This document shows, one piece after another, positions 1 to 52,003 of a stretch of 52,003 nt of DNA. The stretch's first letter is position 1, and each line of letters opens with the position of its first letter. This DNA comes from a virus. The notes beneath the pieces were generated by a model. It did not search any database. It was not told the DNA's origin and saw nothing but the letters and a program-made list of their open reading frames with translations. The translations under genes and the position numbers were made by a program. The DNA lies in IMG/VR virus record IMGVR_UViG_3300042261_001140, positions 1 through 52,003 of that record; one strand, 5' to 3'.

Positions 1-548
1 CCGACCTGTTCGACCCTCATTCCCGGCAGTTTTCTGAAGCCAGCTTCTTCCATGTGGGTATCGAAGAGCCGGTCGTCACCGTTCCACCATTCATCTTTCC
101 TGGCAAAATTCGGGAATACGATTCCACGTTCTACTCTGAACCAATCGCGAACGAGGGCGAAACAGTCATGAACACCGTGCCTGAATTCGCGTCCCTTGAG
201 AGGAGCAACCGGAAAATCGTCCCCCCAGAAAAAAGGATCGAGAGGAAGTCCTTTGATGACCTCGATGATTCCCCAGGTGAACCGTGTCGCAATCTGCTGC
301 CTCATATCGTCTTCGGTCGGATGAGCCGGCCCGTTCGGATGGCTGTGAATAACGGCTTGAATGGTCCTGTGTCGAATTTGGTGCCCCAATATCACTTTAG
401 GGTCGATTCTGAAGTGATGTTTCGGGTCATCGGCTGTGTTCTCGCACGGAATGTACTCGTCATCGATCACGATCCCACAGGATTCTTTCGGGTACTCGAT
501 GGCTGCATGATCCTTCGCGGCGGCTATGACGATTCGTGGAAACATCAT
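1..548 (-). CDS. Tail assembly protein K-like, JAMM plus NlpC/P60 peptidase, cut by the window edge
   Basis: Read from the minus strand, this open frame starts at an ATG-ATG pair overlapping the stop of the L-like gene (ATGA overlap) and runs off the left edge. The first part is a JAMM/Mov34 metalloprotease domain: Glu22 in KESCGI, then HSHPNGPAHPTEDD with His68, His70 and Asp81 as zinc ligands. A second domain begins near residue 125 with HGVHDCFALVRDWF, the cysteine region of NlpC/P60 peptidases (Cys129). Lambda gpK has this same two-domain order and acts in tail tip assembly. The C-terminal His is off-window, so completeness cannot be judged. Immediate overlap with L fits the lambda M-L-K order. 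Confidence 0.85.
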   Translation of the reverse strand, partial: MMFPRIVIAAAKDHAAIEYPKESCGIVIDDEYIPCENTADDPKHHFRIDPKVILGHQIRHRTIQAVIHSHPNGPAHPTEDDMRQQIATRFTWGIIEVIKGLPLDPFFWGDDFPVAPLKGREFRHGVHDCFALVRDWFRVERGIVFPNFARKDEWWNGDDRLFDTHMEEAGFRKLPGMRVEQV

Positions 549-1258
549 ACGGACACCCTCGTTTTCCCGACTCCAGGGAAAAGCAGGGATGGAAGCGGTT
601 GTTTCCCAGGAAATCGAAGCTTGCAGTCATCAAGCCCCTTTCCGCACCGGTCGTTACCTGGACTCCATACCTGGTTCCCGTAGATGTCATAGTACCGATC
701 TCCGTTATACGGGCACCCGTAGTCGAAGTAAACCCATTCGCTGTTTTGCCTGACACGGTATTTGAGCATGCAGATGTCTCGAAGAATCATGAGGGACGGG
801 ATCTTCACACCCTCGGCATCGAGGACGGAAACGAGTTCCCAGCTGATCGCGTTCTTGTCCTGGGAAATCTTTCGCTCGACTGTGTAGATGTCAGGTGGAT
901 AGTGGGCGTCTGAATCGTGGGTCGTTTCATTGTCCAGGTACTTCGTGAGTGTCTTCCACCTGGTGACGGTCGCACCCAAAAGATCATCCCAGGAGATGAG
1001 AGCTCCGACCATGGCACGGGTAACGTTTCCAATCGATATCTTGGGGCGCGGAAGGGCACCCTGACCGGACATTTCAAACCCTTCGATGATGATGTCGATG
1101 GGCGTGTAGGTGTTCCCCTTCCACCTCACGGCAACGTCCGTGTAGTTGCTCTTCGTGAAATACCAGATGTCTTCGGCCCCGAGACTCGTCGCATCGAAAT
1201 CGAAAAGCTCGATGATGCTCCCGACATTCATGGATTGAACGTCTTTTTCAAAAGCCAT
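545..1258 (-). CDS. Minor tail protein L-like, tail tip, four-cysteine cluster
   Basis: 237 residues, the usual size for the lambda gpL family, which builds the tail tip above the receptor-binding J protein. Four cysteines in the C-terminal half (RDICML, YGCPY, DRCGK, DDCKL) match the four that bind an iron-sulphur cluster in lambda gpL, so this protein probably binds one too (inference from family). The N-terminal part, with VGSIIELFDFD and the PRPKISIGN stretch, is typical of the family. It lies between M and K, with 3 bases to the M stop and an ATGA overlap with K, so translation is probably coupled. Confidence 0.88.
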   Translation of the reverse strand: MAFEKDVQSMNVGSIIELFDFDATSLGAEDIWYFTKSNYTDVAVRWKGNTYTPIDIIIEGFEMSGQGALPRPKISIGNVTRAMVGALISWDDLLGATVTRWKTLTKYLDNETTHDSDAHYPPDIYTVERKISQDKNAISWELVSVLDAEGVKIPSLMILRDICMLKYRVRQNSEWVYFDYGCPYNGDRYYDIYGNQVWSPGNDRCGKGLDDCKLRFPGKQPLPSLLFPGVGKTRVSV

Positions 1259-1261
1259 CTG

Positions 1262-1603
1262 CTAAAGATCGAAAACCCTGATGAAGGTGGCTGAAATTGA
1301 ATCGGATGATGGATCGACCTCGGATCTCGTCCATTCTTCGCAAACCCACTTCAAGGCCGTGGCTGATCCCCTTGGAGTGAAATAGAACGCCTCGACTCCG
1401 GCTTTTTCTTCGAGGAATTCTATGATGTCATCGGCATCTCCAATAGAAAGATTCGACCACGTAAGGGAGATGCTCGTATCGATTGGGTTCAACCCGTCTC
1501 CGGCACGCTGAACGTATCCATCCCCAAAATTGCTCTTGAGCACCCTGGCCTTCGAAGTCGTCTTCGGCTTCCAATCTGGAGCATAACTTGGAAAGGTATC
1601 CAT
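1262..1603 (-). CDS. Minor tail protein M-like
   Basis: 113 residues. The N-terminal part (FPSYAPDWKPK, then KSNFGDGYVQR) and the C-terminal part (FYFTPRG, then VCEEWTRSEVD) are characteristic of the lambda gpM/phage_tail M family, which sits at the tail tip between the tape measure tail end and L. The start codon directly abuts the stop of the tape measure gene. Its identity rests on sequence character and its position directly after the tape measure gene. Confidence 0.85.
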   Translation of the reverse strand: MDTFPSYAPDWKPKTTSKARVLKSNFGDGYVQRAGDGLNPIDTSISLTWSNLSIGDADDIIEFLEEKAGVEAFYFTPRGSATALKWVCEEWTRSEVDPSSDSISATFIRVFDL

Positions 1604-4600
1604 TTAGAATCCCCTGTTCAGCATCCCGCCCGGACGCATGTGCTTTTGAAGATGCTTATCGATTTCCGATCTGACAACACGGGCGACCTCGGTCCCAACA
1701 TCTCTTGCCGATTGCATGTCGTAAGATCCGCGCCCGGTATGGTTCACATGTACGGTAACACTTGGAAGAGCTGCCGAAGAAGGAGTGATTGCTTTGTTTC
1801 CGATCCCGCTCAATCCCCCAAGACCAGCTATGGCTGCACCAGCCGGTCCGCCACCGGTCACGCCAAAAAGACCAAAAACCGAACTCATGAGCCGGTTCAC
1901 GACAAGGGTTTGAACCATCATCCGGATCATGTCCTTGATGATGGAGTTCGCCATATCGGTCATGTCGATTTTCCCTGTCATGGCAACTTCAGTGATGGTA
2001 TCGCCAAGAGAGTCGAAGGCTTTCTTTAGCATACCAACGGCATCCTGCCCCTGGGTGAAAGCGGTCGGCATGTCGTTCTTTATCTGCCTTAAACCTTCCG
2101 TCCAGCCATCGTAGAAAGATCCTGCCTCCTTGAGCTGCTCCAGGCGGATTCTCTCATTATAGATGATCTCGACAAGCTTTCTTTCATCGTCCGATTTTGC
2201 GTTGAGCCATGCGGAGCGTTCCTGAACCTTGAGGAGTTCGACCCTGGCGAAAGTCTGGTCCTCGATGATTCCGGTAAGTTCTGAATAGTCCACCTTGAGC
2301 TGAGCGAGTCCCACTTCTTCCTGGTTCCTCGTCTGCCATTCAACCTGGTAGCTCCTGAGCTTTCCCTTGGCTTTTTCGAGCTCGATCATTTCACCGATGT
2401 CTCTTTCGGCACTTTCCTTGGCATATTTTGCTGCTTCGTAAGCGTCAACGGCCTCGCCACTTGCGATCTTGTCCTTGCTGTAGACCTTCTCATAGAATTC
2501 TGTCAGCTCTTTTCCGAGCCTCATGCTGTCTCTATCGAGCTGGGCGATCGTCTCATCGGTTTCCTTCTGGATCCTGATCTTTGCTGCGAGAACGGTGTCC
2601 CCCAACATTTCAGCGTTTAGGGCTTCGAGTTCCATCGTGAACCCGCTAACCCTGGCGCTGTAGTCATAAGCCGACTGCTCCATGTTCGCTAGGAACTGGT
2701 CAACATCTTCTTTGCCTACGGTTCTTTTGTCGTCTTTTTGAGCCTGTTTAACGGCATCATCGGCAATGAGCTTTTGATTCCTCTCAGAAAAAAGTGCCTT
2801 CAAGGCATTGTATTTTTCGAAATGCTCTTCGAGTACCTTGTTGGCGCGATCCATTTGACCGGCATTCTTATAAAGATTGGAAAGAGCTATGGCATCTGGA
2901 GTCATTTCATCGATTGACGACCACATGCGGTTGAAATCGATTTTTGCATTTTCAAGAGCCAGGTCCACGCCATGCAATCCAGATTTTTGAACATCCTCCA
3001 TCATATTGTCGAACATGGTCTTGTATTTGAGTCCCATGTCATGGATGCGGTTTTTGAACATCATCTCGCCTGGAATGCTGGTTGAATGTCCGGCCGGATT
3101 ATCGAAAGGACTTGCTGCCGATTTTCTTACCATTCCATCGATGTATTTTTCTGAATAGAGAACGGCGTTAAGCTGATCACCGATATTTTCGCCTTCTTTT
3201 TTGATCTCTTCGGGACTCATTGCCCATGCGAATTCACTGGACTTCTTCCATCCAGTGAGGAGCTCAGATGCGGCACCAAAACGGTCAGACCAGAATTGGG
3301 ATTGGCGTTTCATGGTTTCTACTGTTTTTGGGTCATCGATTCCCTTGTAGCCATATTCCCTCCTCATCTTGTCAGTTCCGGCCATCTTTTCCAGACGATT
3401 CGACAGTTCAATTGCTCCGGTCATTGCACCTATAGTTAGACCGGCTGAAGTCCCGAAAAGCATCTTCCCAAGTAAGCCATAGGTTATTGCGTCGCCCATG
3501 AAAGTTGGGAGAGAATTGAAGATGTCAACTATTTTGCCAAGAACCTCAGTGAGTTGCTTCACCGAATCGGAGACTCTATTGATCGTCGGTTCCATTGTTC
3601 TCAGATGAGCTGTGGTTTCAACGATCCCATCGCCAAAACCCTTGATGGATACATCGTTGAGCCCGAAAGCCTTTATGAGGCTTGTGACATCTTCTCCGAT
3701 GCTTTTCATCCACCGGCTTATCGTCCCGTCTTTTTCCAGCTGGTCGAACTCAGAGAGAAGGTTTGAAAAAATCTTTCGTATCTCATCGAAGAAACCAGAT
3801 GATCCGACCTCCTTCCTGAGATACTCCATTTTTGCCTTACCGATAGCAACCATGGAATCCCAATATCTCTGAGTATCCTGAAGGCTGTCCGCATAATGGC
3901 GATCAAGATATTCGAAGATGGATGTAATGATCGTAGAAAAATCCATGTTCCGTTTTTTGAACTCGCGTTGGATATCGTCTGGAGACGATTTTCCTGTGAT
4001 CATCCCGAGCTTTTCAGCAAGAGCATCCATCGTGAATGGGAGTTTTTCATTCAGTTCTTTAAGAGCATCGTCTATTCCAACCGCCCCAAGTTGGAAGAGC
4101 TGACTCATCTTTCCTATCGTTTCTCCGAAATCGTGAACATCCGTTCTGCCCACACGAAACATATATGAAACCATACCTTCGAGCTGTCTTTGAGTTGGTT
4201 CGATCCCAACAGCACGGAGCTTCACGAAGGATTTTTCAAGAGCAGTCAGACCAAAAGACTGATTTCCAAGTTGTTCCAACCACTTGATTGTTTCATCGCC
4301 TTGTTCACCGTTTGTAAAAAAAACGAGGGATTCCCTGAGCCTCTCGACATCACCAGCAATCTTCATAATGGCCGAAACTTCGTTTTTTGTCGCCATTGCC
4401 GCCTGCCAGGAAACAAAAGAGACAGCAACATCCCTAACCGCAGAATTCATTCCAAGTATTCCATGGGTAGCCGAATTAGTTCTTGTCCCAACTGTCTGTA
4501 TCTGATTGCCAACATTGTTTACAGCGGTCCCAACTTGGTTCAGATTTCCAACAGCCTGGGCAGTATTAGCCGTCGCATTTATGGTAACTGTGTTTGCAAA

Positions 4601-4609
4601 TGTTGGCAT
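1604..4609 (-). CDS. Tail tape measure protein
   Basis: 1001 residues, the longest gene of the tail block, as expected for a protein that sets tail length and is ejected ahead of DNA. Residues 1-110 are Thr/Asn/Val-rich; the next 200 resemble the tape_meas_nterm domain (LEQLGNQSFGLTALEKSFVKLRAVGIEP, written here only as LEQLGNQ...). A long helical, charged middle follows. The final 150 residues (DSLGDTITEVAMTGKIDM and then IIKDMIRMMVQTLVVNRLM) match the lambda gpH C-terminal segment. A hydrophobic Gly/Ala stretch near 940 could be the membrane-active part. By the usual relation between length and tail, a siphovirus tail of roughly 150 nm is expected (inference). Confidence 0.93.
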   Translation of the reverse strand: MPTFANTVTINATANTAQAVGNLNQVGTAVNNVGNQIQTVGTRTNSATHGILGMNSAVRDVAVSFVSWQAAMATKNEVSAIMKIAGDVERLRESLVFFTNGEQGDETIKWLEQLGNQSFGLTALEKSFVKLRAVGIEPTQRQLEGMVSYMFRVGRTDVHDFGETIGKMSQLFQLGAVGIDDALKELNEKLPFTMDALAEKLGMITGKSSPDDIQREFKKRNMDFSTIITSIFEYLDRHYADSLQDTQRYWDSMVAIGKAKMEYLRKEVGSSGFFDEIRKIFSNLLSEFDQLEKDGTISRWMKSIGEDVTSLIKAFGLNDVSIKGFGDGIVETTAHLRTMEPTINRVSDSVKQLTEVLGKIVDIFNSLPTFMGDAITYGLLGKMLFGTSAGLTIGAMTGAIELSNRLEKMAGTDKMRREYGYKGIDDPKTVETMKRQSQFWSDRFGAASELLTGWKKSSEFAWAMSPEEIKKEGENIGDQLNAVLYSEKYIDGMVRKSAASPFDNPAGHSTSIPGEMMFKNRIHDMGLKYKTMFDNMMEDVQKSGLHGVDLALENAKIDFNRMWSSIDEMTPDAIALSNLYKNAGQMDRANKVLEEHFEKYNALKALFSERNQKLIADDAVKQAQKDDKRTVGKEDVDQFLANMEQSAYDYSARVSGFTMELEALNAEMLGDTVLAAKIRIQKETDETIAQLDRDSMRLGKELTEFYEKVYSKDKIASGEAVDAYEAAKYAKESAERDIGEMIELEKAKGKLRSYQVEWQTRNQEEVGLAQLKVDYSELTGIIEDQTFARVELLKVQERSAWLNAKSDDERKLVEIIYNERIRLEQLKEAGSFYDGWTEGLRQIKNDMPTAFTQGQDAVGMLKKAFDSLGDTITEVAMTGKIDMTDMANSIIKDMIRMMVQTLVVNRLMSSVFGLFGVTGGGPAGAAIAGLGGLSGIGNKAITPSSAALPSVTVHVNHTGRGSYDMQSARDVGTEVARVVRSEIDKHLQKHMRPGGMLNRGF

Positions 4610-4615
4610 TGGCTC

Positions 4616-4879
4616 TCAGAATATCGCAGTAAGCGATTTTTGACGGAGTGCGAAACGAAACACGCCAAGATCCGTCCAGTAAGTCATATCGAAACCATCC
4701 GACGAAAAAGGAAAGCCGGCTTCCGCAAGCATCGCCGTTTGATACAGGCTGATAACATAGGGGTCCGGCTCATAGTCCTTATCCAGGCAATTCCTGCAAA
4801 GAATTTCCAGGTAAGGTCCCGAGCGGGCTTTGCACTTTGCCTTCTTCGACTCCGTGCATCCTTTCCCGCTCAGGAGCAT
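4616..4879 (-). CDS. Tail assembly chaperone, distal part (T-like, probably made as a G-T fusion)
   Basis: 87 codons from its first ATG. The frame stays open upstream across the end of the preceding G-like gene, where it lies in the -1 frame. This is the layout of lambda G and T, where a -1 ribosomal frameshift makes a gpGT fusion that loads the tape measure. The next upstream stop in this frame overlaps codons CTT-GAA of the G-like gene, so slippage would have to occur within its last 15 or so codons. Contains four Cys (GCTESKKAKC, LCRNC). An alternative route is initiation at 4879 after a strong AGGAGG and a six-codon mini-ORF (see finding). Confidence 0.65.
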   Translation of the reverse strand: MLLSGKGCTESKKAKCKARSGPYLEILCRNCLDKDYEPDPYVISLYQTAMLAEAGFPFSSDGFDMTYWTDLGVFRFALRQKSLTAIF

Positions 4880-4917
4880 ATCTATCGCTTGAGAAAGATC
4901 ATAGGAATCCTCCTCTT

Positions 4918-5352
4918 TTACTGAGAAGGGTCCGAATTTGATTCTTCCTCGAAGAGTTCAAGAAAATCATCTGCGTTTGCGATCTCCATCCTGGATTCTT
5001 CCATGACGTTCGTTCCTTCGAAGGCGTGACGGCCAACCGCGGAAACGATGTCAGGAACCTTGTCAACGAGAAGCTTTTTCCAATCTTCACGGTAATCGGA
5101 ATCCTTGGGGTCGCTCGCAATGAACTTTCCGCCGAACCCGAACGTTCCTTTTTTGAAACCAATGATGATCCTCGCACCAAATTTCAGCCTTGCCTGAGCC
5201 GCCTTGGGGATGAGCTTGTTCCCCTTGCGCTCAAAAAGAGAAGCCTGGTAGGCCGCGATTTCATCATTTCCAGGACGCCGATAATAAATCTCGTGGACTT
5301 CATCGCCGTCCTGGACTTTGGCCGTGTACTCGCTCGTTGAAAGATCCCTCAT
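4918..5352 (-). CDS. Tail assembly chaperone, proximal part (G-like)
   Basis: 144 residues, the length of lambda gpG. It lies between the tail tube gene and the tape measure gene, where the tail assembly chaperone is nearly always found. The protein is acidic at its end (FLELFEEESNSDPSQ) and has no recognised enzymatic motif. Function is assigned from position, size and the overlapping -1 frame downstream, not from a diagnostic motif. The start ATG has GGGAGG upstream, after the tail tube stop. Confidence 0.75.
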   Translation of the reverse strand: MRDLSTSEYTAKVQDGDEVHEIYYRRPGNDEIAAYQASLFERKGNKLIPKAAQARLKFGARIIIGFKKGTFGFGGKFIASDPKDSDYREDWKKLLVDKVPDIVSAVGRHAFEGTNVMEESRMEIANADDFLELFEEESNSDPSQ

Positions 5353-5361
5353 GAAACCTCC

Positions 5362-6312
5362 CTATTTGGTTTGGATGTAGTATTCATCGTCGCTTCCAGT
5401 AAGACCGAAGTTGAGCGTATAGACGGCACGACCATCCTTCTCGCTAGTCTTGGGAGGCTCGATGAGCTGGGCGGCGCTGGCGCGTGCCCCGATGATATTC
5501 TGCGCGGAACCTACAGACCAGGCGATGATGGAAGTCGTTGCATCCTCGAAAATCGAGTAAGGATCAAACGCTGAAAGGGCATCCACATCACATTCGATGG
5601 TGAGCTTTGGTTCGCGCTTTGCGATCCTGATGCTGCTCAAGCCATCGGAATCCTGCATGTCCTGCTTCTCCATGACGGAGTTGCCAAGATCGAGGCTGAC
5701 ACGCGAAACACCAACAGGAGAATAGGATCCAATCGTCAACCCGAGCGAAGTACAAAGAGGTGGTTGATGTTCCGGCCAAGTGATGGTTCCAGGCTTCGAG
5801 GCCGTGATGGGTGTCGCATAGAATCCAGTAAAGTTGAAGTCGATCTGAGGATAGCTTCCTACCTCAAAATTCAGAACCGCGTTCCCCTTCGATCCGACAA
5901 GAGCGTAAAGGATCGTGTCCATGTAGAAATAGATCGTTGCAGATTGGCCGGAAGATGCGTTTGGTTCGGCAGATGGGGTGTACTTGCACGAATCGGGGCT
6001 CGTCGTCGTGGACTTAGTGAGTCCGCATGCCTTGAGAAGAACACCAAAATAGGGTTCCGTCTTCACATCGGCGTTGTTCGCACCCTTCCCCTCGCACTTG
6101 AAGGAGATGGTCTGCCTCTTGATCCCGATCCCCTTGCTGATCTGAGAATATGAATCCCTGATGTAGTCGCGATCCTTCATATCGGATGTAAGAGAGACAT
6201 CAGGGATCGAACACAGGATCACATTGGTTGCACCGGGGCTCGGATCGATCCCATATGTTGCTTCGACTTCGGCGAGAAGCACCGATTTTCTAAGTTCCTG
6301 TTCTGTTGCCAT
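5362..6312 (-). CDS. Major tail tube protein
   Basis: 316 residues. The start MATEQELRKSVLLAEVEATYG, shortened here to MATEQELRKS, followed by a Pro-rich ATNVILCSIP segment, and the mixed beta-rich composition fit the phage tail tube protein family with a C-terminal extension (lambda gpV is shorter, near 246). The second half (FYATPITASKPGTITWPEH, then GSYSPVGVSRVSLDLGN) looks like a repeated beta domain exposed on the tube. Position between the tail completion gene and the tail chaperones supports the call. I see no Ig-like (Big_2) motif. Confidence 0.82.
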   Translation of the reverse strand: MATEQELRKSVLLAEVEATYGIDPSPGATNVILCSIPDVSLTSDMKDRDYIRDSYSQISKGIGIKRQTISFKCEGKGANNADVKTEPYFGVLLKACGLTKSTTTSPDSCKYTPSAEPNASSGQSATIYFYMDTILYALVGSKGNAVLNFEVGSYPQIDFNFTGFYATPITASKPGTITWPEHQPPLCTSLGLTIGSYSPVGVSRVSLDLGNSVMEKQDMQDSDGLSSIRIAKREPKLTIECDVDALSAFDPYSIFEDATTSIIAWSVGSAQNIIGARASAAQLIEPPKTSEKDGRAVYTLNFGLTGSDDEYYIQTK

Positions 6313-6321
6313 TTTCTTACC

Positions 6322-6765
6322 CTATCCCCTGGACCGGGTTTTGAAAGTTATCCCGTAAACGGCCACATTACGGTTTCCTGAAATTGCCTCATCGTTTATT
6401 GGCTCAAAAGGTTCCATTTGTAAATCCAAATCAGAACCACTAAACAAACCGATGACATCTGCAAGCACTTCATGGGCTCCCTTATGTGAACCATCTCCAT
6501 GAAGCAAAGTTTTCATCGAAACATAATTCTTTATGACAACAAGAACTGCGAAGAACATAGTTTTGTCATGCAGACTTGTATTACCAACTGGCGTGTAATT
6601 CCCACCCATATACGAAACATAGGCTGCCGGACAAAGAATAGGGAGTTCATCAACTTTTGATGTGAGAAATTCCCCAACAGGACCAACGGTTTTGAGATAC
6701 GATATATTTGATTGCAATGCAGCAATCATTTCCTCTTCTATTTCGCTAGTGTCGATCATAGCCAT
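6322..6765 (-). CDS. Tail completion/terminator protein, Mu gp37-like (DUF1834)
   Basis: 147 residues. Helical start (IDTSEIEEEMIAALQSNISYL), then LCPAAYVSYMGGNY and VLADVIGLFSG, the pattern of the DUF1834/Gp37 family. It sits at the head-tail joining end of the tail genes. It overlaps the preceding virion morphogenesis gene by one base. This gene and the next one upstream in transcription are visibly more AT-rich than their neighbours, which suggests recent exchange of a connector pair. Confidence 0.65.
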   Translation of the reverse strand: MAMIDTSEIEEEMIAALQSNISYLKTVGPVGEFLTSKVDELPILCPAAYVSYMGGNYTPVGNTSLHDKTMFFAVLVVIKNYVSMKTLLHGDGSHKGAHEVLADVIGLFSGSDLDLQMEPFEPINDEAISGNRNVAVYGITFKTRSRG

Positions 6766-7304
6766 TATTCACCCGCATACAGTCTTCCGTGTAAAAGCCA
6801 TTCAGAAACAGTCATGAACAACTTGTAACCTTCAAACCCAACAGGAGGGATCATGAAATATGGTCTTGGTGGAATATTTTTGTTATCTGATCCATATTGG
6901 GCGACTACACCAGCTATACCAACATGAGCTGTCCATACAGATTCAAGTGGCTTCATTAACTGTGATGGACTTATAGCTTCATGATAAAGCTTTCCTGTTT
7001 TTCGTAGGAGAAGCCAACCAGCATCTTTTTTATCTTTTCTTTCCGGCCATTTTTCAGGTCTTCCACTAACCTTGAAGTTCTCTATAACAATTTGCCTGAT
7101 AAAATGGTGCATAGCATCCCATGCGGGACGAAAATCTGATAGCCTAGCAATTATGTCATTTATTGAACCAAACGCTTTAGATATGTCTATTTCCAAATTT
7201 ACCAACTCTGAATTCATATCTATAGAATGTGGTGACCATTCTCTCTTGTAGTAGTGGCTATTGCTCTCCTTATCAAAGAACGTTGTCCCTCTATAATGTG
7301 CCAT
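6765..7304 (-). CDS. Phage virion morphogenesis protein (Mu gpG / phage_tail_S family)
   Basis: 179 residues. Contains the family signature WPERKDKK...LLLRKTGKLYHEAIS followed by VAQYGSDNKNIPPRPYF, in which the RPYF motif near the C-terminus is typical. These proteins act at the head-tail junction. The start overlaps the stop of the DUF1320 gene and the end overlaps the gp37-like gene, so the three are tightly packed. Base composition is AT-rich relative to the flanking head genes. Confidence 0.8.
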   Translation of the reverse strand: MAHYRGTTFFDKESNSHYYKREWSPHSIDMNSELVNLEIDISKAFGSINDIIARLSDFRPAWDAMHHFIRQIVIENFKVSGRPEKWPERKDKKDAGWLLLRKTGKLYHEAISPSQLMKPLESVWTAHVGIAGVVAQYGSDNKNIPPRPYFMIPPVGFEGYKLFMTVSEWLLHGRLYAGE

Positions 7305-7738
7305 CAGTAATACTCATCCCACGCCTCTGCTGGCATATCTTGAGTCGGAGCGGAATAGATGACCTTATTCAGGCTTTCGGCCGGAGCATCGCCGATGACA
7401 GCTCCCAAAGATCCCTCACCATAAGAGAAAGTATTCAGGAACTTCATGGCAGCCTCGTATCTCGTCTTCCTCTGTTCCGGTAAAGTCTCTTTCCTGGTAA
7501 AGATAACAAACAGGCTGATATCCTTACTGATTTCTCGAATCGTGTTGGTCGGATATTCGATGGGTACGGAAACGCGGCACCCGACATAGCCATCGATCAC
7601 GGCATCGGCCTTGGCAATGGCACTGTCGATATTGGCCTCGATGATGTCACCCGTTGGGTCTTCGGGATCATCCGTGAGCTCGACAAGAACGGCCCGGTCG
7701 ATTTCATTCAACAAATCTTCGAGAGTGCAGTAAGCCAT
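7304..7738 (-). CDS. Head-tail connector, DUF1320 (Mu gp36-like)
   Basis: 144 residues. Start MAYCTLEDLLNEI, then IDSAIAKADAVIDGYVGCRV and REISKDISLFVIFTRKE match DUF1320, the Mu gp36 family that forms part of the connector. The YEAAMKFLNTFSYGEGSLG segment is also typical. It has a GGAAC-rich leader after the upstream stop. Confident because both sequence pattern and position agree. Confidence 0.85.
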   Translation of the reverse strand: MAYCTLEDLLNEIDRAVLVELTDDPEDPTGDIIEANIDSAIAKADAVIDGYVGCRVSVPIEYPTNTIREISKDISLFVIFTRKETLPEQRKTRYEAAMKFLNTFSYGEGSLGAVIGDAPAESLNKVIYSAPTQDMPAEAWDEYY

Positions 7739-7747
7739 CGGGTTCCT

Positions 7748-8053
7748 TTAGGAATTAGCTTTTGCCGCAACGAGAAGTTCAGCGAGTTTTTCGGTTGGAG
7801 CACCAGGGAAGAACTTGACTCCAAGCTTCTTGAGCTCCATCCGGATCTTTTCCCTCTCGGAAACATTGTCGATTTCATCTTCTTGGACAACCGACACTTT
7901 GACTTCATCGCTTTTGACTTCCGTAAGGAAGCCGCATTCAATGAGTGGAGTAACTTCGCTTTCGAGCGCTGTGAACACGTTACCCGGTGTGATGATCTTT
8001 CCGTTCCGCTGGACGGATCTTCCAGGGTTTACCAAAACCTTGATGATTTCCAT
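7748..8053 (-). CDS. Small virion protein with C-terminal HeH/LEM-like helices (Mu gp35-like)
   Basis: 101 residues. The first 45 residues form a beta-rich part (KVLVNPGRSVQRNGKIITPG). The last 40 (KIRMELKKLGVKFFPGAPTEKLAELLVAAK) form a helix-extended loop-helix of the HeH/SAP-like type, common in Mu gp35-like proteins and capsid-associated fibre stubs. It lies directly after the capsid gene. Role in the virion is inferred from position. Confidence 0.6.
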   Translation of the reverse strand: MEIIKVLVNPGRSVQRNGKIITPGNVFTALESEVTPLIECGFLTEVKSDEVKVSVVQEDEIDNVSEREKIRMELKKLGVKFFPGAPTEKLAELLVAAKANS

Positions 8054-8109
8054 TCGAGACTCCTGAGAACACCGTGTGACCCCATTCCTGAAGCCACACG
8101 GCGTTGTTC

Positions 8110-9111
8110 TTACGTGACTTTGATATACATCACGGCTTCTGGACGCTTCAGGACGGGAAGCGGGCGGCTCTCACCGTAGATCCAACGGCCCTCGGGATCC
8201 TCTTCCTTCCAGCTCTTGGAGAAAAAGAGGGGAGGAATTCCGGAATAGCCGACGCCACCAGCCGTTTCAACGAACGGGCTGAAGTACGGGCACTCAAAAA
8301 CATCGTCCCCTTCACCGATGAGGATGATGTAATCGGATTCCAGAAATCGCTTGCGTACACTGGAACTGTCGAGGTAGGACCCGTTGTACTCCTCGAAGGA
8401 AATTCCTGCGAGGGTTGCGATACGGCCCTCTTCTGCGATCTGGCGCCCGCGGTCGAACTGAAGAAGGCCGACGACCTCGGGGTGAACGAGAAGAGCATCC
8501 ATCGCCTCGTACCCGCACCAGCACTGCCAGGAACGGATTTCGTGGCCGGCATCCTCTTCGATCTTGCGCTTCCAGGTGCGAATCTGGGTAATCGGGTTAC
8601 TGGTCGTTGTAGCGGTCCAAAGATCATCCCCGGTGAGGGCGACAACGTGGTCGTTTGCCATGTTGTAGTCAACCAGGATGGTCGTGAGATCCGCGTCGTA
8701 GATTTTCCCACGCAGCGCATTCGCCGCCCAGAATTCAAGAGTGCGATCGAAGATGTTTCTCATATCGATCTGCTCTCTGGCAATTCTGGACTTGAGCATT
8801 TCAAGGCCCATCTGTTCGCCGTAGCCCCTCATCTGATCCACTTCGTAATTGTGGATGATGCGCTTTTCGGCTAACCTGGGAGCTTCCATGGTGATGGTAG
8901 AGCGCCCGGTTTTCTTGCCGATAGTCGCAGGATCGACGGCCTTGATGGTCGAAAGAATGGTCTCGTTTCCACTGATGACATCGAAAGCAAGACGGGAGGA
9001 GGGTTGAAAGTTCAGCTTCCCTGCAAAATGACGCTGAAACATGCGACGGCCAGGCGACCGCATTTTGTTGATGCTGGTCGTGAGCGTCCTGATTTTGAAA
9101 AGATTGTCCAT
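8110..9111 (-). CDS. Major capsid protein, lambda gpE family
   Basis: About 333 residues. Family features: RMFQRHFAGKLNFQPSSRLAFDVI near the start, then RIIHNYEVDQMRGYGEQMG and the C-terminal YIILIGEGDDVFECPYFSPFVET. This family builds the HK97-fold shell of lambda-like heads. I place the start at the ATG at 9111, preceded by AGGGG and AAGGAG. A TTG at 9129 in the same frame would add six residues but has no clear ribosome site. It follows the decoration and protease genes in the lambda C-Nu3-D-E order. Confidence 0.9.
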   Translation of the reverse strand: MDNLFKIRTLTTSINKMRSPGRRMFQRHFAGKLNFQPSSRLAFDVISGNETILSTIKAVDPATIGKKTGRSTITMEAPRLAEKRIIHNYEVDQMRGYGEQMGLEMLKSRIAREQIDMRNIFDRTLEFWAANALRGKIYDADLTTILVDYNMANDHVVALTGDDLWTATTTSNPITQIRTWKRKIEEDAGHEIRSWQCWCGYEAMDALLVHPEVVGLLQFDRGRQIAEEGRIATLAGISFEEYNGSYLDSSSVRKRFLESDYIILIGEGDDVFECPYFSPFVETAGGVGYSGIPPLFFSKSWKEEDPEGRWIYGESRPLPVLKRPEAVMYIKVT

Positions 9112-9162
9112 CTCCTTGCCCCTGCCCAAAAGCCGAGGTCAGAAAGTTTATGGGAAAAGGGA

Positions 9163-9552
9163 TTACTCGATGATGATCCCTTTGTCTGCAAGCTGCTGCA
9201 TCGCCGTTGCCTTCTCATCGTCTGTGATGTCGTCCGGCCAGACGATATCGTCGGCATTGTACTCGCCGGCAAAATAGGCGCGAACGGTCTGATCCGAGAC
9301 ACTTGCATCGACATCGGAGTCAATAGCAAGGATGGCACGGGGGATCTCGGAACCGGTCACGGGACTTGCGGCATCCTGGCTGTAGACGCACCACTTTTTC
9401 CCGGTGGTGAGCTGAGCCATGACCATACCGCGCTGCAAAGTCAAACTCGATGCATGGGCCACAACGATGTCTTTCGAGCTGTGAAGACTGCTTCGAATCA
9501 GTTGAGAGACTTCGGTGGTCGTGGTTTCGGTAAGTCCAAAAACTCCAGACAT
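9163..9552 (-). CDS. Head decoration protein, lambda gpD family
   Basis: 129 residues, a little longer than lambda gpD (110). SSKDIVVAHASSLTLQRGMVMAQ and GSEIPRAILAIDSDV are family features, as is its position between the protease/scaffold and the capsid gene. It should bind as trimers on the expanded capsid. The C-terminal 35 residues (DDIVWPDDITDDEKATAMQQ) are acidic and helical, beyond the usual gpD end. Confidence 0.87.
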   Translation of the reverse strand: MSGVFGLTETTTTEVSQLIRSSLHSSKDIVVAHASSLTLQRGMVMAQLTTGKKWCVYSQDAASPVTGSEIPRAILAIDSDVDASVSDQTVRAYFAGEYNADDIVWPDDITDDEKATAMQQLADKGIIIE

Positions 9553-9555
9553 TTT

Positions 9556-10035
9556 TTACTCCTTGGAACCCGCACCGGCGGCCAACTGAGGATTGATATA
9601 TGCCGCGATGGACTCGCCAAGCTTTTCGTCATCATCCATCTGGCGACTTTTTGCCGTGTCCTTCTCAGCGAAATGACTCCCGGCAGTATCGACGATTTTC
9701 GGAGAAGCAGTGATGACCTTATCGAGCAACCAATCGGAAGCCTTGCTCTTGTCCTCTCCTGCCTGCATTTGGACACCGTCGATAGCCATGAGGAAATCGA
9801 TCATTCCGGCTTCAACGGTTGCAGGTGCGATCTTTCCAGAGGCAACCAGGTCCTTTACCTTCGATTCGAGCTGTTGCTTGCGAAGCTCAACGGAAAGCGC
9901 GGCCTCTTTTTTCTTCGACTCTTCGAGAGCAGCTTTTACGGCTTCACCCTCTACCTTCACCACATCCAATTCGGCGATCTTTGCATTCGCCTCTTCGAGC
10001 TGCTTCTGAAGGGCATCAAATTCTTCCTTGGACAT
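9556..10035 (-). CDS. Internal scaffolding protein (Nu3-like), nested in the protease gene
   Basis: An in-frame ATG at 10035 is preceded by a strong GAGGAG six bases upstream (minus strand). It would produce the 159-residue C-terminal part of the protease on its own. The product is rich in Lys, Glu and Ala, with a coiled coil over residues 1-70, as expected for a scaffold. Lambda makes Nu3 from an internal start of gene C in the same way, so this is a homologous arrangement. The ribosome site is visible; expression as a separate protein is inferred. Confidence 0.7.
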   Translation of the reverse strand: MSKEEFDALQKQLEEANAKIAELDVVKVEGEAVKAALEESKKKEAALSVELRKQQLESKVKDLVASGKIAPATVEAGMIDFLMAIDGVQMQAGEDKSKASDWLLDKVITASPKIVDTAGSHFAEKDTAKSRQMDDDEKLGESIAAYINPQLAAGAGSKE

Positions 10036-10860
10036 TGATTTCTCCTCGATGAGCTTCACAGCGTCATGAAAAGTTCCGATCCTATCGACCAATCCGGCCG
10101 CGACAGCCTGACTGCCGACGAATTCTCTCCCATCTGCCATCTCAAGGGCTTTTTCCGCATCCACCCCGCGCCCCCTGGCGACATCGGCAACGAAGATGGA
10201 ATAATAGGTATCCACCCGTTCCTGTATCGACGCCTTGCCTTCGTCGGTAAGCCGGTGCGTGTCAGTTGCGATCCGCTTGTACTTTCCGGCGTAAATCTCG
10301 GTCCTGACGATCCCGGCCTGTTCATCGCGCTTCGATAGATCGTAGTGGGTAGCGACGACACCGATTGAGCCAACGAGCGCCGTTTCTGAAACGATGAGGC
10401 TGTCAGCCGAAGATCCGATCCAATAAGCGGCAGAGCACATGAGCCCGTCACAAAAGGCGATGATTGGCTTTTTCCCCCTGGACTCGAATATCAGGTCAGC
10501 CACGGCCTTCGTTCCATGAACGGTTCCACCGGGGCTGTTTACATTGAGGAGAAGACCGATGACTTCGGGATCATCGAGGGCCGTCCTGATGTCCTGCTGC
10601 AAAATATCGGTTGAAGTCCCACCAGACCACCGGCTGAAAAGATTCGCCCGCTGAGTGATCGTATCGAAGACGGGGATCAATGCAATGGACTGATGCCCGT
10701 TATTTGCTGAGAAGATGGAAGCCTTTTCGTAGTCTTTCGCTTCTCCTGCGAATTCGATCTTTTGACCGGAAGAGAGCATGTGAACGATGAAAGCATTGAT
10801 CTCTTCGAGCTTGGACTGATTTATGGCCCAAAGCCTATCCTGCACCAGGTCGAATCTCAT
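9556..10860 (-). CDS. Capsid maturation protease, S49/SppA family, with C-terminal scaffold
   Basis: 434 residues. The N-terminal 280 residues are a ClpP-fold S49 peptidase: LLNVNSPGGTVHG forms the oxyanion strand, GLMCSAAYWIGSSAD carries the nucleophile Ser, and GKYKRIATD is in the region of the general-base Lys, giving a Ser-Lys dyad as in lambda gpC and SppA. The C-terminal 155 residues are charged and coiled-coil-like (MSKEEFDALQKQLEEANAKI), the scaffolding part removed during head maturation. The start overlaps the portal stop by ATGA. A second start inside the gene makes the scaffold alone (next entry). Confidence 0.9.
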   Translation of the reverse strand: MRFDLVQDRLWAINQSKLEEINAFIVHMLSSGQKIEFAGEAKDYEKASIFSANNGHQSIALIPVFDTITQRANLFSRWSGGTSTDILQQDIRTALDDPEVIGLLLNVNSPGGTVHGTKAVADLIFESRGKKPIIAFCDGLMCSAAYWIGSSADSLIVSETALVGSIGVVATHYDLSKRDEQAGIVRTEIYAGKYKRIATDTHRLTDEGKASIQERVDTYYSIFVADVARGRGVDAEKALEMADGREFVGSQAVAAGLVDRIGTFHDAVKLIEEKSMSKEEFDALQKQLEEANAKIAELDVVKVEGEAVKAALEESKKKEAALSVELRKQQLESKVKDLVASGKIAPATVEAGMIDFLMAIDGVQMQAGEDKSKASDWLLDKVITASPKIVDTAGSHFAEKDTAKSRQMDDDEKLGESIAAYINPQLAAGAGSKE

Positions 10861-12119
10861 TCTTTATCCTTCGTGCCCTGTTTCGGGTCCTGCCGTTTCT
10901 CCAAACGCTTGTCCTTCCTTACTTCTTCTTTTTCTTGCGTGGTTTGCACTTGGCCATCGTTTGACTCCTTCACTTCGAACTCATCGGCTCTGAGGTTGTA
11001 GGTTCTGATGTAATACTGAGGCTTGAATCGAACACCCTGCGAGCTCAGCTGGGAATCCCTTCTCGAATGGGCTTCCTTCGCATCGTCTTCTTCAACGAAT
11101 TTGAGATACGGGGCATTTTCAGCTCCAGCAAAGTTGAGATCGGCGACCCACTTGAAGAGCTGTTTGAATGCGGCCGCAACGAGCTTCTTATCCATCGAAC
11201 AGATGTCGACACGGATGGAAAGATGGCTCTGAGAGGCTGCATAGGCGCCCTTGTCTCCGATCTCGGTCGTTAGGGTCTGAGTGAGGATCGCCTTGCTTAT
11301 CTCACCGTTTGCCGAATTGACGAGAGCATTGAAGATGTTGTCGCTTCCAGCTCCACCCTGTTTTTGAGCTATGGCGAGAGCATCGACCGACTCGTCGTCG
11401 TTGATCACGGCAACGGCTGATTGGATCATGGCTTCGAGCATTTCAAGCATTGCCTGTCGCTCTTCGGTCGTCGATCCTCGGGGGACCTTACCAAAAAGCC
11501 ACGGAATGCCGAATTTTTCCATGAACATATTCCAGTATTTATAGCCCAGCTTCTTGAAGGTAACCGGCCAAAAACATCTGGAAAGGGCTCGAATACCATA
11601 AGGATTTTCATAGGTTGGAAAATTTCTCGGCACAAGGAACTTGAACTCGGGGAGCAATATCCCTTCCAGCCAGTTCTTTTTGCAGAGAAATCGGATCCTG
11701 TTTTCCTTGTCGAAGACGAACCAGTTGTTCGGCTTCTGCTGGATATCTCCAGGAAGCCACTTGCCGTCTATCGAATTCCAAAGAACCTCGTTTACGGAGA
11801 ATCCATAAAAAGGAGCATCGAGAAGCTGCGCAACGATCCTGTCCATGTCCAGATCAACGACCATCTTGTCGAAGAGCTTGGACATTTTTTCGGTCCCGTT
11901 CGGGTACTCGATCCGGAATTCGGAAGTCAGCACACCGGCTTTACGACTCTGATAACAAGCGAAAACGTGAGCATCGGCGAGAAGCCTTTCGAAAACTAGA
12001 ACATCGGCACCGAGCTTGGTGAGAATAGGGTCTGGATCAGGGAGATATCCCCAGATATCACCCTCAAATGATGCTGCCCTGGTTACGATTTCACTGGTTA
12101 ATGGTGTCGTCTTAGGCAT
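10857..12119 (-). CDS. Portal protein, Mu gp29-like (DUF935)
   Basis: 420 residues. The family features are DAHVFACYQSRKAGVL, ALSRCFWPVTFKKLGYKYW, MFMEKFGIPWLFGKVPRGS and the MLEMLEAMIQSAVAVI helix, all typical of DUF935 portals. The C-terminal 45 residues are highly charged with many Lys, Glu and Gln. It forms the dodecameric DNA entry channel and the docking site of the terminase. It is shorter than Mu gp29 (about 510), lacking part of the C-terminal region. It overlaps the preceding small gene by 8 bases and the protease by 4. Confidence 0.9.
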   Translation of the reverse strand: MPKTTPLTSEIVTRAASFEGDIWGYLPDPDPILTKLGADVLVFERLLADAHVFACYQSRKAGVLTSEFRIEYPNGTEKMSKLFDKMVVDLDMDRIVAQLLDAPFYGFSVNEVLWNSIDGKWLPGDIQQKPNNWFVFDKENRIRFLCKKNWLEGILLPEFKFLVPRNFPTYENPYGIRALSRCFWPVTFKKLGYKYWNMFMEKFGIPWLFGKVPRGSTTEERQAMLEMLEAMIQSAVAVINDDESVDALAIAQKQGGAGSDNIFNALVNSANGEISKAILTQTLTTEIGDKGAYAASQSHLSIRVDICSMDKKLVAAAFKQLFKWVADLNFAGAENAPYLKFVEEDDAKEAHSRRDSQLSSQGVRFKPQYYIRTYNLRADEFEVKESNDGQVQTTQEKEEVRKDKRLEKRQDPKQGTKDKE

Positions 12120-12396
12120 CTACCGGTGCGCCGTTGGCTCTCGCCTTCTCTGCAAAGTATCTATGAGCCGCCAATGATGCAGCAAGATGAATCGTCGAAT
12201 ACGGCCGGCAAGGGAACCCGTCGCAAAGAATTCGCTCAACTTCATCAATTTGTGTGATCGTTCCCAATGAATTGAATATACAGACAGCTTCAGGAATCAT
12301 TTTCTCAAGATCTGGAACGAGCCCACGGTCAACGACATCATTGAGGCAGTTAATGATACTCGATCGATTGATATACAGTCTAATCAATCTTAGCAC
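12112..12396 (-). CDS. Small late protein, unrecognised
   Basis: 94 residues with no family that I recognise. It is helical with an RLIRLYINRSSIINCLNDVV start and a conserved-looking CRPYSTIHLAASLAAHRYFAEKARA segment. It overlaps the holin-like gene by 17 bases and the portal by 8, so it is embedded in the late operon and translated from it. A role in lysis or packaging is possible from position only. Confidence 0.6.
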   Translation of the reverse strand: MLRLIRLYINRSSIINCLNDVVDRGLVPDLEKMIPEAVCIFNSLGTITQIDEVERILCDGFPCRPYSTIHLAASLAAHRYFAEKARANGAPVDA

Positions 12397-12595
12397 GTTT
12401 TCTCCTTCTTACCGGCTCTTTCGTCACAGATCGGAGGCTGATGTTGCCAATAATGGCGAAAACGGTTGCTATTGTGCTAAGCTCATCCTTGTCGAACGGG
12501 ACTTCGACACCAAAGAGTTTAACCAGGAAAATCGCCATGGCAAGAAGTATATTGAACCAAATGGTCTTGCTTGCGTACCAAATCTTGTAATCCAT
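12380..12595 (-). CDS. Holin-like small membrane protein
   Basis: 71 residues from the ATG at 12595, one base after the lysozyme stop. Two hydrophobic helices, ASKTIWFNILLAMAIFLVKL and ELSTIATVFAIIGNISL, are joined by a short charged turn, and the end is strongly basic (RRRKRAKID). SKT-WFN-type two-helix proteins next to endolysins are common holin candidates. Position directly behind the lysozyme supports this. The ATG at 12619 in the same frame would overlap the lysozyme and is less likely. Confidence 0.65.
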   Translation of the reverse strand: MDYKIWYASKTIWFNILLAMAIFLVKLFGVEVPFDKDELSTIATVFAIIGNISLRSVTKEPVRRRKRAKID

Positions 12596-12596
12596 G

Positions 12597-13052
12597 TCAT
12601 TTATTCGGAAACAGCTCAAGTGCTTTCTGAAAATTGACGTCCAACTGCATCATATAGGCAAGACGCGCGGCGCGAGCCTTAACCTGCTCGGCCCATTTTG
12701 AATCCATCATCTCTATTGCAGCTTCTTTGTATTGCCGTGAATCAACCAGGGCGATCATTTTCTTGAACCCACTGAACCGACTCATTCCAAGATTGAACAG
12801 CATGTTAACGATAACATTCTTACGATTCTCTGAAAGAGTATAGAACCAACTGAACGACTTGGCATTGATTATGGCATGATTGACGTCACCCATAAGAAGG
12901 GTCATCGCCTGTTCCATCGTGATCTCTTGAGGAATAGGAGTTTGCCCGAGAAAGTGACCATAACCAATCGTCCACCATCCTTCTGTATCCTTGTAGGCTT
13001 TCAGGCGAAGACCCTCATCGTGCTTGAACATTTCATAATCTGGAAACGGCAT
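12597..13052 (-). CDS. Endolysin, T4-type lysozyme (GH24)
   Basis: 151 residues, close to T4 lysozyme (164). HDEGLRLKAYKDTEGWWTIGYGH carries the catalytic triad Glu13, Asp22 and Thr28, spaced as in T4 (Glu11, Asp20, Thr26). It hydrolyses peptidoglycan glycan strands. No signal peptide or SAR anchor is visible at the N-terminus, so it should need a holin for release, consistent with the neighbouring two-helix protein. Its place between the large terminase and the portal is unusual; lysis genes normally sit at an end of the late block. Confidence 0.93.
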   Translation of the reverse strand: MPFPDYEMFKHDEGLRLKAYKDTEGWWTIGYGHFLGQTPIPQEITMEQAMTLLMGDVNHAIINAKSFSWFYTLSENRKNVIVNMLFNLGMSRFSGFKKMIALVDSRQYKEAAIEMMDSKWAEQVKARAARLAYMMQLDVNFQKALELFPNK

Positions 13053-14416
13053 CAGTAAAGCTCCAATTCTGTGCCCATTGCCCTGGGCATCCCAGTTATG
13101 ATTTCGACTTTACCTGGGGTGTTCGCCCCGGCATGAAGAGCCAATGCAAGCGACCAAAACCTGTCGGAATGGCCGTCTCTTGTCTTATCGGCATCAAATC
13201 TCGAATTTCCTGATGCTGTCACTACTTTCTTCACATTGTGGATATCCTCGCGGACTTTCCGGTCGACCTGGATTCGGAGTCTTCGATCCTCGAAAATCCG
13301 CTTGGTAGTGACGGCAAGATCCTCTTTGACGTTGTTCCTGAAGTGAACCTGTTCGACACGGTGGACCCCGAGAACATATTGAAGATCCTCGGCGAGCTGC
13401 ATCCCCATCCCGGTACAATCTACACAGATTCTCCTCGGGTTGTCTTCAGCGATCACGGCGAGAAGCTGGTTGAGCTGGTCCCTGAAGTGAACGGCCTTCA
13501 ACTCGATCTTTCTCAGCGACCAGAAAACATCCCCTATTTTCTCAAAAGACCAGTAGACGGTAACATCCTTTTTGCGCCCAATGTCAATGCCAGCAAATAC
13601 AGGCCCCCCTTGCCATTCATTAAAATCAGACAACGATGGGTGTTCGCACTCCGTGATGAGTTCATAACTAATCCAGGCCGTAGCCTCATCCACAAACTGG
13701 CATTCGTATTCTTGCAGCCAGGCTTCTTCATCATCCAGTGCTTCTCTGAGGTATTCCGGTCCAGCTGGATCGCCATCGTCGCCAAAGATGACAAGACCTC
13801 CAGCAAGAGCCTCATAGATGTCGACTTTGTGCTTCGAATATCGTGGATTACCGCTCCACAGCTCATAGTATTTGTTCTTGCGACCTTGCGGCGTCGAGAT
13901 GACCCGGATCTTGTATCCGCGGGTGATGGTCGGAAAAAGAGATTGCCAAATCCTCCTAGAATCCTGGTGAAATGCGAACTCATCGAGAACCACATTAGCA
14001 GAATGTCCACGAGCAGTATCAGGATTCGCCGGTAAAGCCAGGATGCGGCTTCCGTTAGGAAATTCGATTTCAAGCTGTTTATATATTGTTTTTCCATGGA
14101 CCAGCTCACTCGATGTCTCGTTCACTATGGAGCCGTAAACGATGCTGAGGGCCTCTGAATGCATCTTTGCCTTGCGGATCAGCTCTTTTGACTGACGCTC
14201 GCCGGCCGAAAGGAACACCCAATCCGTTTTTTGCTCATAACAATCGAGGACGGCTTCAAGGGCGGTTGAAAACGATTTACCCGTCTGCCTTGACCACAAG
14301 CCGATCTTGAACCTGGCGGAATCGAGCACCCATCTCTTTTGGTACTGATAAAGGGGGATGACGACTCCACGGGTCCTCTCCTCTAGCTTTTTGTCTTCAT
14401 TCTGCACAGGCATCAA
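13052..14416 (-). CDS. Terminase large subunit, Mu gp28-like
   Basis: 454 residues. ATPase: Walker A variant SRQTGKS at residues 42-48 and Walker B VVLDEF with Asp145-Glu146. Nuclease: FAGIDIGRKKD with Asp278, VDCTGMG near 330 and DGHSDRFWSLALAL near 425 giving the RNase H-fold acidic residues. This motor cuts and packages DNA through the portal. The Mu gp28-like type suggests headful packaging in this free-replicating phage rather than a lambda-type cos enzyme (inference). It overlaps the small subunit by 4 bases and the lysozyme by 1. Confidence 0.93.
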   Translation of the reverse strand: MMPVQNEDKKLEERTRGVVIPLYQYQKRWVLDSARFKIGLWSRQTGKSFSTALEAVLDCYEQKTDWVFLSAGERQSKELIRKAKMHSEALSIVYGSIVNETSSELVHGKTIYKQLEIEFPNGSRILALPANPDTARGHSANVVLDEFAFHQDSRRIWQSLFPTITRGYKIRVISTPQGRKNKYYELWSGNPRYSKHKVDIYEALAGGLVIFGDDGDPAGPEYLREALDDEEAWLQEYECQFVDEATAWISYELITECEHPSLSDFNEWQGGPVFAGIDIGRKKDVTVYWSFEKIGDVFWSLRKIELKAVHFRDQLNQLLAVIAEDNPRRICVDCTGMGMQLAEDLQYVLGVHRVEQVHFRNNVKEDLAVTTKRIFEDRRLRIQVDRKVREDIHNVKKVVTASGNSRFDADKTRDGHSDRFWSLALALHAGANTPGKVEIITGMPRAMGTELELY

Positions 14417-15057
14417 ATCCCGTAAATCTCCCGGACCTTCCTCTGAGCCTCTTCTTCGATATCGATCGTTTCACCGTCGACACGCCTCATCGATCGGTTA
14501 CTACCAATGGAATCGTTCAGGTCCTTGAGAGCCGTTATGAGCTTGGACAAATCTTTACCGGTGATATGAATGTCCCCCTGGATGACGAGTTGGCTGACCT
14601 GGGTTGCGACGAGGTTCAGCAGGGCCTTCAAAGCCTGGTCCGAACCCATTTCGTTGTACTTCTTGGACATCGAGAGGACGATATAGTCAAGCTCGAAGCG
14701 TCTCCGCTGGGTGCATACGAGGAAATAATACTTGCGCACCGATTCGTGGCTGAGAGAGTACCCAGCTTCTTTTATCATCCTTGAGGCATCGAAATTCGAT
14801 ATCTCGCCGGCATCGAGCTTTTCTATGATGGTGTCCTGAAGTTCCTGGGGAAGCTTCATGAATTCAGGTCTCATCTTGAGTCCATCATGTTCGATGGCGA
14901 GCTGGACAAGGTCCGAGTGATTCATCTTTCCCGCCGTATCGGGCGCCATGACGATCCTTGGCATCTTCAATTCCTCGACAGGCTTTTGCGGCTTAGCCTT
15001 CTTGTAGTACGGACGCTTCTTTCGAGCTGGATTTTGGCTACTTGCCGACTTTGACAT
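14413..15057 (-). CDS. Terminase small subunit, Mu gp27-like (DUF3486)
   Basis: 214 residues from the ATG at 15057 (MSKSASSQ), which overlaps the end of the previous gene. A basic start (PARKKRPYYKKAKPQK) is followed by a helical region (LPQELQDTIIEKLDAGEISN, FDASRMIKEAGYSLSHESVR) that forms an HTH for DNA recognition, and a C-terminal coiled region. The pairing with a Mu gp28-like large subunit supports the call. An upstream frame extension to 15168 is possible but would overlap the previous gene by 131 bases. Confidence 0.8.
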   Translation of the reverse strand: MSKSASSQNPARKKRPYYKKAKPQKPVEELKMPRIVMAPDTAGKMNHSDLVQLAIEHDGLKMRPEFMKLPQELQDTIIEKLDAGEISNFDASRMIKEAGYSLSHESVRKYYFLVCTQRRRFELDYIVLSMSKKYNEMGSDQALKALLNLVATQVSQLVIQGDIHITGKDLSKLITALKDLNDSIGSNRSMRRVDGETIDIEEEAQRKVREIYGI

Positions 15058-15382
15058 ATAGAACCGACTCCTCAGGTATATGGGTGTGCGAGTGATTGTC
15101 GAATCTTTGGGCAACATCCATGCAGCATTCGACGGCCTCGGGAAGCCGGCACTCGTTCCGCCTGCCATCGCAAGCCTTTGTGCTCATCTTGCCTTCGATT
15201 CGTCTGTCATAGATGGAAAATTGCTGGGTGACATGCTCTATAAACGCCTCATATGAGCGTGTTTGGCGTCTATGTGTTGATATCAGGGCTCCAAGAAGGA
15301 TGGCAATGATAGACAGGAGTGCATCGGCAATGCTCATGTCACCAAATGCATTCATTGATTCATGCACGACAGGAGGGATCAT
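15038..15382 (-). CDS. Small membrane-anchored late protein
   Basis: 114 residues. One hydrophobic helix at residues 17-35 (SIADALLSIIAILLGALIS), then a charged segment (QQFSIYDRRIEGK) and four Cys (ACDGRRNECRL, ECCMDV). Its position ahead of the terminase genes is where Mu-like phages carry small membrane or spanin-type proteins, but I cannot assign a family. Overlaps the first gene of the operon by 23 bases. Confidence 0.6.
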   Translation of the reverse strand: MIPPVVHESMNAFGDMSIADALLSIIAILLGALISTHRRQTRSYEAFIEHVTQQFSIYDRRIEGKMSTKACDGRRNECRLPEAVECCMDVAQRFDNHSHTHIPEESVLYVKVGK

Positions 15383-15539
15383 CCTCTTCTCCGAAAGCTC
15401 TTAGAGCCTCCTGAATGGTATTGTGATTTGGAGGGGGACCCCAATGAAAGGATGGCTTACGCACGGCTGTCCTGAGAAGGTGCAACAATTCCATGGCTTC
15501 CCGATCAAGTCCTATATGTACTTTCACCAATAGTTCCAT
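15360..15539 (-). CDS. First gene of the late operon, 59-residue protein
   Basis: 59 residues: MELLVKVHIGLDREAMELLH at the start, then a basic LRTAVRKP and a Pro/His-rich WGPPPNHN turn, and an acidic end. A run of G bases (GGGGGG) lies nine bases before the ATG. The stop overlaps the start region of the membrane protein. It is the first reading frame after the minus-strand promoter at 15588-15615. I do not recognise a family. Confidence 0.55.
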   Translation of the reverse strand: MELLVKVHIGLDREAMELLHLLRTAVRKPSFHWGPPPNHNTIQEALRAFGEEDDPSCRA

Positions 15540-15573
15540 TGGAGCCCCCCGATGGTAGGGTTGTCGAAAAAGT

Positions 15574-15588
15574 GCTTACTGAGTAATC
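15574..15588. promoter_or_regulatory. Repressor operator 1 (late promoter)
   Basis: GCTTACTGAGTAATC, a 15-bp palindrome with one mismatch to the six-site consensus GATTACYNRGTAATC. It overlaps the -10 end of the minus-strand late promoter and contains the -10-like TAATCA of a plus-strand promoter (TTGTCG at 15561, 17-base spacer). Binding here would block both. Confidence 0.7.
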
Positions 15589-15615
15589 ATCTACCAGATA
15601 AATAGGAACTGTCAA
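15588..15615 (-). promoter_or_regulatory. Late operon promoter
   Basis: Minus strand: TTGACA (15615-15610), 16-base spacer, TAGATG (15593-15588). The -35 is a perfect sigma70 match, the -10 is weak. It reads into the 59-residue gene and the whole terminase-to-tail operon. Operator 1 abuts the -10, which suggests direct repression in the prophage. Confidence 0.5.
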
Positions 15616-15624
15616 GTATTCCTT

Positions 15625-15653
15625 TTCACGTGACAGGAAAAGCCATTTATAGT
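15625..15653 (+). promoter_or_regulatory. Early rightward promoter
   Basis: TTCACG (15625-15630), 17-base spacer, TATAGT (15648-15653). The transcript should start about 15660, inside operator 2, and read into the early gene at 15715. The arrangement is a classic repressible promoter. Confidence 0.55.
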
Positions 15654-15658
15654 ATCCA

Positions 15659-15673
15659 GATTACCGGGTAATC
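15659..15673. promoter_or_regulatory. Repressor operator 2 (early promoter)
   Basis: GATTACCGGGTAATC, a perfect palindrome about the central base. It covers the expected transcription start of the early promoter at 15625-15653. Confidence 0.75.
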
Positions 15674-15714
15674 GTGTCATCAAAAATTTTCAATGAAGGA
15701 TCGAGAATGGAATC

Positions 15715-16215
15715 ATGGACATCGGAATGCTGAAGAAAAGGTCATATCGGGGGCGGGAATGGTTGAACTTCTCAGAGTCGGTTGAGGACCATATCGAAAA
15801 GTACACGGTGAGGCAATACGGTGACTATCCGAGCGACCAGGTGACTGAATGGTCGGCCGAACAGTGCGTCGATCAGGTCAAAAAGTACGCGAACCGGTTC
15901 GGAAAGGGTGCGCGAGGACCGGCTGAAGAGCTCAGGGATCTTCTGAAAATCGCCCATTACGCCTGCCTCGCCTGGAACAAGAGACTGAACGGGCAGAGCG
16001 GATCATCGATCGAGAGATTCATCCTTAGTGATGGGAAAGTCGTTGAAACCTGGAGAGCCGGGAAGAGCTTTCTCGGAAGATGCCCGAAACACGAGAGCGG
16101 GGCTCCGTCGCTCATCATCTCAAACGATGAAAAAACCTTCACATGCCTGAGCTGCGGGGCGTTCGGGTTCGTTTTGTGCCGTGAAGATGAAAGAAATGGA
16201 TCCGATGTCGCATGA
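15715..16215 (+). CDS. Early protein with C-terminal primase-type zinc finger
   Basis: 166 residues. The last 45 contain GRCPKHESGAPSL followed by TFTCLSCGAFG: Cys-x2-His then Cys-x2-Cys, the CHC2 zinc-finger pattern of DnaG-type primases, which binds single-stranded template DNA. The first 95 residues (QYGDYPSDQVTEWSAEQCVD, then KIAHYACLAWNKR) form a separate helical domain that I do not recognise. No TOPRIM or polymerase domain follows, so this is not a full primase; it may regulate priming or transcription. First gene after the early promoter. Confidence 0.7.
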   Translation: MDIGMLKKRSYRGREWLNFSESVEDHIEKYTVRQYGDYPSDQVTEWSAEQCVDQVKKYANRFGKGARGPAEELRDLLKIAHYACLAWNKRLNGQSGSSIERFILSDGKVVETWRAGKSFLGRCPKHESGAPSLIISNDEKTFTCLSCGAFGFVLCREDERNGSDVA

Positions 16216-16592
16216 TCGGAGAGCATTCGAGGCTCCACGGCGAACATCAGGTCATGAAACTTCAAATCTTCAGTCCTTCTCAGCTCAAAAAACTTCGTTC
16301 GGAGGCAAAATGCCCAAGAACCAGGATGCCATGCTGCGCTTTCAGGATTTCGACTGAGATGTGCTGCGGGCTTTTGCCGTTCGAACAGGTTCCTAGATGC
16401 GCGAGAATGGATGAAAAGGCGCGAACTTCCGCGACCACAGGAGATCAATGCAGATCATTGTCGATTCCAGAGAACAACGACCGTACTTTTTCAAAAAATA
16501 CGATGCCGAAATCATCAGTGGAACGCTCGAAACGGGCGACTACTCGATCTCGGGGTTCGAAGATAGGATCTCCATTGAAAGAAAAAGCATAG
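16212..16592 (+). CDS. Possible Cys-rich early protein overlapping the ERCC4 gene
   Basis: 126 codons. The ATG overlaps the previous stop (ATGA), and this frame fills the otherwise empty 16216-16447. Residues 15-75 look protein-like: SPSQLKKLRSEAKCPRTRMP, then CCAF, MCCGL and RCARMDE, with six Cys. The last 48 codons lie over the ERCC4 gene in another frame, and their composition looks like a shadow. Either a real gene with a long overlap or a shorter gene with a recent frameshift. Confidence 0.35.
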   Translation: MIGEHSRLHGEHQVMKLQIFSPSQLKKLRSEAKCPRTRMPCCAFRISTEMCCGLLPFEQVPRCARMDEKARTSATTGDQCRSLSIPENNDRTFSKNTMPKSSVERSKRATTRSRGSKIGSPLKEKA

Positions 16593-16906
16593 ACGACATC
16601 ATCAACTGTCTGTCCCACGACCGGAATCGGTTTGAAAGAGAACTGATGAGGGGATCGAAGATGGAATCCTTCATCGTCGTGATGGAAGCCTCCCTAGATG
16701 ACATCGCAAGAGGCCGATACAGGTCGAGGATGCTCCCTCACGCGGCCCTCCAGAGCATCGTTGCCTTCCAGACGAGGTACAAGATCCCGTTCGTCTTCGC
16801 CGGATACCGATCTGCCGGGGAATACATCACCTACTCCTTCCTAGAAAAATTTATCATGTCAAAGGGGGCCGTGAATGGCAAAAAAAACGGCAAAAGATGC
16901 GGTTAG
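16448..16906 (+). CDS. ERCC4-family nuclease
   Basis: 152 residues. VDSREQRP at residues 5-12, LETGDYSI near 29 and ISIERKSIDD near 41 give the GDX-nERKX3D core of XPF/ERCC4 nucleases, which cut branched DNA with divalent metal. The family also occurs as short stand-alone phage proteins like this. No helicase or HhH domain is attached. It probably handles replication or recombination intermediates. The end overlaps the next gene by 32 bases. Confidence 0.88.
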   Translation: MQIIVDSREQRPYFFKKYDAEIISGTLETGDYSISGFEDRISIERKSIDDIINCLSHDRNRFERELMRGSKMESFIVVMEASLDDIARGRYRSRMLPHAALQSIVAFQTRYKIPFVFAGYRSAGEYITYSFLEKFIMSKGAVNGKKNGKRCG

Positions 16907-17258
16907 AGCCTACTGCCTATGGTGTTGCAACGATCAGCGTGGCGAGATGTCTCAGTGTCCGGCCGAAAAGTGCCCACTTTTCAGGCATCGAGGAGGAAAG
17001 AGAGAACATGGTGCCGAAACTTTCCTGAGAGCGATCAGGGAAAAATGCAAAGACTGTGAAGAAACGGTCCAGGCTGTCGCAACGTGCTCATCGACGGACT
17101 GCGTGCTGCATCCGTTCCGGTTCGGGAAAAATCCGTATCCGTCCGCTGCAAGACAGGAATCGGGGCGAAGACTCACCGAGAGGAGGAATGCTCTTCGCGA
17201 AATGAACGATAGAGAGCAAAAAAACGAAACGAAACCAGAAGGAGGTGTGAATGGTTAG
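16875..17258 (+). CDS. Double zinc-finger phage protein
   Basis: 127 residues. Two related Cys motifs: AYCLWCCNDQRGEMSQCPAE followed by KCPLFRHR, and IREKCKDCEETV, ATCSSTDCVLHPFRFG. Each has CxxC then C-x4-C, closing with a PLF/HPFR phrase. This pattern is common in small phage proteins near nucleases and integrases; a DNA- or protein-binding role is likely. The C-terminus is charged. Overlaps the ERCC4 gene and the following gene (8 bases). Confidence 0.65.
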   Translation: MAKKTAKDAVRAYCLWCCNDQRGEMSQCPAEKCPLFRHRGGKREHGAETFLRAIREKCKDCEETVQAVATCSSTDCVLHPFRFGKNPYPSAARQESGRRLTERRNALREMNDREQKNETKPEGGVNG

Positions 17259-17637
17259 GGCAACCAAGCAAATTCCGGTAATGCTGACTCTGCATTGCGA
17301 CATGAATGGGTGCGATGGGGAGATGACGAAAACGATGCACTCGATTGGCTACCACAAGGAGCATCGTTGTTTGAAGTGCGGCGCCATAAAGTTAATCGAG
17401 AACGACTATCCTCGGTTGATCTATACCGACGAGGAGTATGAATACCTGATCCGCCAGCTCGATTTCGAGAATATGACCACAGAAGAAAAGATAGACAAGG
17501 TGAACCTGATGATCGGATCACTGAAGAGTCTCGGATGGGAACTGATTTCGACTTTCGACAACATCGAAGTTCCCGAATCCATCATGGCAGTTTTCAAGAA
17601 ACTCCTGGTGAAGAAAGAGAAGTTGGAGGTCATATGA
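17251..17637 (+). CDS. Small protein with N-terminal zinc ribbon
   Basis: 128 residues. LHCDMNGCDGE then HRCLKCGAIK gives two Cys pairs in the first 45 residues, a zinc ribbon. The rest is helical (TEEKIDKVNLMIGSLKSLGW) with no recognised motif. AGGAGG precedes the ATG, which lies inside the end of the previous gene. Confidence 0.6.
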   Translation: MVRATKQIPVMLTLHCDMNGCDGEMTKTMHSIGYHKEHRCLKCGAIKLIENDYPRLIYTDEEYEYLIRQLDFENMTTEEKIDKVNLMIGSLKSLGWELISTFDNIEVPESIMAVFKKLLVKKEKLEVI

Positions 17638-17924
17638 AAGAAATGCTCCGTGTAATCCAGCAGATAGAAGAGACTTTGGGATGCAAATTGACTGTCAGTT
17701 TGGCCGATGACGGCTCTCTCGCGCTAAACGCCCAGTGGAAGGTCAACGACACACTCGGTAGATTCATGCTAGTGCGACATTTCAAAAGTGAGCAAATTTT
17801 ATACAGCAGGGCGCACGAAGACTATTTCGTTTGGCTGTTCATCGCCGAGGGAAAACAAGTTCAAGAGCAGCTGAGAAGAAACACAGTAAAGGGAGGTGAA
17901 AATTCATGGGACCATGTATCTTAG
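17634..17924 (+). CDS. Small early protein, unrecognised
   Basis: 96 residues (MKEMLRVIQQIEETLGCKL). I place the start at 17634, where GGAGG and an ATGA overlap with the preceding stop support it, not at an earlier ATG inside that gene. The middle (DDGSLALNAQWKVNDTLGRF) looks like an antiparallel sheet. No family recognised. Confidence 0.6.
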   Translation: MKEMLRVIQQIEETLGCKLTVSLADDGSLALNAQWKVNDTLGRFMLVRHFKSEQILYSRAHEDYFVWLFIAEGKQVQEQLRRNTVKGGENSWDHVS

Positions 17925-18163
17925 GCTTCTACAAGCATTACAGGATCGGCGAGATCTATCACGTGATCGCAGACGCAAAGCACTCGGAAACGGGTGAAGC
18001 TCTCATCGTCTATATGCATGTGAAATCGGGGGAAGTCTGGGTGCGACCGCGCGCGATGTTCTTCGAGATCGTCAAGAATGACAAAAAACTTTCCGTCCAA
18101 AGATTCCGAAAAATCGCCGGGAAACGTGTCGACCACACTCCAACTATCGACGATTTGAACTGA
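17906..18163 (+). CDS. DUF1653 protein
   Basis: 85 residues. FYKHYRIGEIYHVIADAKHS, ETGEALIVYM and VWVRPRAMFFEIV match DUF1653, a small beta-rich domain found in bacteria and phages with no settled function. GGGAGGTG precedes the ATG. It is the last gene of this early group, before a 1.6-kb stretch without convincing genes. Confidence 0.8.
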   Translation: MGPCILGFYKHYRIGEIYHVIADAKHSETGEALIVYMHVKSGEVWVRPRAMFFEIVKNDKKLSVQRFRKIAGKRVDHTPTIDDLN

Positions 18164-18230
18164 TTCGGCCCCCCCCGAGCGCGCCCAAGTCTTAAAAGAT
18201 CAAAAACGCTGAGAATAAAAGAGAATTTGG

Positions 18231-18264
18231 AAAAGAAAAACCCCCGATGGACTTCCACCGGGGG
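18231..18264 (-). terminator. Rho-independent terminator, minus strand
   Basis: CCCCCG (18241-18246) pairs with CGGGGG (18259-18264), extended by TGG/CCA. On the minus strand the hairpin is followed by TTTTTCTTTTCC. It ends transcripts coming from the repeat region; on the plus strand it lacks a T run. Confidence 0.75.
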
Positions 18265-18361
18265 CTTCCCTTCCTCAGTCGCTTCTTGCCGAGCGGCCGG
18301 CTGCTTGGCCACTGTCCAGGTCGTCTACCGGCGGGACAGGCTGATTAGACGACCTGAAGTG
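18231..18361 (-). ncRNA. Candidate phage small RNA
   Basis: A minus-strand promoter is visible: TTGTGC (18397-18392), 18-base spacer, TATACT (18373-18368). About 130 bases downstream is the terminator at 18231-18264. Between them a perfect 11-bp stem (CAGGTCGTCTA at 18317-18327 with TAGACGACCTG at 18346-18356) and GC-rich sequence follow; there is no reading frame of note. Operator 3 (18403-18417) lies just upstream of the -35. Together these fit a regulated small RNA. All are sequence predictions. Confidence 0.45.
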
Positions 18362-18402
18362 AAAAAGAGTATACAAGATGACCCTGGGGCAGCACAAGCG
18401 GA

Positions 18403-18417
18403 AATTACCAGGTAATC
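18403..18417. promoter_or_regulatory. Repressor operator 3
   Basis: AATTACCAGGTAATC, one mismatch from perfect symmetry. It lies five bases upstream of the -35 of the candidate small RNA promoter, a position that could repress or activate. Confidence 0.6.
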
Positions 18418-18521
18418 GAAATTTGTAATTTGTAGGCGGAAGGGGTTACGGGTCCCTTCTTCTTATTTATTCCTGATAAAATGTCCCACTGGTTATCCCA
18501 ATAGGAAATCCGTACCATCTG

Positions 18522-19080
18522 GCCGCTGCGTCATGCCCTGTGCAAAAAGCGCACAGGCCATGCCTTCGCTCGCACGTAGCAAACACAACATTGGTCGTAT
18601 TCTTGAAGGCAGTACCATCTGGCCGCTGCGTCACACCGTGTGCAAAGAGCCGCACACGCTGCGCCTCCGCTGACCCAGTGACGAACACGATGTTTGTTTT
18701 GCTCTTGAAGTCCGTCCTTGGATTGCGCCTCGCCGCTGCGTCATGCCCTGTGCAGGAGCACAGGCCATGCCTTCGCTCGTCCGTAGCGAACACGACATCC
18801 TGTAAATCCTTGGGGTACAAATCTTTCGGAGATCGCTTGGATCTGGGCATTGGGTAGGCAGGTGGCGCTCGTGAGACTCAGCGATAATCCTTGAGGTTTT
18901 GTTATTGATACTAAAAAAAAGGAGATCGCTTGGATCGGGGCATTGGAGTTGGTGAGTCGACATCTCGCCGCTGCGTCATGGCTCGTGCAATGCAAGCCTG
19001 GCGCCACAAAAAGCCGTGTCACCATCCTTGCATCAGCACAAGCCATGCCTCCGCTCGCCCAGGTGATGGGCACGACATAT
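18522..19080. repeat. Hairpin repeat family R1, four copies
   Basis: Copies begin at about 18522, 18620, 18730 and 18966. Each has GCCGCTGCGTCA on the left, a hairpin, then CYTCGCTCG-like or CTCCGCT sequence and GAACACGACAT-like sequence on the right. The stems differ but stay paired: CCTGTGC/GCACAGG in copies 1 and 3, CGTGTGC/GCACACG in copy 2, GGCTCGTGC/GCACAAGCC (one mismatch) in copy 4. Copy 4 has a much longer loop with its own internal structure (AATGCAAG...CTTGCAT). Minus-strand frames through the copies give similar short peptides but shift frame between copies, so I read them as structured DNA or RNA, not genes. Confidence 0.75.
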
Positions 19081-19470
19081 CGCGACAATAAGACGTACAA
19101 AAAAACTGTAGGAAGAGAGGAACGGTCCGGATCTTGATCTAATTAGACTAAATCCCGGATTGATATTCATTTGCGGTGGGCGGGAAACCCAGGGGCAACC
19201 CAAACGGAAGAGATCGCTTGGATCGGGCATTGGAGTTGGTTTGGTAGACTTACCTAGACGACCAGAGACACTTTGCCCCTGACTTTCCCGCCCACCGTAA
19301 ATGAATACAACCTCCACCAGGGGGTCTCTCTCTCTCTCTTGTCATCCCATTGTGTTCGCTAAAATTTCGTCAAGAGCGCCTGGATTCTAAGGTCTACGAG
19401 TGAAAAAAGTTGGGCCCAGAACTACCACTGAGGAGATCGCTTGGATCGTTGCATTGGAATTGGGTAGTCA
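18828..19470. repeat. Repeat family R2, four copies
   Basis: Copies at 18828, 18921, 19210 and 19432 share GAGATCGCTTGGATC, then GCATTGG, then (copies 2-4) A-R-TTGG. Copies 2 and 4 continue to ATCTCGCC, whose ATCTC can pair with the leading GAGAT. Copy 2 runs straight into R1 copy 4. Copies 3 and 4 sit in the loops of long inverted repeats. Copy 1 has diverged after GCATTGG. No reading frame explains the conservation. Confidence 0.75.
19164..19307. repeat. 35-bp inverted repeat enclosing R2 copy 3
   Basis: Arms at 19164-19198 and 19273-19307 match at 32 of 35 positions when one is reverse-complemented (core GGTGGGCGGGAAA). One of the mismatches would be a G-U pair in RNA. The 74-base loop holds R2 copy 3 and a TAGACGACC word shared with the stem of the candidate small RNA. 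Confidence 0.8.
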
Positions 19471-19504
19471 TTATCTCGCCCCAACTTTTTTCACTCGTAG
19501 ACCT
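19390..19504. repeat. 25-bp perfect inverted repeat enclosing R2 copy 4
   Basis: Arms at 19390-19414 and 19480-19504 are perfectly complementary (AGGTCTACGAG...AAGTTGGG with CCCAACTT...CTCGTAGACCT). The 65-base loop holds R2 copy 4. Such a hairpin would be very stable as RNA or extruded DNA. Confidence 0.85.
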
Positions 19505-19509
19505 AAGAA

Positions 19510-19536
19510 CCAGGCTGACCCAAAAAAGCCTGGGTC
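19510..19536. promoter_or_regulatory. Two mutually exclusive hairpins
   Basis: CCAGGC (19510-19515) can pair with GCCTGG (19528-19533), and GACCCA (19517-19522) with TGGGTC (19531-19536). The right arms overlap, so only one can form at a time. This is an attenuator-like geometry about 200 bases before the DUF4326 gene. Between it and the gene I see a TTGACA (19546) without a good -10. Confidence 0.35.
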
Positions 19537-19738
19537 ATAAAGCTCTTGACAAAATTTTAGCTCAATACACGCGCCACGCTACCAGGCACACTCATCAAAC
19601 CAGTACCCGCGAAACAGCACGAAATATAAACGAGTCTTCTGATCGTAAAGACCAATATAGGCCCCAAACAAAAGAGCGAGAGAGGGAAATGAGCAAGGTT
19701 CTCTCCGATGTGAGGTGAATCTGTAGGAGGATGGAGAA

Positions 19739-20050
19739 ATGATAGAAGTTGTGAATGTTAAAGGTGGAAGACGAGCCGGTGATCATTACATCGGCCGTCC
19801 ATCCAGGTTAGGGAATCCGTTCCCGATGAAGCACGAAGGGCAGCGGGAAGAGGTGGTGGCGAAATATAGGGTCTGGTTGTGGGATCAGATCCAGCAGAAA
19901 GGGGTCGTCTATGATGAGTTGAGGGTGATCGCTGCAAAGGCAAAATGGGGGTTCAGGGTGAGGTTGGCTTGCCATTGCGCTCCCAAGAAATGCCACGGAG
20001 ACGTCGTGAAAGCGGCGTGCGAGTGGATGATTCGGGAGGGCATAGTGTGA
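19739..20050 (+). CDS. DUF4326 protein
   Basis: 103 residues. HYIGRPSRLGNPFPM near residue 17 and RLACHCAPKKCHGDVV near 75 are the two hallmarks of DUF4326, a small family frequent in phages, with unknown reaction; the conserved Cys-x-Cys-Ala-Pro and CHGD residues suggest a metal or active site. AGGAGG lies before the ATG. A strong terminator follows immediately, so this gene ends a transcript. Confidence 0.85.
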   Translation: MIEVVNVKGGRRAGDHYIGRPSRLGNPFPMKHEGQREEVVAKYRVWLWDQIQQKGVVYDELRVIAAKAKWGFRVRLACHCAPKKCHGDVVKAACEWMIREGIV

Positions 20051-20054
20051 AAAC

Positions 20055-20089
20055 GGAGGCTCGGTGGAAACATCGGGCCTTCGTTTTTT
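20055..20089 (+). terminator. Rho-independent terminator after DUF4326
   Basis: A 12-bp stem with three wobble pairs (GGAGGCTCGGTG with CATCGGGCCTTC), loop GAAA, followed by GTTTTTTG. It ends plus-strand transcription 4 bases after the DUF4326 stop. Confidence 0.8.
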
Positions 20090-20095
20090 GGAGAT

Positions 20096-20119
20096 GTGTC
20101 TCAGGTTATCTTGAGACAC
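20096..20119. promoter_or_regulatory. Inverted repeat, possible operator
   Basis: GTGTCTCA and TGAGACAC separated by 8 bases. It lies between the terminator and the gene at 20243 and is not followed by a T run, so it may be a protein-binding site for the next transcription unit. A nearby GTGAGAC word (20128) repeats half of it. Confidence 0.4.
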
Positions 20120-20242
20120 TTTGTTAGGTGAGACTAACTTTATCACACCTCTTTTAGGGCAACCGAACACAGCACACCGACATTTCGCCAAAACGGCGAT
20201 ATTTAACCAATTTAACGAAATATCAACCATGAGGAGGGCGCA

Positions 20243-20662
20243 ATGTATTTACAGGCGAGTACGTTCTGCAAGTTATTCGATACGGCAGAAACCTGGGCAA
20301 ATTATGCCCGGGCGATGAATCGACGCCGACATGGATCGGCGTTGGATCACAACTCATTTGGCAGGTATCTCCGAAGGAGTTGCGTTTACATCAGCGTCAG
20401 AGGTTCGGCGCTGATTGGGCAGATGCGAGAGCATGAGGGTCGAGAGATCTTCGTGATCAGTCACCAGGCGCCGGTGTCACATCGGGACGGCGCAGAACTG
20501 CTAAGAAAACTGGCGTGCGACAAAAACACGCCGGCCGTTCTGATGGTGACTGCCGACCTCGTGTCGATGCTCGTACGTCTCGGCTTTCGAGACACAGGAC
20601 ATCGGTTGACAGCGGATTTCCGCGGCTGGCCGGTCGAGAAATTCGTACTGGCCAATTTTTGA
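20243..20662 (+). CDS. Accessory protein, unrecognised
   Basis: 139 residues from an ATG with GGAGGGCGCA upstream. Basic start (NYARAMNRRRHG), then a mixed sheet-helix pattern (AVLMVTADLVSMLVRLGF). The C-terminal LGFRDTGHRLTADFRGWPVE faintly resembles the end of GNAT acetyltransferases, but the acetyl-CoA loop is not visible, so I do not assign it. It opens an accessory set running to 23869. Confidence 0.5.
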   Translation: MYLQASTFCKLFDTAETWANYARAMNRRRHGSALDHNSFGRYLRRSCVYISVRGSALIGQMREHEGREIFVISHQAPVSHRDGAELLRKLACDKNTPAVLMVTADLVSMLVRLGFRDTGHRLTADFRGWPVEKFVLANF

Positions 20663-20726
20663 ACAATCACGCCCCTAACAGATTTATCACAGTCTGCCTG
20701 GGGCAACATCAGGAAAGGAGAAAGCC

Positions 20727-22088
20727 ATGAGTAAGATCAGGTACCAGCACACGGACCCGGTGGTTTACTACACAGCCGCCAAGGCCCTGACAGAGTCACC
20801 GGATACCCTGACAAAGGGCGTCAACTTCATAAACTTAGCGGAGCGAATGGTCTACGAGAGCACGCCGTATGGTAGCTCTCGACCGGCCGCGCCGCATCTC
20901 AACTGGGAGGATCCGACCCCTCGCCACCACCGCATCGAGCTGATTCAGCGGCGACTGAAATCTTCATGGCCGCAAGCGGAAAGGGCCTTGCGGTGCTTCT
21001 CAGCCCTCGAATTCGACGCCACCACCGCCAACGAGTACATCGCGGCTTGGCGGTTTGATGGATCAGAGAAACTCGAAGGAAACATCGTCTCTCTCGAAGA
21101 GATCGCAGCCGCAATGGCCGATCTCGCATGGGAGCCCATGCCAGAAACACTCCCCGCCGAAGCAATATGGCCGACCATCGGGGAGTACACGCTCCGGGGG
21201 GTCGTTTACACCGAAGAGTGGGTAGCAGAAGATGAGCCCACCGGAGAAGCCGTCTCCATCAGCTTCATGGGTACCGAGCGCCTCCAGATCGGCAATGAAT
21301 ACGATGCTCCCGATCTGGATTGGGCCGTGGATCTCAACCCCGAGGAAGTCGCAGGGGATGAGGATGAGGATGGTAGCTGTTCAGTCTTACTGGACACATA
21401 CAGCTACCACCCCGTCGCCGACCCAGCCGAGGACGCGGAAGACGATTGGCTTACGCATCAGCCGGTCAGTTACCGCACATTACTACAAACCGTACGCGAC
21501 TGCAAGACATTCTCCGACCTGAAGGGGATAATGCAGGCAGTTCGCGCGACGACCTGGGAAAGCTACCGTGCGACGGCACGGGAAGCTGGCATCTCGGAGC
21601 GTGGGATATCCGCCCTGACATCGCTGATAACCGGGCGAGTCAAGCCGCGAAACACGACGGGAATACCAGAAAGCTGGATGAGGTGGAAATTCCGACTCAA
21701 CGACCAGCAGTTGACCACGGTCATCAACTACTGGATGACAACGATCCCGCCGATGACAAAGCCCCAAGCATCCCTCTTCTGGAGCTACTACAGAATAGGG
21801 AAGAAGCAGCTCGGCGGGGAGATGATACGCCACGACCAAATCAGTCCACGGTCAGTGGCAGCGAGGACCATAGACAAGATCATCGCCATCGACGACGCGA
21901 GGGAACTCAGCAAAGTCGGAAGGAAGTTGATGGCCTGGTCGAGAGATGAAATCAAGGCAGCCCCGATGCCCAAGAGCCATTGGGCACTAATATGGGCCAC
22001 CTACAAAAGGCACCGTGCCTACCTGAAGGGTGACCCCGTCAACGAAGCCGCAAAGATAGAATTCTTGAAAAATTTGCGGTACGCGTAA
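20727..22088 (+). CDS. 453-residue accessory protein, unrecognised
   Basis: 453 residues with AGGAG before the ATG. Three parts: residues 1-160, mixed; 160-250, acidic (AGDEDEDGS, DPAEDAEDDW); 250-453, basic and helical with many Trp/Arg/Lys. In the last part GISERGISALTSLITGRVKP could be a helix-turn-helix, and a repeated PPMTKPQASLFWSYYR/PMPKSHWALIWATYKRH phrase suggests two related helical units. An acidic middle and basic end suggest nucleic acid or protein binding. Not related to any gene here. Confidence 0.5.
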   Translation: MSKIRYQHTDPVVYYTAAKALTESPDTLTKGVNFINLAERMVYESTPYGSSRPAAPHLNWEDPTPRHHRIELIQRRLKSSWPQAERALRCFSALEFDATTANEYIAAWRFDGSEKLEGNIVSLEEIAAAMADLAWEPMPETLPAEAIWPTIGEYTLRGVVYTEEWVAEDEPTGEAVSISFMGTERLQIGNEYDAPDLDWAVDLNPEEVAGDEDEDGSCSVLLDTYSYHPVADPAEDAEDDWLTHQPVSYRTLLQTVRDCKTFSDLKGIMQAVRATTWESYRATAREAGISERGISALTSLITGRVKPRNTTGIPESWMRWKFRLNDQQLTTVINYWMTTIPPMTKPQASLFWSYYRIGKKQLGGEMIRHDQISPRSVAARTIDKIIAIDDARELSKVGRKLMAWSRDEIKAAPMPKSHWALIWATYKRHRAYLKGDPVNEAAKIEFLKNLRYA

Positions 22089-22096
22089 ACATACCG

Positions 22097-22132
22097 GGGG
22101 GATCTTCCGATCCCCCTACCCTGGATTTTTTA
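22097..22132 (+). terminator. Probable terminator after the 453-residue gene
   Basis: Perfect 8-bp stem GGGGGATC/GATCCCCC with TTCC loop (22097-22116); the T run (TTTTTT) comes ten bases later, so termination may be weak. The T run also starts the shared upstream motif. Confidence 0.5.
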
Positions 22133-22152
22133 TCGTATGTATAGTGTGAAGG
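22123..22152 (+). promoter_or_regulatory. Upstream motif, copy 1
   Basis: GGATTTTTTATCGTATGTA followed by TAGTGTGAAGG. It resembles sites at 25988 and 29223. It lies 64 bases before the gene at 22216 and contains TATAGT, a good -10. Confidence 0.45.
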
Positions 22153-22215
22153 TCGTGGGATAGGCTCGCGACCGACTCATATCAACGCCCGAAAGGGCAC
22201 GGAAAGGAGTCTAAT

Positions 22216-22773
22216 ATGGCGTACAGGCGCCGCGTCGAGAAAGCCCGCGCCCGCTCCCGTAAGGTCGAGCGGGAATTAACATTGAAACTGTCGAAGGCCA
22301 GAGAAGTACTGGTCTTTGACGATTCTCGATTCGAACCTGGCCGCTGCAACAATGGCGGTCAGTACAGGTTCGTAGAGAGATTCACCCAGCGTCAACCGGG
22401 ATGCTGGGAACTATCCTTCCAGACGACGGCAGAGTTCGATTTCTGCCCCTTCTGCGGGGAGTTTGGCGACCACCTCGTCCATGACGAGGGCGAAGACGAA
22501 TGGTACCACCAGTGTGGTCCATTCGATACGTTCTCTACCCAGGAGCTCGCTAGGAAGCTCCGGTGGGTTGAGAGCAACACCGAAGCCGCCTGGAACGGAG
22601 ACGGTCCCGCCTATTGGTATTCGGTAGACGGAACCATGGGTGGAATGAAATACGACACCCAAACGTTCCTGCTCTACGAGGGCTTCGCAGAACTGAACGA
22701 GGCCATATTCGATGATAGGTCCCTCCCACCAATTCTGGAATGGAACCAGGAAATCCAGCGGTGGGAAGGATGA
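22216..22773 (+). CDS. Accessory protein with zinc-binding Cys cluster
   Basis: 185 residues. Very basic start (YRRRVEKARARSRKVER), then FDFCPFCGEFGDHL followed by YHQCGP, a CxxC plus His/Cys site for zinc. The C-terminal half is acidic and aromatic (YWYSVDGTMGGMKYDTQ). AAAGGAG lies before the ATG. The leader carries GCCCGAAAGGGC and another GC-rich hairpin. No family recognised. Confidence 0.5.
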   Translation: MAYRRRVEKARARSRKVERELTLKLSKAREVLVFDDSRFEPGRCNNGGQYRFVERFTQRQPGCWELSFQTTAEFDFCPFCGEFGDHLVHDEGEDEWYHQCGPFDTFSTQELARKLRWVESNTEAAWNGDGPAYWYSVDGTMGGMKYDTQTFLLYEGFAELNEAIFDDRSLPPILEWNQEIQRWEG

Positions 22774-23015
22774 AATGCCCGATCTGCGGGCGCAACGCCG
22801 ATGCACAGTACGCCGCCTATACAGGTGAGCACCAACTGTGTCAGCGCTGCGCCCGCATAGACCTGCTTGGTTGGCTCTTCGACCTGGAGAAGGAAGAGAT
22901 AACCAAGCTTCGCAGGCGAGCCGAAGATTGTCTGCGAAAAAATCAATCAGTCTTACATGAGGTCCTCGTGCTCCTCATTACCAGGGAGCTCATTGGGTAC
23001 GAAGACCTCATGTAG
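22770..23015 (+). CDS. Small zinc-finger accessory protein
   Basis: 81 residues. The start at 22770 overlaps the stop of the previous gene (ATGA). MKCPICGRNAD and LCQRCARIDL give two CxxC pairs, followed by a charged helix (EKEEITKLRRRAEDC). It is co-translated with its neighbour, which also has a CxxC, so the two may act together. A strong terminator follows 5 bases after the stop. Confidence 0.55.
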   Translation: MKCPICGRNADAQYAAYTGEHQLCQRCARIDLLGWLFDLEKEEITKLRRRAEDCLRKNQSVLHEVLVLLITRELIGYEDLM

Positions 23016-23020
23016 ACCAG

Positions 23021-23052
23021 AAGGGGGCACCGCAAGGTGCCTCCTTTTTTTT
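23021..23052 (+). terminator. Rho-independent terminator
   Basis: GGGGGCACC pairs with GGTGCCTCC (loop GCAA), followed by eight T. It closes the 22216-23015 gene pair. Confidence 0.85.
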
Positions 23053-23129
23053 AACACCGGCAACACACGCGAAACCCGCCAGACTTCCATTACAAAAGCC
23101 AAACCCACGAACAAGGAAGGAGCACACCC

Positions 23130-23339
23130 ATGAAACGCATCATGGCGTTTTACCTGATCCTCGCCGTTTTCGCAGTGGCCTGGTTCATCCACATGGACAG
23201 AGCCGGGAAGGCCCTCGCAGCGAAGTGGGACCGTAAGATTTACCGCACGGTCCAGAAATACGACCAGAAGTGGATTTCCTGCGACACGGACACCGACTGC
23301 CTGTCCAAGCATGGGCATGAGATGTTCGTCCGCAAATAG
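23130..23339 (+). CDS. Small membrane-anchored protein
   Basis: 69 residues. The N-terminal hydrophobic helix (IMAFYLILAVFAVAWFI) after MKR is a signal anchor, placing the basic C-terminal part outside the membrane. Two Cys (CDTDTDC) could form a disulphide there. GGAAGGAG precedes the ATG. Small envelope proteins in accessory phage regions are often superinfection-exclusion factors, but the sequence itself does not show this. Confidence 0.55.
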   Translation: MKRIMAFYLILAVFAVAWFIHMDRAGKALAAKWDRKIYRTVQKYDQKWISCDTDTDCLSKHGHEMFVRK

Positions 23340-23406
23340 CGTCTCTATCGTTTGTTCCGGACCAAAAACCATGGTACTAACCAACAACCACAGGAAGGAA
23401 TTAGCA

Positions 23407-23736
23407 ATGAAGAAAATCAGCATGTCCATTCTCGTCGTCGCAATCATCATGATCACCTCGACTGCAAATGCCGGGGATGTCCTCGGGACCTACAAAGTAC
23501 AGCAGGTGTCCGAAGGCATCAGCAAGGCCGGGAACAAGTTCGTCAGAATCATCGTGGACGAACAGAGAGAGATAAACGGAGTCAAGTATTCAGCAGCGAC
23601 CCAGATCATGGCATTCGGGACGCTCATTGACAGTGCCAAGGCCGTAAAGCCCGGCAGCACGATGAAGGCTGTCGTGACAGAGGGCGAGTACCAAGGCCGA
23701 CGATCCATGGTACTACAGTGCATACTGGAGAAATAA
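23407..23736 (+). CDS. Small secreted protein with signal peptide
   Basis: 109 residues from the ATG at 23407, with AGGAA upstream. MKKISMSILVVAIIMITSTANA is a textbook signal peptide with cleavage after Ala-Asn-Ala; it is cited here in part as MKKISMSILVV...ANA. The mature 87 residues are a beta-rich domain (VSEGISKAGNKFVRIIVDEQ, AVVTEGEYQGRRSMVLQ) that looks OB-like. It should be periplasmic or lipid-free exported. Unknown function; a phage-conferred envelope trait is possible. Confidence 0.6.
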   Translation: MKKISMSILVVAIIMITSTANAGDVLGTYKVQQVSEGISKAGNKFVRIIVDEQREINGVKYSAATQIMAFGTLIDSAKAVKPGSTMKAVVTEGEYQGRRSMVLQCILEK

Positions 23737-23737
23737 C

Positions 23738-23869
23738 ATGGTGAAGGTGACGCTGCACAATTTTTATCTTGGCGATCACCGCGACATCTGGTTTGTGTTC
23801 TTCGAGGACTTCTGCAACTGGTACAAGTCCATGGAACCGGACGCCCATGTCGCATTCAAGATAACGTGA
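23738..23869 (+). CDS. 43-residue protein
   Basis: MVKVTLHNFYLGDHRDIWFV, then FFEDFCNWYKSMEPDAHVAFKIT. The ATG is one base after the previous stop, with GGAG in the end of that gene, so it is co-translated. Aromatic and acidic; no family recognised. Confidence 0.45.
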   Translation: MVKVTLHNFYLGDHRDIWFVFFEDFCNWYKSMEPDAHVAFKIT

Positions 23870-23915
23870 CGGCCAAGCTCCCCTGTCTCTCCGATCACAA
23901 GGAGGGCAGGGGATG

Positions 23916-24014
23916 CAAAAGCAAAAACCAACACACGCGCAAGCGGCACAATAAACTTATGGAAGAAGCCACCGCGAACGAGGACAAAAGCAAAAGCCAA
24001 CACACGCGCAAGCG
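23916..24014. repeat. 30-bp direct repeat, two copies
   Basis: CAAAAGCAAAA[A/G]CCAACACA continued by CGCGCAAGCG occurs at 23916-23945 and 23985-24014, with one mismatch, 69 bases apart. It is the first of three repeat pairs in the gene-poor stretch 23870-24272. Confidence 0.85.
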
Positions 24015-24115
24015 AACGTAGTATTACACGAACTACCGCCGCGATCAATGCACCAGCCCCGCGAAGGAAGCCCATGCACTACGACTACCAATCGCCGCGC
24101 TCAATGTCATATGCG

Positions 24116-24167
24116 GGGGCTCTGCCCCCTGCACCCCCGGCAAGGGGCTCCGCCCCCTGCACCCCCG
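24116..24167. repeat. 24-bp tandem repeat, GC-rich
   Basis: GGGGCTC[T/C]GCCCCCTGCACC followed by CCCG at 24116-24139 and 24144-24167. Each unit can fold (GGGGC/GCCCC). This type of GC-rich repeat is seen between genes in many bacterial genomes. Confidence 0.85.
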
Positions 24168-24192
24168 TAGCGGGCCTGGTGCTCATCAGCCG

Positions 24193-24262
24193 GTAATCGG
24201 AAATTGAGCACATCACGCAAACGAATCCAGTAATCGGAAATTGAGCACATCACGCAAACGAA
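24193..24262. repeat. 33-bp direct repeat, two copies
   Basis: GTAATCGGAAATTGAGCACA continued by TCACGCAAACGAA occurs at 24193-24225 and 24230-24262, identical. Each begins with the half-operator word GTAATC but lacks the other half. It lies just upstream of the 53-residue gene, so it may be regulatory. Confidence 0.85.
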
Positions 24263-24272
24263 AGGCGCCATC

Positions 24273-24434
24273 ATGTCCACCCTTCTCGGCACGCTATTCA
24301 TATACCTGCTGATCTGCCTATTCCGTCCCATCAGGCGGATCGTTAACGACGCATGTGATATCATCGTTTTTGGAGGAAAGAAGAAGGACATGAAGCACAG
24401 GGACGACAATGAATGGGAAGACCGAAAAAGATGA
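24273..24434 (+). CDS. 53-residue single-helix membrane protein
   Basis: MSTLLGTLFIYLLICLF forms an N-terminal membrane helix, followed by basic RPIRRIV and a charged tail (KKKDMKHRDDNEWEDRKR). The ribosome site is weak (AAAGG). Ends 5 bases before the stop of the convergent minus-strand gene. Real but unassigned. Confidence 0.4.
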   Translation: MSTLLGTLFIYLLICLFRPIRRIVNDACDIIVFGGKKKDMKHRDDNEWEDRKR

Positions 24435-24438
24435 AACG

Positions 24439-24825
24439 CTAAATAAATCTCTTGTCTACCCATCCGCTCCCGTAGCACTCATAACAATTACCGCCATTAC
24501 CACCCGATCCACCGCAAGCCGGGCAACTCCTCTTATCCCAGCCAGGTCCATGATCCTTCTTTTCTTCTGGCTTCTCAAGGTCTCCATACCTTCTGCCACT
24601 AGACAAAGAAACACTTGGCTTCCAAGGAAGGACCTCCGACTTTTTCTCTCGGCACTTTTCACACCTAAACCGATGCACAATCATCTCGAATCGTTCAACT
24701 ACCTGCGACTCAGTAAGAGAATCGAATCGATAAGAGCAAACCCTATAAATCTTCGCAAGCCATTCAGAGGTTATTCTGCGTTCTCGTCCGCACTGTTTAC
24801 ACTTCACCACGAATTTTGTGAGCAT
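24439..24825 (-). CDS. Zinc-binding protein with DnaJ-like Cys repeats, minus strand
   Basis: 128 residues. N-terminal VVKCKQCGRERRIT and HRFRCEKCREKK form one four-Cys site; the C-terminal SCPACGGSGGNGGNCYECYG forms a DnaJ-type CxxCxGxG pair. Such proteins bind zinc and often nucleic acid or protein partners. It lies on the minus strand against the surrounding early genes and is AT-richer, so it came in with the HNH gene behind it or alone. G-run ribosome site before the ATG. Confidence 0.6.
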   Translation of the reverse strand: MLTKFVVKCKQCGRERRITSEWLAKIYRVCSYRFDSLTESQVVERFEMIVHRFRCEKCREKKSEVLPWKPSVSLSSGRRYGDLEKPEEKKDHGPGWDKRSCPACGGSGGNGGNCYECYGSGWVDKRFI

Positions 24826-25125
24826 AACAGCCCCCCCACCAGGTGATAAAACAGCTTTTTTTACGCTCGAACTCTCTAAGCTACCGAAACCACAGTAAAA
24901 TCCAGACAGAGTTGAAAAAACTCATGGTCCCCCACACCCCCCGTGGTGTAGACCCTACTTCTCTCATATAGAAAGGATTGCTACACCTGCCATAGTTCCG
25001 ACCTAAGTCAGTCGTTTGCTCTAGTAGAAGCTTAACTCACATCCCAAGGTAAACGCTTGCTAGAGTAAAACCTTAAGTTTTGCTCCTACGGTTATAGTAT
25101 TTACTGTTACTGTAACCGATCCCCT
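24826..25125. other. AT-rich intergenic stretch between the zinc protein and HNH genes
   Basis: 300 bases with no convincing gene. It holds two related words, GCTCTAGTAGAAGCTTAA (25018) and GCTAGAGTAAAACCTTAA (25058), a short GAGTT/AACTC hairpin (24911) and an ACACC/GGTGT hairpin (24937). No clear promoter is visible for the zinc gene. Confidence 0.4.
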
Positions 25126-25776
25126 TTAGACTGTACACAAAAGCGCGGCAGTTTGCTTGCGAGTCCAACGACTTGCCTGTTCTGGCTTTACATGAAGTTT
25201 ACTTTTGAAACACCTTTCGCAAAGGACGAAAAGATTGCCAGGAGAATTGTCTCCTCCTTCTTTAACGGGCTTTTTATGAACAACGCAAAGCTGCAACTCT
25301 TCGTATTTATTGCCATTCTCAGCACGACCTTCATCAGCGGCTAAAAACGCTTCATCGACATGCTTCATTTGGGCATCTATCCTATCGAAATAGTTACCAA
25401 TTTCATCGCATTCCTTTTTTAGACTCCTTTGATTCATTTTCACTTGTAACTTGGAAGGCACTAACCTCCTGATAAAATGGGGGATTCCATCCGGAGTATC
25501 GTACTGCGAAAATTTATGCACAAAATTTTCCACATTGTCATATGACTTTGCATCTTTATTCACAGATACGCCTCCGCAGGCACGGCAAGAATACCCGTCG
25601 CGGTGCATCACGTAAGCCTTTAGCCAGAAATGGGACTTGATTTCATTGGGCCTCAATTTCAAGGTAGGCGCGGGAATCGGCCACTTCCTTCCATGATGAT
25701 CCCTGAAGAATCGCTGTACAGTTTCTTTACACTCTGCGTCTAAACTCCTGGTTGATAAATCTTTTAATCGTGGCAT
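25126..25776 (-). CDS. HNH endonuclease, minus strand
   Basis: 216 residues from the ATG at 25776, with AGGAG seven bases upstream. HRDGYSCRACGG opens the HNH fold (CxxC) and LQLCVVHKKPVKEGGDNSPG...LFVLCERCFKSKLH closes it (His, Asn, CxxC). Between them is a 90-residue insertion, much longer than usual. The N-terminal part (RFFRDHHGRKWPIPAPTLKL) is basic. It could be a free-standing homing endonuclease: it is reversed relative to its neighbours and has its own promoter. Confidence 0.82.
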   Translation of the reverse strand: MPRLKDLSTRSLDAECKETVQRFFRDHHGRKWPIPAPTLKLRPNEIKSHFWLKAYVMHRDGYSCRACGGVSVNKDAKSYDNVENFVHKFSQYDTPDGIPHFIRRLVPSKLQVKMNQRSLKKECDEIGNYFDRIDAQMKHVDEAFLAADEGRAENGNKYEELQLCVVHKKPVKEGGDNSPGNLFVLCERCFKSKLHVKPEQASRWTRKQTAALLCTV

Positions 25777-25865
25777 TTTAATTCTCCTGAATGACGTAAG
25801 TGAACGAAACATCCGCTCGTTTCCTGTATGTTGCCATGGGGATTGAAAGCCGTCTCGATCCCCGC

Positions 25866-25883
25866 GTTAACTCCCATGTTAAC
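25866..25883. promoter_or_regulatory. GTTAAC inverted pair in the HNH leader
   Basis: GTTAAC, six bases, GTTAAC (25866-25871 and 25878-25883): a symmetric site just downstream of the HNH promoter, in position for a repressor. Confidence 0.35.
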
Positions 25884-25903
25884 CGCTCGCTTGAGTAGGC
25901 TGC

Positions 25904-25932
25904 ACAATACTATAGCCACCTATGTCTTGCAA
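25904..25932 (-). promoter_or_regulatory. HNH gene promoter
   Basis: Minus strand TTGCAA (25932-25927), 17-base spacer, TATTGT (25909-25904). The HNH start is 130 bases downstream. Confidence 0.45.
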
Positions 25933-25987
25933 GCGAAATCCACGCTATTATCACCTAGCACACCATTCCGCGCGTAAATACCAAAAA

Positions 25988-26018
25988 CCATTTTTTACTG
26001 TCTGTCCTTTGTGAAAGG
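25988..26018 (+). promoter_or_regulatory. Upstream motif, copy 2
   Basis: CCATTTTTTACTGTCTGTCC followed by TTTGTGAAAGG. Similar to the sites at 22123 and 29223; here it precedes the gene at 26046 and opens the SSB-ATPase transcription unit. Confidence 0.45.
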
Positions 26019-26045
26019 AGGTGGTCGAATATCAGGCTGAGAAGG

Positions 26046-26570
26046 ATGAGGGAGTTTGCGGTGAGGACCATGCGAGGCGTGCAAACAATCGCGGCGATCC
26101 TCACTGTGCTTGGGATTGTGACCTTCACCCTCTTCATTTTCGAGGAGGCTACACAGATGGTTGTCTATGGAACGTGGGCGGCTGACAAGGCCAAAGACTT
26201 CAAGCTCCAGTTGAAGGGGGTCCGGGTGGTCGAAACCCTCAACTCGCAGGTCAAATGGATCAACAACGGCATCGGCTGGATTCATCCATTCGCTTTTTTC
26301 AGTTACCGGGGATGGGCAGATGCAACCGACTACTGGATCGAAGCTCAACACGCCCGTTTGTTTGCCCAGGCCCCGGAAATCTACGCAGGACAGAAAGTCA
26401 AGGTCAACGTAACCCCTGAAAGGATAGACCATCTCGAAGATGGGATCGTCATCCTCACGGCCGGCCAGCTCACGGTAATCACAAAAGAACGGGATTTATC
26501 ACCGCCTGTCTTGGTTGAAGGTACGGCAAAGATGGAAAACGGAAGGATCATCCTCAAGGAAGGGGGGTGA
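26046..26570 (+). CDS. Membrane-anchored protein before SSB
   Basis: 174 residues. One helix near residues 14-33 (QTIAAILTVLGIVTFTLFIF) after a basic start; the rest, about 140 residues, would face the periplasm. The last 60 residues (KVNVTPERIDHLEDGIVILT, GTAKMENGRIILK) are beta-rich. AAAGGAGGTG lies 26 bases upstream of the ATG, which is far, so a CTG at 26037 may be the true start. No family recognised. Confidence 0.5.
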   Translation: MREFAVRTMRGVQTIAAILTVLGIVTFTLFIFEEATQMVVYGTWAADKAKDFKLQLKGVRVVETLNSQVKWINNGIGWIHPFAFFSYRGWADATDYWIEAQHARLFAQAPEIYAGQKVKVNVTPERIDHLEDGIVILTAGQLTVITKERDLSPPVLVEGTAKMENGRIILKEGG

Positions 26571-26851
26571 ACAAGATGCAAGAGCTTCACCGATGGGATA
26601 TCACATGCGAAGAATATTGCATTTCCGGTGATTCCCTGGTAATCATGGACGAACTGCTAAATGAACTCACAAAGGAGAATGAAAATGTTGAATTGCGTTT
26701 CCCTCGTCGGAAATCTCGGCGCAGATCCAGAGCTTCGGAATTCGCAGAATGGGACGGCATGGACGTCTCTCAGGATGGCGGTGAACGAGTTTTACAATGG
26801 GGAGCAGAAGACCCATTGGTTCTCTCTCACGGCTTTCGGGAAGAATGCTGA
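26567..26851 (+). CDS. Doubtful small gene overlapping SSB
   Basis: Starts at a GTG overlapping the previous stop. The first 40 codons (MQELHRWDITCEEYCISGDS, then VIMDELLNELTKENENVEL) look protein-like and fill the 114-base gap before SSB, but the second half reads SSB in another frame and is Arg-rich like a shadow. Confidence 0.25.
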   Translation: MNKMQELHRWDITCEEYCISGDSLVIMDELLNELTKENENVELRFPRRKSRRRSRASEFAEWDGMDVSQDGGERVLQWGAEDPLVLSHGFREEC

Positions 26852-27173
26852 AATAATCTGCCAGTATTGCCAGAAAGGCAGCAAGATCGGAATCGTCGGA
26901 AAGCTCACGACCCGAGAATGGGAAGACAGCAATAGCGGTCAGAAAAGAACCAACGTCGAGATCAAGGTCGACCAGGTGGAGCTGCTCAATACTCAGGGGC
27001 AAGGACAGAATCAGCAGAATGGAAATTACCAGGGCAATGGCCAGCAAAATCGGAACCAGGGCCAGCAAAACAGAGGAAACCAGAATCAGAATCGCGGAAA
27101 CCAGAGACAGCAGAACAACGCACCACCCCCTCCTGACGATTTCCCACCAGCAAACGGAGACATCCCATTTTAA
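26685..27173 (+). CDS. ssb: Single-stranded DNA-binding protein
   Basis: 162 residues. LNCVSLVGNLGADPELRNS, then WFSLTAFGKNAEIICQYCQK and GKLTTREWED form the OB fold (residues 1-105). A long Gln/Asn/Gly-rich linker follows, and the end DDFPPANGDIPF is the acidic tail that recruits replication and repair partners. The start is the ATG at 26685 with AAAGGAG; an earlier ATG lacks support. It protects single strands during phage replication and works with the ERF annealing protein at 33717. Confidence 0.93.
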   Translation: MLNCVSLVGNLGADPELRNSQNGTAWTSLRMAVNEFYNGEQKTHWFSLTAFGKNAEIICQYCQKGSKIGIVGKLTTREWEDSNSGQKRTNVEIKVDQVELLNTQGQGQNQQNGNYQGNGQQNRNQGQQNRGNQNQNRGNQRQQNNAPPPPDDFPPANGDIPF

Positions 27174-27226
27174 GAACAGATAGCCGTCACTCGAAGCAGG
27201 GGTGACGGCAAAAGAAAGGAAATGCA

Positions 27227-28654
27227 ATGATCCGCCATCTTCTCCAAGCCGGATATCCGGCACTTTGCCTTGTGACGCAAGAGCCGCACAGGGCCGAAAA
27301 AGCTTTGATCTGCGAAGGGGCAACATTCTATTCATGGGACATTCTCAGCGGAATTTCCACGACCAAGGACAGCCGGCAGGTTGAGGACATCACCGACCCG
27401 GCTGATGCCATGATTTGGCTCGGAAAACAGCGAGATTCAGTCCTCATCATGCACAATGTCCACCTGCATTTCGACAGCCCCCATGTGATCCAGGCCATCC
27501 TGAACGGGACACATCTATGGAAGGGATTTGGAAACTGCCTGGTTCTCGTAAGCCCGATCTGCCAGCTCCCCGTTGAAGTCGAGAAATACTTCCACCTCAT
27601 CGATCTTCCACTCCCGAGCGTGAACGAGCTAATCGGAATCATGGAAGACATCGCTGAAGCGGCACAAATCGAGCCAAACATTCATGCTGCAATGGCGGCA
27701 AAGGGGCTCACGGAATTTGAGGCTGAAACGGCATTCGCGCTTTCTGCCGTGAAGAAACGATCACTCGATCCAAGAATCATCGCAGAAGCAAAGGCGCAGA
27801 TGATTCGGAGATCGGGGCTCATGGAATTCTGGCCTCCAGTTCCAATCACCGATGTGGGTGGTCTGGATGAGCTCAAGATGTGGCTCGGGACAAGGGCAAT
27901 GGCGTACATGCCTGGAAACGAGCATCTTCCGAAACCCAAGGGAGTCCTTCTTGTCGGGATACCTGGGACCGGGAAGAGCCTGAGTGCGAAGGCCGCGGCA
28001 TCGATTTTCGGGTGGCCACTCATCAGGCTCGACATTTCGACGCTCAAGTCCAAGTACGTCGGAGAATCTGAAAACAAGATGAAGCTCGCCATGCAGACGA
28101 TCAACGCCTTCGGTCGAGCGGTCATCTGGTGTGACGAGATCGAAAAAGCCCTCTCGGGTGCCTCAAATTCTGGAGAAACAGGGGACACAACAGGGGCTAT
28201 GCTTGGAATCCTTCTCACAGCCATGCAGGAACAGATGGAAGAATCACTCCTCATCGCGACGGCCAACAACGCGGCGAGCCTTCCAGCAGAGTTTCTTCGC
28301 AGATTCGATGAAATCTTCTTCGTTGATACACCTGGAGAGAACGAGCGGATCGACATCATCAGGATCATGAACCAGAAGTACGCGACTCAGATCCCTGAAG
28401 AAGCCGCCACAAAGCTCGAAGGATACACGGGAGCTGAAATTGAAAAGATTGCCAGGAACAGCCATTTTGACGGGCTGGAGAAGGCAATCAGCCGTGTGGT
28501 GCCGATCACGAAAACATCCAAGGAAGTGATCGAAGCACTGAGGGAATGGGCCAAATCCAGAGCGCAGCGGGCCAACGCAGAAGAGGTCCAGGCGCCGCAG
28601 GGAAGAAGGCTCAAAATGGTAATCGGAGACACGCAACCAGCCTTTGCTGAATAG
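27227..28654 (+). CDS. ycf46-like: AAA+ ATPase of the Ycf46 type
   Basis: 475 residues. Residues 1-200 match the Ycf46 N-terminal domain in style: a P-loop-like region without Walker A (IMHNVHLHFD, ILVSP-like LVLVSPICQLPVEVEKYFHL). Then a full AAA+ module: Walker A GIPGTGKS near 244-251, VGESENKMKLAMQ, Walker B IWCDEIEKA near 299, sensor ATANNAASLP near 344, Arg-finger region LRRFDEIFFVDTPG. Ycf46 proteins of cyanobacteria and plastids have this order; in several genomes they accompany Ycf35 (DUF1257) and DUF2997, and both occur downstream here (29931, 30782). Substrate unknown. Confidence 0.85.
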   Translation: MIRHLLQAGYPALCLVTQEPHRAEKALICEGATFYSWDILSGISTTKDSRQVEDITDPADAMIWLGKQRDSVLIMHNVHLHFDSPHVIQAILNGTHLWKGFGNCLVLVSPICQLPVEVEKYFHLIDLPLPSVNELIGIMEDIAEAAQIEPNIHAAMAAKGLTEFEAETAFALSAVKKRSLDPRIIAEAKAQMIRRSGLMEFWPPVPITDVGGLDELKMWLGTRAMAYMPGNEHLPKPKGVLLVGIPGTGKSLSAKAAASIFGWPLIRLDISTLKSKYVGESENKMKLAMQTINAFGRAVIWCDEIEKALSGASNSGETGDTTGAMLGILLTAMQEQMEESLLIATANNAASLPAEFLRRFDEIFFVDTPGENERIDIIRIMNQKYATQIPEEAATKLEGYTGAEIEKIARNSHFDGLEKAISRVVPITKTSKEVIEALREWAKSRAQRANAEEVQAPQGRRLKMVIGDTQPAFAE

Positions 28655-28677
28655 CACGGGCACACAGGAGGCAAAAT

Positions 28678-29211
28678 TTGATCATAGGACCAAGAGCGAT
28701 CGAACAGCTCGTTGAGGAACACGGGATGATCAGCAACACCAGGCACAATCTTCGCTGGGAAACTCTCAGCGTCGATTTGAGGCTCGGGGAGTTGCATGAG
28801 CACTTAGGTGGAGCTGTCCTGAGAAAGCAGGATCGATACATTGGGCAGACCCGCCTCATACCAGACGCCGATAAATGGTCCATCAAGCCCAGGAAATACT
28901 ACCTGGGGCGTTCGATGGAAACGGTCAAGATCCCGGTCGGGTATGTGGGACTCATCATTCCAAGAACGACTGCCGTTCGCTCTGCCCTTATGATCGAAGC
29001 CGGGATGATACCACCTGGCTTCGATGGTGAAGTGACCTTTGGGATATTCAACCCGAGTCAGGTTTTAACCCATGTCCAGAAAGGGTATTCGCTAACTACC
29101 ATGATCTTTCTCACGGCTCAGGATGCAAAATCCTACGCTGGCGTATGGTCTGGGGGTGCTCACCAATCCGAAGAAAAGGAATGGGCGCCGTCGACACAAG
29201 ACCCGAGGTAA
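28678..29211 (+). CDS. dCTP deaminase/dUTPase-fold protein, possibly inactive
   Basis: 177 residues, TTG start with AGGAGG upstream. LSVDLRLGE and GYVGLIIPRTTAVRSALMIEAG followed by FDGEVTFGIFN align by eye with the dCTP deaminase trimer fold. Two expected acidic residues are missing: the family IDPG motif reads IPPG, and the catalytic Glu of the LE.(Y/F)N motif reads Gly (TFGIFN). Motif PR-S-S is PRTT. It could be an inactive or regulatory homologue, like phage dUTPase-fold derepressors, or a diverged enzyme. Residue assignment is by eye. Confidence 0.75.
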   Translation: MIIGPRAIEQLVEEHGMISNTRHNLRWETLSVDLRLGELHEHLGGAVLRKQDRYIGQTRLIPDADKWSIKPRKYYLGRSMETVKIPVGYVGLIIPRTTAVRSALMIEAGMIPPGFDGEVTFGIFNPSQVLTHVQKGYSLTTMIFLTAQDAKSYAGVWSGGAHQSEEKEWAPSTQDPR

Positions 29212-29222
29212 AGACAGTAACC

Positions 29223-29252
29223 GGATTTTTCATCGTCTGTCGTATGTGAAAG
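29223..29252 (+). promoter_or_regulatory. Upstream motif, copy 3
   Basis: GGATTTTTCATCGTCTGTCG followed by TATGTGAAAG, 27 bases before the gene at 29279. Best match to the copy at 22123. Confidence 0.45.
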
Positions 29253-29278
29253 AACATTGAAAATGAAAAGGAGAGCAT

Positions 29279-29566
29279 ATGACGCAAAAGCAAGAACACA
29301 TCGAATTTCTTACAGAACTCTTCGTTGAGGTGATCAATGATTTGTTTTCAACAGGAATTGAAATCCTCCATTCATCGTATATGGAGAGGAAACGGATACG
29401 GATCCATATCACAGAAGATTCGCTCAGGATGATCCCAGGGGAGCTGATGCAGGAAGACCGCAAATGCCCCATCTATCCCTTCGAGGTATCCAAGTTCTTC
29501 GCAGGAGTGAAGTATTTCGCACTCACAGAGCATTCCTACATCCAGAGTGTGGAGATCGCGATATGA
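29279..29566 (+). CDS. Small early protein, unrecognised
   Basis: 95 residues. Helical start (QEHIEFLTELFVEVINDLF), then a sheet (RKRIRIHITEDSLRM). AAAAGGAG upstream of the ATG. First gene of a tightly overlapping run to 31801 that contains the DUF1257 and DUF2997 genes, so it may belong to that group. Confidence 0.55.
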   Translation: MTQKQEHIEFLTELFVEVINDLFSTGIEILHSSYMERKRIRIHITEDSLRMIPGELMQEDRKCPIYPFEVSKFFAGVKYFALTEHSYIQSVEIAI

Positions 29567-29934
29567 CATACCATGTTCCGGCAAACACGACTGCCTACAC
29601 GTTCCGAGATGGTGAAGCCTGGTTTCCACAAACCCACTGGATGCAGATACGCACAAAATACGGGAATGATTTCAACGACATGGATATTCTGTCGCACCCG
29701 AATCGAATCTGCGAAACACAGAACCCAGGAGATTACGCCGGGAAGGTGAGCATGGTCTACTCGGCTCTCGGGTATTTCATCTTCAAGCGGGATGGCTTCA
29801 TTCTGGTCGTAAATTCTGATGACGTTCGCCAAATCACACCGCAGGGGATCAAGCCTATCGAACTAATGATGGACCCCCCGGTGTTCGATCCTCAAATCCC
29901 GCCACCACCACCATTTCAGGAGATCATCATATGA
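29563..29934 (+). CDS. Small early protein, Pro-rich end
   Basis: 123 residues from the ATG at 29563, overlapping the previous stop (ATGA). Aromatic-rich start (MTYHVPANTTAYTFRDGEAW), then an IFKRDGFILVVNSDDVR sheet and a Pro-rich end (PPVFDPQIPPPPPFQE) that could bind a partner. No family recognised. Overlaps the DUF1257 gene by 4 bases. Confidence 0.55.
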   Translation: MTYHVPANTTAYTFRDGEAWFPQTHWMQIRTKYGNDFNDMDILSHPNRICETQNPGDYAGKVSMVYSALGYFIFKRDGFILVVNSDDVRQITPQGIKPIELMMDPPVFDPQIPPPPPFQEIII

Positions 29935-30356
29935 GCCACGTTGCGCCAATAGAGCTCGAAATCAGGGATCTTGAAGCGTTGAAGGATGCCTGCAAGGAAC
30001 TTGGTTTCGAGTTCGTTCAAGGCCAGGAGCAGTACAAATGGTTCGGAGTCTGGGTTGAAGATTACCCACTCCCCGAGGGATTCACGACCGACGATCTCGG
30101 AAAATGCACCCATGCTATCAGGGTTCCAGGTGCTAACTATGAAGTCGGCGTCATCGAGCGGGCCGGAAAGTTCACGCTGATGTGGGACTTTTGGGATTCA
30201 GGAGGACTTCTTGGGCCGATGGGTGGAAGATCCGGAGTCAACATGATCAGGGCTTACACGAGAGCCAAGGTCAAGCGACAGATCAGGCACAAGCGCGGTG
30301 CTAATCTCACAGAAAAGAGGCTCGAAGATCGCGTCCGCCTCACTGTAACGCTATAG
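29931..30356 (+). CDS. ycf35-like: DUF1257 protein (Ycf35-like)
   Basis: 141 residues. MSHVAPIELEIRDLEALKDA with ACKELGFEFV is the typical DUF1257/Ycf35 start (MSH...I.DLEAL...L..LG). The C-terminal half (VNMIRAYTRAKVKRQIRHKR, LTEKRLEDRVRLTV) corresponds to the conserved tail. Function unknown; in cyanobacteria and plastids it keeps company with the Ycf46 ATPase, as here (27227). The phage also encodes a DUF2997 protein three genes later, the third usual partner. Confidence 0.82.
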   Translation: MSHVAPIELEIRDLEALKDACKELGFEFVQGQEQYKWFGVWVEDYPLPEGFTTDDLGKCTHAIRVPGANYEVGVIERAGKFTLMWDFWDSGGLLGPMGGRSGVNMIRAYTRAKVKRQIRHKRGANLTEKRLEDRVRLTVTL

Positions 30357-30365
30357 GAGGAGAGG

Positions 30366-30554
30366 ATGACAGATAAGAATGTCTATCCTCTCAGGACAGC
30401 ACTCGTTCCTCAATCCTTCTGGGAAGCCTGGGACCAAATGGACGATCACCAGCGAGCGGCCGTCTTTTTCGGTGAAGTGAAGGCGCTCGAAATCAAGGTC
30501 GAAGGGCTTGAGCGCAGGATCGAAGAGATGGAGGAGGTTGTCTTCGATGAATGA
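30366..30554 (+). CDS. Small coiled-coil protein
   Basis: 62 residues. The second half (EVKALEIKVEGLERRIEEME) is a heptad coiled coil; the start (VPQSFWEAWDQMDDHQRAAV) is aromatic and acidic. Probably oligomeric. AGGAGGAGAGG ribosome site. Lies between the DUF1257 and DUF2997 genes. Confidence 0.55.
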   Translation: MTDKNVYPLRTALVPQSFWEAWDQMDDHQRAAVFFGEVKALEIKVEGLERRIEEMEEVVFDE

Positions 30555-30804
30555 GGAGGATCATGGTCAGAGAGCCAAGCGGATCATCGCGATGGCACTC
30601 AAACCTGACCCTGTGGGCGAAAAGGTTTGGGCATCCATCAAGTGCGCGGCAACCCCCTGCATCTACTGTGAAGACGATCATTGCAGGGCGTACAAGCCTG
30701 AGCTGACACTGTTCGGTGCCTATCATAAATGCGCGACCTTTTCGCGAAACATCGTATCGGCTGTGAAAAGAAAGGGGAAAGATGGAAAAGCAAATCGTGA
30801 TTGA
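30547..30804 (+). CDS. Small protein with a four-Cys cluster
   Basis: 85 residues from the ATG at 30547. IKCAATPCIYCEDDHCRAYK followed by YHKCATF gives five Cys, enough for a zinc or iron-sulphur site. Overlaps both neighbours, so translationally coupled within the DUF1257-DUF2997 run. Confidence 0.5.
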   Translation: MNEEDHGQRAKRIIAMALKPDPVGEKVWASIKCAATPCIYCEDDHCRAYKPELTLFGAYHKCATFSRNIVSAVKRKGKDGKANRD

Positions 30805-30982
30805 CATCCTCGACACCGGGGAGATCAGGATCGAAACCATTGGATTCAAAGGCGCAGAGTGCCTGAAGGAATCCGAGTTCATCGAGGAAGCTCTTGGGAA
30901 AGTCTACGGCCGCAAGCTCACGAAGGCTTTCTACATGAAGGAAGGAACGAAAGTCACAACTCACAAGCAGCTCTGCGGATAG
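30782..30982 (+). CDS. DUF2997 protein
   Basis: 66 residues. IVIDILDTGEIRIETIGFKG, AECLKESEFIEEALG and KVYGRKLTKAFY match DUF2997 (a short acidic-beta start, a conserved G-x-x-C, then a helix). The family is normally found beside DUF1257 and Ycf46-like genes, which are both present in this window. Function unknown. Confidence 0.75.
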   Translation: MEKQIVIDILDTGEIRIETIGFKGAECLKESEFIEEALGKVYGRKLTKAFYMKEGTKVTTHKQLCG

Positions 30983-30990
30983 GAAAAGAA

Positions 30991-31212
30991 ATGGCAAAGT
31001 TTCTCGATTCTTTCAAAGCGAACTTCGCCGAGATGACAAGGGCCGTCATGTCTGGAGATGTCGCACTCGTTGAATGCACCGATACGGAAACCGGGAAGCC
31101 GTGCGCGATCATCTGCACCGTGAACGTCTTCGAGGACAGGTCGGTTGAGATCGTTCCAATGGCCAGGATGTTCGACGGGAATCCTTACGAACAAATCAAT
31201 CCACCGGATTAG
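30991..31212 (+). CDS. Small early protein, DUF6117-like
   Basis: 73 residues from the ATG at 30991, with GGAAAAGAA upstream. TGKPCAIICTVNVFEDRSVE, VPMARMFDGNPYEQINPP is the pattern of a small phage family that I recall as DUF6117; no known function. An earlier in-frame start would overlap the DUF2997 gene. Confidence 0.6.
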   Translation: MAKFLDSFKANFAEMTRAVMSGDVALVECTDTETGKPCAIICTVNVFEDRSVEIVPMARMFDGNPYEQINPPD

Positions 31213-31221
31213 GAGGATGCC

Positions 31222-31422
31222 ATGTGCTACGGGATGTGCCCTCTTGAGCATTGGTACACAGGTGAGTGCCGTGGACCGATAGATTGGAACAAATCTGAGG
31301 CAAGATGCCGCGATATTTCCGAGGAGAAATCGGATGCCGAGCAAGACGATGATCAAAACCATGGCGACCCTGACGCTCACCGCATTTGCAGGAGAAATTA
31401 TCGGAAAGATTATTCGCATTGA
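31222..31422 (+). CDS. Small Cys-containing protein
   Basis: 66 residues with AGGAGG before the ATG. MCYGMCPLEHWYTGECRGPI has Cys at 2, 6 and 16, then RCRD; this part is convincing. The last 30 codons overlap the next gene in another frame (DAEQDDDQNHGDPDAHR) and may be incidental length. Confidence 0.45.
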   Translation: MCYGMCPLEHWYTGECRGPIDWNKSEARCRDISEEKSDAEQDDDQNHGDPDAHRICRRNYRKDYSH

Positions 31423-31801
31423 GCACAAGCGTGCGAAAAAGGTTCACCGGATGTGCGACGAGCTCTTCAAATCGGCGATTGCAATCAGGGAACGATGGCC
31501 CCTCATGGATGATCGAGGAGTATGGGAAATCGAACAGAGGCTCAAATACTTCGAGCGAAACATCCTCGGAAGCGGGGTCACATCGGATGTCCTTCTCTGG
31601 CTCTCACGAATCATGCTGATGGATTGCCAAAACGGGCTTTGGGATGCCGGCAGCAAGAAAACGGGAGCAATCGATGGGCTTCTGAGGCTCGTTGAGGATC
31701 TCCACAAGCGGATCGATGGTGGCGATGGGAAGGGAGAGGCCGAAGCAATCATGGAAAGATGGATTGCAAGCCTCGAAAAACCACTGAGAAAGGTTGCGTA
31801 A
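31334..31801 (+). CDS. Helical protein, unrecognised
   Basis: 155 residues. A moderately hydrophobic start (KTMATLTLTAFAGEIIGKII) and then an all-helical protein (VHRMCDELFKSAIAIRERW, EAEAIMERWIASLEKPL). GAGGAG lies before the ATG. Last gene before operator 4, so it ends this transcription unit. Confidence 0.55.
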   Translation: MPSKTMIKTMATLTLTAFAGEIIGKIIRIEHKRAKKVHRMCDELFKSAIAIRERWPLMDDRGVWEIEQRLKYFERNILGSGVTSDVLLWLSRIMLMDCQNGLWDAGSKKTGAIDGLLRLVEDLHKRIDGGDGKGEAEAIMERWIASLEKPLRKVA

Positions 31802-31808
31802 TATTTTT

Positions 31809-31836
31809 TTGCTCTGCAATGATTACTGAGTAATCA
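31809..31836 (+). promoter_or_regulatory. Recombination-gene promoter with operator 4
   Basis: TTGCTC (31809-31814), 16-base spacer, TAATCA (31831-31836). Operator 4, GATTACTGAGTAATC at 31821-31835, is a perfect palindrome that fills the spacer and -10. The promoter reads into the DUF3150-like, Cas4-like and ERF genes. Confidence 0.65.
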
Positions 31837-31877
31837 CCGTCTGTTATGGGCGGATATCTAAAAAGGAGGAAATACCA

Positions 31878-32765
31878 ATGAATGATCTGTTCAATGAAGC
31901 GTGCTTGATTCAGCTCGAAACGAGTGCGTGGTCTGGCGCAAAGAAGCTTCCGGAATCGGCTCTCACCAAGATCGGGGATTCCATCGATTGGCTCGGAGGG
32001 AGGAAATACCTGGTCGATCCAGAGGTTTTGAACCCGCCCAAGGCAATCATCGCCATGGCTCGGAAACTTCTCAATAAACGCTCCCTACCGTTTCCATTGA
32101 CGGGATTTTCGCTGGTTAGAAAGACCATCATCGATGACATCGAAGCCGAACTCGAAGAGCTGAAAAAGACCTTCGATGAAGCGGTTGATGTGATTGCGAT
32201 CAACTACGATTTAGCGAAGGACAGGGGACGCGAAGTCTTAGAGCCGATGGGGCTTTACAATGATTTCGACTACCCGAGAGACATCCGGACAAAATACGGT
32301 TTTGCGTGGAGATACGTCACGATCAGCACGCCGGATAACATCTCTATCCTATCGAAGGAAGTCTACGACCGGGAAGTCCAAAAAGCCCAGGAAATGATCA
32401 AAAACGCACGAGAGCTCGCAATCGAAACGCTTCACCTTGAGCTTCGCGAGCTGACACAACACATGGTCGACCGGCTCGACTACACCGATGACGGCAAAGG
32501 AAAAAAGTTCAAGGACAGCCTCGTTTCAAACTTCGATGAGTTCTTCGAGTTCTTCCAGCACAGGAATCTTTTCGATAACGAGCGGCTGAACAGCATCGTT
32601 GAAAAGGCGAAAGAGGCCATCAAAGGGGTCACGCCAAACACGCTAAGGGATGTAACGCAGGTGAGAAACGATGTCAGGTCGAAGATGGAGCAGGTGAGAA
32701 CCATCATCGACCAGAACCTCGAAAGCATCCCGAGAAGGCGAATCAGACTCGACCAGGCGGCTTAA
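31878..32765 (+). CDS. DUF3150-like protein of the recombination group
   Basis: 295 residues. Highly helical with Glu/Lys-rich segments (DDIEAELEELKKTFDEAVDV, EMIKNARELAIETLHLELRE). It resembles DUF3150, found in phages beside exonuclease and annealing genes; here those genes follow. Likely a DNA-associated accessory of recombination. AAAAAGGAGG before the ATG. Confidence 0.55.
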   Translation: MNDLFNEACLIQLETSAWSGAKKLPESALTKIGDSIDWLGGRKYLVDPEVLNPPKAIIAMARKLLNKRSLPFPLTGFSLVRKTIIDDIEAELEELKKTFDEAVDVIAINYDLAKDRGREVLEPMGLYNDFDYPRDIRTKYGFAWRYVTISTPDNISILSKEVYDREVQKAQEMIKNARELAIETLHLELRELTQHMVDRLDYTDDGKGKKFKDSLVSNFDEFFEFFQHRNLFDNERLNSIVEKAKEAIKGVTPNTLRDVTQVRNDVRSKMEQVRTIIDQNLESIPRRRIRLDQAA

Positions 32766-32784
32766 TCACGGCAGGAGATAAAGT

Positions 32785-33720
32785 ATGGCCACCATCACGA
32801 ACAAATTCAAGATCCCCTCTCAGGTGGTTTCAGCAATCCTGAGAGATCCATACAAGAGGGTCGGGAACATTTCGGCGACATCGCTCATTCAATCCCCGCG
32901 GATCTTCCAGCTCAGGAAAAGGCACGAGAACGAGATCGAAGAAGACGCATCGGAAAGGATTTGGGCTCTTCTCGGGCAGATCGGCCACAAGATTCTTGAG
33001 AGGGCCGATGACACGGGGGCCATCCACGAAGAGAGGATAAGTGCCATGGTGTCGGGGTGGGAACTTTCCGGTCAGTCGGATTGCTACGTCACCCACGAAA
33101 CGGAATACGCAAAGAACGGTGATGCCACATTCAAGGAAATCAAGCCAACGATCAGGGACTACAAGTTCATCAAGGTCGTCGCCGGGAAATTCGACCATCC
33201 TGAATGGGAACAGCAGTTGAACATCCTGGCCTATCTTTGGAGGACCCAGGGCTTTGCTGTCGAGCGCCTCGAAATAGTCGCAATCTTCCGCGATTGGGGA
33301 CTTTTCCAGTACGAAAAGCAGACGAGGGAAAACCCATATCCGCCGCCGGTTAAGGTCTACAAGCAATCGCTTTGGTCGCAGGGTGAGGCTGAAATGTTCG
33401 TCAAGGCCAGGGTGAAGGCTCACCAGATGGCCGGCAAGCTTCCCGATGATCTTCTCCCTTTCTGCACTCCGGAGGAACAATGGCGCCGGGACCCAAAGTG
33501 GGCCGTCATGAGCAACCGGGTGACAAGAGCGAAAAAGCTATGCAACTCGAATGCTGAGGCCGAAAAGTTCATAAAAGACAACCATCAAAAGATCACGGGG
33601 CTATTCATCGAGTACCGGCCGGGTGTCGCTGTCAGGTGTGAATCCTACTGCGATGTGAGGAAATGGTGCAACCAGTTCGAGATGGAAACCAGAAACAAAG
33701 CAAGAGAGGAGGCCGTATGA
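32785..33720 (+). CDS. PD-(D/E)XK nuclease, Cas4/RecB-like with Cys cluster
   Basis: 311 residues. LGQIGHKILER near 70 (motif I His), LSGQSDCYV near 93 (Asp), IRDYKFIKVV near 122 (D-Y-K) and EWEQQLNILAYLW near 142 (Q-x-x-x-Y) are the RecB-type nuclease motifs. Cys residues in LPFCTPEEQW and CESYCDVRKWC near the end fit the iron-sulphur cluster of Cas4/AddB nucleases. It probably resects ends for the ERF annealing protein encoded next with a 4-base overlap, forming a Red-like pair. Confidence 0.85.
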   Translation: MATITNKFKIPSQVVSAILRDPYKRVGNISATSLIQSPRIFQLRKRHENEIEEDASERIWALLGQIGHKILERADDTGAIHEERISAMVSGWELSGQSDCYVTHETEYAKNGDATFKEIKPTIRDYKFIKVVAGKFDHPEWEQQLNILAYLWRTQGFAVERLEIVAIFRDWGLFQYEKQTRENPYPPPVKVYKQSLWSQGEAEMFVKARVKAHQMAGKLPDDLLPFCTPEEQWRRDPKWAVMSNRVTRAKKLCNSNAEAEKFIKDNHQKITGLFIEYRPGVAVRCESYCDVRKWCNQFEMETRNKAREEAV

Positions 33721-34367
33721 GCAAGGAAGGAAAAGCCGAGAAGAAGCTATTTGCAAAGCTCGCATCGGTAATGGAAGAGGTCACAAATGTTCCAAAGAAT
33801 GGCTACAACCAACACTTCAAGTATTCCTACATCACGGAAGCCGATCTTTCGGATGCAATAAGGCCGCTTCTCGCCAAACAGGGAGTCGGGCTACTCTTCG
33901 AAGTCGTGGACGTCAAACAACTCGAAAATAACATTTGCCAGGTCCAGGTATGCATCACTCTGAGCGATGATGAAACGGAGAAGAAGGTCACTGTCTTCGG
34001 TCATGGTCAGGACAAGGGAGACAAGGGCATCTACAAGGCCATGACGGGTGCAGTGAAATACTGGCTCTACAAGACGTTCCTCATTTCAACGAACGATGAT
34101 CCGGAACAAGATGAGATGGGATCTGGAAAATCGAAGGATGATAAGCCGGCAGCGGGGCAGGCAACCCAGACAAACGAGGATGAAGCCAACGCCAGAGATT
34201 GGAAGCTCTGGCAGGATCACCTGGCGAAGATGAACGATCTTCAGGATGAGGCATCGTTCAACGCCTACGTCGACCAGAATCGAGACGCAATCCAGGCGAA
34301 CAGGTACAGGGCCTACGCTGCAAAATACATCAATGAGCGGCGAAGCACATTTGGACAGGCCGCTTAG
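33717..34367 (+). CDS. erf: ERF family single-strand annealing protein
   Basis: 216 residues from the ATG at 33717, overlapping the nuclease stop. KLASVMEEVTNVPKNGYNQH, FKYSYITEADL and ALLAKQGVGLLFEV-like IRPLLAKQGVG, then GDKGIYKAMTGAVKYWLYKT are ERF family hallmarks. ERF anneals complementary single strands and supports phage recombination and circularisation. A Lys/Gln/Asp-rich linker follows near 150, then a helical C-terminal part. Confidence 0.9.
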   Translation: MSKEGKAEKKLFAKLASVMEEVTNVPKNGYNQHFKYSYITEADLSDAIRPLLAKQGVGLLFEVVDVKQLENNICQVQVCITLSDDETEKKVTVFGHGQDKGDKGIYKAMTGAVKYWLYKTFLISTNDDPEQDEMGSGKSKDDKPAAGQATQTNEDEANARDWKLWQDHLAKMNDLQDEASFNAYVDQNRDAIQANRYRAYAAKYINERRSTFGQAA

Positions 34368-34792
34368 TGATCAACTGATGAAACAAGCGGAAGCTCATCG
34401 GATTCACTTCTTTGGGCTTTCGCTTTTTTCACGATCAAATCGACTATTTTCGAGGCTTCTTCTTCTTCGAGATTCCATATCAGACCAATCAACTCCTGGT
34501 TTGGAGTCATTCTCATTTCGCGATTCTCCGCTCCCGTCGCAAGCCAAAGATAGTCGATGCCGAAGGTATGACAGATGGATCGCAGATATGGAGCACTGAC
34601 ATGATGCTTGGCCCCACTTTCAATCCTGGCGATGTAGCTCTGAGAAATGCCAACGGCCTGCGCGAAATCTCTTTGTGTCAATTCGATAGACATTCTTACT
34701 TTCTGAATGCGTTCCCCTATTTTAGGACCGCAGTCTACGTCACTTTTGACATGATTGTCAACTTTCTCATTAGTCGAGGTAATAGAAATCAT
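34364..34792 (-). CDS. Phage repressor, XRE family
   Basis: 142 residues from the ATG at 34792 (GGAGG eight bases upstream). HTH: RIQKVRMSIELTQRDFAQAV and GISQSYIARIESGAKHHVSA near residues 30-75. The C-terminal 60 residues (MRMTPNQELIGLIWNLEEEE) are helical and likely give dimerisation. There is no S24 peptidase domain, so induction cannot go through LexA-type self-cleavage. It is alone on the minus strand between ERF and the replication initiator, and the only HTH repressor in the window, so it should bind the six palindromic operators. Confidence 0.85.
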   Translation of the reverse strand: MISITSTNEKVDNHVKSDVDCGPKIGERIQKVRMSIELTQRDFAQAVGISQSYIARIESGAKHHVSAPYLRSICHTFGIDYLWLATGAENREMRMTPNQELIGLIWNLEEEEASKIVDLIVKKAKAQRSESDELPLVSSVDH

Positions 34793-34814
34793 AGGAATCC
34801 TCCAATAGTCTCGC

Positions 34815-34828
34815 AAAAAAAAAAAAAA
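34815..34828. repeat. Fourteen-A homopolymer in the repressor leader
   Basis: A run of 14 A on the plus strand (U14 in the repressor mRNA) between the promoter and the repressor start at 34792. Long runs like this change length by slippage. Confidence 0.9.
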
Positions 34829-34877
34829 CAGATACTTACGCACCAAAGATTTTACGCTGGACAAGGAATGGTTGAGC

Positions 34878-34906
34878 TTGTATAAGCTTGATTACCCAGT
34901 AATCAA
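34878..34906. promoter_or_regulatory. Divergent repressor/replication promoters with operator 5
   Basis: Plus: TTGTAT (34878-34883), 16-base spacer, TAATCA (34900-34905), reading into the replication gene. Minus: TTGATT (34906-34901), 16-base spacer, TATACA (34884-34879), reading into the repressor. Operator 5, GATTACCCAGTAATC (34890-34904), lies across both spacers, so bound repressor would shut off the replication gene and regulate itself. Confidence 0.65.
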
Positions 34907-34939
34907 AAGCATTCTCAACCGCACAAGAAAACATCTTAG

Positions 34940-35875
34940 ATGCATCAGGTGCGACGTGATGAGCATATCATGTACTGGAAAATTGATCCACTCATTTGGA
35001 AAACACGCACTTTGTCTTGGAAAGCCAGGTATTTGCTTGTTTATCTCTCAACGAGTCCACACGCAAACATGATAGGTCTTTACTACTTGCCAACAATTCT
35101 CATCGAGCACGAAACCGGGTTGTCGCAGGAAGATATCAAATTGTCAATACATGAACTCTCAGCAACGGGAATCATCTCGTATGACAGCACAGCAGAACAA
35201 ATCTACGTGAAACCAACGGTACTCGATCAGGTCGGCATCAATCTCGACCCGAACGACAAACGGATCACGCTCATCCAGCGTTTATACAACCAGGCTATCG
35301 CATCACCCACAACCGAGCGTTTCTTTGAAGATCATGGAGCACGATACCACCTGGTTCGCCGCAACGACCCCACACGCAAACAGCAAGAAATCGGGAAGAA
35401 AGTCCCTGAGAAGTCACTTCCAGTTCAGACGAAGATGCATCCTACAGCAACGATTCCTGAATGTAAAGATTCATCGGTCGATAAGAAAAATCAGAAAATA
35501 GACGAAAACAGTGAAATCAGGAGACTTCTAAAGCGGTACGACGACTCTCAGGAATCAAGAATTGAGATCCTTTTCAGCAAAATCGCAATGACCAGGAAAT
35601 CGATGAAAATGGCTCCATCCGTGATCCTTTCAATTCTCAAGCAGTTCGACAAGGTCGAGATCGCAAGGGTCATGTACGCAACGGAGCTTTACCTGTCGAA
35701 GCAATACTACCTGGAGGGGAGGGGAGAAAGATACCTGCTCGGGATCATGCATCGAGCGACCGCGGCAGAAATCAACAAACCAAGAATCGTCCCGAAAGTT
35801 AATGGAGCACAGGAAACGCCGACGACGACAAACAACGTTGGAGTCCTGAAAAGGTGGATCGACAATGGAGAATAA
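34940..35875 (+). CDS. Replication initiation protein, winged-helix type
   Basis: 311 residues. TLSWKARYLLVYLSTSPHAN, MIGLYYLPTILIEHETGLSQ and ELSATGIISYD form the winged-helix N-terminal domain common in phage O-like replication initiators. A charged linker follows (170-200), then a helical C-terminal domain (MAPSVILSILKQFDKVEIAR). It would bind the origin and recruit the loader encoded next (11-base overlap). An ATG at 34970 is an equally possible start; neither has a good ribosome site. Confidence 0.7.
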   Translation: MHQVRRDEHIMYWKIDPLIWKTRTLSWKARYLLVYLSTSPHANMIGLYYLPTILIEHETGLSQEDIKLSIHELSATGIISYDSTAEQIYVKPTVLDQVGINLDPNDKRITLIQRLYNQAIASPTTERFFEDHGARYHLVRRNDPTRKQQEIGKKVPEKSLPVQTKMHPTATIPECKDSSVDKKNQKIDENSEIRRLLKRYDDSQESRIEILFSKIAMTRKSMKMAPSVILSILKQFDKVEIARVMYATELYLSKQYYLEGRGERYLLGIMHRATAAEINKPRIVPKVNGAQETPTTTNNVGVLKRWIDNGE

Positions 35876-36557
35876 ATGGACCCAGGAAGAAAGACAGATG
35901 GTCGCAATGGAGTTTCTCGCCCTCTGCGAAGTCTGGAACAAGCAGATATCGGATCATCTGACCTCAATTTACATGAGAGCCCTTCAAAGCCTTCCTGCGC
36001 TAGATGCCGCAAAATCGATCAACAAAGCCATTTTTAGCTGCAAATGGTTCCCGAAGCCGGCTGAACTTCTCGCCTTCGCCAACGGGAGCCTTGAAGAGCA
36101 GGCCATCAAAGCCTGGAACATCTTGTGTGAAACTGTGTCAAAAGTAGGCAAATACGACAGTGTATTCTTCGAGGACACGCGCATAAGCCAAATGATCGAT
36201 TTTTTCGGAGGCTGGATAACGATCTGTAACTGGACGAAGCGCGACCTTGAATTCAAACGCGACGATTTCATCAAGGGTTACGTCGCAATTCACCAACCAC
36301 AAGCCCCTTCAAAGCATCCGGGGATTCTCGAAATCGAAAACGGACACGATCAACGTTACAAGAGCTTGTTGGAACCTCCGGTCTTCGTGGCACTCGATGG
36401 GAACTCACAGCAAATCCTGCTGCCTGGTCACAGCCGGCCGATGCTTCCGGACATCGAGGAAAGCAATGAAGATGATGGTGATCTGGTTCCCGTGTCCGAA
36501 CTCATGAAATCCTTGGCTGAGATGGTGGGGCGAAAAAGTTCAGAGGAGAGAAAATGA
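35865..36557 (+). CDS. Helicase-loader-like protein (DUF6475-like)
   Basis: 230 residues. SLPALDAAKSINKAIFSCKW followed by FPKPAELLAFANG matches loaders that follow phage initiators; residues 90-150 (ISQMIDFFGGWITICNWTKR) and DFIKGYVAIHQP correspond to the DUF6475-type C-terminal domain. It overlaps the initiator gene, supporting a job in replication. The C-terminus is acidic. It lacks an ATPase P-loop, so it is not a DnaC-type loader. Confidence 0.65.
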   Translation: MENKWTQEERQMVAMEFLALCEVWNKQISDHLTSIYMRALQSLPALDAAKSINKAIFSCKWFPKPAELLAFANGSLEEQAIKAWNILCETVSKVGKYDSVFFEDTRISQMIDFFGGWITICNWTKRDLEFKRDDFIKGYVAIHQPQAPSKHPGILEIENGHDQRYKSLLEPPVFVALDGNSQQILLPGHSRPMLPDIEESNEDDGDLVPVSELMKSLAEMVGRKSSEERK

Positions 36558-37066
36558 CAGAAGATGGGTTTGTTTTGGACGGCAAAAGCACAAGCGAAAT
36601 CATCGCCTTCGTGAATGACTCGACCAATCTGAGCGAAATTCTCTTCAAGGTCCTTGATCGCGTTGAAGAGCTGCAATGCCAGATTGACGACATCATTCAC
36701 CACATCGCGGATCCAGATGGAATCAGGAGGGGCGAGGAATGGCAGACCAGGGCGCTCACGGCAAAGACTTTCAAGGAACGTGAGATGATGCGCCTCAACC
36801 TCGTTGTCGAACTGATCCGGCAGAAGATGATCGAACGAAATCCATCGAAAGAAGTCGACTACGCGCAAGCATTCATAGCTGCCGCCAAAAGACAGCTCAG
36901 CCCCCCTGAATACGACAGGATTCACAAGACAGCCCTAAAGACCAGGACCGACAACAAAGACACGAGAAGGAAAGACTTCGGAAGGAGCGCCGGCCAGAAA
37001 AAAGAATACGGTGACCGCAGGGGAATTGTCGCTCGATCCTTCAGGCCATCTTTTCTTGGAGCGTGA
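36554..37066 (+). CDS. Replication-region helical protein, unrecognised
   Basis: 170 residues. Helical with an acidic first half (ILFKVLDRVEELQCQIDDII) and a Lys/Arg-rich second half (KTRTDNKDTRRKDFGRSAGQ), so it may bind nucleic acid. Overlaps the loader gene by 4 bases, translationally coupled. Confidence 0.55.
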   Translation: MTEDGFVLDGKSTSEIIAFVNDSTNLSEILFKVLDRVEELQCQIDDIIHHIADPDGIRRGEEWQTRALTAKTFKEREMMRLNLVVELIRQKMIERNPSKEVDYAQAFIAAAKRQLSPPEYDRIHKTALKTRTDNKDTRRKDFGRSAGQKKEYGDRRGIVARSFRPSFLGA

Positions 37067-37069
37067 GAC

Positions 37070-37267
37070 ATGCCGACAGACAGAAAAAAGATGACTGCTG
37101 AAGAAATAGAACGGGCGAGAAAATACGATATGTGCAGCTACAGACTTAGATCAATCGGAGCCATCTTCAACAGAAATATCGAATACTACGATGGCGCAGG
37201 CTGGTACTTCAACGAGCAATTCATTGGAGAAGATGCTGTAGAGGCATGGAACACCCTAATCAAATAA
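37070..37267 (+). CDS. 65-residue protein
   Basis: MPTDRKKMTAEEIERARKYD, then AIFNRNIEYYDGAGWYFNEQ and AVEAWNTLIK. The EAWN ending is common in small phage restriction-alleviation-type proteins, but the Cys residues of that family are missing, so I only note the likeness. Confidence 0.45.
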   Translation: MPTDRKKMTAEEIERARKYDMCSYRLRSIGAIFNRNIEYYDGAGWYFNEQFIGEDAVEAWNTLIK

Positions 37268-37305
37268 GTGTCCGTCATCGAAGGCTAATCGCAGAAGGAG
37301 AGCAC

Positions 37306-38016
37306 ATGCAATCGAATGGAGCGATGGAAAGACTCATCAAAAGAGCTATGAGCAAAAGACTTGAGCCGAGGTTCGAGATATTTGTCAGTGGCCCGGTTTC
37401 AATGAAAAAAATAACGATATGGGAAGATTCAGTCCTCTGGAATCCAATCGACGGCCTTTTCTACATCGATATCTCACAGAAAGAGATCCCCGATGGCTAC
37501 ATCCAGAAAGTGACCGAAGAAGGCGATCCTCCAATCTGGAAAGACGGGAAAATCTGGTTGAACCACAGACTCGTCTTCGATTCCTTGGAGATCGAATACC
37601 ACACGATGTTTTTCGAATTTCTTGACGTTTTCCAGAAGGCGATCCTTGGGCGCAACCTTACGGACAAGATGATTTTCGCAGACATTGCCAGAAACATTGA
37701 AGACCCGAACATCCTGATCTTCACGAACGTATCGAAATCGCCAGCAAATTGTTACTTCTCACACGAAAGAATAGCCCTCTACAGGGAACACGAAGGGCAA
37801 CTCTTTGTCTTCCTTTCATCGGAAGAGGCCGTGAGAAAAGAACTCGCAGGGAAGATCGAACTCATCAGCATGATCGATATGGACGGGAAAGAATCGGTAT
37901 TTGTGAGCGCTGAAGATTACAACGAATTCATCCCGAACGGAATGTTGCCATTAATCGAGCGCGAACTGAAGCTCATGGCGGCGTATTTCAGCTCTGTCTA
38001 TCCGAGGGAGGCATAA
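37306..38016 (+). CDS. Replication-region protein, unrecognised
   Basis: 236 residues from the ATG at 37306 with AAGGAG upstream. Beta-rich with aromatic residues (KITIWEDSVLWNPIDGLFYI) and a helical end (LIERELKLMAAYFSSVYPRE). No motif recognised. An earlier in-frame start at 37246 overlaps the preceding gene and has no ribosome site. Confidence 0.5.
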   Translation: MQSNGAMERLIKRAMSKRLEPRFEIFVSGPVSMKKITIWEDSVLWNPIDGLFYIDISQKEIPDGYIQKVTEEGDPPIWKDGKIWLNHRLVFDSLEIEYHTMFFEFLDVFQKAILGRNLTDKMIFADIARNIEDPNILIFTNVSKSPANCYFSHERIALYREHEGQLFVFLSSEEAVRKELAGKIELISMIDMDGKESVFVSAEDYNEFIPNGMLPLIERELKLMAAYFSSVYPREA

Positions 38017-38343
38017 ATGGCTCGATTTCCAGATGGTGGGCCGTGGAATATCCTTTCTCGAAAGGCTTTGGATGGAAGTGACAGGATCGATCTCAAAATC
38101 ATGCGGGAAGACATGAAGACCCAGATAGCTTTCGTCTACCCGAGGAAAGAACGTCGCTTGATGCTGGCAAACGCCAGGCTCATTGCGGCGGCGCCCGATC
38201 TCCTGCGTGTCGCAAGGATTGTCGTCCAATATTACGAGGAAGAGGAAGGAATACCCATCGAGGGTCCGATGCTCGACACGCTTTACTCGGCGGCGAAGAT
38301 GGCCCTAGACAAGGCGATAATGCCAAAAAAGGAAGATAGATGA
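38017..38343 (+). CDS. Small phage protein of the NARLIAAAPDLL type
   Basis: 108 residues. LANARLIAAAPDLLRVARIV is a phrase shared by many small uncharacterised phage proteins. The start directly abuts the preceding stop. The N-terminal half (GPWNILSRKALDGSDRIDLK) is mixed. Function unknown. Confidence 0.6.
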   Translation: MARFPDGGPWNILSRKALDGSDRIDLKIMREDMKTQIAFVYPRKERRLMLANARLIAAAPDLLRVARIVVQYYEEEEGIPIEGPMLDTLYSAAKMALDKAIMPKKEDR

Positions 38344-38702
38344 GCAACTTGATTGTCAAGAACATCGCAGATCTTGGGTTTGGTGTCGTGGATGAAATGT
38401 TTGAGGATGCCCATAAAGCTGTCCTCGAAAACATCCTCGATCCGAACACGAGCGCCATGGCAACCAGGGAAATCACGATCAAGATTTCCATGAAACCGGG
38501 GAAGGACAGGAAGGGCGCAAGCGTAAAGATCGCATGCACGAAAAAGCTCGCACCGGTCGAGCCCTTCGAAACAACCGTTTGGATCGCAAAGGACAAGGAC
38601 GAGCTTGTGAGCGTACAGCACGCACCAGATCAGCTCAGCTTGTTCGATGAACCGGAAGACATAGAAACCAAAGTCAGAATCGTGAAAGGAGTGAATGGAT
38701 GA
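38340..38702 (+). CDS. Conserved phage protein annotated elsewhere as replication terminator-like
   Basis: 120 residues. KAVLENILDPNTSAMATREI, TIKISMKPGKDRKGASVKIA and EPFETTVWIAKDKDEL fit a widespread phage family that often carries the name replication terminator protein; evidence for that name is thin. It is regularly followed by the family encoded next here (38699), so the pair travels together. Confidence 0.65.
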   Translation: MSNLIVKNIADLGFGVVDEMFEDAHKAVLENILDPNTSAMATREITIKISMKPGKDRKGASVKIACTKKLAPVEPFETTVWIAKDKDELVSVQHAPDQLSLFDEPEDIETKVRIVKGVNG

Positions 38703-39415
38703 TCAAGGAGGCCATGGAATACATAGAGAAACTATCGGCAGGTAAAATCAGGGAGATCGACGGAAGACAATACAGCACCAAGGATTTGTATCCAGTGAGG
38801 ATTCCAGATCCAAATGCTATCCAGTGCTCGTCTCTTTCGGCCATCGCTGAATATCTCAACGAAGACATAGACGGCATAAGTGGATACGATCCGGTCATCC
38901 ACATTCAGACCGAGAATATTGTTTCACTTTATTCGTCGCTCATTCCTCCATGGAACAGACGTTTTCTTTTCATGACGGCCGTAAACACACCGAAAGGGAA
39001 GTTCATTCCTGAAAGATGGTACGAACCGCAAGAGCTGATTCCTAGGCTTCAGTCTGAATTCGTTGAAACGCATGAACTCATGCAGCTCATCAAGTTCTTG
39101 AGCTCCATTTCATCGGGCGCCGTGACAGAATCGGATGACGATGGGATCACCCAGGTCGTGACGGTGAAAAAAGGAATCCACAAAAAGGACAATGCTCATG
39201 TCCAACCGCACTGGTATTTGAATCCGTTCCGAACCTTTATTGAAATCGATCAGCCTGGATCTCGCTATCTTCTCAGGACAAGAGGTGCTGGAGACATGCC
39301 TGAAATAGCACTCTTTGAAGCCGATGGAGGTGGATGGAAGCGCGAAGCCATGAAGCTGATAAAGGAATACTTCACAGGACAACTCGACATTGGCGAGGTA
39401 ACTGTCATAGTCTAG
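38699..39415 (+). CDS. Conserved phage protein paired with 38340
   Basis: 238 residues. IDGRQYSTKDLYPVR, SLSAIAEYLNEDIDG, LQSEFVETHELMQLIKFLSS and the end HWYLNPFRTFIEIDQPGSRY, LLRTRG, ALFEADGGGWK are the conserved phrases of a broad phage family common in Firmicutes and also proteobacterial phages. Function unknown. Overlaps its partner by 4 bases. Confidence 0.7.
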   Translation: MIKEAMEYIEKLSAGKIREIDGRQYSTKDLYPVRIPDPNAIQCSSLSAIAEYLNEDIDGISGYDPVIHIQTENIVSLYSSLIPPWNRRFLFMTAVNTPKGKFIPERWYEPQELIPRLQSEFVETHELMQLIKFLSSISSGAVTESDDDGITQVVTVKKGIHKKDNAHVQPHWYLNPFRTFIEIDQPGSRYLLRTRGAGDMPEIALFEADGGGWKREAMKLIKEYFTGQLDIGEVTVIV

Positions 39416-39426
39416 TATCGCAAAAG

Positions 39427-39452
39427 CCACGAGTGGAGCAATCCGCTCGTGG
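39427..39452 (+). terminator. Intergenic hairpin before the thymidylate synthase gene
   Basis: CCACGAG pairs with CTCGTGG, with an inner GG/CC. No T run follows, so it may be an RNA stability or attenuation hairpin, not a full terminator. It lies 24 bases before the ATG at 39476. Confidence 0.4.
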
Positions 39453-39475
39453 TATTCCAGAGAAAAAGGAGAACA

Positions 39476-40267
39476 ATGAACGATCAGAGAAAATTCACAC
39501 CCGTCTTCATCACAGGACGAGATTTGGACGACACCTGGTTCCAGCTCCTTCAAGCACTGCACGATCATGGCAGGCGCTACGAGATCACATCAGGGAGTTA
39601 TGAGGGATCAACCAGACTGTCCTTTGACTTCGTTGCAGGGGCGATCCAGTACCCGCACTCGCGCCCACTGGCTCCAAGGATTCCGGAAGGCAGTCCACTT
39701 CCTCCGCCGACAACCGACGCTGAGATCGAGAAATATTTTGTGGAATACCTGATGAACTCGAATCTTGCTCCGAATGAAGAGTATCGATACTCAACCTGGA
39801 TTGTGGGAGGAAAGTACGAAGTTCCAGAGCTTTCGGTAATTCCTCAAGGCTGGTGGGAGTCTGGTCCAAGAACTGTGGAAGCTCCAAACCAGATAGAATG
39901 GATCATCAAGCACTTCAACGAGAAAGGACTTGGTAACGAGCACTGTTATCTTACGGTCGGCTACCCAGAATCCAATCTAGTCTACGACCAGTCGTACAAG
40001 ACGGATCAGGAACGTGGGACTTCTCCATGTCTCAGGGGTCTTGATTTCAGGGTGGTCGACGGGATGCTAACAACTCATGTCATCTACCGTTCGTGGGATT
40101 TGGTATCAGGTTGGCCGACGAACATGGGTGGATTCACATTGCTAAACGAGTACGTTGCAGGGGAGATTGATTGCGAACCTGGTCCGCTCACGTTTTCGTG
40201 CAAGAGCCTTCACGCTTACGAACACGCCTTAGAATTTCTCGAGGCGAGACTTGGGAAAAACATCTAA
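39476..40267 (+). CDS. thyA-like: Thymidylate synthase, archaeal-like type
   Basis: 263 residues from the ATG at 39476 (AAAGGAG upstream). The C-terminal half has the ThyA core: RGTSPCLRGLDFRVVDG with the nucleophile Cys, VIYRSWDLVSGWPTNMGGFT with the phosphate-binding Arg-Ser and Asn, and SLHAYEHALEFL with the conserved His-x-Tyr. The RSWDL...PTN phrase is closer to the methanogen-type synthase than to E. coli ThyA. It makes dTMP from dUMP, or a modified base such as hydroxymethyl-dUMP if substrate residues differ. Works with the dUTPase-fold protein (28678) in nucleotide supply. Confidence 0.8.
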   Translation: MNDQRKFTPVFITGRDLDDTWFQLLQALHDHGRRYEITSGSYEGSTRLSFDFVAGAIQYPHSRPLAPRIPEGSPLPPPTTDAEIEKYFVEYLMNSNLAPNEEYRYSTWIVGGKYEVPELSVIPQGWWESGPRTVEAPNQIEWIIKHFNEKGLGNEHCYLTVGYPESNLVYDQSYKTDQERGTSPCLRGLDFRVVDGMLTTHVIYRSWDLVSGWPTNMGGFTLLNEYVAGEIDCEPGPLTFSCKSLHAYEHALEFLEARLGKNI

Positions 40268-40282
40268 GAAAGGACAAAAAAT

Positions 40283-40480
40283 ATGAATAAACTCGATATC
40301 ATCAGAAGGTACATGACCACGAAGGAAGCGGCAGAATTCATAGGAGTCTCCCCAACGACACTGAACGCATGGAGGATGAAAAAGACGGGCCCCCCTTACG
40401 TGAGAATCGGTGCGTTGGTCAGATACAGGGCCGAAGACATCGACCAATGGGCAAATTCGAGGGTCGAGCTGGTTCAATAG
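40283..40480 (+). CDS. Excisionase-like HTH protein 1
   Basis: 65 residues. YMTTKEAAEFIGVSPTTLNA, WRMKKTGPPYVRIGALVRYR and DIDQWANSR form the winged HTH of AlpA/Xis-type (HTH_17) proteins. AGGAC ribosome site. Together with the next gene it is placed opposite the integrase, as expected for a directionality factor. Confidence 0.75.
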   Translation: MNKLDIIRRYMTTKEAAEFIGVSPTTLNAWRMKKTGPPYVRIGALVRYRAEDIDQWANSRVELVQ

Positions 40481-40513
40481 GGTTGGATACGGAGCTCTCA
40501 GAGAGGAAAACCA

Positions 40514-40753
40514 ATGGAAGCAAGACATGCAACATCACCGGCATACCTCGAAAGGAAATACCTATCCCCAGAAGAGGTTGCCGAAAAAACAGGCGTTCCA
40601 CTTTCGACGCTCACCACCTGGAGATGCAGAAAGCAGGGGCCGGCATATTTCAAGTTTGGGCGCCACGTTCGCTATGATGCGGCAGATGTAGAACATTGGC
40701 TCTCGAAGAGCCGAGTCCTAACGCACGATTCCCTAAAAGAGCTTCCTCGATAG
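40514..40753 (+). CDS. Excisionase-like HTH protein 2
   Basis: 79 residues. KYLSPEEVAEKTGVPLSTLT, TWRCRKQGPAYFKFGRHVRY and DVEHWLSKSR are the same fold as the previous gene (aligned over 50 residues with about 40% matching positions by eye). The 3' end overlaps the convergent integrase gene by 104 bases. Two excisionase-like paralogues in tandem are unusual. Confidence 0.7.
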   Translation: MEARHATSPAYLERKYLSPEEVAEKTGVPLSTLTTWRCRKQGPAYFKFGRHVRYDAADVEHWLSKSRVLTHDSLKELPR

Positions 40754-41849
40754 AAAGGGTAGCATCCCGCTTATGACCTGGGGAGAGTTTGGCATAGCGC
40801 ATGGTCATTTCAATGGTCTTGTGCCTCATCAGCTCCTTGATCGTCAGAAGCGGGGTGCCCATCAGGGCGAGCCAGCTCCCGAAGGTGTGGCGAAGAGTGT
40901 GGAAGGTCGCCTTGTATAGCCTGTCAGTAACACCCTCGTTAAAACCAAGTCTTTCAACTGCATCCTCGAAGCAATCGCTCACAGCAGTCATGTGCCCACC
41001 ACTACGAGCTTTGAAGACAGGAATCCCAGGAGAGCCGGACGTCAGTACAAGAAACATCTTCTTCACCTTCCCCGTCATGAAGACCTTCTCGCGTTCCCCA
41101 TTTTTCCCAAGGACGTTGATCACTTCATTTTCAAGATCGATGTCCTGCCATTTCAGCCTGAAAATTTCCCCGGCGCGAAGCCCGGTGTGAAGAGACAGCA
41201 TTGCGATGTTTCGAGTTTGCGGACAATGTTTTTCCAGCTCAGCCAAAAGCTTTTCGGTTTCATCGGTGGTAAAGAACCGCTGGCGTTCGTTTGAAACCCT
41301 TGGCATCTTCACGCCGGCAATCGGATTTTCACCGCTCCACATCCCCCAAACCCTGGCCTTATTGAACATCTGCCGGATCACAACCAGGGCATGCTTGATG
41401 GTTGCAGGAGCTTTCCCATCTTCGCTCATCTGTTTTTTGAGCTGCTCAAGAGAGAATGGGCTGATCTCGGATAGCTTCTTGTTCCCAAACCGTTCATCGA
41501 GATGAGTCCGGTACATGCTGATGTCATGGCGGCCGGCTTCAGCCTTTTCGGCTTTCACCCATTCTTCGTACTTCTTCCAGACCGATGAAAGGAAAGGATC
41601 TTTCTTGTCGTCCGGAAGAGCTTCACCATGCCGAATCGCCCGAATGCGATCGGCTCGGATCTGGCTTGCGGCCGCAGCGGAGTACCCTTCAGAGAGCCAC
41701 CCGATTTTCTCCCACTTAGTTCCCTTTTTGCCTGGGATCGTATAGTTGATGTAAAAGCACTGGTCGGGCTTTCCTCGAAATCGGTTCTTCTCGGATTCTC
41801 TGAAATAGACGCCTGTGAACTTCTTGAGGCTTGTCATACCGGACGGCAT
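40650..41849 (-). CDS. int: Tyrosine integrase
   Basis: 399 residues. Arm-binding start, SAM-like core-binding part near 85-175, catalytic part with Arg225 (HTGLRAGE), His317 and Arg320 (HTLRH), His343 (LMRHK) and Tyr352 (MRYAKL). It recombines attP at 42038-42083 with a host tRNA gene. AGAGGAGC before the ATG. A C-terminal tail of 45 residues past the Tyr overlaps the excisionase-like gene. Operator 6 lies 31 bases upstream of the start, linking integration to the repressor. Confidence 0.95.
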   Translation of the reverse strand: MPSGMTSLKKFTGVYFRESEKNRFRGKPDQCFYINYTIPGKKGTKWEKIGWLSEGYSAAAASQIRADRIRAIRHGEALPDDKKDPFLSSVWKKYEEWVKAEKAEAGRHDISMYRTHLDERFGNKKLSEISPFSLEQLKKQMSEDGKAPATIKHALVVIRQMFNKARVWGMWSGENPIAGVKMPRVSNERQRFFTTDETEKLLAELEKHCPQTRNIAMLSLHTGLRAGEIFRLKWQDIDLENEVINVLGKNGEREKVFMTGKVKKMFLVLTSGSPGIPVFKARSGGHMTAVSDCFEDAVERLGFNEGVTDRLYKATFHTLRHTFGSWLALMGTPLLTIKELMRHKTIEMTMRYAKLSPGHKRDATLSIEEALLGNRALGLGSSRANVLHLPHHSERGAQT

Positions 41850-41879
41850 GGTCGGGCTCCTCTCGATTCGATGGTTGCT

Positions 41880-41894
41880 GATTACCAGGTAAAC
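41880..41894. promoter_or_regulatory. Repressor operator 6 (integrase)
   Basis: GATTACCAGGTAAAC, one mismatch from symmetry. On the minus strand it covers a -10-like TAATCA (41884-41879) in front of the integrase gene. I see no good -35. Confidence 0.6.
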
Positions 41895-41968
41895 GAGCGC
41901 ACCCTACCAGAGAAAAAAAACGGAGTCCATTCCTTCGTGTCTGGAACGGAAAAAACACGGAACCACAC

Positions 41969-41994
41969 TTTTCCACGGAAATAGCACGGAAAAA
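41969..41994. repeat. attP arm-type direct repeat, left
   Basis: 26-bp word TTTTCCACGGAAATAGCA...ending GCACGGAAAAA, identical to 42183-42208 on the other side of the att core. A partial copy (ACGGAAAAAACACGGAA) lies at 41946. Probable integrase arm-binding sites. Confidence 0.75.
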
Positions 41995-42020
41995 GAAAAG
42001 GGCCTGCGCGAACAGGCCCT
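41991..42020 (-). terminator. Late operon terminator
   Basis: AGGGCCTG (41999-42006) pairs with CAGGCCCT (42013-42020). On the minus strand the stem is followed by TTTTCTTTTT. It would stop late transcription coming from 42235 before the integrase; after integration it would sit behind the tRNA. Confidence 0.75.
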
Positions 42021-42037
42021 CTAAGTTGTTGATTTTA

Positions 42038-42083
42038 TGGAGCTGGCGATGGGAGTCGAACCCGCAACCTGCTGATTACAAAT
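42038..42083 (-). other. attP: attP core: 3' part of a tRNA-Thr(TGT) gene
   Basis: On the minus strand the sequence runs ATTTGTAATCAGCAGGTTGC, then GGGTTCGACTCCCATCGCCA, then GCTCCA: anticodon TGT, variable loop, T arm, acceptor strand and encoded CCA of a tRNA-Thr. The 5' half is missing, so this is not a working tRNA but a phage-borne 3' end that restores the gene on integration. The T stem contains one mismatch (C-A). Flanked by arm repeats and next to the integrase. Confidence 0.85.
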
Positions 42084-42182
42084 GCGCGTCAAGGTGTATA
42101 GCAGGGATTGAGGCGCCCGTCAACCCGCATTCTGCCTTGCAAAAAATCCCGCCGAAAATTGCCTGAAGTGCCCAAATTGCGA

Positions 42183-42208
42183 TTTTCCACGGAAATAGCA
42201 CGGAAAAA
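42183..42208. repeat. attP arm-type direct repeat, right
   Basis: Second identical copy of the 26-bp word at 41969-41994, same orientation, 100 bases from the core on the other side. Confidence 0.75.
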
Positions 42209-42234
42209 ATGTTCACCGTATACACACCAAACAC

Positions 42235-42780
42235 TTAGTCTCTCATCAGGCCGATTCTGAGCTTCACTCCGCTCGCCGTGTAGGTACCTGTGCCCTTCGA
42301 GATCGCCGCAACGAAAATACTGGTCGATGCAGCAGCGGCTTGAAGCATGAGCCGGATGTTCTTGAGGCACGCGATTTTCACACCGCCGAGATCCTGATAA
42401 TCTCCCGAGGCAACGCTTACTGTACCGAGGATCTTGAGGGCATTGGCATCGCTGATGGAAACGGCCGCATTCTTCGTTCCGAGAGCAACATTGGTTTGAA
42501 GAAAGACAAGCGTCATGGCGGCGCCCTGGTCATCGTCATCCTGAACCAGGACGCTTTCGAGGATGGAACAAGCTCCTTCATCGCGAACGGCATCTTCGAT
42601 TTCAGCCGTGTCCGATAGCACATCACCGTCAGCATAAATTTCGGTATCGAGAGCCAGGGTGATCGCCGCACAAATTCCAGCTGGGCCGGAAGTAATGACG
42701 GGATCTGAGAAGGTGACAGGAATTGGATTGGAATCGCTCAAGGGAAGACTGTCTTGGACAATGGTTACGGGTTGCTTCAT
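42235..42780 (-). CDS. Distal late structural protein
   Basis: 182 residues from the ATG at 42780. AALDTEIYADGDVLSDT-like TLALDTEIYADGDVL, then VQDDDDQGAAMTLVFLQTN, VALGTKNAAVSISDANALKI and TYTASGVKLRIGLMRD are phrases typical of virion proteins in several marine and proteobacterial phages. Beta-rich. Last gene of the late operon, directly before attP. Role in the particle inferred. Confidence 0.65.
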   Translation of the reverse strand: MKQPVTIVQDSLPLSDSNPIPVTFSDPVITSGPAGICAAITLALDTEIYADGDVLSDTAEIEDAVRDEGACSILESVLVQDDDDQGAAMTLVFLQTNVALGTKNAAVSISDANALKILGTVSVASGDYQDLGGVKIACLKNIRLMLQAAAASTSIFVAAISKGTGTYTASGVKLRIGLMRD

Positions 42781-42834
42781 CTTTGAGTTCCTTTCTTGAA
42801 TAGGTAAGGTGTCATAAAAACAACCAAAAAACAT

Positions 42835-43167
42835 TTACCAGTTCTCCACACGCTCAAACATCGAATCGATCATCGTCATGGTAGCCTCGTCAGAGCATCG
42901 AATTTCGACTATGGCTGGGTCAGTATCCCGAACCACCACGAATCCATCCAGCTCTGCGTGAGCCAAATAAATTCCTCCGTCCTCAGGTGGGTCCATTGGT
43001 GGGATGGGAAGGGTGCCGTCAGGGGTGCGTGGGACTATGTAAATCGCACTTCCTCCGTTATTAGTCGTCAGTTGATAGAATACTGCTCGATACCCATGAT
43101 AATCATTTTGGAATGATTTCAATCTTTGGAATCGGGTGTGAATCACCTCGAAGAACGACTGTGACAT
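42835..43167 (-). CDS. Small distal late protein
   Basis: 110 residues if the ATG at 43167 (MSQSFFEVIHTRF) is used; there is no good ribosome site there, and the true start may lie downstream of the previous stop at a TTG. IYIVPRTPDGTLPIPPMDPP and HAELDGFVVVRDTDPAIVEI are the recognisable parts. Similar small proteins follow tail fibre genes and may help fibre assembly. Confidence 0.5.
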   Translation of the reverse strand: MSQSFFEVIHTRFQRLKSFQNDYHGYRAVFYQLTTNNGGSAIYIVPRTPDGTLPIPPMDPPEDGGIYLAHAELDGFVVVRDTDPAIVEIRCSDEATMTMIDSMFERVENW

Positions 43168-43294
43168 CGATGACGCACCGGTGCTTTTCGAGGGCCGCCC
43201 TGATTTCATCCCAACACGAAGATGCTCTTGCCTGAGAATCTTGGTTGATGATCTCCATGGCTTCTTCTGTCGAAATTTGTTTCGTTTCTTCCAT
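43103..43294 (-). CDS. 63-residue distal late protein
   Basis: ISTEEAMEIINQDSQARASS, CWDEIRAALEKHRCVIDVTV, then HPIPKIEIIPK. Two Cys. AAAGGAT ribosome site. Looks like the small accessory proteins that sit behind tail fibre genes. Overlaps the next gene by 65 bases. Confidence 0.55.
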   Translation of the reverse strand: MEETKQISTEEAMEIINQDSQARASSCWDEIRAALEKHRCVIDVTVVLRGDSHPIPKIEIIPK

Positions 43295-43308
43295 TCATAG
43301 ATCCTTTC

Positions 43309-43872
43309 TTAAATGGCCAAAAGTTGGTCAAGAGGGGTTGCAACGATCCAATCACGGAAAGTCATCCAGGTGTCGTCATTGATGAGTCCGGCCGCAGCGG
43401 CCCCGTGCTGGTAAATGGGGCAGATGATTGCCGCCATGTGAGATGATGCTTCATTCTGAGAAAAATAATCAAGAATGTCTTCCATATCGCATGCCGGGTT
43501 GTCCTTGATGAATGCGATTGTAAGCGGCTTCACTTCATTCTTCAAGGCAATCAATGCCCTGTCCGTACCACTCACAAGTTTTACTTCCTCTGGAAACATG
43601 GGGGGATCAACCGGCATGGGTATATCCTTACCAATCATGCTGAGAATGGGGGCGTGCTGTTCCATCAGCATGGCTCGCTTTTCAGTCCTCTGTTTAAGCC
43701 AAAGACTGAGTTCTTCAGGTGTCGGAAGGGATTCAACCGACCGAATAAGGGTATCGGGCCAAGTGTTTATGACAGCGCCTTCCGCATCGGTCTGCTCAAT
43801 CACTGCCTGGATAATGACATCGCCAACCGAGTTGTTTGTCATGATATTAGTGACTCTTGCATTCCATCCCAT
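43309..43872 (-). CDS. Distal late protein, possible fibre assembly factor
   Basis: 187 residues. SLPTPEELSLWLKQRTEKRA resembles tail fibre assembly chaperones in having a charged helix after a beta start, but I see no diagnostic motif. The rest is helical (ALIALKNEVKPLTIAFIKDN). Directly behind the collagen-like fibre gene, the usual place for its chaperone. Confidence 0.5.
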   Translation of the reverse strand: MGWNARVTNIMTNNSVGDVIIQAVIEQTDAEGAVINTWPDTLIRSVESLPTPEELSLWLKQRTEKRAMLMEQHAPILSMIGKDIPMPVDPPMFPEEVKLVSGTDRALIALKNEVKPLTIAFIKDNPACDMEDILDYFSQNEASSHMAAIICPIYQHGAAAAGLINDDTWMTFRDWIVATPLDQLLAI

Positions 43873-43884
43873 GCTAATTCCTTT

Positions 43885-46800
43885 CTAAGAAAGAAGGTTC
43901 ATGTTTTGAAGCCTCGTTTCTAATTCGCCAATCCGTGTTCTCAGATTTCTTAACACTGCTGCCTCTGCAGAGCCCCATGTGTTATCAACCGTTCCAGAAT
44001 CGACAGTGGTCAAAGCATTGGATTTGTAAAGCTTGATAATCGTGCTGTCGCTGCATCTGAAATGTGGGACAATGACGGTAGTGCTGTTTAGCGTTACATC
44101 ATCCGCGTATGCACACATGGAATTTGATACGGCATCAGGAACAGATCCATTTTTTAAGATGACCGAGTTTGTTCCAGTTGATGGCTCTGAAATATCACCG
44201 AGAATGAGATTCTTTGTGGCACGGATGGTTCCAACAGCATCTAAAATGTATGTTGGTGAAGTAGTCCCTATACCTACGTTGCCTCCACTAGGATTAAGAG
44301 ACAATGGCTTGTAAGAAATACCTTGGTCAAGGCTTTGTATCTTTGCCACATCATTATTAAAATCATATCCTAACAAGAATTGTCTTCCAGCTATTGCTGA
44401 TGCAATATTACCAAGTGCTAATTGACAATCGCCACTTGTTGCATAAATAGATAGTTTGTAAGGAGGCGTTGCAGTTCCTATACCTACGTTGCCATTAGGA
44501 AATACAGTTGGACTGCCACCAATAACAAACATTGCAACAGCATTACCAGCATCATTAGAACTCTGCAAACCTATACCACTGTAGCCAGCCCCATGATTAG
44601 ATCCAGGAAATATTCTTAGATTAGAATTAGTATCAGTATTGATATGTACCTTGGTTTGAGGAGACGCAACGCCTATTCCAACATTGCCACCAGTTAAACT
44701 GAGTGAATTAGTAAAGGATATATCAGTAACGCTTGTCGCATTTGAAGACACAGACGCTTTAATGTATCCACCAGCTGTATTGCTTATTTTCAGGGATGCT
44801 GCTCCTGTCCCATTTTGGATTTCTACCTTTTCTCCAGGTGAAGTTGTTCCTATGCCTACATTGCCGCTCTGAAACACATGCTTAGTCATACTGCTATTAC
44901 CATAAGCACAAGTGTTGCTTCCAAAGCCAGTTGTATTATACCCTATTACTACTTCATTAGTATCACCATCTGCTAAAGCTTTAGTAGATGCGCCTAAGTA
45001 TAGTGATGTATTAGAGGTTTGGTTAGGAGATGAGCCATTTGCTATGTAAATACCAGATTGAAATCCTAATGCTGAATTACTATATCCAGTAGTATTATAA
45101 AAAAGTGAATCAACCCCTACTGCTGAATTGTAATATCCAGTAGTATTAGAGTAAAGTGATTGAACACCTAATGCTGAATTACTAATTCCAGTAGTATTAT
45201 AAAAAAGAGATCGAAATCCTACTGCTGAATTGTAATATCCAGTAGCATTAAAGTAAAGAGATTGATAACCTATTGCTGAATTTTGATACCCAGTAGTATT
45301 AGAGTAAAGTGATTGAAATCCTACTGCTGAATTATTAACTCCAGTAGTATTAGAGTAAAGTGCACTAACCCCTACTGCTGAATTTTGATAACCTTCAGTA
45401 TTAGAGTAAAGTGATTGAAATCCTAATGCTGAATTGTAATGTCCAACAGTATTAACGTAAAGTGATTGAACTCCTACTCCAGTATTATATGAACTATGGT
45501 AGCTTGCAGTTGCAGTAGAACCCATAGTCAAATTACCAGAATCAATACCTATAAACGTATTACTTCCAGTAGTTATTACAGTTCCGTTATTTCCATAGTT
45601 GAAATTATGAATAAACCTAGATCCATCTTTGGTAATTATGCCATACTGAGAGGCATAGAGTGTATTGTCTATGTCAATATTACCAGAAGCTATATCCAGT
45701 TTAGCTGATGGTGAAGTAGTACCTATGCCTACTGAATTAGCAGTAATAGCAATAGAACTACTACCACTAATAGACTTCAAAGCAATAGATGCCTCAACGC
45801 TGGATTCTCCAATGGCTTTCAGGTTAACATAGCCACCAGTTGAGCCAGTGCTTGAAACTTCTATCGTGTCGTATTTTCCACCGGTCAATGAAATAGTTTT
45901 TTTGTAAGTATTGTAACTAGGATAGACAGTTTCCGTAACTGCAATCTGACCAATAGCAGTTCCATTCGCCAAATCCCAATTAAATGCGCTCTTGCGGATA
46001 TTACCACTGGAAGGAACACCTGGATAAGTTGCTGATGGGACTACAAGTGTTATACCTGTATCATCAAGTATGACCTTCCCTGTTCCGGCATAAGCCTTTC
46101 CATCGGACGCATTTATATAGAATCGTTTAGTATTCGCATCATACATTCCTTGAATGGCTGTCGGTTTGATCTCAACTCTTGGATAAGATGCCGATGAATA
46201 GAAAGCTCCGTTGTTGATGAGCGTGACGCCAGAGGCAAGAGTGTCGCCAAGAAGGCCCTGTGCTCCTTGGGGTCCAGTTGGTCCTGTAGCACCTGTTGCT
46301 CCTGGTTCACCTATCTGTGAAATATTCCAACTCGCATATGTTCCAGATCCACCTGTTGCAAGCACATTAATAATAAGTGTTGTATTGCTGTAACTTGTTA
46401 CATATCCCTCCATATAATTGGAAGCACTTGCAGATGCACTTATCCGAGCCCTTAAATTCGTTACATAAGCCAAACCTGCTTGTGTGGTAAGTGTTTTTTC
46501 TCCAGTTCCTATAGTAAGAGACGTTGTGGATGTACTGCTATATCCAGCACCCTGTGAACCTGCCGGACCCTGTGACCCTGTTGCACCTGTTGCACCAGTT
46601 GCTCCTGTATTTCCAGGAGGACCTTGAGCACCAGGTGAACCTGTTGGACCAGTTGCACCAACGGCTCCTTGCGCGCCTGGTGAACCAGGAGAACCTTGCG
46701 CACCTGGTGAGCCCGTTGCACCCTGATCTCCCTGAGCTCCGGTTGCACCCTTTTCCCCTGTAGCACCAGGATTCCCTTGAGCGCCAGCTGGTCCAGTTGC

Positions 46801-49800
46801 CCCAGTTGCACCAGTTGGGCCTGTAGCACCTGTTGGACCTGTAGCACCCCTATCACCTTGAGCACCAGCTGGTCCAGTTGCCCCAATAGAACCAGTTGGT
46901 CCTGTAGCACCTGTTGGTCCAGTAGCACCCCTATCACCTTGGGCACCAGCTGGTCCAGTTGCACCAATAGGACCAGTTGGTCCTGTAGCACCTGTTGGTC
47001 CAGTAGCACCCGTTGCACCCTGATCTCCCTGAGCACCGGTTGCACCTTGTGAACCTACCGCTCCGGTCGCACCCTGGGAACCCTGAGCACCCTGATGTCC
47101 CTGCGGTCCGGTATTCCCTGGATTACCTTGAACACCCTGAGAACCCTGAACTCCAGGTTCACCAATTTGCACAATGCTCCATGAACCGTAAGTGCCACCG
47201 CCACTTGTTGAAGTGCAGTTTATAACAAGACTAGTGCTACTATAAGATGTTACAAGACCTTCCATCCAAGATGCAGAGTTGTAAAGAGCCCTGGCACGTT
47301 GACCTGCGACAAATGCAAGTCCTGTTTGCGTCGTAAATGTTTTGGAACCTGTGCCTATGGCAAGAGAAGTTGAACTCGTTCCGTTATAACCAGCACCTTG
47401 TGAACCGATTGCTCCTTGATTGCCCTGTGTTCCAACTGAACCTTGAGCACCGACATTTCCTTGATTTCCTTGAGCCCCCGTTGCACCCTGGGCACCAGGC
47501 GCACCTTGATTTCCTTGTGAACCGGTTGGACCTTGTGAACCCGTTGAACCGGTTACACCCTGGGAACCTTGAGCGCCTGTTGAACCTTGCGTGCCAGTTG
47601 TTCCCTGATTGCCTTGAGAACCTTGTGCTCCCTGGACTCCAGGCTCACCAATTTGCACAACGCTCCATGAACCGTAAGTACCACTTCCAAGAGTCGAAGT
47701 ACAGTTCATTACAAGAGTTGTACTGCTATAAGACGTTACAGTGCCTTCCATCCAGTTTGTTGAATTATAAAAAGCCCTGGCACGTTGACCTGTTACGAAT
47801 GCAAGACCGGATTGGACGGTAAAAGTCTTAGATCCTGTGCCTATGGCAAGAGACGTTGAGCTTGTCCCGTTATAACCAGCACCCTGTGAACCAGTTGACC
47901 CCTGTGAACCTTGAGAGCCTGTTGACCCTTGGGCACCGGTTGGACCTTGCGACCCTTGCGCTCCAGTTGAGCCTTGAGAACCTGTCAATCCTTGATTGCC
48001 TTGTGCGCCTGTTGGTCCCTGGGAACCTGTTGCCCCGGTTACACCTTGCGACCCTTGAACTCCGGTTGCTCCCTGAGCACCCGTTGCACCTTGGTTTCCT
48101 TGTGACCCTGTGGTCCCCTGGGAACCAACAAGACCTTGTTGACCTTGCGCTCCTGTTGCACCCTGGGCACCGGCAGGACCAAAACCGACATTCTTTAGAC
48201 CACCTGAGTCATTTTTATATATACACGAATCGAAATAGAGCGCTGCACCTTGAGCCCTTGCTGTCGTCTTTAGAAGGGTGGCATTTTGGTAGTATTTTAC
48301 GTTCACGCCGTCATAAACAACCGTGAATGAGTCATTGGTTGAATAACTACCGGCAACATATGTCAAAGTCCCGCTTTCAGAGACATTGACCGTATTGATA
48401 GCTGTAAGATAAATGCCGTAGTCAATGGAATTGAAATCGGCGGCAGTGGATGGGTCAGAGTTAAGGCCAAAAAACAATCCGACATTTGTTGCTATAGGAG
48501 AAGCAACGGCAAAGGCACCCTGAACATAACCTTGTACTGAATATACTTGACCATCCCACGCATCATTCCCACCAGTTTTTGTAAATGTCGAATTATTTGT
48601 TGTTACAACACCACCTGACATAACGGGTGTCCAAACCATCGTTCCAGCAGACCCGACTGAGCCGGTTACCCCCTGGGAACCCGTCAATCCCTGATATCCC
48701 TGCCGACCTTGTGTGCCCTGACTACCTTGAAAACCTTGTGTACCTTGAGAACCTGTTGCACCCTGAGTCCCTGTTGCACCCTGAGCCCCTGTTGATCCTT
48801 GAGCGCCGGTTGTACCTTGAGCGCCAACACTTCCTTGAACACCTGTTGCACCCTGAAAACCTTGTGTTCCTTGAACCCCAACATTACCCTGTGCTCCGGC
48901 TGCACCCGTTACACCCTGAGCACCTTGTGATCCAGTTGCTCCAGGAGAACCCGTTATACCTTGTGGTCCTTGAACACCGGTTGATCCTTGAACACCAATT
49001 GCTCCAGTATTTCCAGTTGCACCCGTTGCTCCCTGTGGACCGGTTGCACCGATTGAACCTTGAAGACCTTGAGCTCCTGTCGAACCTTGAGCGCCTGTCA
49101 AACCTTGTGTGCCCTGACTACCTTGAAAACCTTGATTTCCTTGATTTCCTTGAGCCCCCTGGGCTCCAATTGCACCCGTTACACCTTGATTCCCTTGAGC
49201 CCCCTGAGCTCCAGGTGTTCCAGTTATTCCCTGTGGCCCCTGTGTTCCGATTGAACCCTGAGAACCTGTTGCTCCAGTATTTCCAGTTGTGCCAGTTGAT
49301 CCTTGTGCTCCAGTTGCGCCCACAGAGCCTTGAACTCCCTGGGCTCCAGTTGGACCTTGAGCCCCCGTTGCACCTTGAGCACCAGTTGAACCAGTAGAAC
49401 CCTGAGCCCCCGTTACACCTTGAGAACCGGTTGCGCCTACTGCTCCCTGAAAACCCTGCGGGCCATTTGCGCCTGTTGGACCGGTTGCACCGACTGAACC
49501 TTGAGAACCGGTTGCGCCTACTGCTCCCTGAAAACCCTGCGGGCCATTTGCGCCTGTTGGACCGGTTGCACCGACTGAACCTTGAGAACCGGTTGCGCCA
49601 GGAGGACCTTGAGCACCCGGTGAACCTGTTGGACCAGTAACGCCTTGATGTCCTTGTGCTCCAGTTGGACCAGTTGGGCCAGCGTCTCCTTGTGCTCCAA
49701 TTACACCAACGTGTCCTTGATATCCCTGTGGTCCTATTGCTCCTGGCTCACCTTGTGCTCCTGTAGGTCCAGCTTCACCCCTGGCACCAGTTGCACCAGT

Positions 49801-49929
49801 TTGACCCATGGCACCATCTGAGCCAGGAGAACCTTGTGGCCCGGTTAATCCTTGAGGCCCAATCGCTCCCTGATTCCCAATCTCATACCAACCGGAATTG
49901 TCCTCATTGCGAATCTTCAATACAGCCAT
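43885..49929 (-). CDS. Collagen-like tail fibre, 2014 residues
   Basis: N-terminal [20 protein letters not shown] is the usual virion-anchor start. Gly-X-Y repeats rich in GAQ, GAT, GPT and GSQ fill about residues 21-425, then alternate with globular parts. A 80-residue module ([17 protein letters not shown]..., ending VQIGEPG) occurs three times, near 683, 843 and 1123. From about 1225 the tip begins: [14 protein letters not shown]-type repeats ([20 protein letters not shown], 1480-1620), several [10 protein letters not shown] phrases and a final coiled coil ([18 protein letters not shown]). It should form a trimeric collagen-like fibre for host binding. No S74 chaperone domain is visible. 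G-X-Y regions offer many Thr for glycosylation (see next gene). Confidence 0.9.
49420..49599. repeat. 81-bp tandem duplication in the fibre gene
   Basis: TTGAGAACCGGTTGCGCCTA starts at 49420 and 49501 and a shortened third copy at 49582. The first two 81-base units are identical, encoding 27 residues or nine Gly-X-Y triplets. Identity at third codon positions means the duplication is recent. Confidence 0.95.
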
Positions 49930-49957
49930 GACATTATCACTTTCTGTATCTGAACGA

Positions 49958-51226
49958 TTAAATCAGGCACTCACCGACCGGCCTTCTGTCATATGGAGGC
50001 TTTAGAGCGATCAAGTCGGCCCTCGTCACAAGAACATTGTGATCCTGATGGAATGAGTCTGGGTAGTAATCGGTAACCCTTGAAGCCTGGAACTTCCCCA
50101 TAAAACCAGGGATGAAACCGGCATAATTCTTTCGAGTATAGTACCAGAAGGAATTCGCATTCCAAAAGCTCACATGAGTAGGGTCTTGGAACGCCCCGCG
50201 CCCGTCCGTGCTCGGCACATCGATGAAGAAGAATCCGCCAGGTGCAAGAACTCTGAAAGCCTCATTCATTGAATGGATCGGATCTTTCAGGTGTTCAAGA
50301 ACATGACTCGCTCGCAAGACACCAACGGAACTTTCCTCAAGAGGCCAAATTCCATTGAGATCGGCTTCGATATCGGCCCCGAAGAGGTCTATTGATTCGT
50401 ATCCTTCAGGTTTTGCGAGACGCCCACCAAGATCGATCATCTTGAGAGAATTATCCATCGCCCATCTTTCAGCCATGGCGACGAGATAGCGCATATAGCA
50501 TCCCCTAGTGGCTTCCTGAACTTCAGCGTTGTTCGTAAAACAGGAATTTTCTCCATGGACACGATAAAGATAGAGGCATGAATTGAGATGCTTCATTCCG
50601 GCCGCACCACCATGAAGGTAAGTCCGGCAGAGAAGGTCGTGATCGTCTCCCGTCACCATCGTTTCATCATGGCCACCGATGGCCCAATAGTCTTTCGCTC
50701 TCCAGGCTCGAAGATGATCGGGCGCCCAAAAAATGTAACGAAGCATATGGGGGCTTGGCTCCCAGGAAATCATCTCGTTCAAGACATGCCCGTTGTAAGC
50801 GAAAGGCATACTCTTCCATCCATAATATTCGCTGTAGCATCTAGGTTCCCAGGTCCCGCTTTGGAATTCAGCATCATTTGAGTAGACGAAGCATACTCTC
50901 GGATCGAGAAAAGCCTTTTCAACTTTTTCGAGTGCTGTCGACATGAGAAGGTCATCGGCATCGAGTTCGAGTAGAATATCCCCATTTGCCTTGGAACAAC
51001 ATTCTCTTTTCAGCCTGCCAATGCGGTTGTGCGTCGTCCCTTCATCGTTTTCTATTTCGAAGATTTTCACCCTTGGATCGGATGCGATATCAATCGGTAC
51101 GATACCACCGTTGTTGATCCCCACAACCCATTCCCAATCGTAATGCATCTGATAGCACAAACTTTCGTAAGTTTCTCTTATGTAAGGATTCCCTTTATAG
51201 TGGTGGGGCGTAAAAACTGAGATCAT
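49958..51226 (-). CDS. Glycosyltransferase-methyltransferase fusion
   Basis: 422 residues. Residues 1-230: GT-A fold family 2 glycosyltransferase, with [20 protein letters not shown] at the start, the metal-binding LELDADD (Asp89-Asp92) and [16 protein letters not shown] for the acceptor base. Residues 255-422: SAM-dependent methyltransferase with [20 protein letters not shown]-like motif I and [14 protein letters not shown]. It sits between the J-like gene and the collagen-like fibre in the late operon, so its target is probably the virion, most likely fibre Thr residues: addition of a sugar followed by O-methylation. Target not shown by sequence. Confidence 0.85.
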
Positions 51227-51236
51227 GAAAACTCCT

Positions 51237-52003
51237 CTAATCAGATGAAGGATCGAGCCAGATCATCCCTGCAAATGGGCTTGAAGGCTCAGTTTGACTG
51301 ATACGGTTGATACCAAGATCGTAGGGCTTAATCGGCTTGTTGGTACTTGCCACGACACCATTCCAGGCGAGCTGAAAATTCCCACCTGTCGTTCTCATGA
51401 GGCTCAGAGTCACATCGACATCGCTGAGGGCCGTGTTGATGTAGAAAGAAGATCCTACGATCCCACTGGTTCCCGTTTCGTTTGAAAACGCGATTTCCGC
51501 GATATCCGATGGAGTCCCGTCGCCGGCATCGTCACATGGAACAACTTGGATGTAGCAGGTAGCTGGAGAAGAAAGGCTAAGAGGAATGAATTTGTTTTTT
51601 GCATTCGCTGCGAGCGTTGCAACAAGCGTTTCAGGGGGGCTAACGACATCGCAATAGACTTTGTAGGAGACGACATCCTCATCGTCCACAGGAGAATCAG
51701 CTATGTTCAAATTGATTCCGACACCATTGCTCGACACCGAAGGCTCGTACTCAGCCATGTTCGGAACAAGTTTTGATACCGTGATCTCGTCAGCCTCGCC
51801 GACCCTGCCGTCGATATCCCTTGCAGCGACTTCGATTTTAAAAGAGCGGGGTGCCGTCCCGAAATCATTCTTGATCTGAGAAATCGTGTATCGCCAATTC
51901 TCATCGATTACATAGACGGTTCGCTTCAATTCGTCTGAGGTGCTTTTCACCTTGATGCGATAGTTCTTGAACCGTGAGTGAGGGAAGTAATCGGAATCCA
52001 CGA
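51237..52003 (-). CDS. C-terminal end of a J-like tail tip protein, cut by the window edge
   Basis: The frame is open to the right edge, so the start is missing. 254 residues seen. RSFKIEVAARDIDGRVGEAD and VSYKVYCDVVSPPETLVATL are fibronectin type III-like strands, typical of the lambda gpJ C-terminal half; the end (FQLAWNGVVASTNKPIKPYD, then PSSPFAGMIWLDPSSD) is a short terminal domain common on such tails. It should be the host-specificity protein downstream of K and I. Those are missing from the left edge, so the two edges belong to one circular map. Confidence 0.7.
   Translation of the reverse strand, partial: VDSDYFPHSRFKNYRIKVKSTSDELKRTVYVIDENWRYTISQIKNDFGTAPRSFKIEVAARDIDGRVGEADEITVSKLVPNMAEYEPSVSSNGVGINLNIADSPVDDEDVVSYKVYCDVVSPPETLVATLAANAKNKFIPLSLSSPATCYIQVVPCDDAGDGTPSDIAEIAFSNETGTSGIVGSSFYINTALSDVDVTLSLMRTTGGNFQLAWNGVVASTNKPIKPYDLGINRISQTEPSSPFAGMIWLDPSSD

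What the first reader, a model, noticed from the sequence alone, without database searches (positions are those of the whole stretch)
27227..30982. A phage-borne Ycf46 / Ycf35 (DUF1257) / DUF2997 set
The window encodes a Ycf46-type AAA+ ATPase (27227), a DUF1257 protein (29931) and a DUF2997 protein (30782) within 4 kb on one strand, with small tightly coupled genes between them. The three families are known to cluster in cyanobacteria, plastid genomes (in part) and some bacteria, but their joint function is unknown. A full set inside a temperate phage early operon, with a dUTPase-fold protein and Cys-rich small proteins, suggests a compact unit that acts on host or phage protein complexes. 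It could be a defence, anti-defence or takeover module.
Basis: partly seen in the sequence, partly recalled or inferred. Interest (0 to 1): 0.75.

Follow-up and report, generated by a model that had tools for sequence, protein, structure and literature searches.

The report
Mobile four-gene AAA+ ATPase cassette
This phage carries an ATP-driven protein-remodelling enzyme with three partner proteins of unknown function, and the same four genes turn up together, even in shuffled order, in many unrelated phages and some plasmids, which points to a widespread but undescribed machine of mobile DNA.

Summary
27227-28654 is an AAA+ ATPase of Ycf46-like layout, 30782-30982 is DUF2997 (45.8 bits, cut-off 24.1), and 29931-30356 is a divergent DUF1257: Pfam misses it, but it is 43-47% identical to recognised DUF1257 proteins. 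They do not meet by chance. Of 26 IMG/VR loci fetched with a DUF1257 motif alone, 26 carry DUF2997, 24 a full-length ATPase of this family and 24 DUF3150, always on one strand, in at least five gene orders. Relatives sit in phages of several bacterial phyla, in plasmids and, with weaker support, in an archaeal virus. The dUTPase-fold gene and the Cys-rich small genes are not constant. DUF3150 is also the middle gene of MoxR-DUF3150-VWA cassettes, so DUF1257+DUF2997 occupy the place of the VWA co-chaperone. DUF3150 ends in a disordered tail with a conserved R-x-Phi-x-Phi motif, absent from the four MoxR-type DUF3150 examined; unrelated proteins beside DUF3150-less cassettes end alike. Best reading: an AAA+ remodelling machine acting on tail-tagged DUF3150 or complexes it marks, in the early (replication/recombination) region. 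The final target is unknown. No defence or anti-defence evidence was found.

The parts
27227..28654 (+). AAA+ ATPase, 475 aa, Ycf46-like layout: N-terminal region without P-loop (about 1-200) and active C-terminal AAA domain (about 235-370)
   Evidence: PF00004 83.3 bits; phrog_8638; conserved Walker A/B and Arg fingers; 35% identity over 99% to the cassette ATPase of Ca. Manganitrophus plasmids
29931..30356 (+). divergent DUF1257 (Ycf35-type) protein, 141 aa
   Evidence: 47% to annotated DUF1257 of CP114559, 43% to L054 which passes the Pfam cut-off, hhalign 93.8% with shuffle control; AF2 pLDDT 93.1
30782..30982 (+). DUF2997 protein, 66 aa, with the GxxC motif invariant in the alignment
   Evidence: PF11211 45.8 bits, cut-off 24.1; alignment
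31878..32765 (+). DUF3150 protein, 295 aa, helical core plus disordered C-terminal tail (RRRIRL) with the R-x-Phi-x-Phi motif; fourth constant member
   Evidence: PF11348 45.5 bits, cut-off 24.9; AF2 pLDDT 88, residues 286-295 below 50; R287 the only invariant column in 24 sequences
28678..29211 (+). dCTP deaminase/dUTPase-fold protein, passenger between ATPase and DUF1257
   Evidence: PF22769 64 bits, below the TIGR02274 cut-off; no relative in the other cassettes
30550..30804 (+). Cys-rich small protein (ATG at 30550 inside the longer ORF 30508-30804), passenger
   Evidence: no family hit; no relative in the other cassettes
26661..27173 (+). SSB, upstream neighbour (context)
   Evidence: PF00436 100.1 bits
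32785..33720 (+). possible PD-(D/E)XK nuclease, downstream neighbour (context)
   Evidence: PF12705 18.2 bits, below the cut-off of 22
33663..34367 (+). ERF-type single-strand annealing protein, downstream neighbour (context)
   Evidence: PF04404 65.7 bits

Best explanation
The four genes encode one ATP-driven protein-remodelling machine of mobile elements. The ATPase would be a hexameric Cdc48/Ycf46-class motor. DUF1257 and DUF2997 would form a two-protein co-chaperone in the place that VWA proteins hold for MoxR ATPases. DUF3150 would be the dedicated client or scaffold, recognised through its flexible C-terminal R-x-Phi-x-Phi tail. The machine would act early in infection, most likely on a nucleoprotein complex of phage replication or recombination. 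Shown: the families, their near-obligate co-occurrence, the permuted order, the exchange with MoxR/VWA around DUF3150, the conserved tail, active ATPase motifs, one natural DUF1257-DUF2997 fusion. Inferred: physical complex, tail recognition, direction of action. Guessed: the final target.
For: 26 loci found with a DUF1257 motif alone: DUF2997 26/26, full-length ATPase 24/26, DUF3150 24/26, one strand, at least five gene orders. No other neighbour family is constant. Nitrospirota: all 10 DUF1257 genomes lie among the 15 DUF2997 genomes of 396, P about 1e-16, ignoring relatedness. One ORF in L058 scores with both the DUF1257 and the DUF2997 profile. MoxR-DUF3150-VWA in phage MinM2, Cupriavidus, Burkholderia and pCAR1. 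Tail motif in 22/31 cassette DUF3150 against 11% of opposite-strand ORFs (P 3e-12); DUF1257 1/38 and DUF2997 0/32; 0/4 in MoxR-type DUF3150; 5/6 of the unrelated protein X in phages that have the cassette but no DUF3150, 0/4 of the genes after the ATPase in phages without DUF1257/2997; X is not homologous to DUF3150. Precedents: MoxR/VWA pairs remodel protein complexes (PMC9976466); the MuA tag RRKKAI is a C-terminal ClpX signal (PMC8138137).
Against: No experiment on any phage member was found in the library searched. Neither the DUF1257 nor the DUF3150 model has a confident PDB fold match, so fold gives no mechanism. Some cassettes on plasmids and in large phages lack DUF3150. Chromosomal DUF1257/DUF2997 sit with ferredoxin or radical-SAM genes, which hints at a redox role not explained here. 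Neighbouring recombination genes are varied, with no constant partner.
Confidence: 0.5

Rival explanations
1. Redox or metal-cofactor machine: DUF1257 and DUF2997, with conserved Cys/His residues, handle an Fe-S cluster or metal and the AAA+ motor inserts or removes it from a target protein.
For: In cyanobacteria DUF2997-ycf35 adjoin ferredoxin fed7 (PMC4284462); in P. polymyxa the cassette adjoins a Fer4_12/radical-SAM gene. DUF2997 has an invariant GxxC; DUF1257 of this clade conserves H3, C59 and H61. MoxR/VWA pairs often act in metal insertion (PMC9976466).
Against: No Fer4_12/radical-SAM relative was detected in the viral cassettes, and the C59/H61 pair is not kept in cyanobacterial-type DUF1257.
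Confidence: 0.2
2. Virion or tail assembly chaperone, as proposed for MoxR-VWA of archaeal ATV and group 2.2 jumbo phages.
For: A jumbo-phage review cites MoxR-VWA in ATV tail assembly (PMC7824862). The spindle virus ATSV has the ATPase beside a virion structural gene, with DUF1257-like and DUF2997-like genes.
Against: In the window the cassette is in the early, opposite-strand region with SSB and ERF. It also occurs on plasmids, which make no virions.
Confidence: 0.12
3. Defence, anti-defence or toxin-antitoxin unit.
For: The ATPase resembles IetA in its AAA domain. An AAA of the SpoVK/Ycf46/Vps4 group is the antitoxin of a subtilisin-like protease in SGI1 (PMC10954446).
Against: No constant protease or nuclease partner; the set is constant in elements of very different hosts.
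Confidence: 0.1
4. Chance neighbourhood of unrelated early genes.
For: Single-window view only.
Against: Co-occurrence across dozens of loci with permuted order.
Confidence: 0.01

Closest known systems
Ycf46 / Ycf35 (DUF1257) / DUF2997 of cyanobacteria and red-algal plastids
   Same: DUF2997 is shared; DUF1257 is a homologous divergent form; AAA+ with an N-terminal region lacking a P-loop. In cyanobacteria DUF2997-ycf35 are adjacent (PMC4284462).
   Different: Mobile elements bring the ATPase into the same operon and add DUF3150; no ferredoxin gene seen. Ycf46 itself was not compared directly.
MoxR-DUF3150-VWA cassettes of plasmids and phages (pCAR1 ORF100-103, conserved in R478, Rts1, SXT and R391 by PMC2642839)
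   Same: DUF3150 with an AAA+ ATPase and co-chaperone-type gene(s) in one operon on mobile DNA.
   Different: Different AAA+ family; VWA replaced by DUF1257+DUF2997; the DUF3150 tail motif is absent in the four examined.
RHph_I4-type phages (GenBank-annotated DUF1257 and DUF2997 genes)
   Same: ATPase then DUF1257 then DUF2997, one strand.
   Different: No DUF3150; an unrelated protein of about 212 aa with a similar C-terminal tail sits between.
IetAS (PADLOC)
   Same: Generic AAA domain similarity.
   Different: No subtilase partner; low score.

Membership tests
DUF2997 (PF11211) | score above the curated cut-off | tested here: met
   45.8 bits against 24.1
DUF3150 (PF11348) | score above the curated cut-off | tested here: met
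   45.5 bits against 24.9
DUF1257 (PF06868) | window protein itself above the curated cut-off | tested here: not met
   no hit; therefore called divergent DUF1257-like
DUF1257 (PF06868) | homology to proteins that pass the cut-off | tested here: met
   43% over 141 aa to L054, 22.5 bits against 22.2; hhalign 93.8% with controls
Ycf46-type AAA+ | C-terminal AAA module with Walker A, Walker B and Arg fingers | tested here: met
Ycf46-type AAA+ | N-terminal region of about 200 aa lacking a P-loop | tested here: met
   seen in alignment; its fold was not modelled
Ycf46-type AAA+ | reciprocal best match to plastid or cyanobacterial Ycf46 | not tested
   no chromosomal cyanobacterial Ycf46 was fetched
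MoxR/VWA chaperone cassette | MoxR-clade AAA+ | tested here: not met
   best matches are classical AAA: CDC48, Afg2/VCP
MoxR/VWA chaperone cassette | VWA partner gene in the cassette | tested here: not met
   no VWA family among the cassette and adjoining early proteins scanned; no such constant neighbour in other cassettes
MoxR/VWA chaperone cassette | DUF3150 in the operon | tested here: met
   L072-L074 and pCAR1
IetAS / SGI1 sgiAT-type system | subtilisin-like protease partner | tested here: not met
   none found in the cassette

The most novel reading that the evidence does not exclude
A tag-and-motor system of mobile elements: a short C-terminal R-x-Phi-x-Phi tail, carried by DUF3150 and by unrelated element proteins, is read by the DUF1257-DUF2997 pair (which almost never carries it) and delivers these proteins to a Ycf46-class AAA+ motor, a system exchangeable with MoxR-VWA and spanning bacterial phages, plasmids and perhaps archaeal viruses.
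Probability: 0.22. Interest if true: 0.85.

Novelty: new variant of a known kind. Interest (0 to 1): 0.64.

Why it matters
Ycf46, Ycf35 and DUF2997 are long-standing unknowns of plastids and cyanobacteria, and DUF3150 appears in no paper of the library searched. Finding them as a near-obligate, mobile set with a swap partner of known type (MoxR/VWA), a predicted tail signal and members in cultured phages makes their joint function directly testable in simple hosts.

Tried and rejected
Close relatives of the window ATPase or DUF1257 by single-protein scans of IMG/VR: none. DCD, Cys-rich gene, ERF, nuclease and SSB as cassette members: not constant. Protein X as a diverged DUF3150: no homology. 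Fold searches of the DUF1257 and DUF3150 models in the PDB: no match with E<=0.001. Defence library: only generic AAA. Promoter scan: no site on the + strand and no excess over shuffles.

Full report
What is there. The window is a 52,003-base IMG/VR virus record with a terminase, portal, head protease and tape measure on the minus strand, an integrase, a CI-like repressor and a 2014-aa tail fibre: a temperate tailed phage. On the plus strand, after SSB (26661-27173), lie the ATPase (27227-28654), a dCTP-deaminase/dUTPase-fold gene (28678-29211), small genes, a DUF1257-like gene (29931-30356), more small genes, DUF2997 (30782-30982), DUF6117 (31003-31212) and DUF3150 (31878-32765), followed by a possible PD-(D/E)XK nuclease and an ERF annealing protein. 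Several neighbours overlap by a few bases. A purine-rich AAAGGAA precedes the ATPase start.

The DUF1257 call. Pfam does not see 29931. A profile from eight viral DUF1257 proteins without it scores 93.8% (E 1.8e-7) over the first 80 residues or so; 60 shuffles reach at most 1.2% and the top-scoring of 106 other window ORFs about 4%. It is 47% identical to a GenBank-annotated DUF1257 of a Ca. Manganitrophus plasmid, which itself scores 19.2 bits, just under the cut-off, and 43% identical to L054, which passes it. It is therefore a divergent DUF1257 homologue. AlphaFold gives pLDDT 93 with no confident PDB match.

The set is real. Phages chosen only by ATPase similarity already show the layout ATPase - (X) - DUF1257 - DUF2997 in Rhizobium, Aeromonas and Pseudomonas phages and, without X, in Tunturiibacter phage Tunturi_3. 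In Rhodobacter RcKickapoo and Agrobacterium JP1 the DUF1257 member is seen only with the session's own profile. In archaeal ATSV both partners are seen only with such profiles (DUF1257 E 1e-4, DUF2997 E 1e-12), so that case is weaker. Plasmids of Ca. Manganitrophus, Paenibacillus, Nostoc, Trichormus and Geminocystis carry the set too. A scan of IMG/VR with the motif C[TSE]HAIx[VI]PG of DUF1257 gave 26 loci (23 after removing identical ones). Of the 26, 26 have DUF2997, 24 a full-length ATPase and 24 DUF3150, all on one strand. Orders A-1-2-3, 1-2-A-3, A-3-1-2, 3-1-2-A and 2-1-A-3 occur, so the set is held together by function, not only by shared descent. The motif selects the subclade nearest the window. 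Pfam's own DUF3150 model independently finds 12 of 22 tested records, one place each, and 0 of 14 control genomes. In 396 Nitrospirota genomes all 10 with DUF1257 are among the 15 with DUF2997, and 9 of 11 DUF1257 places adjoin a DUF2997 place (P about 1e-16, ignoring relatedness). One Nitrospirota ORF (L058) scores with both profiles, a natural fusion. Among neighbours within 9 kb no fifth family is constant: after the four, the only large cluster is an unlabelled one of 28 loci whose first sequence overlaps the DUF1257 gene in another frame and which I judge to be shadow ORFs, and the next has 7 of 42 loci.

The swap. DUF3150 also sits between a MoxR-type or generic ATP-binding gene and a VWA gene in Synechococcus phage MinM2, Cupriavidus pRK1-1, Burkholderia pBMC401 and pCAR1. 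A published map says the pCAR1 group is conserved in R478, Rts1, SXT and R391 (PMC2642839). Thus Ycf46-type ATPase + DUF1257 + DUF2997 replaces MoxR + VWA around one shared protein. VWA proteins are the co-chaperones of MoxR motors that remodel complexes (PMC9976466).

The tail. In 24 aligned DUF3150 proteins the only invariant residue is R287, in a C-terminal tail that AlphaFold leaves disordered. R-x-Phi-x-Phi occurs in the last 16 residues of 22/31 cassette DUF3150 against 11% of opposite-strand ORFs (P 3e-12), in 11/38 ATPases (P 0.007), 1/38 DUF1257 and 0/32 DUF2997. ATPase and DUF3150 tails of one element resemble each other more than shuffled pairs do (P 0.0018, not corrected for relatedness). 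The tail is absent in the four MoxR-type DUF3150, present in 5 of 6 X proteins of phages with DUF1257/2997 but no DUF3150, and absent in the 4 genes after the ATPase in phages without DUF1257/2997. X is unrelated to DUF3150. The regular expression was chosen after seeing some tails, so its P values are optimistic; the contrast between the MoxR and Ycf46 classes rests on few cases. MuA's RRKKAI is a known C-terminal ClpX signal of similar look (PMC8138137).

What it most likely does. I commit to an AAA+ remodelling machine with a DUF1257-DUF2997 co-chaperone and DUF3150 as tail-recognised client or scaffold. The early location beside SSB and ERF, and RecE, RecT, Sak4, YqaJ, RadC and DnaC-like neighbours in other elements, favour a DNA-related target, but none is constant. 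Literature on the cellular proteins is thin: three papers mention DUF1257 or DUF2997, none DUF3150, and loss of Ycf46 lowers carbonic anhydrase EcaB activity in Synechocystis (Jiang et al. 2015 as cited in PMC7496141). That library holds open-licence papers only, so absence there is not proof of absence.

Noticed in passing
window 28678-29211: dCTP-deaminase/dUTPase-fold protein that fails the TIGR02274 cut-off (63.1 against 92.8 bits); may be a diverged phage enzyme.
   Followed up: partly
window 31003-31212: DUF6117 protein (43.2 bits, cut-off 27) just after DUF2997.
   Followed up: no
L007:1045-1636 (MH319720, marine virus AG-345-D19): DUF2997 then DUF1257 in the reverse order, with a cyanobacterial-type DUF1257: probably a separate, host-derived acquisition.
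   Followed up: partly
L017:4285-6515 (Acidianus tailed spindle virus): Archaeal virus with ATPase followed by DUF1257-like and DUF2997-like genes.
   Followed up: partly
L024:8275-8856 and L021:5345-5953: Fer4_12/radical-SAM gene beside the ATPase on Paenibacillus and Treponema plasmids; in Treponema next to a phage-like baseplate gene.
   Followed up: partly
L087:8868-9395, L091:7127-7597, L094:8880-9404: Protein between DUF2997 and DUF3150 with C-x-C...C-x-H (SWIM-like by eye), ending in LRVITLD, like the DUF3150 tail of the same element.
   Followed up: partly
L018:8825-11428, L048, L052, L054: Protein of about 860 aa ending in RKIR plus a few residues, like the DUF3150 tail of the same element.
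   Followed up: partly
L100:8001-12675: Two DUF1257-DUF2997 pairs around one ATPase and no DUF3150 found.
   Followed up: no
L025:8663-9549: DUF3150 of a Ca. Manganitrophus plasmid is split in two overlapping frames, while the copy on CP114559 is intact.
   Followed up: no
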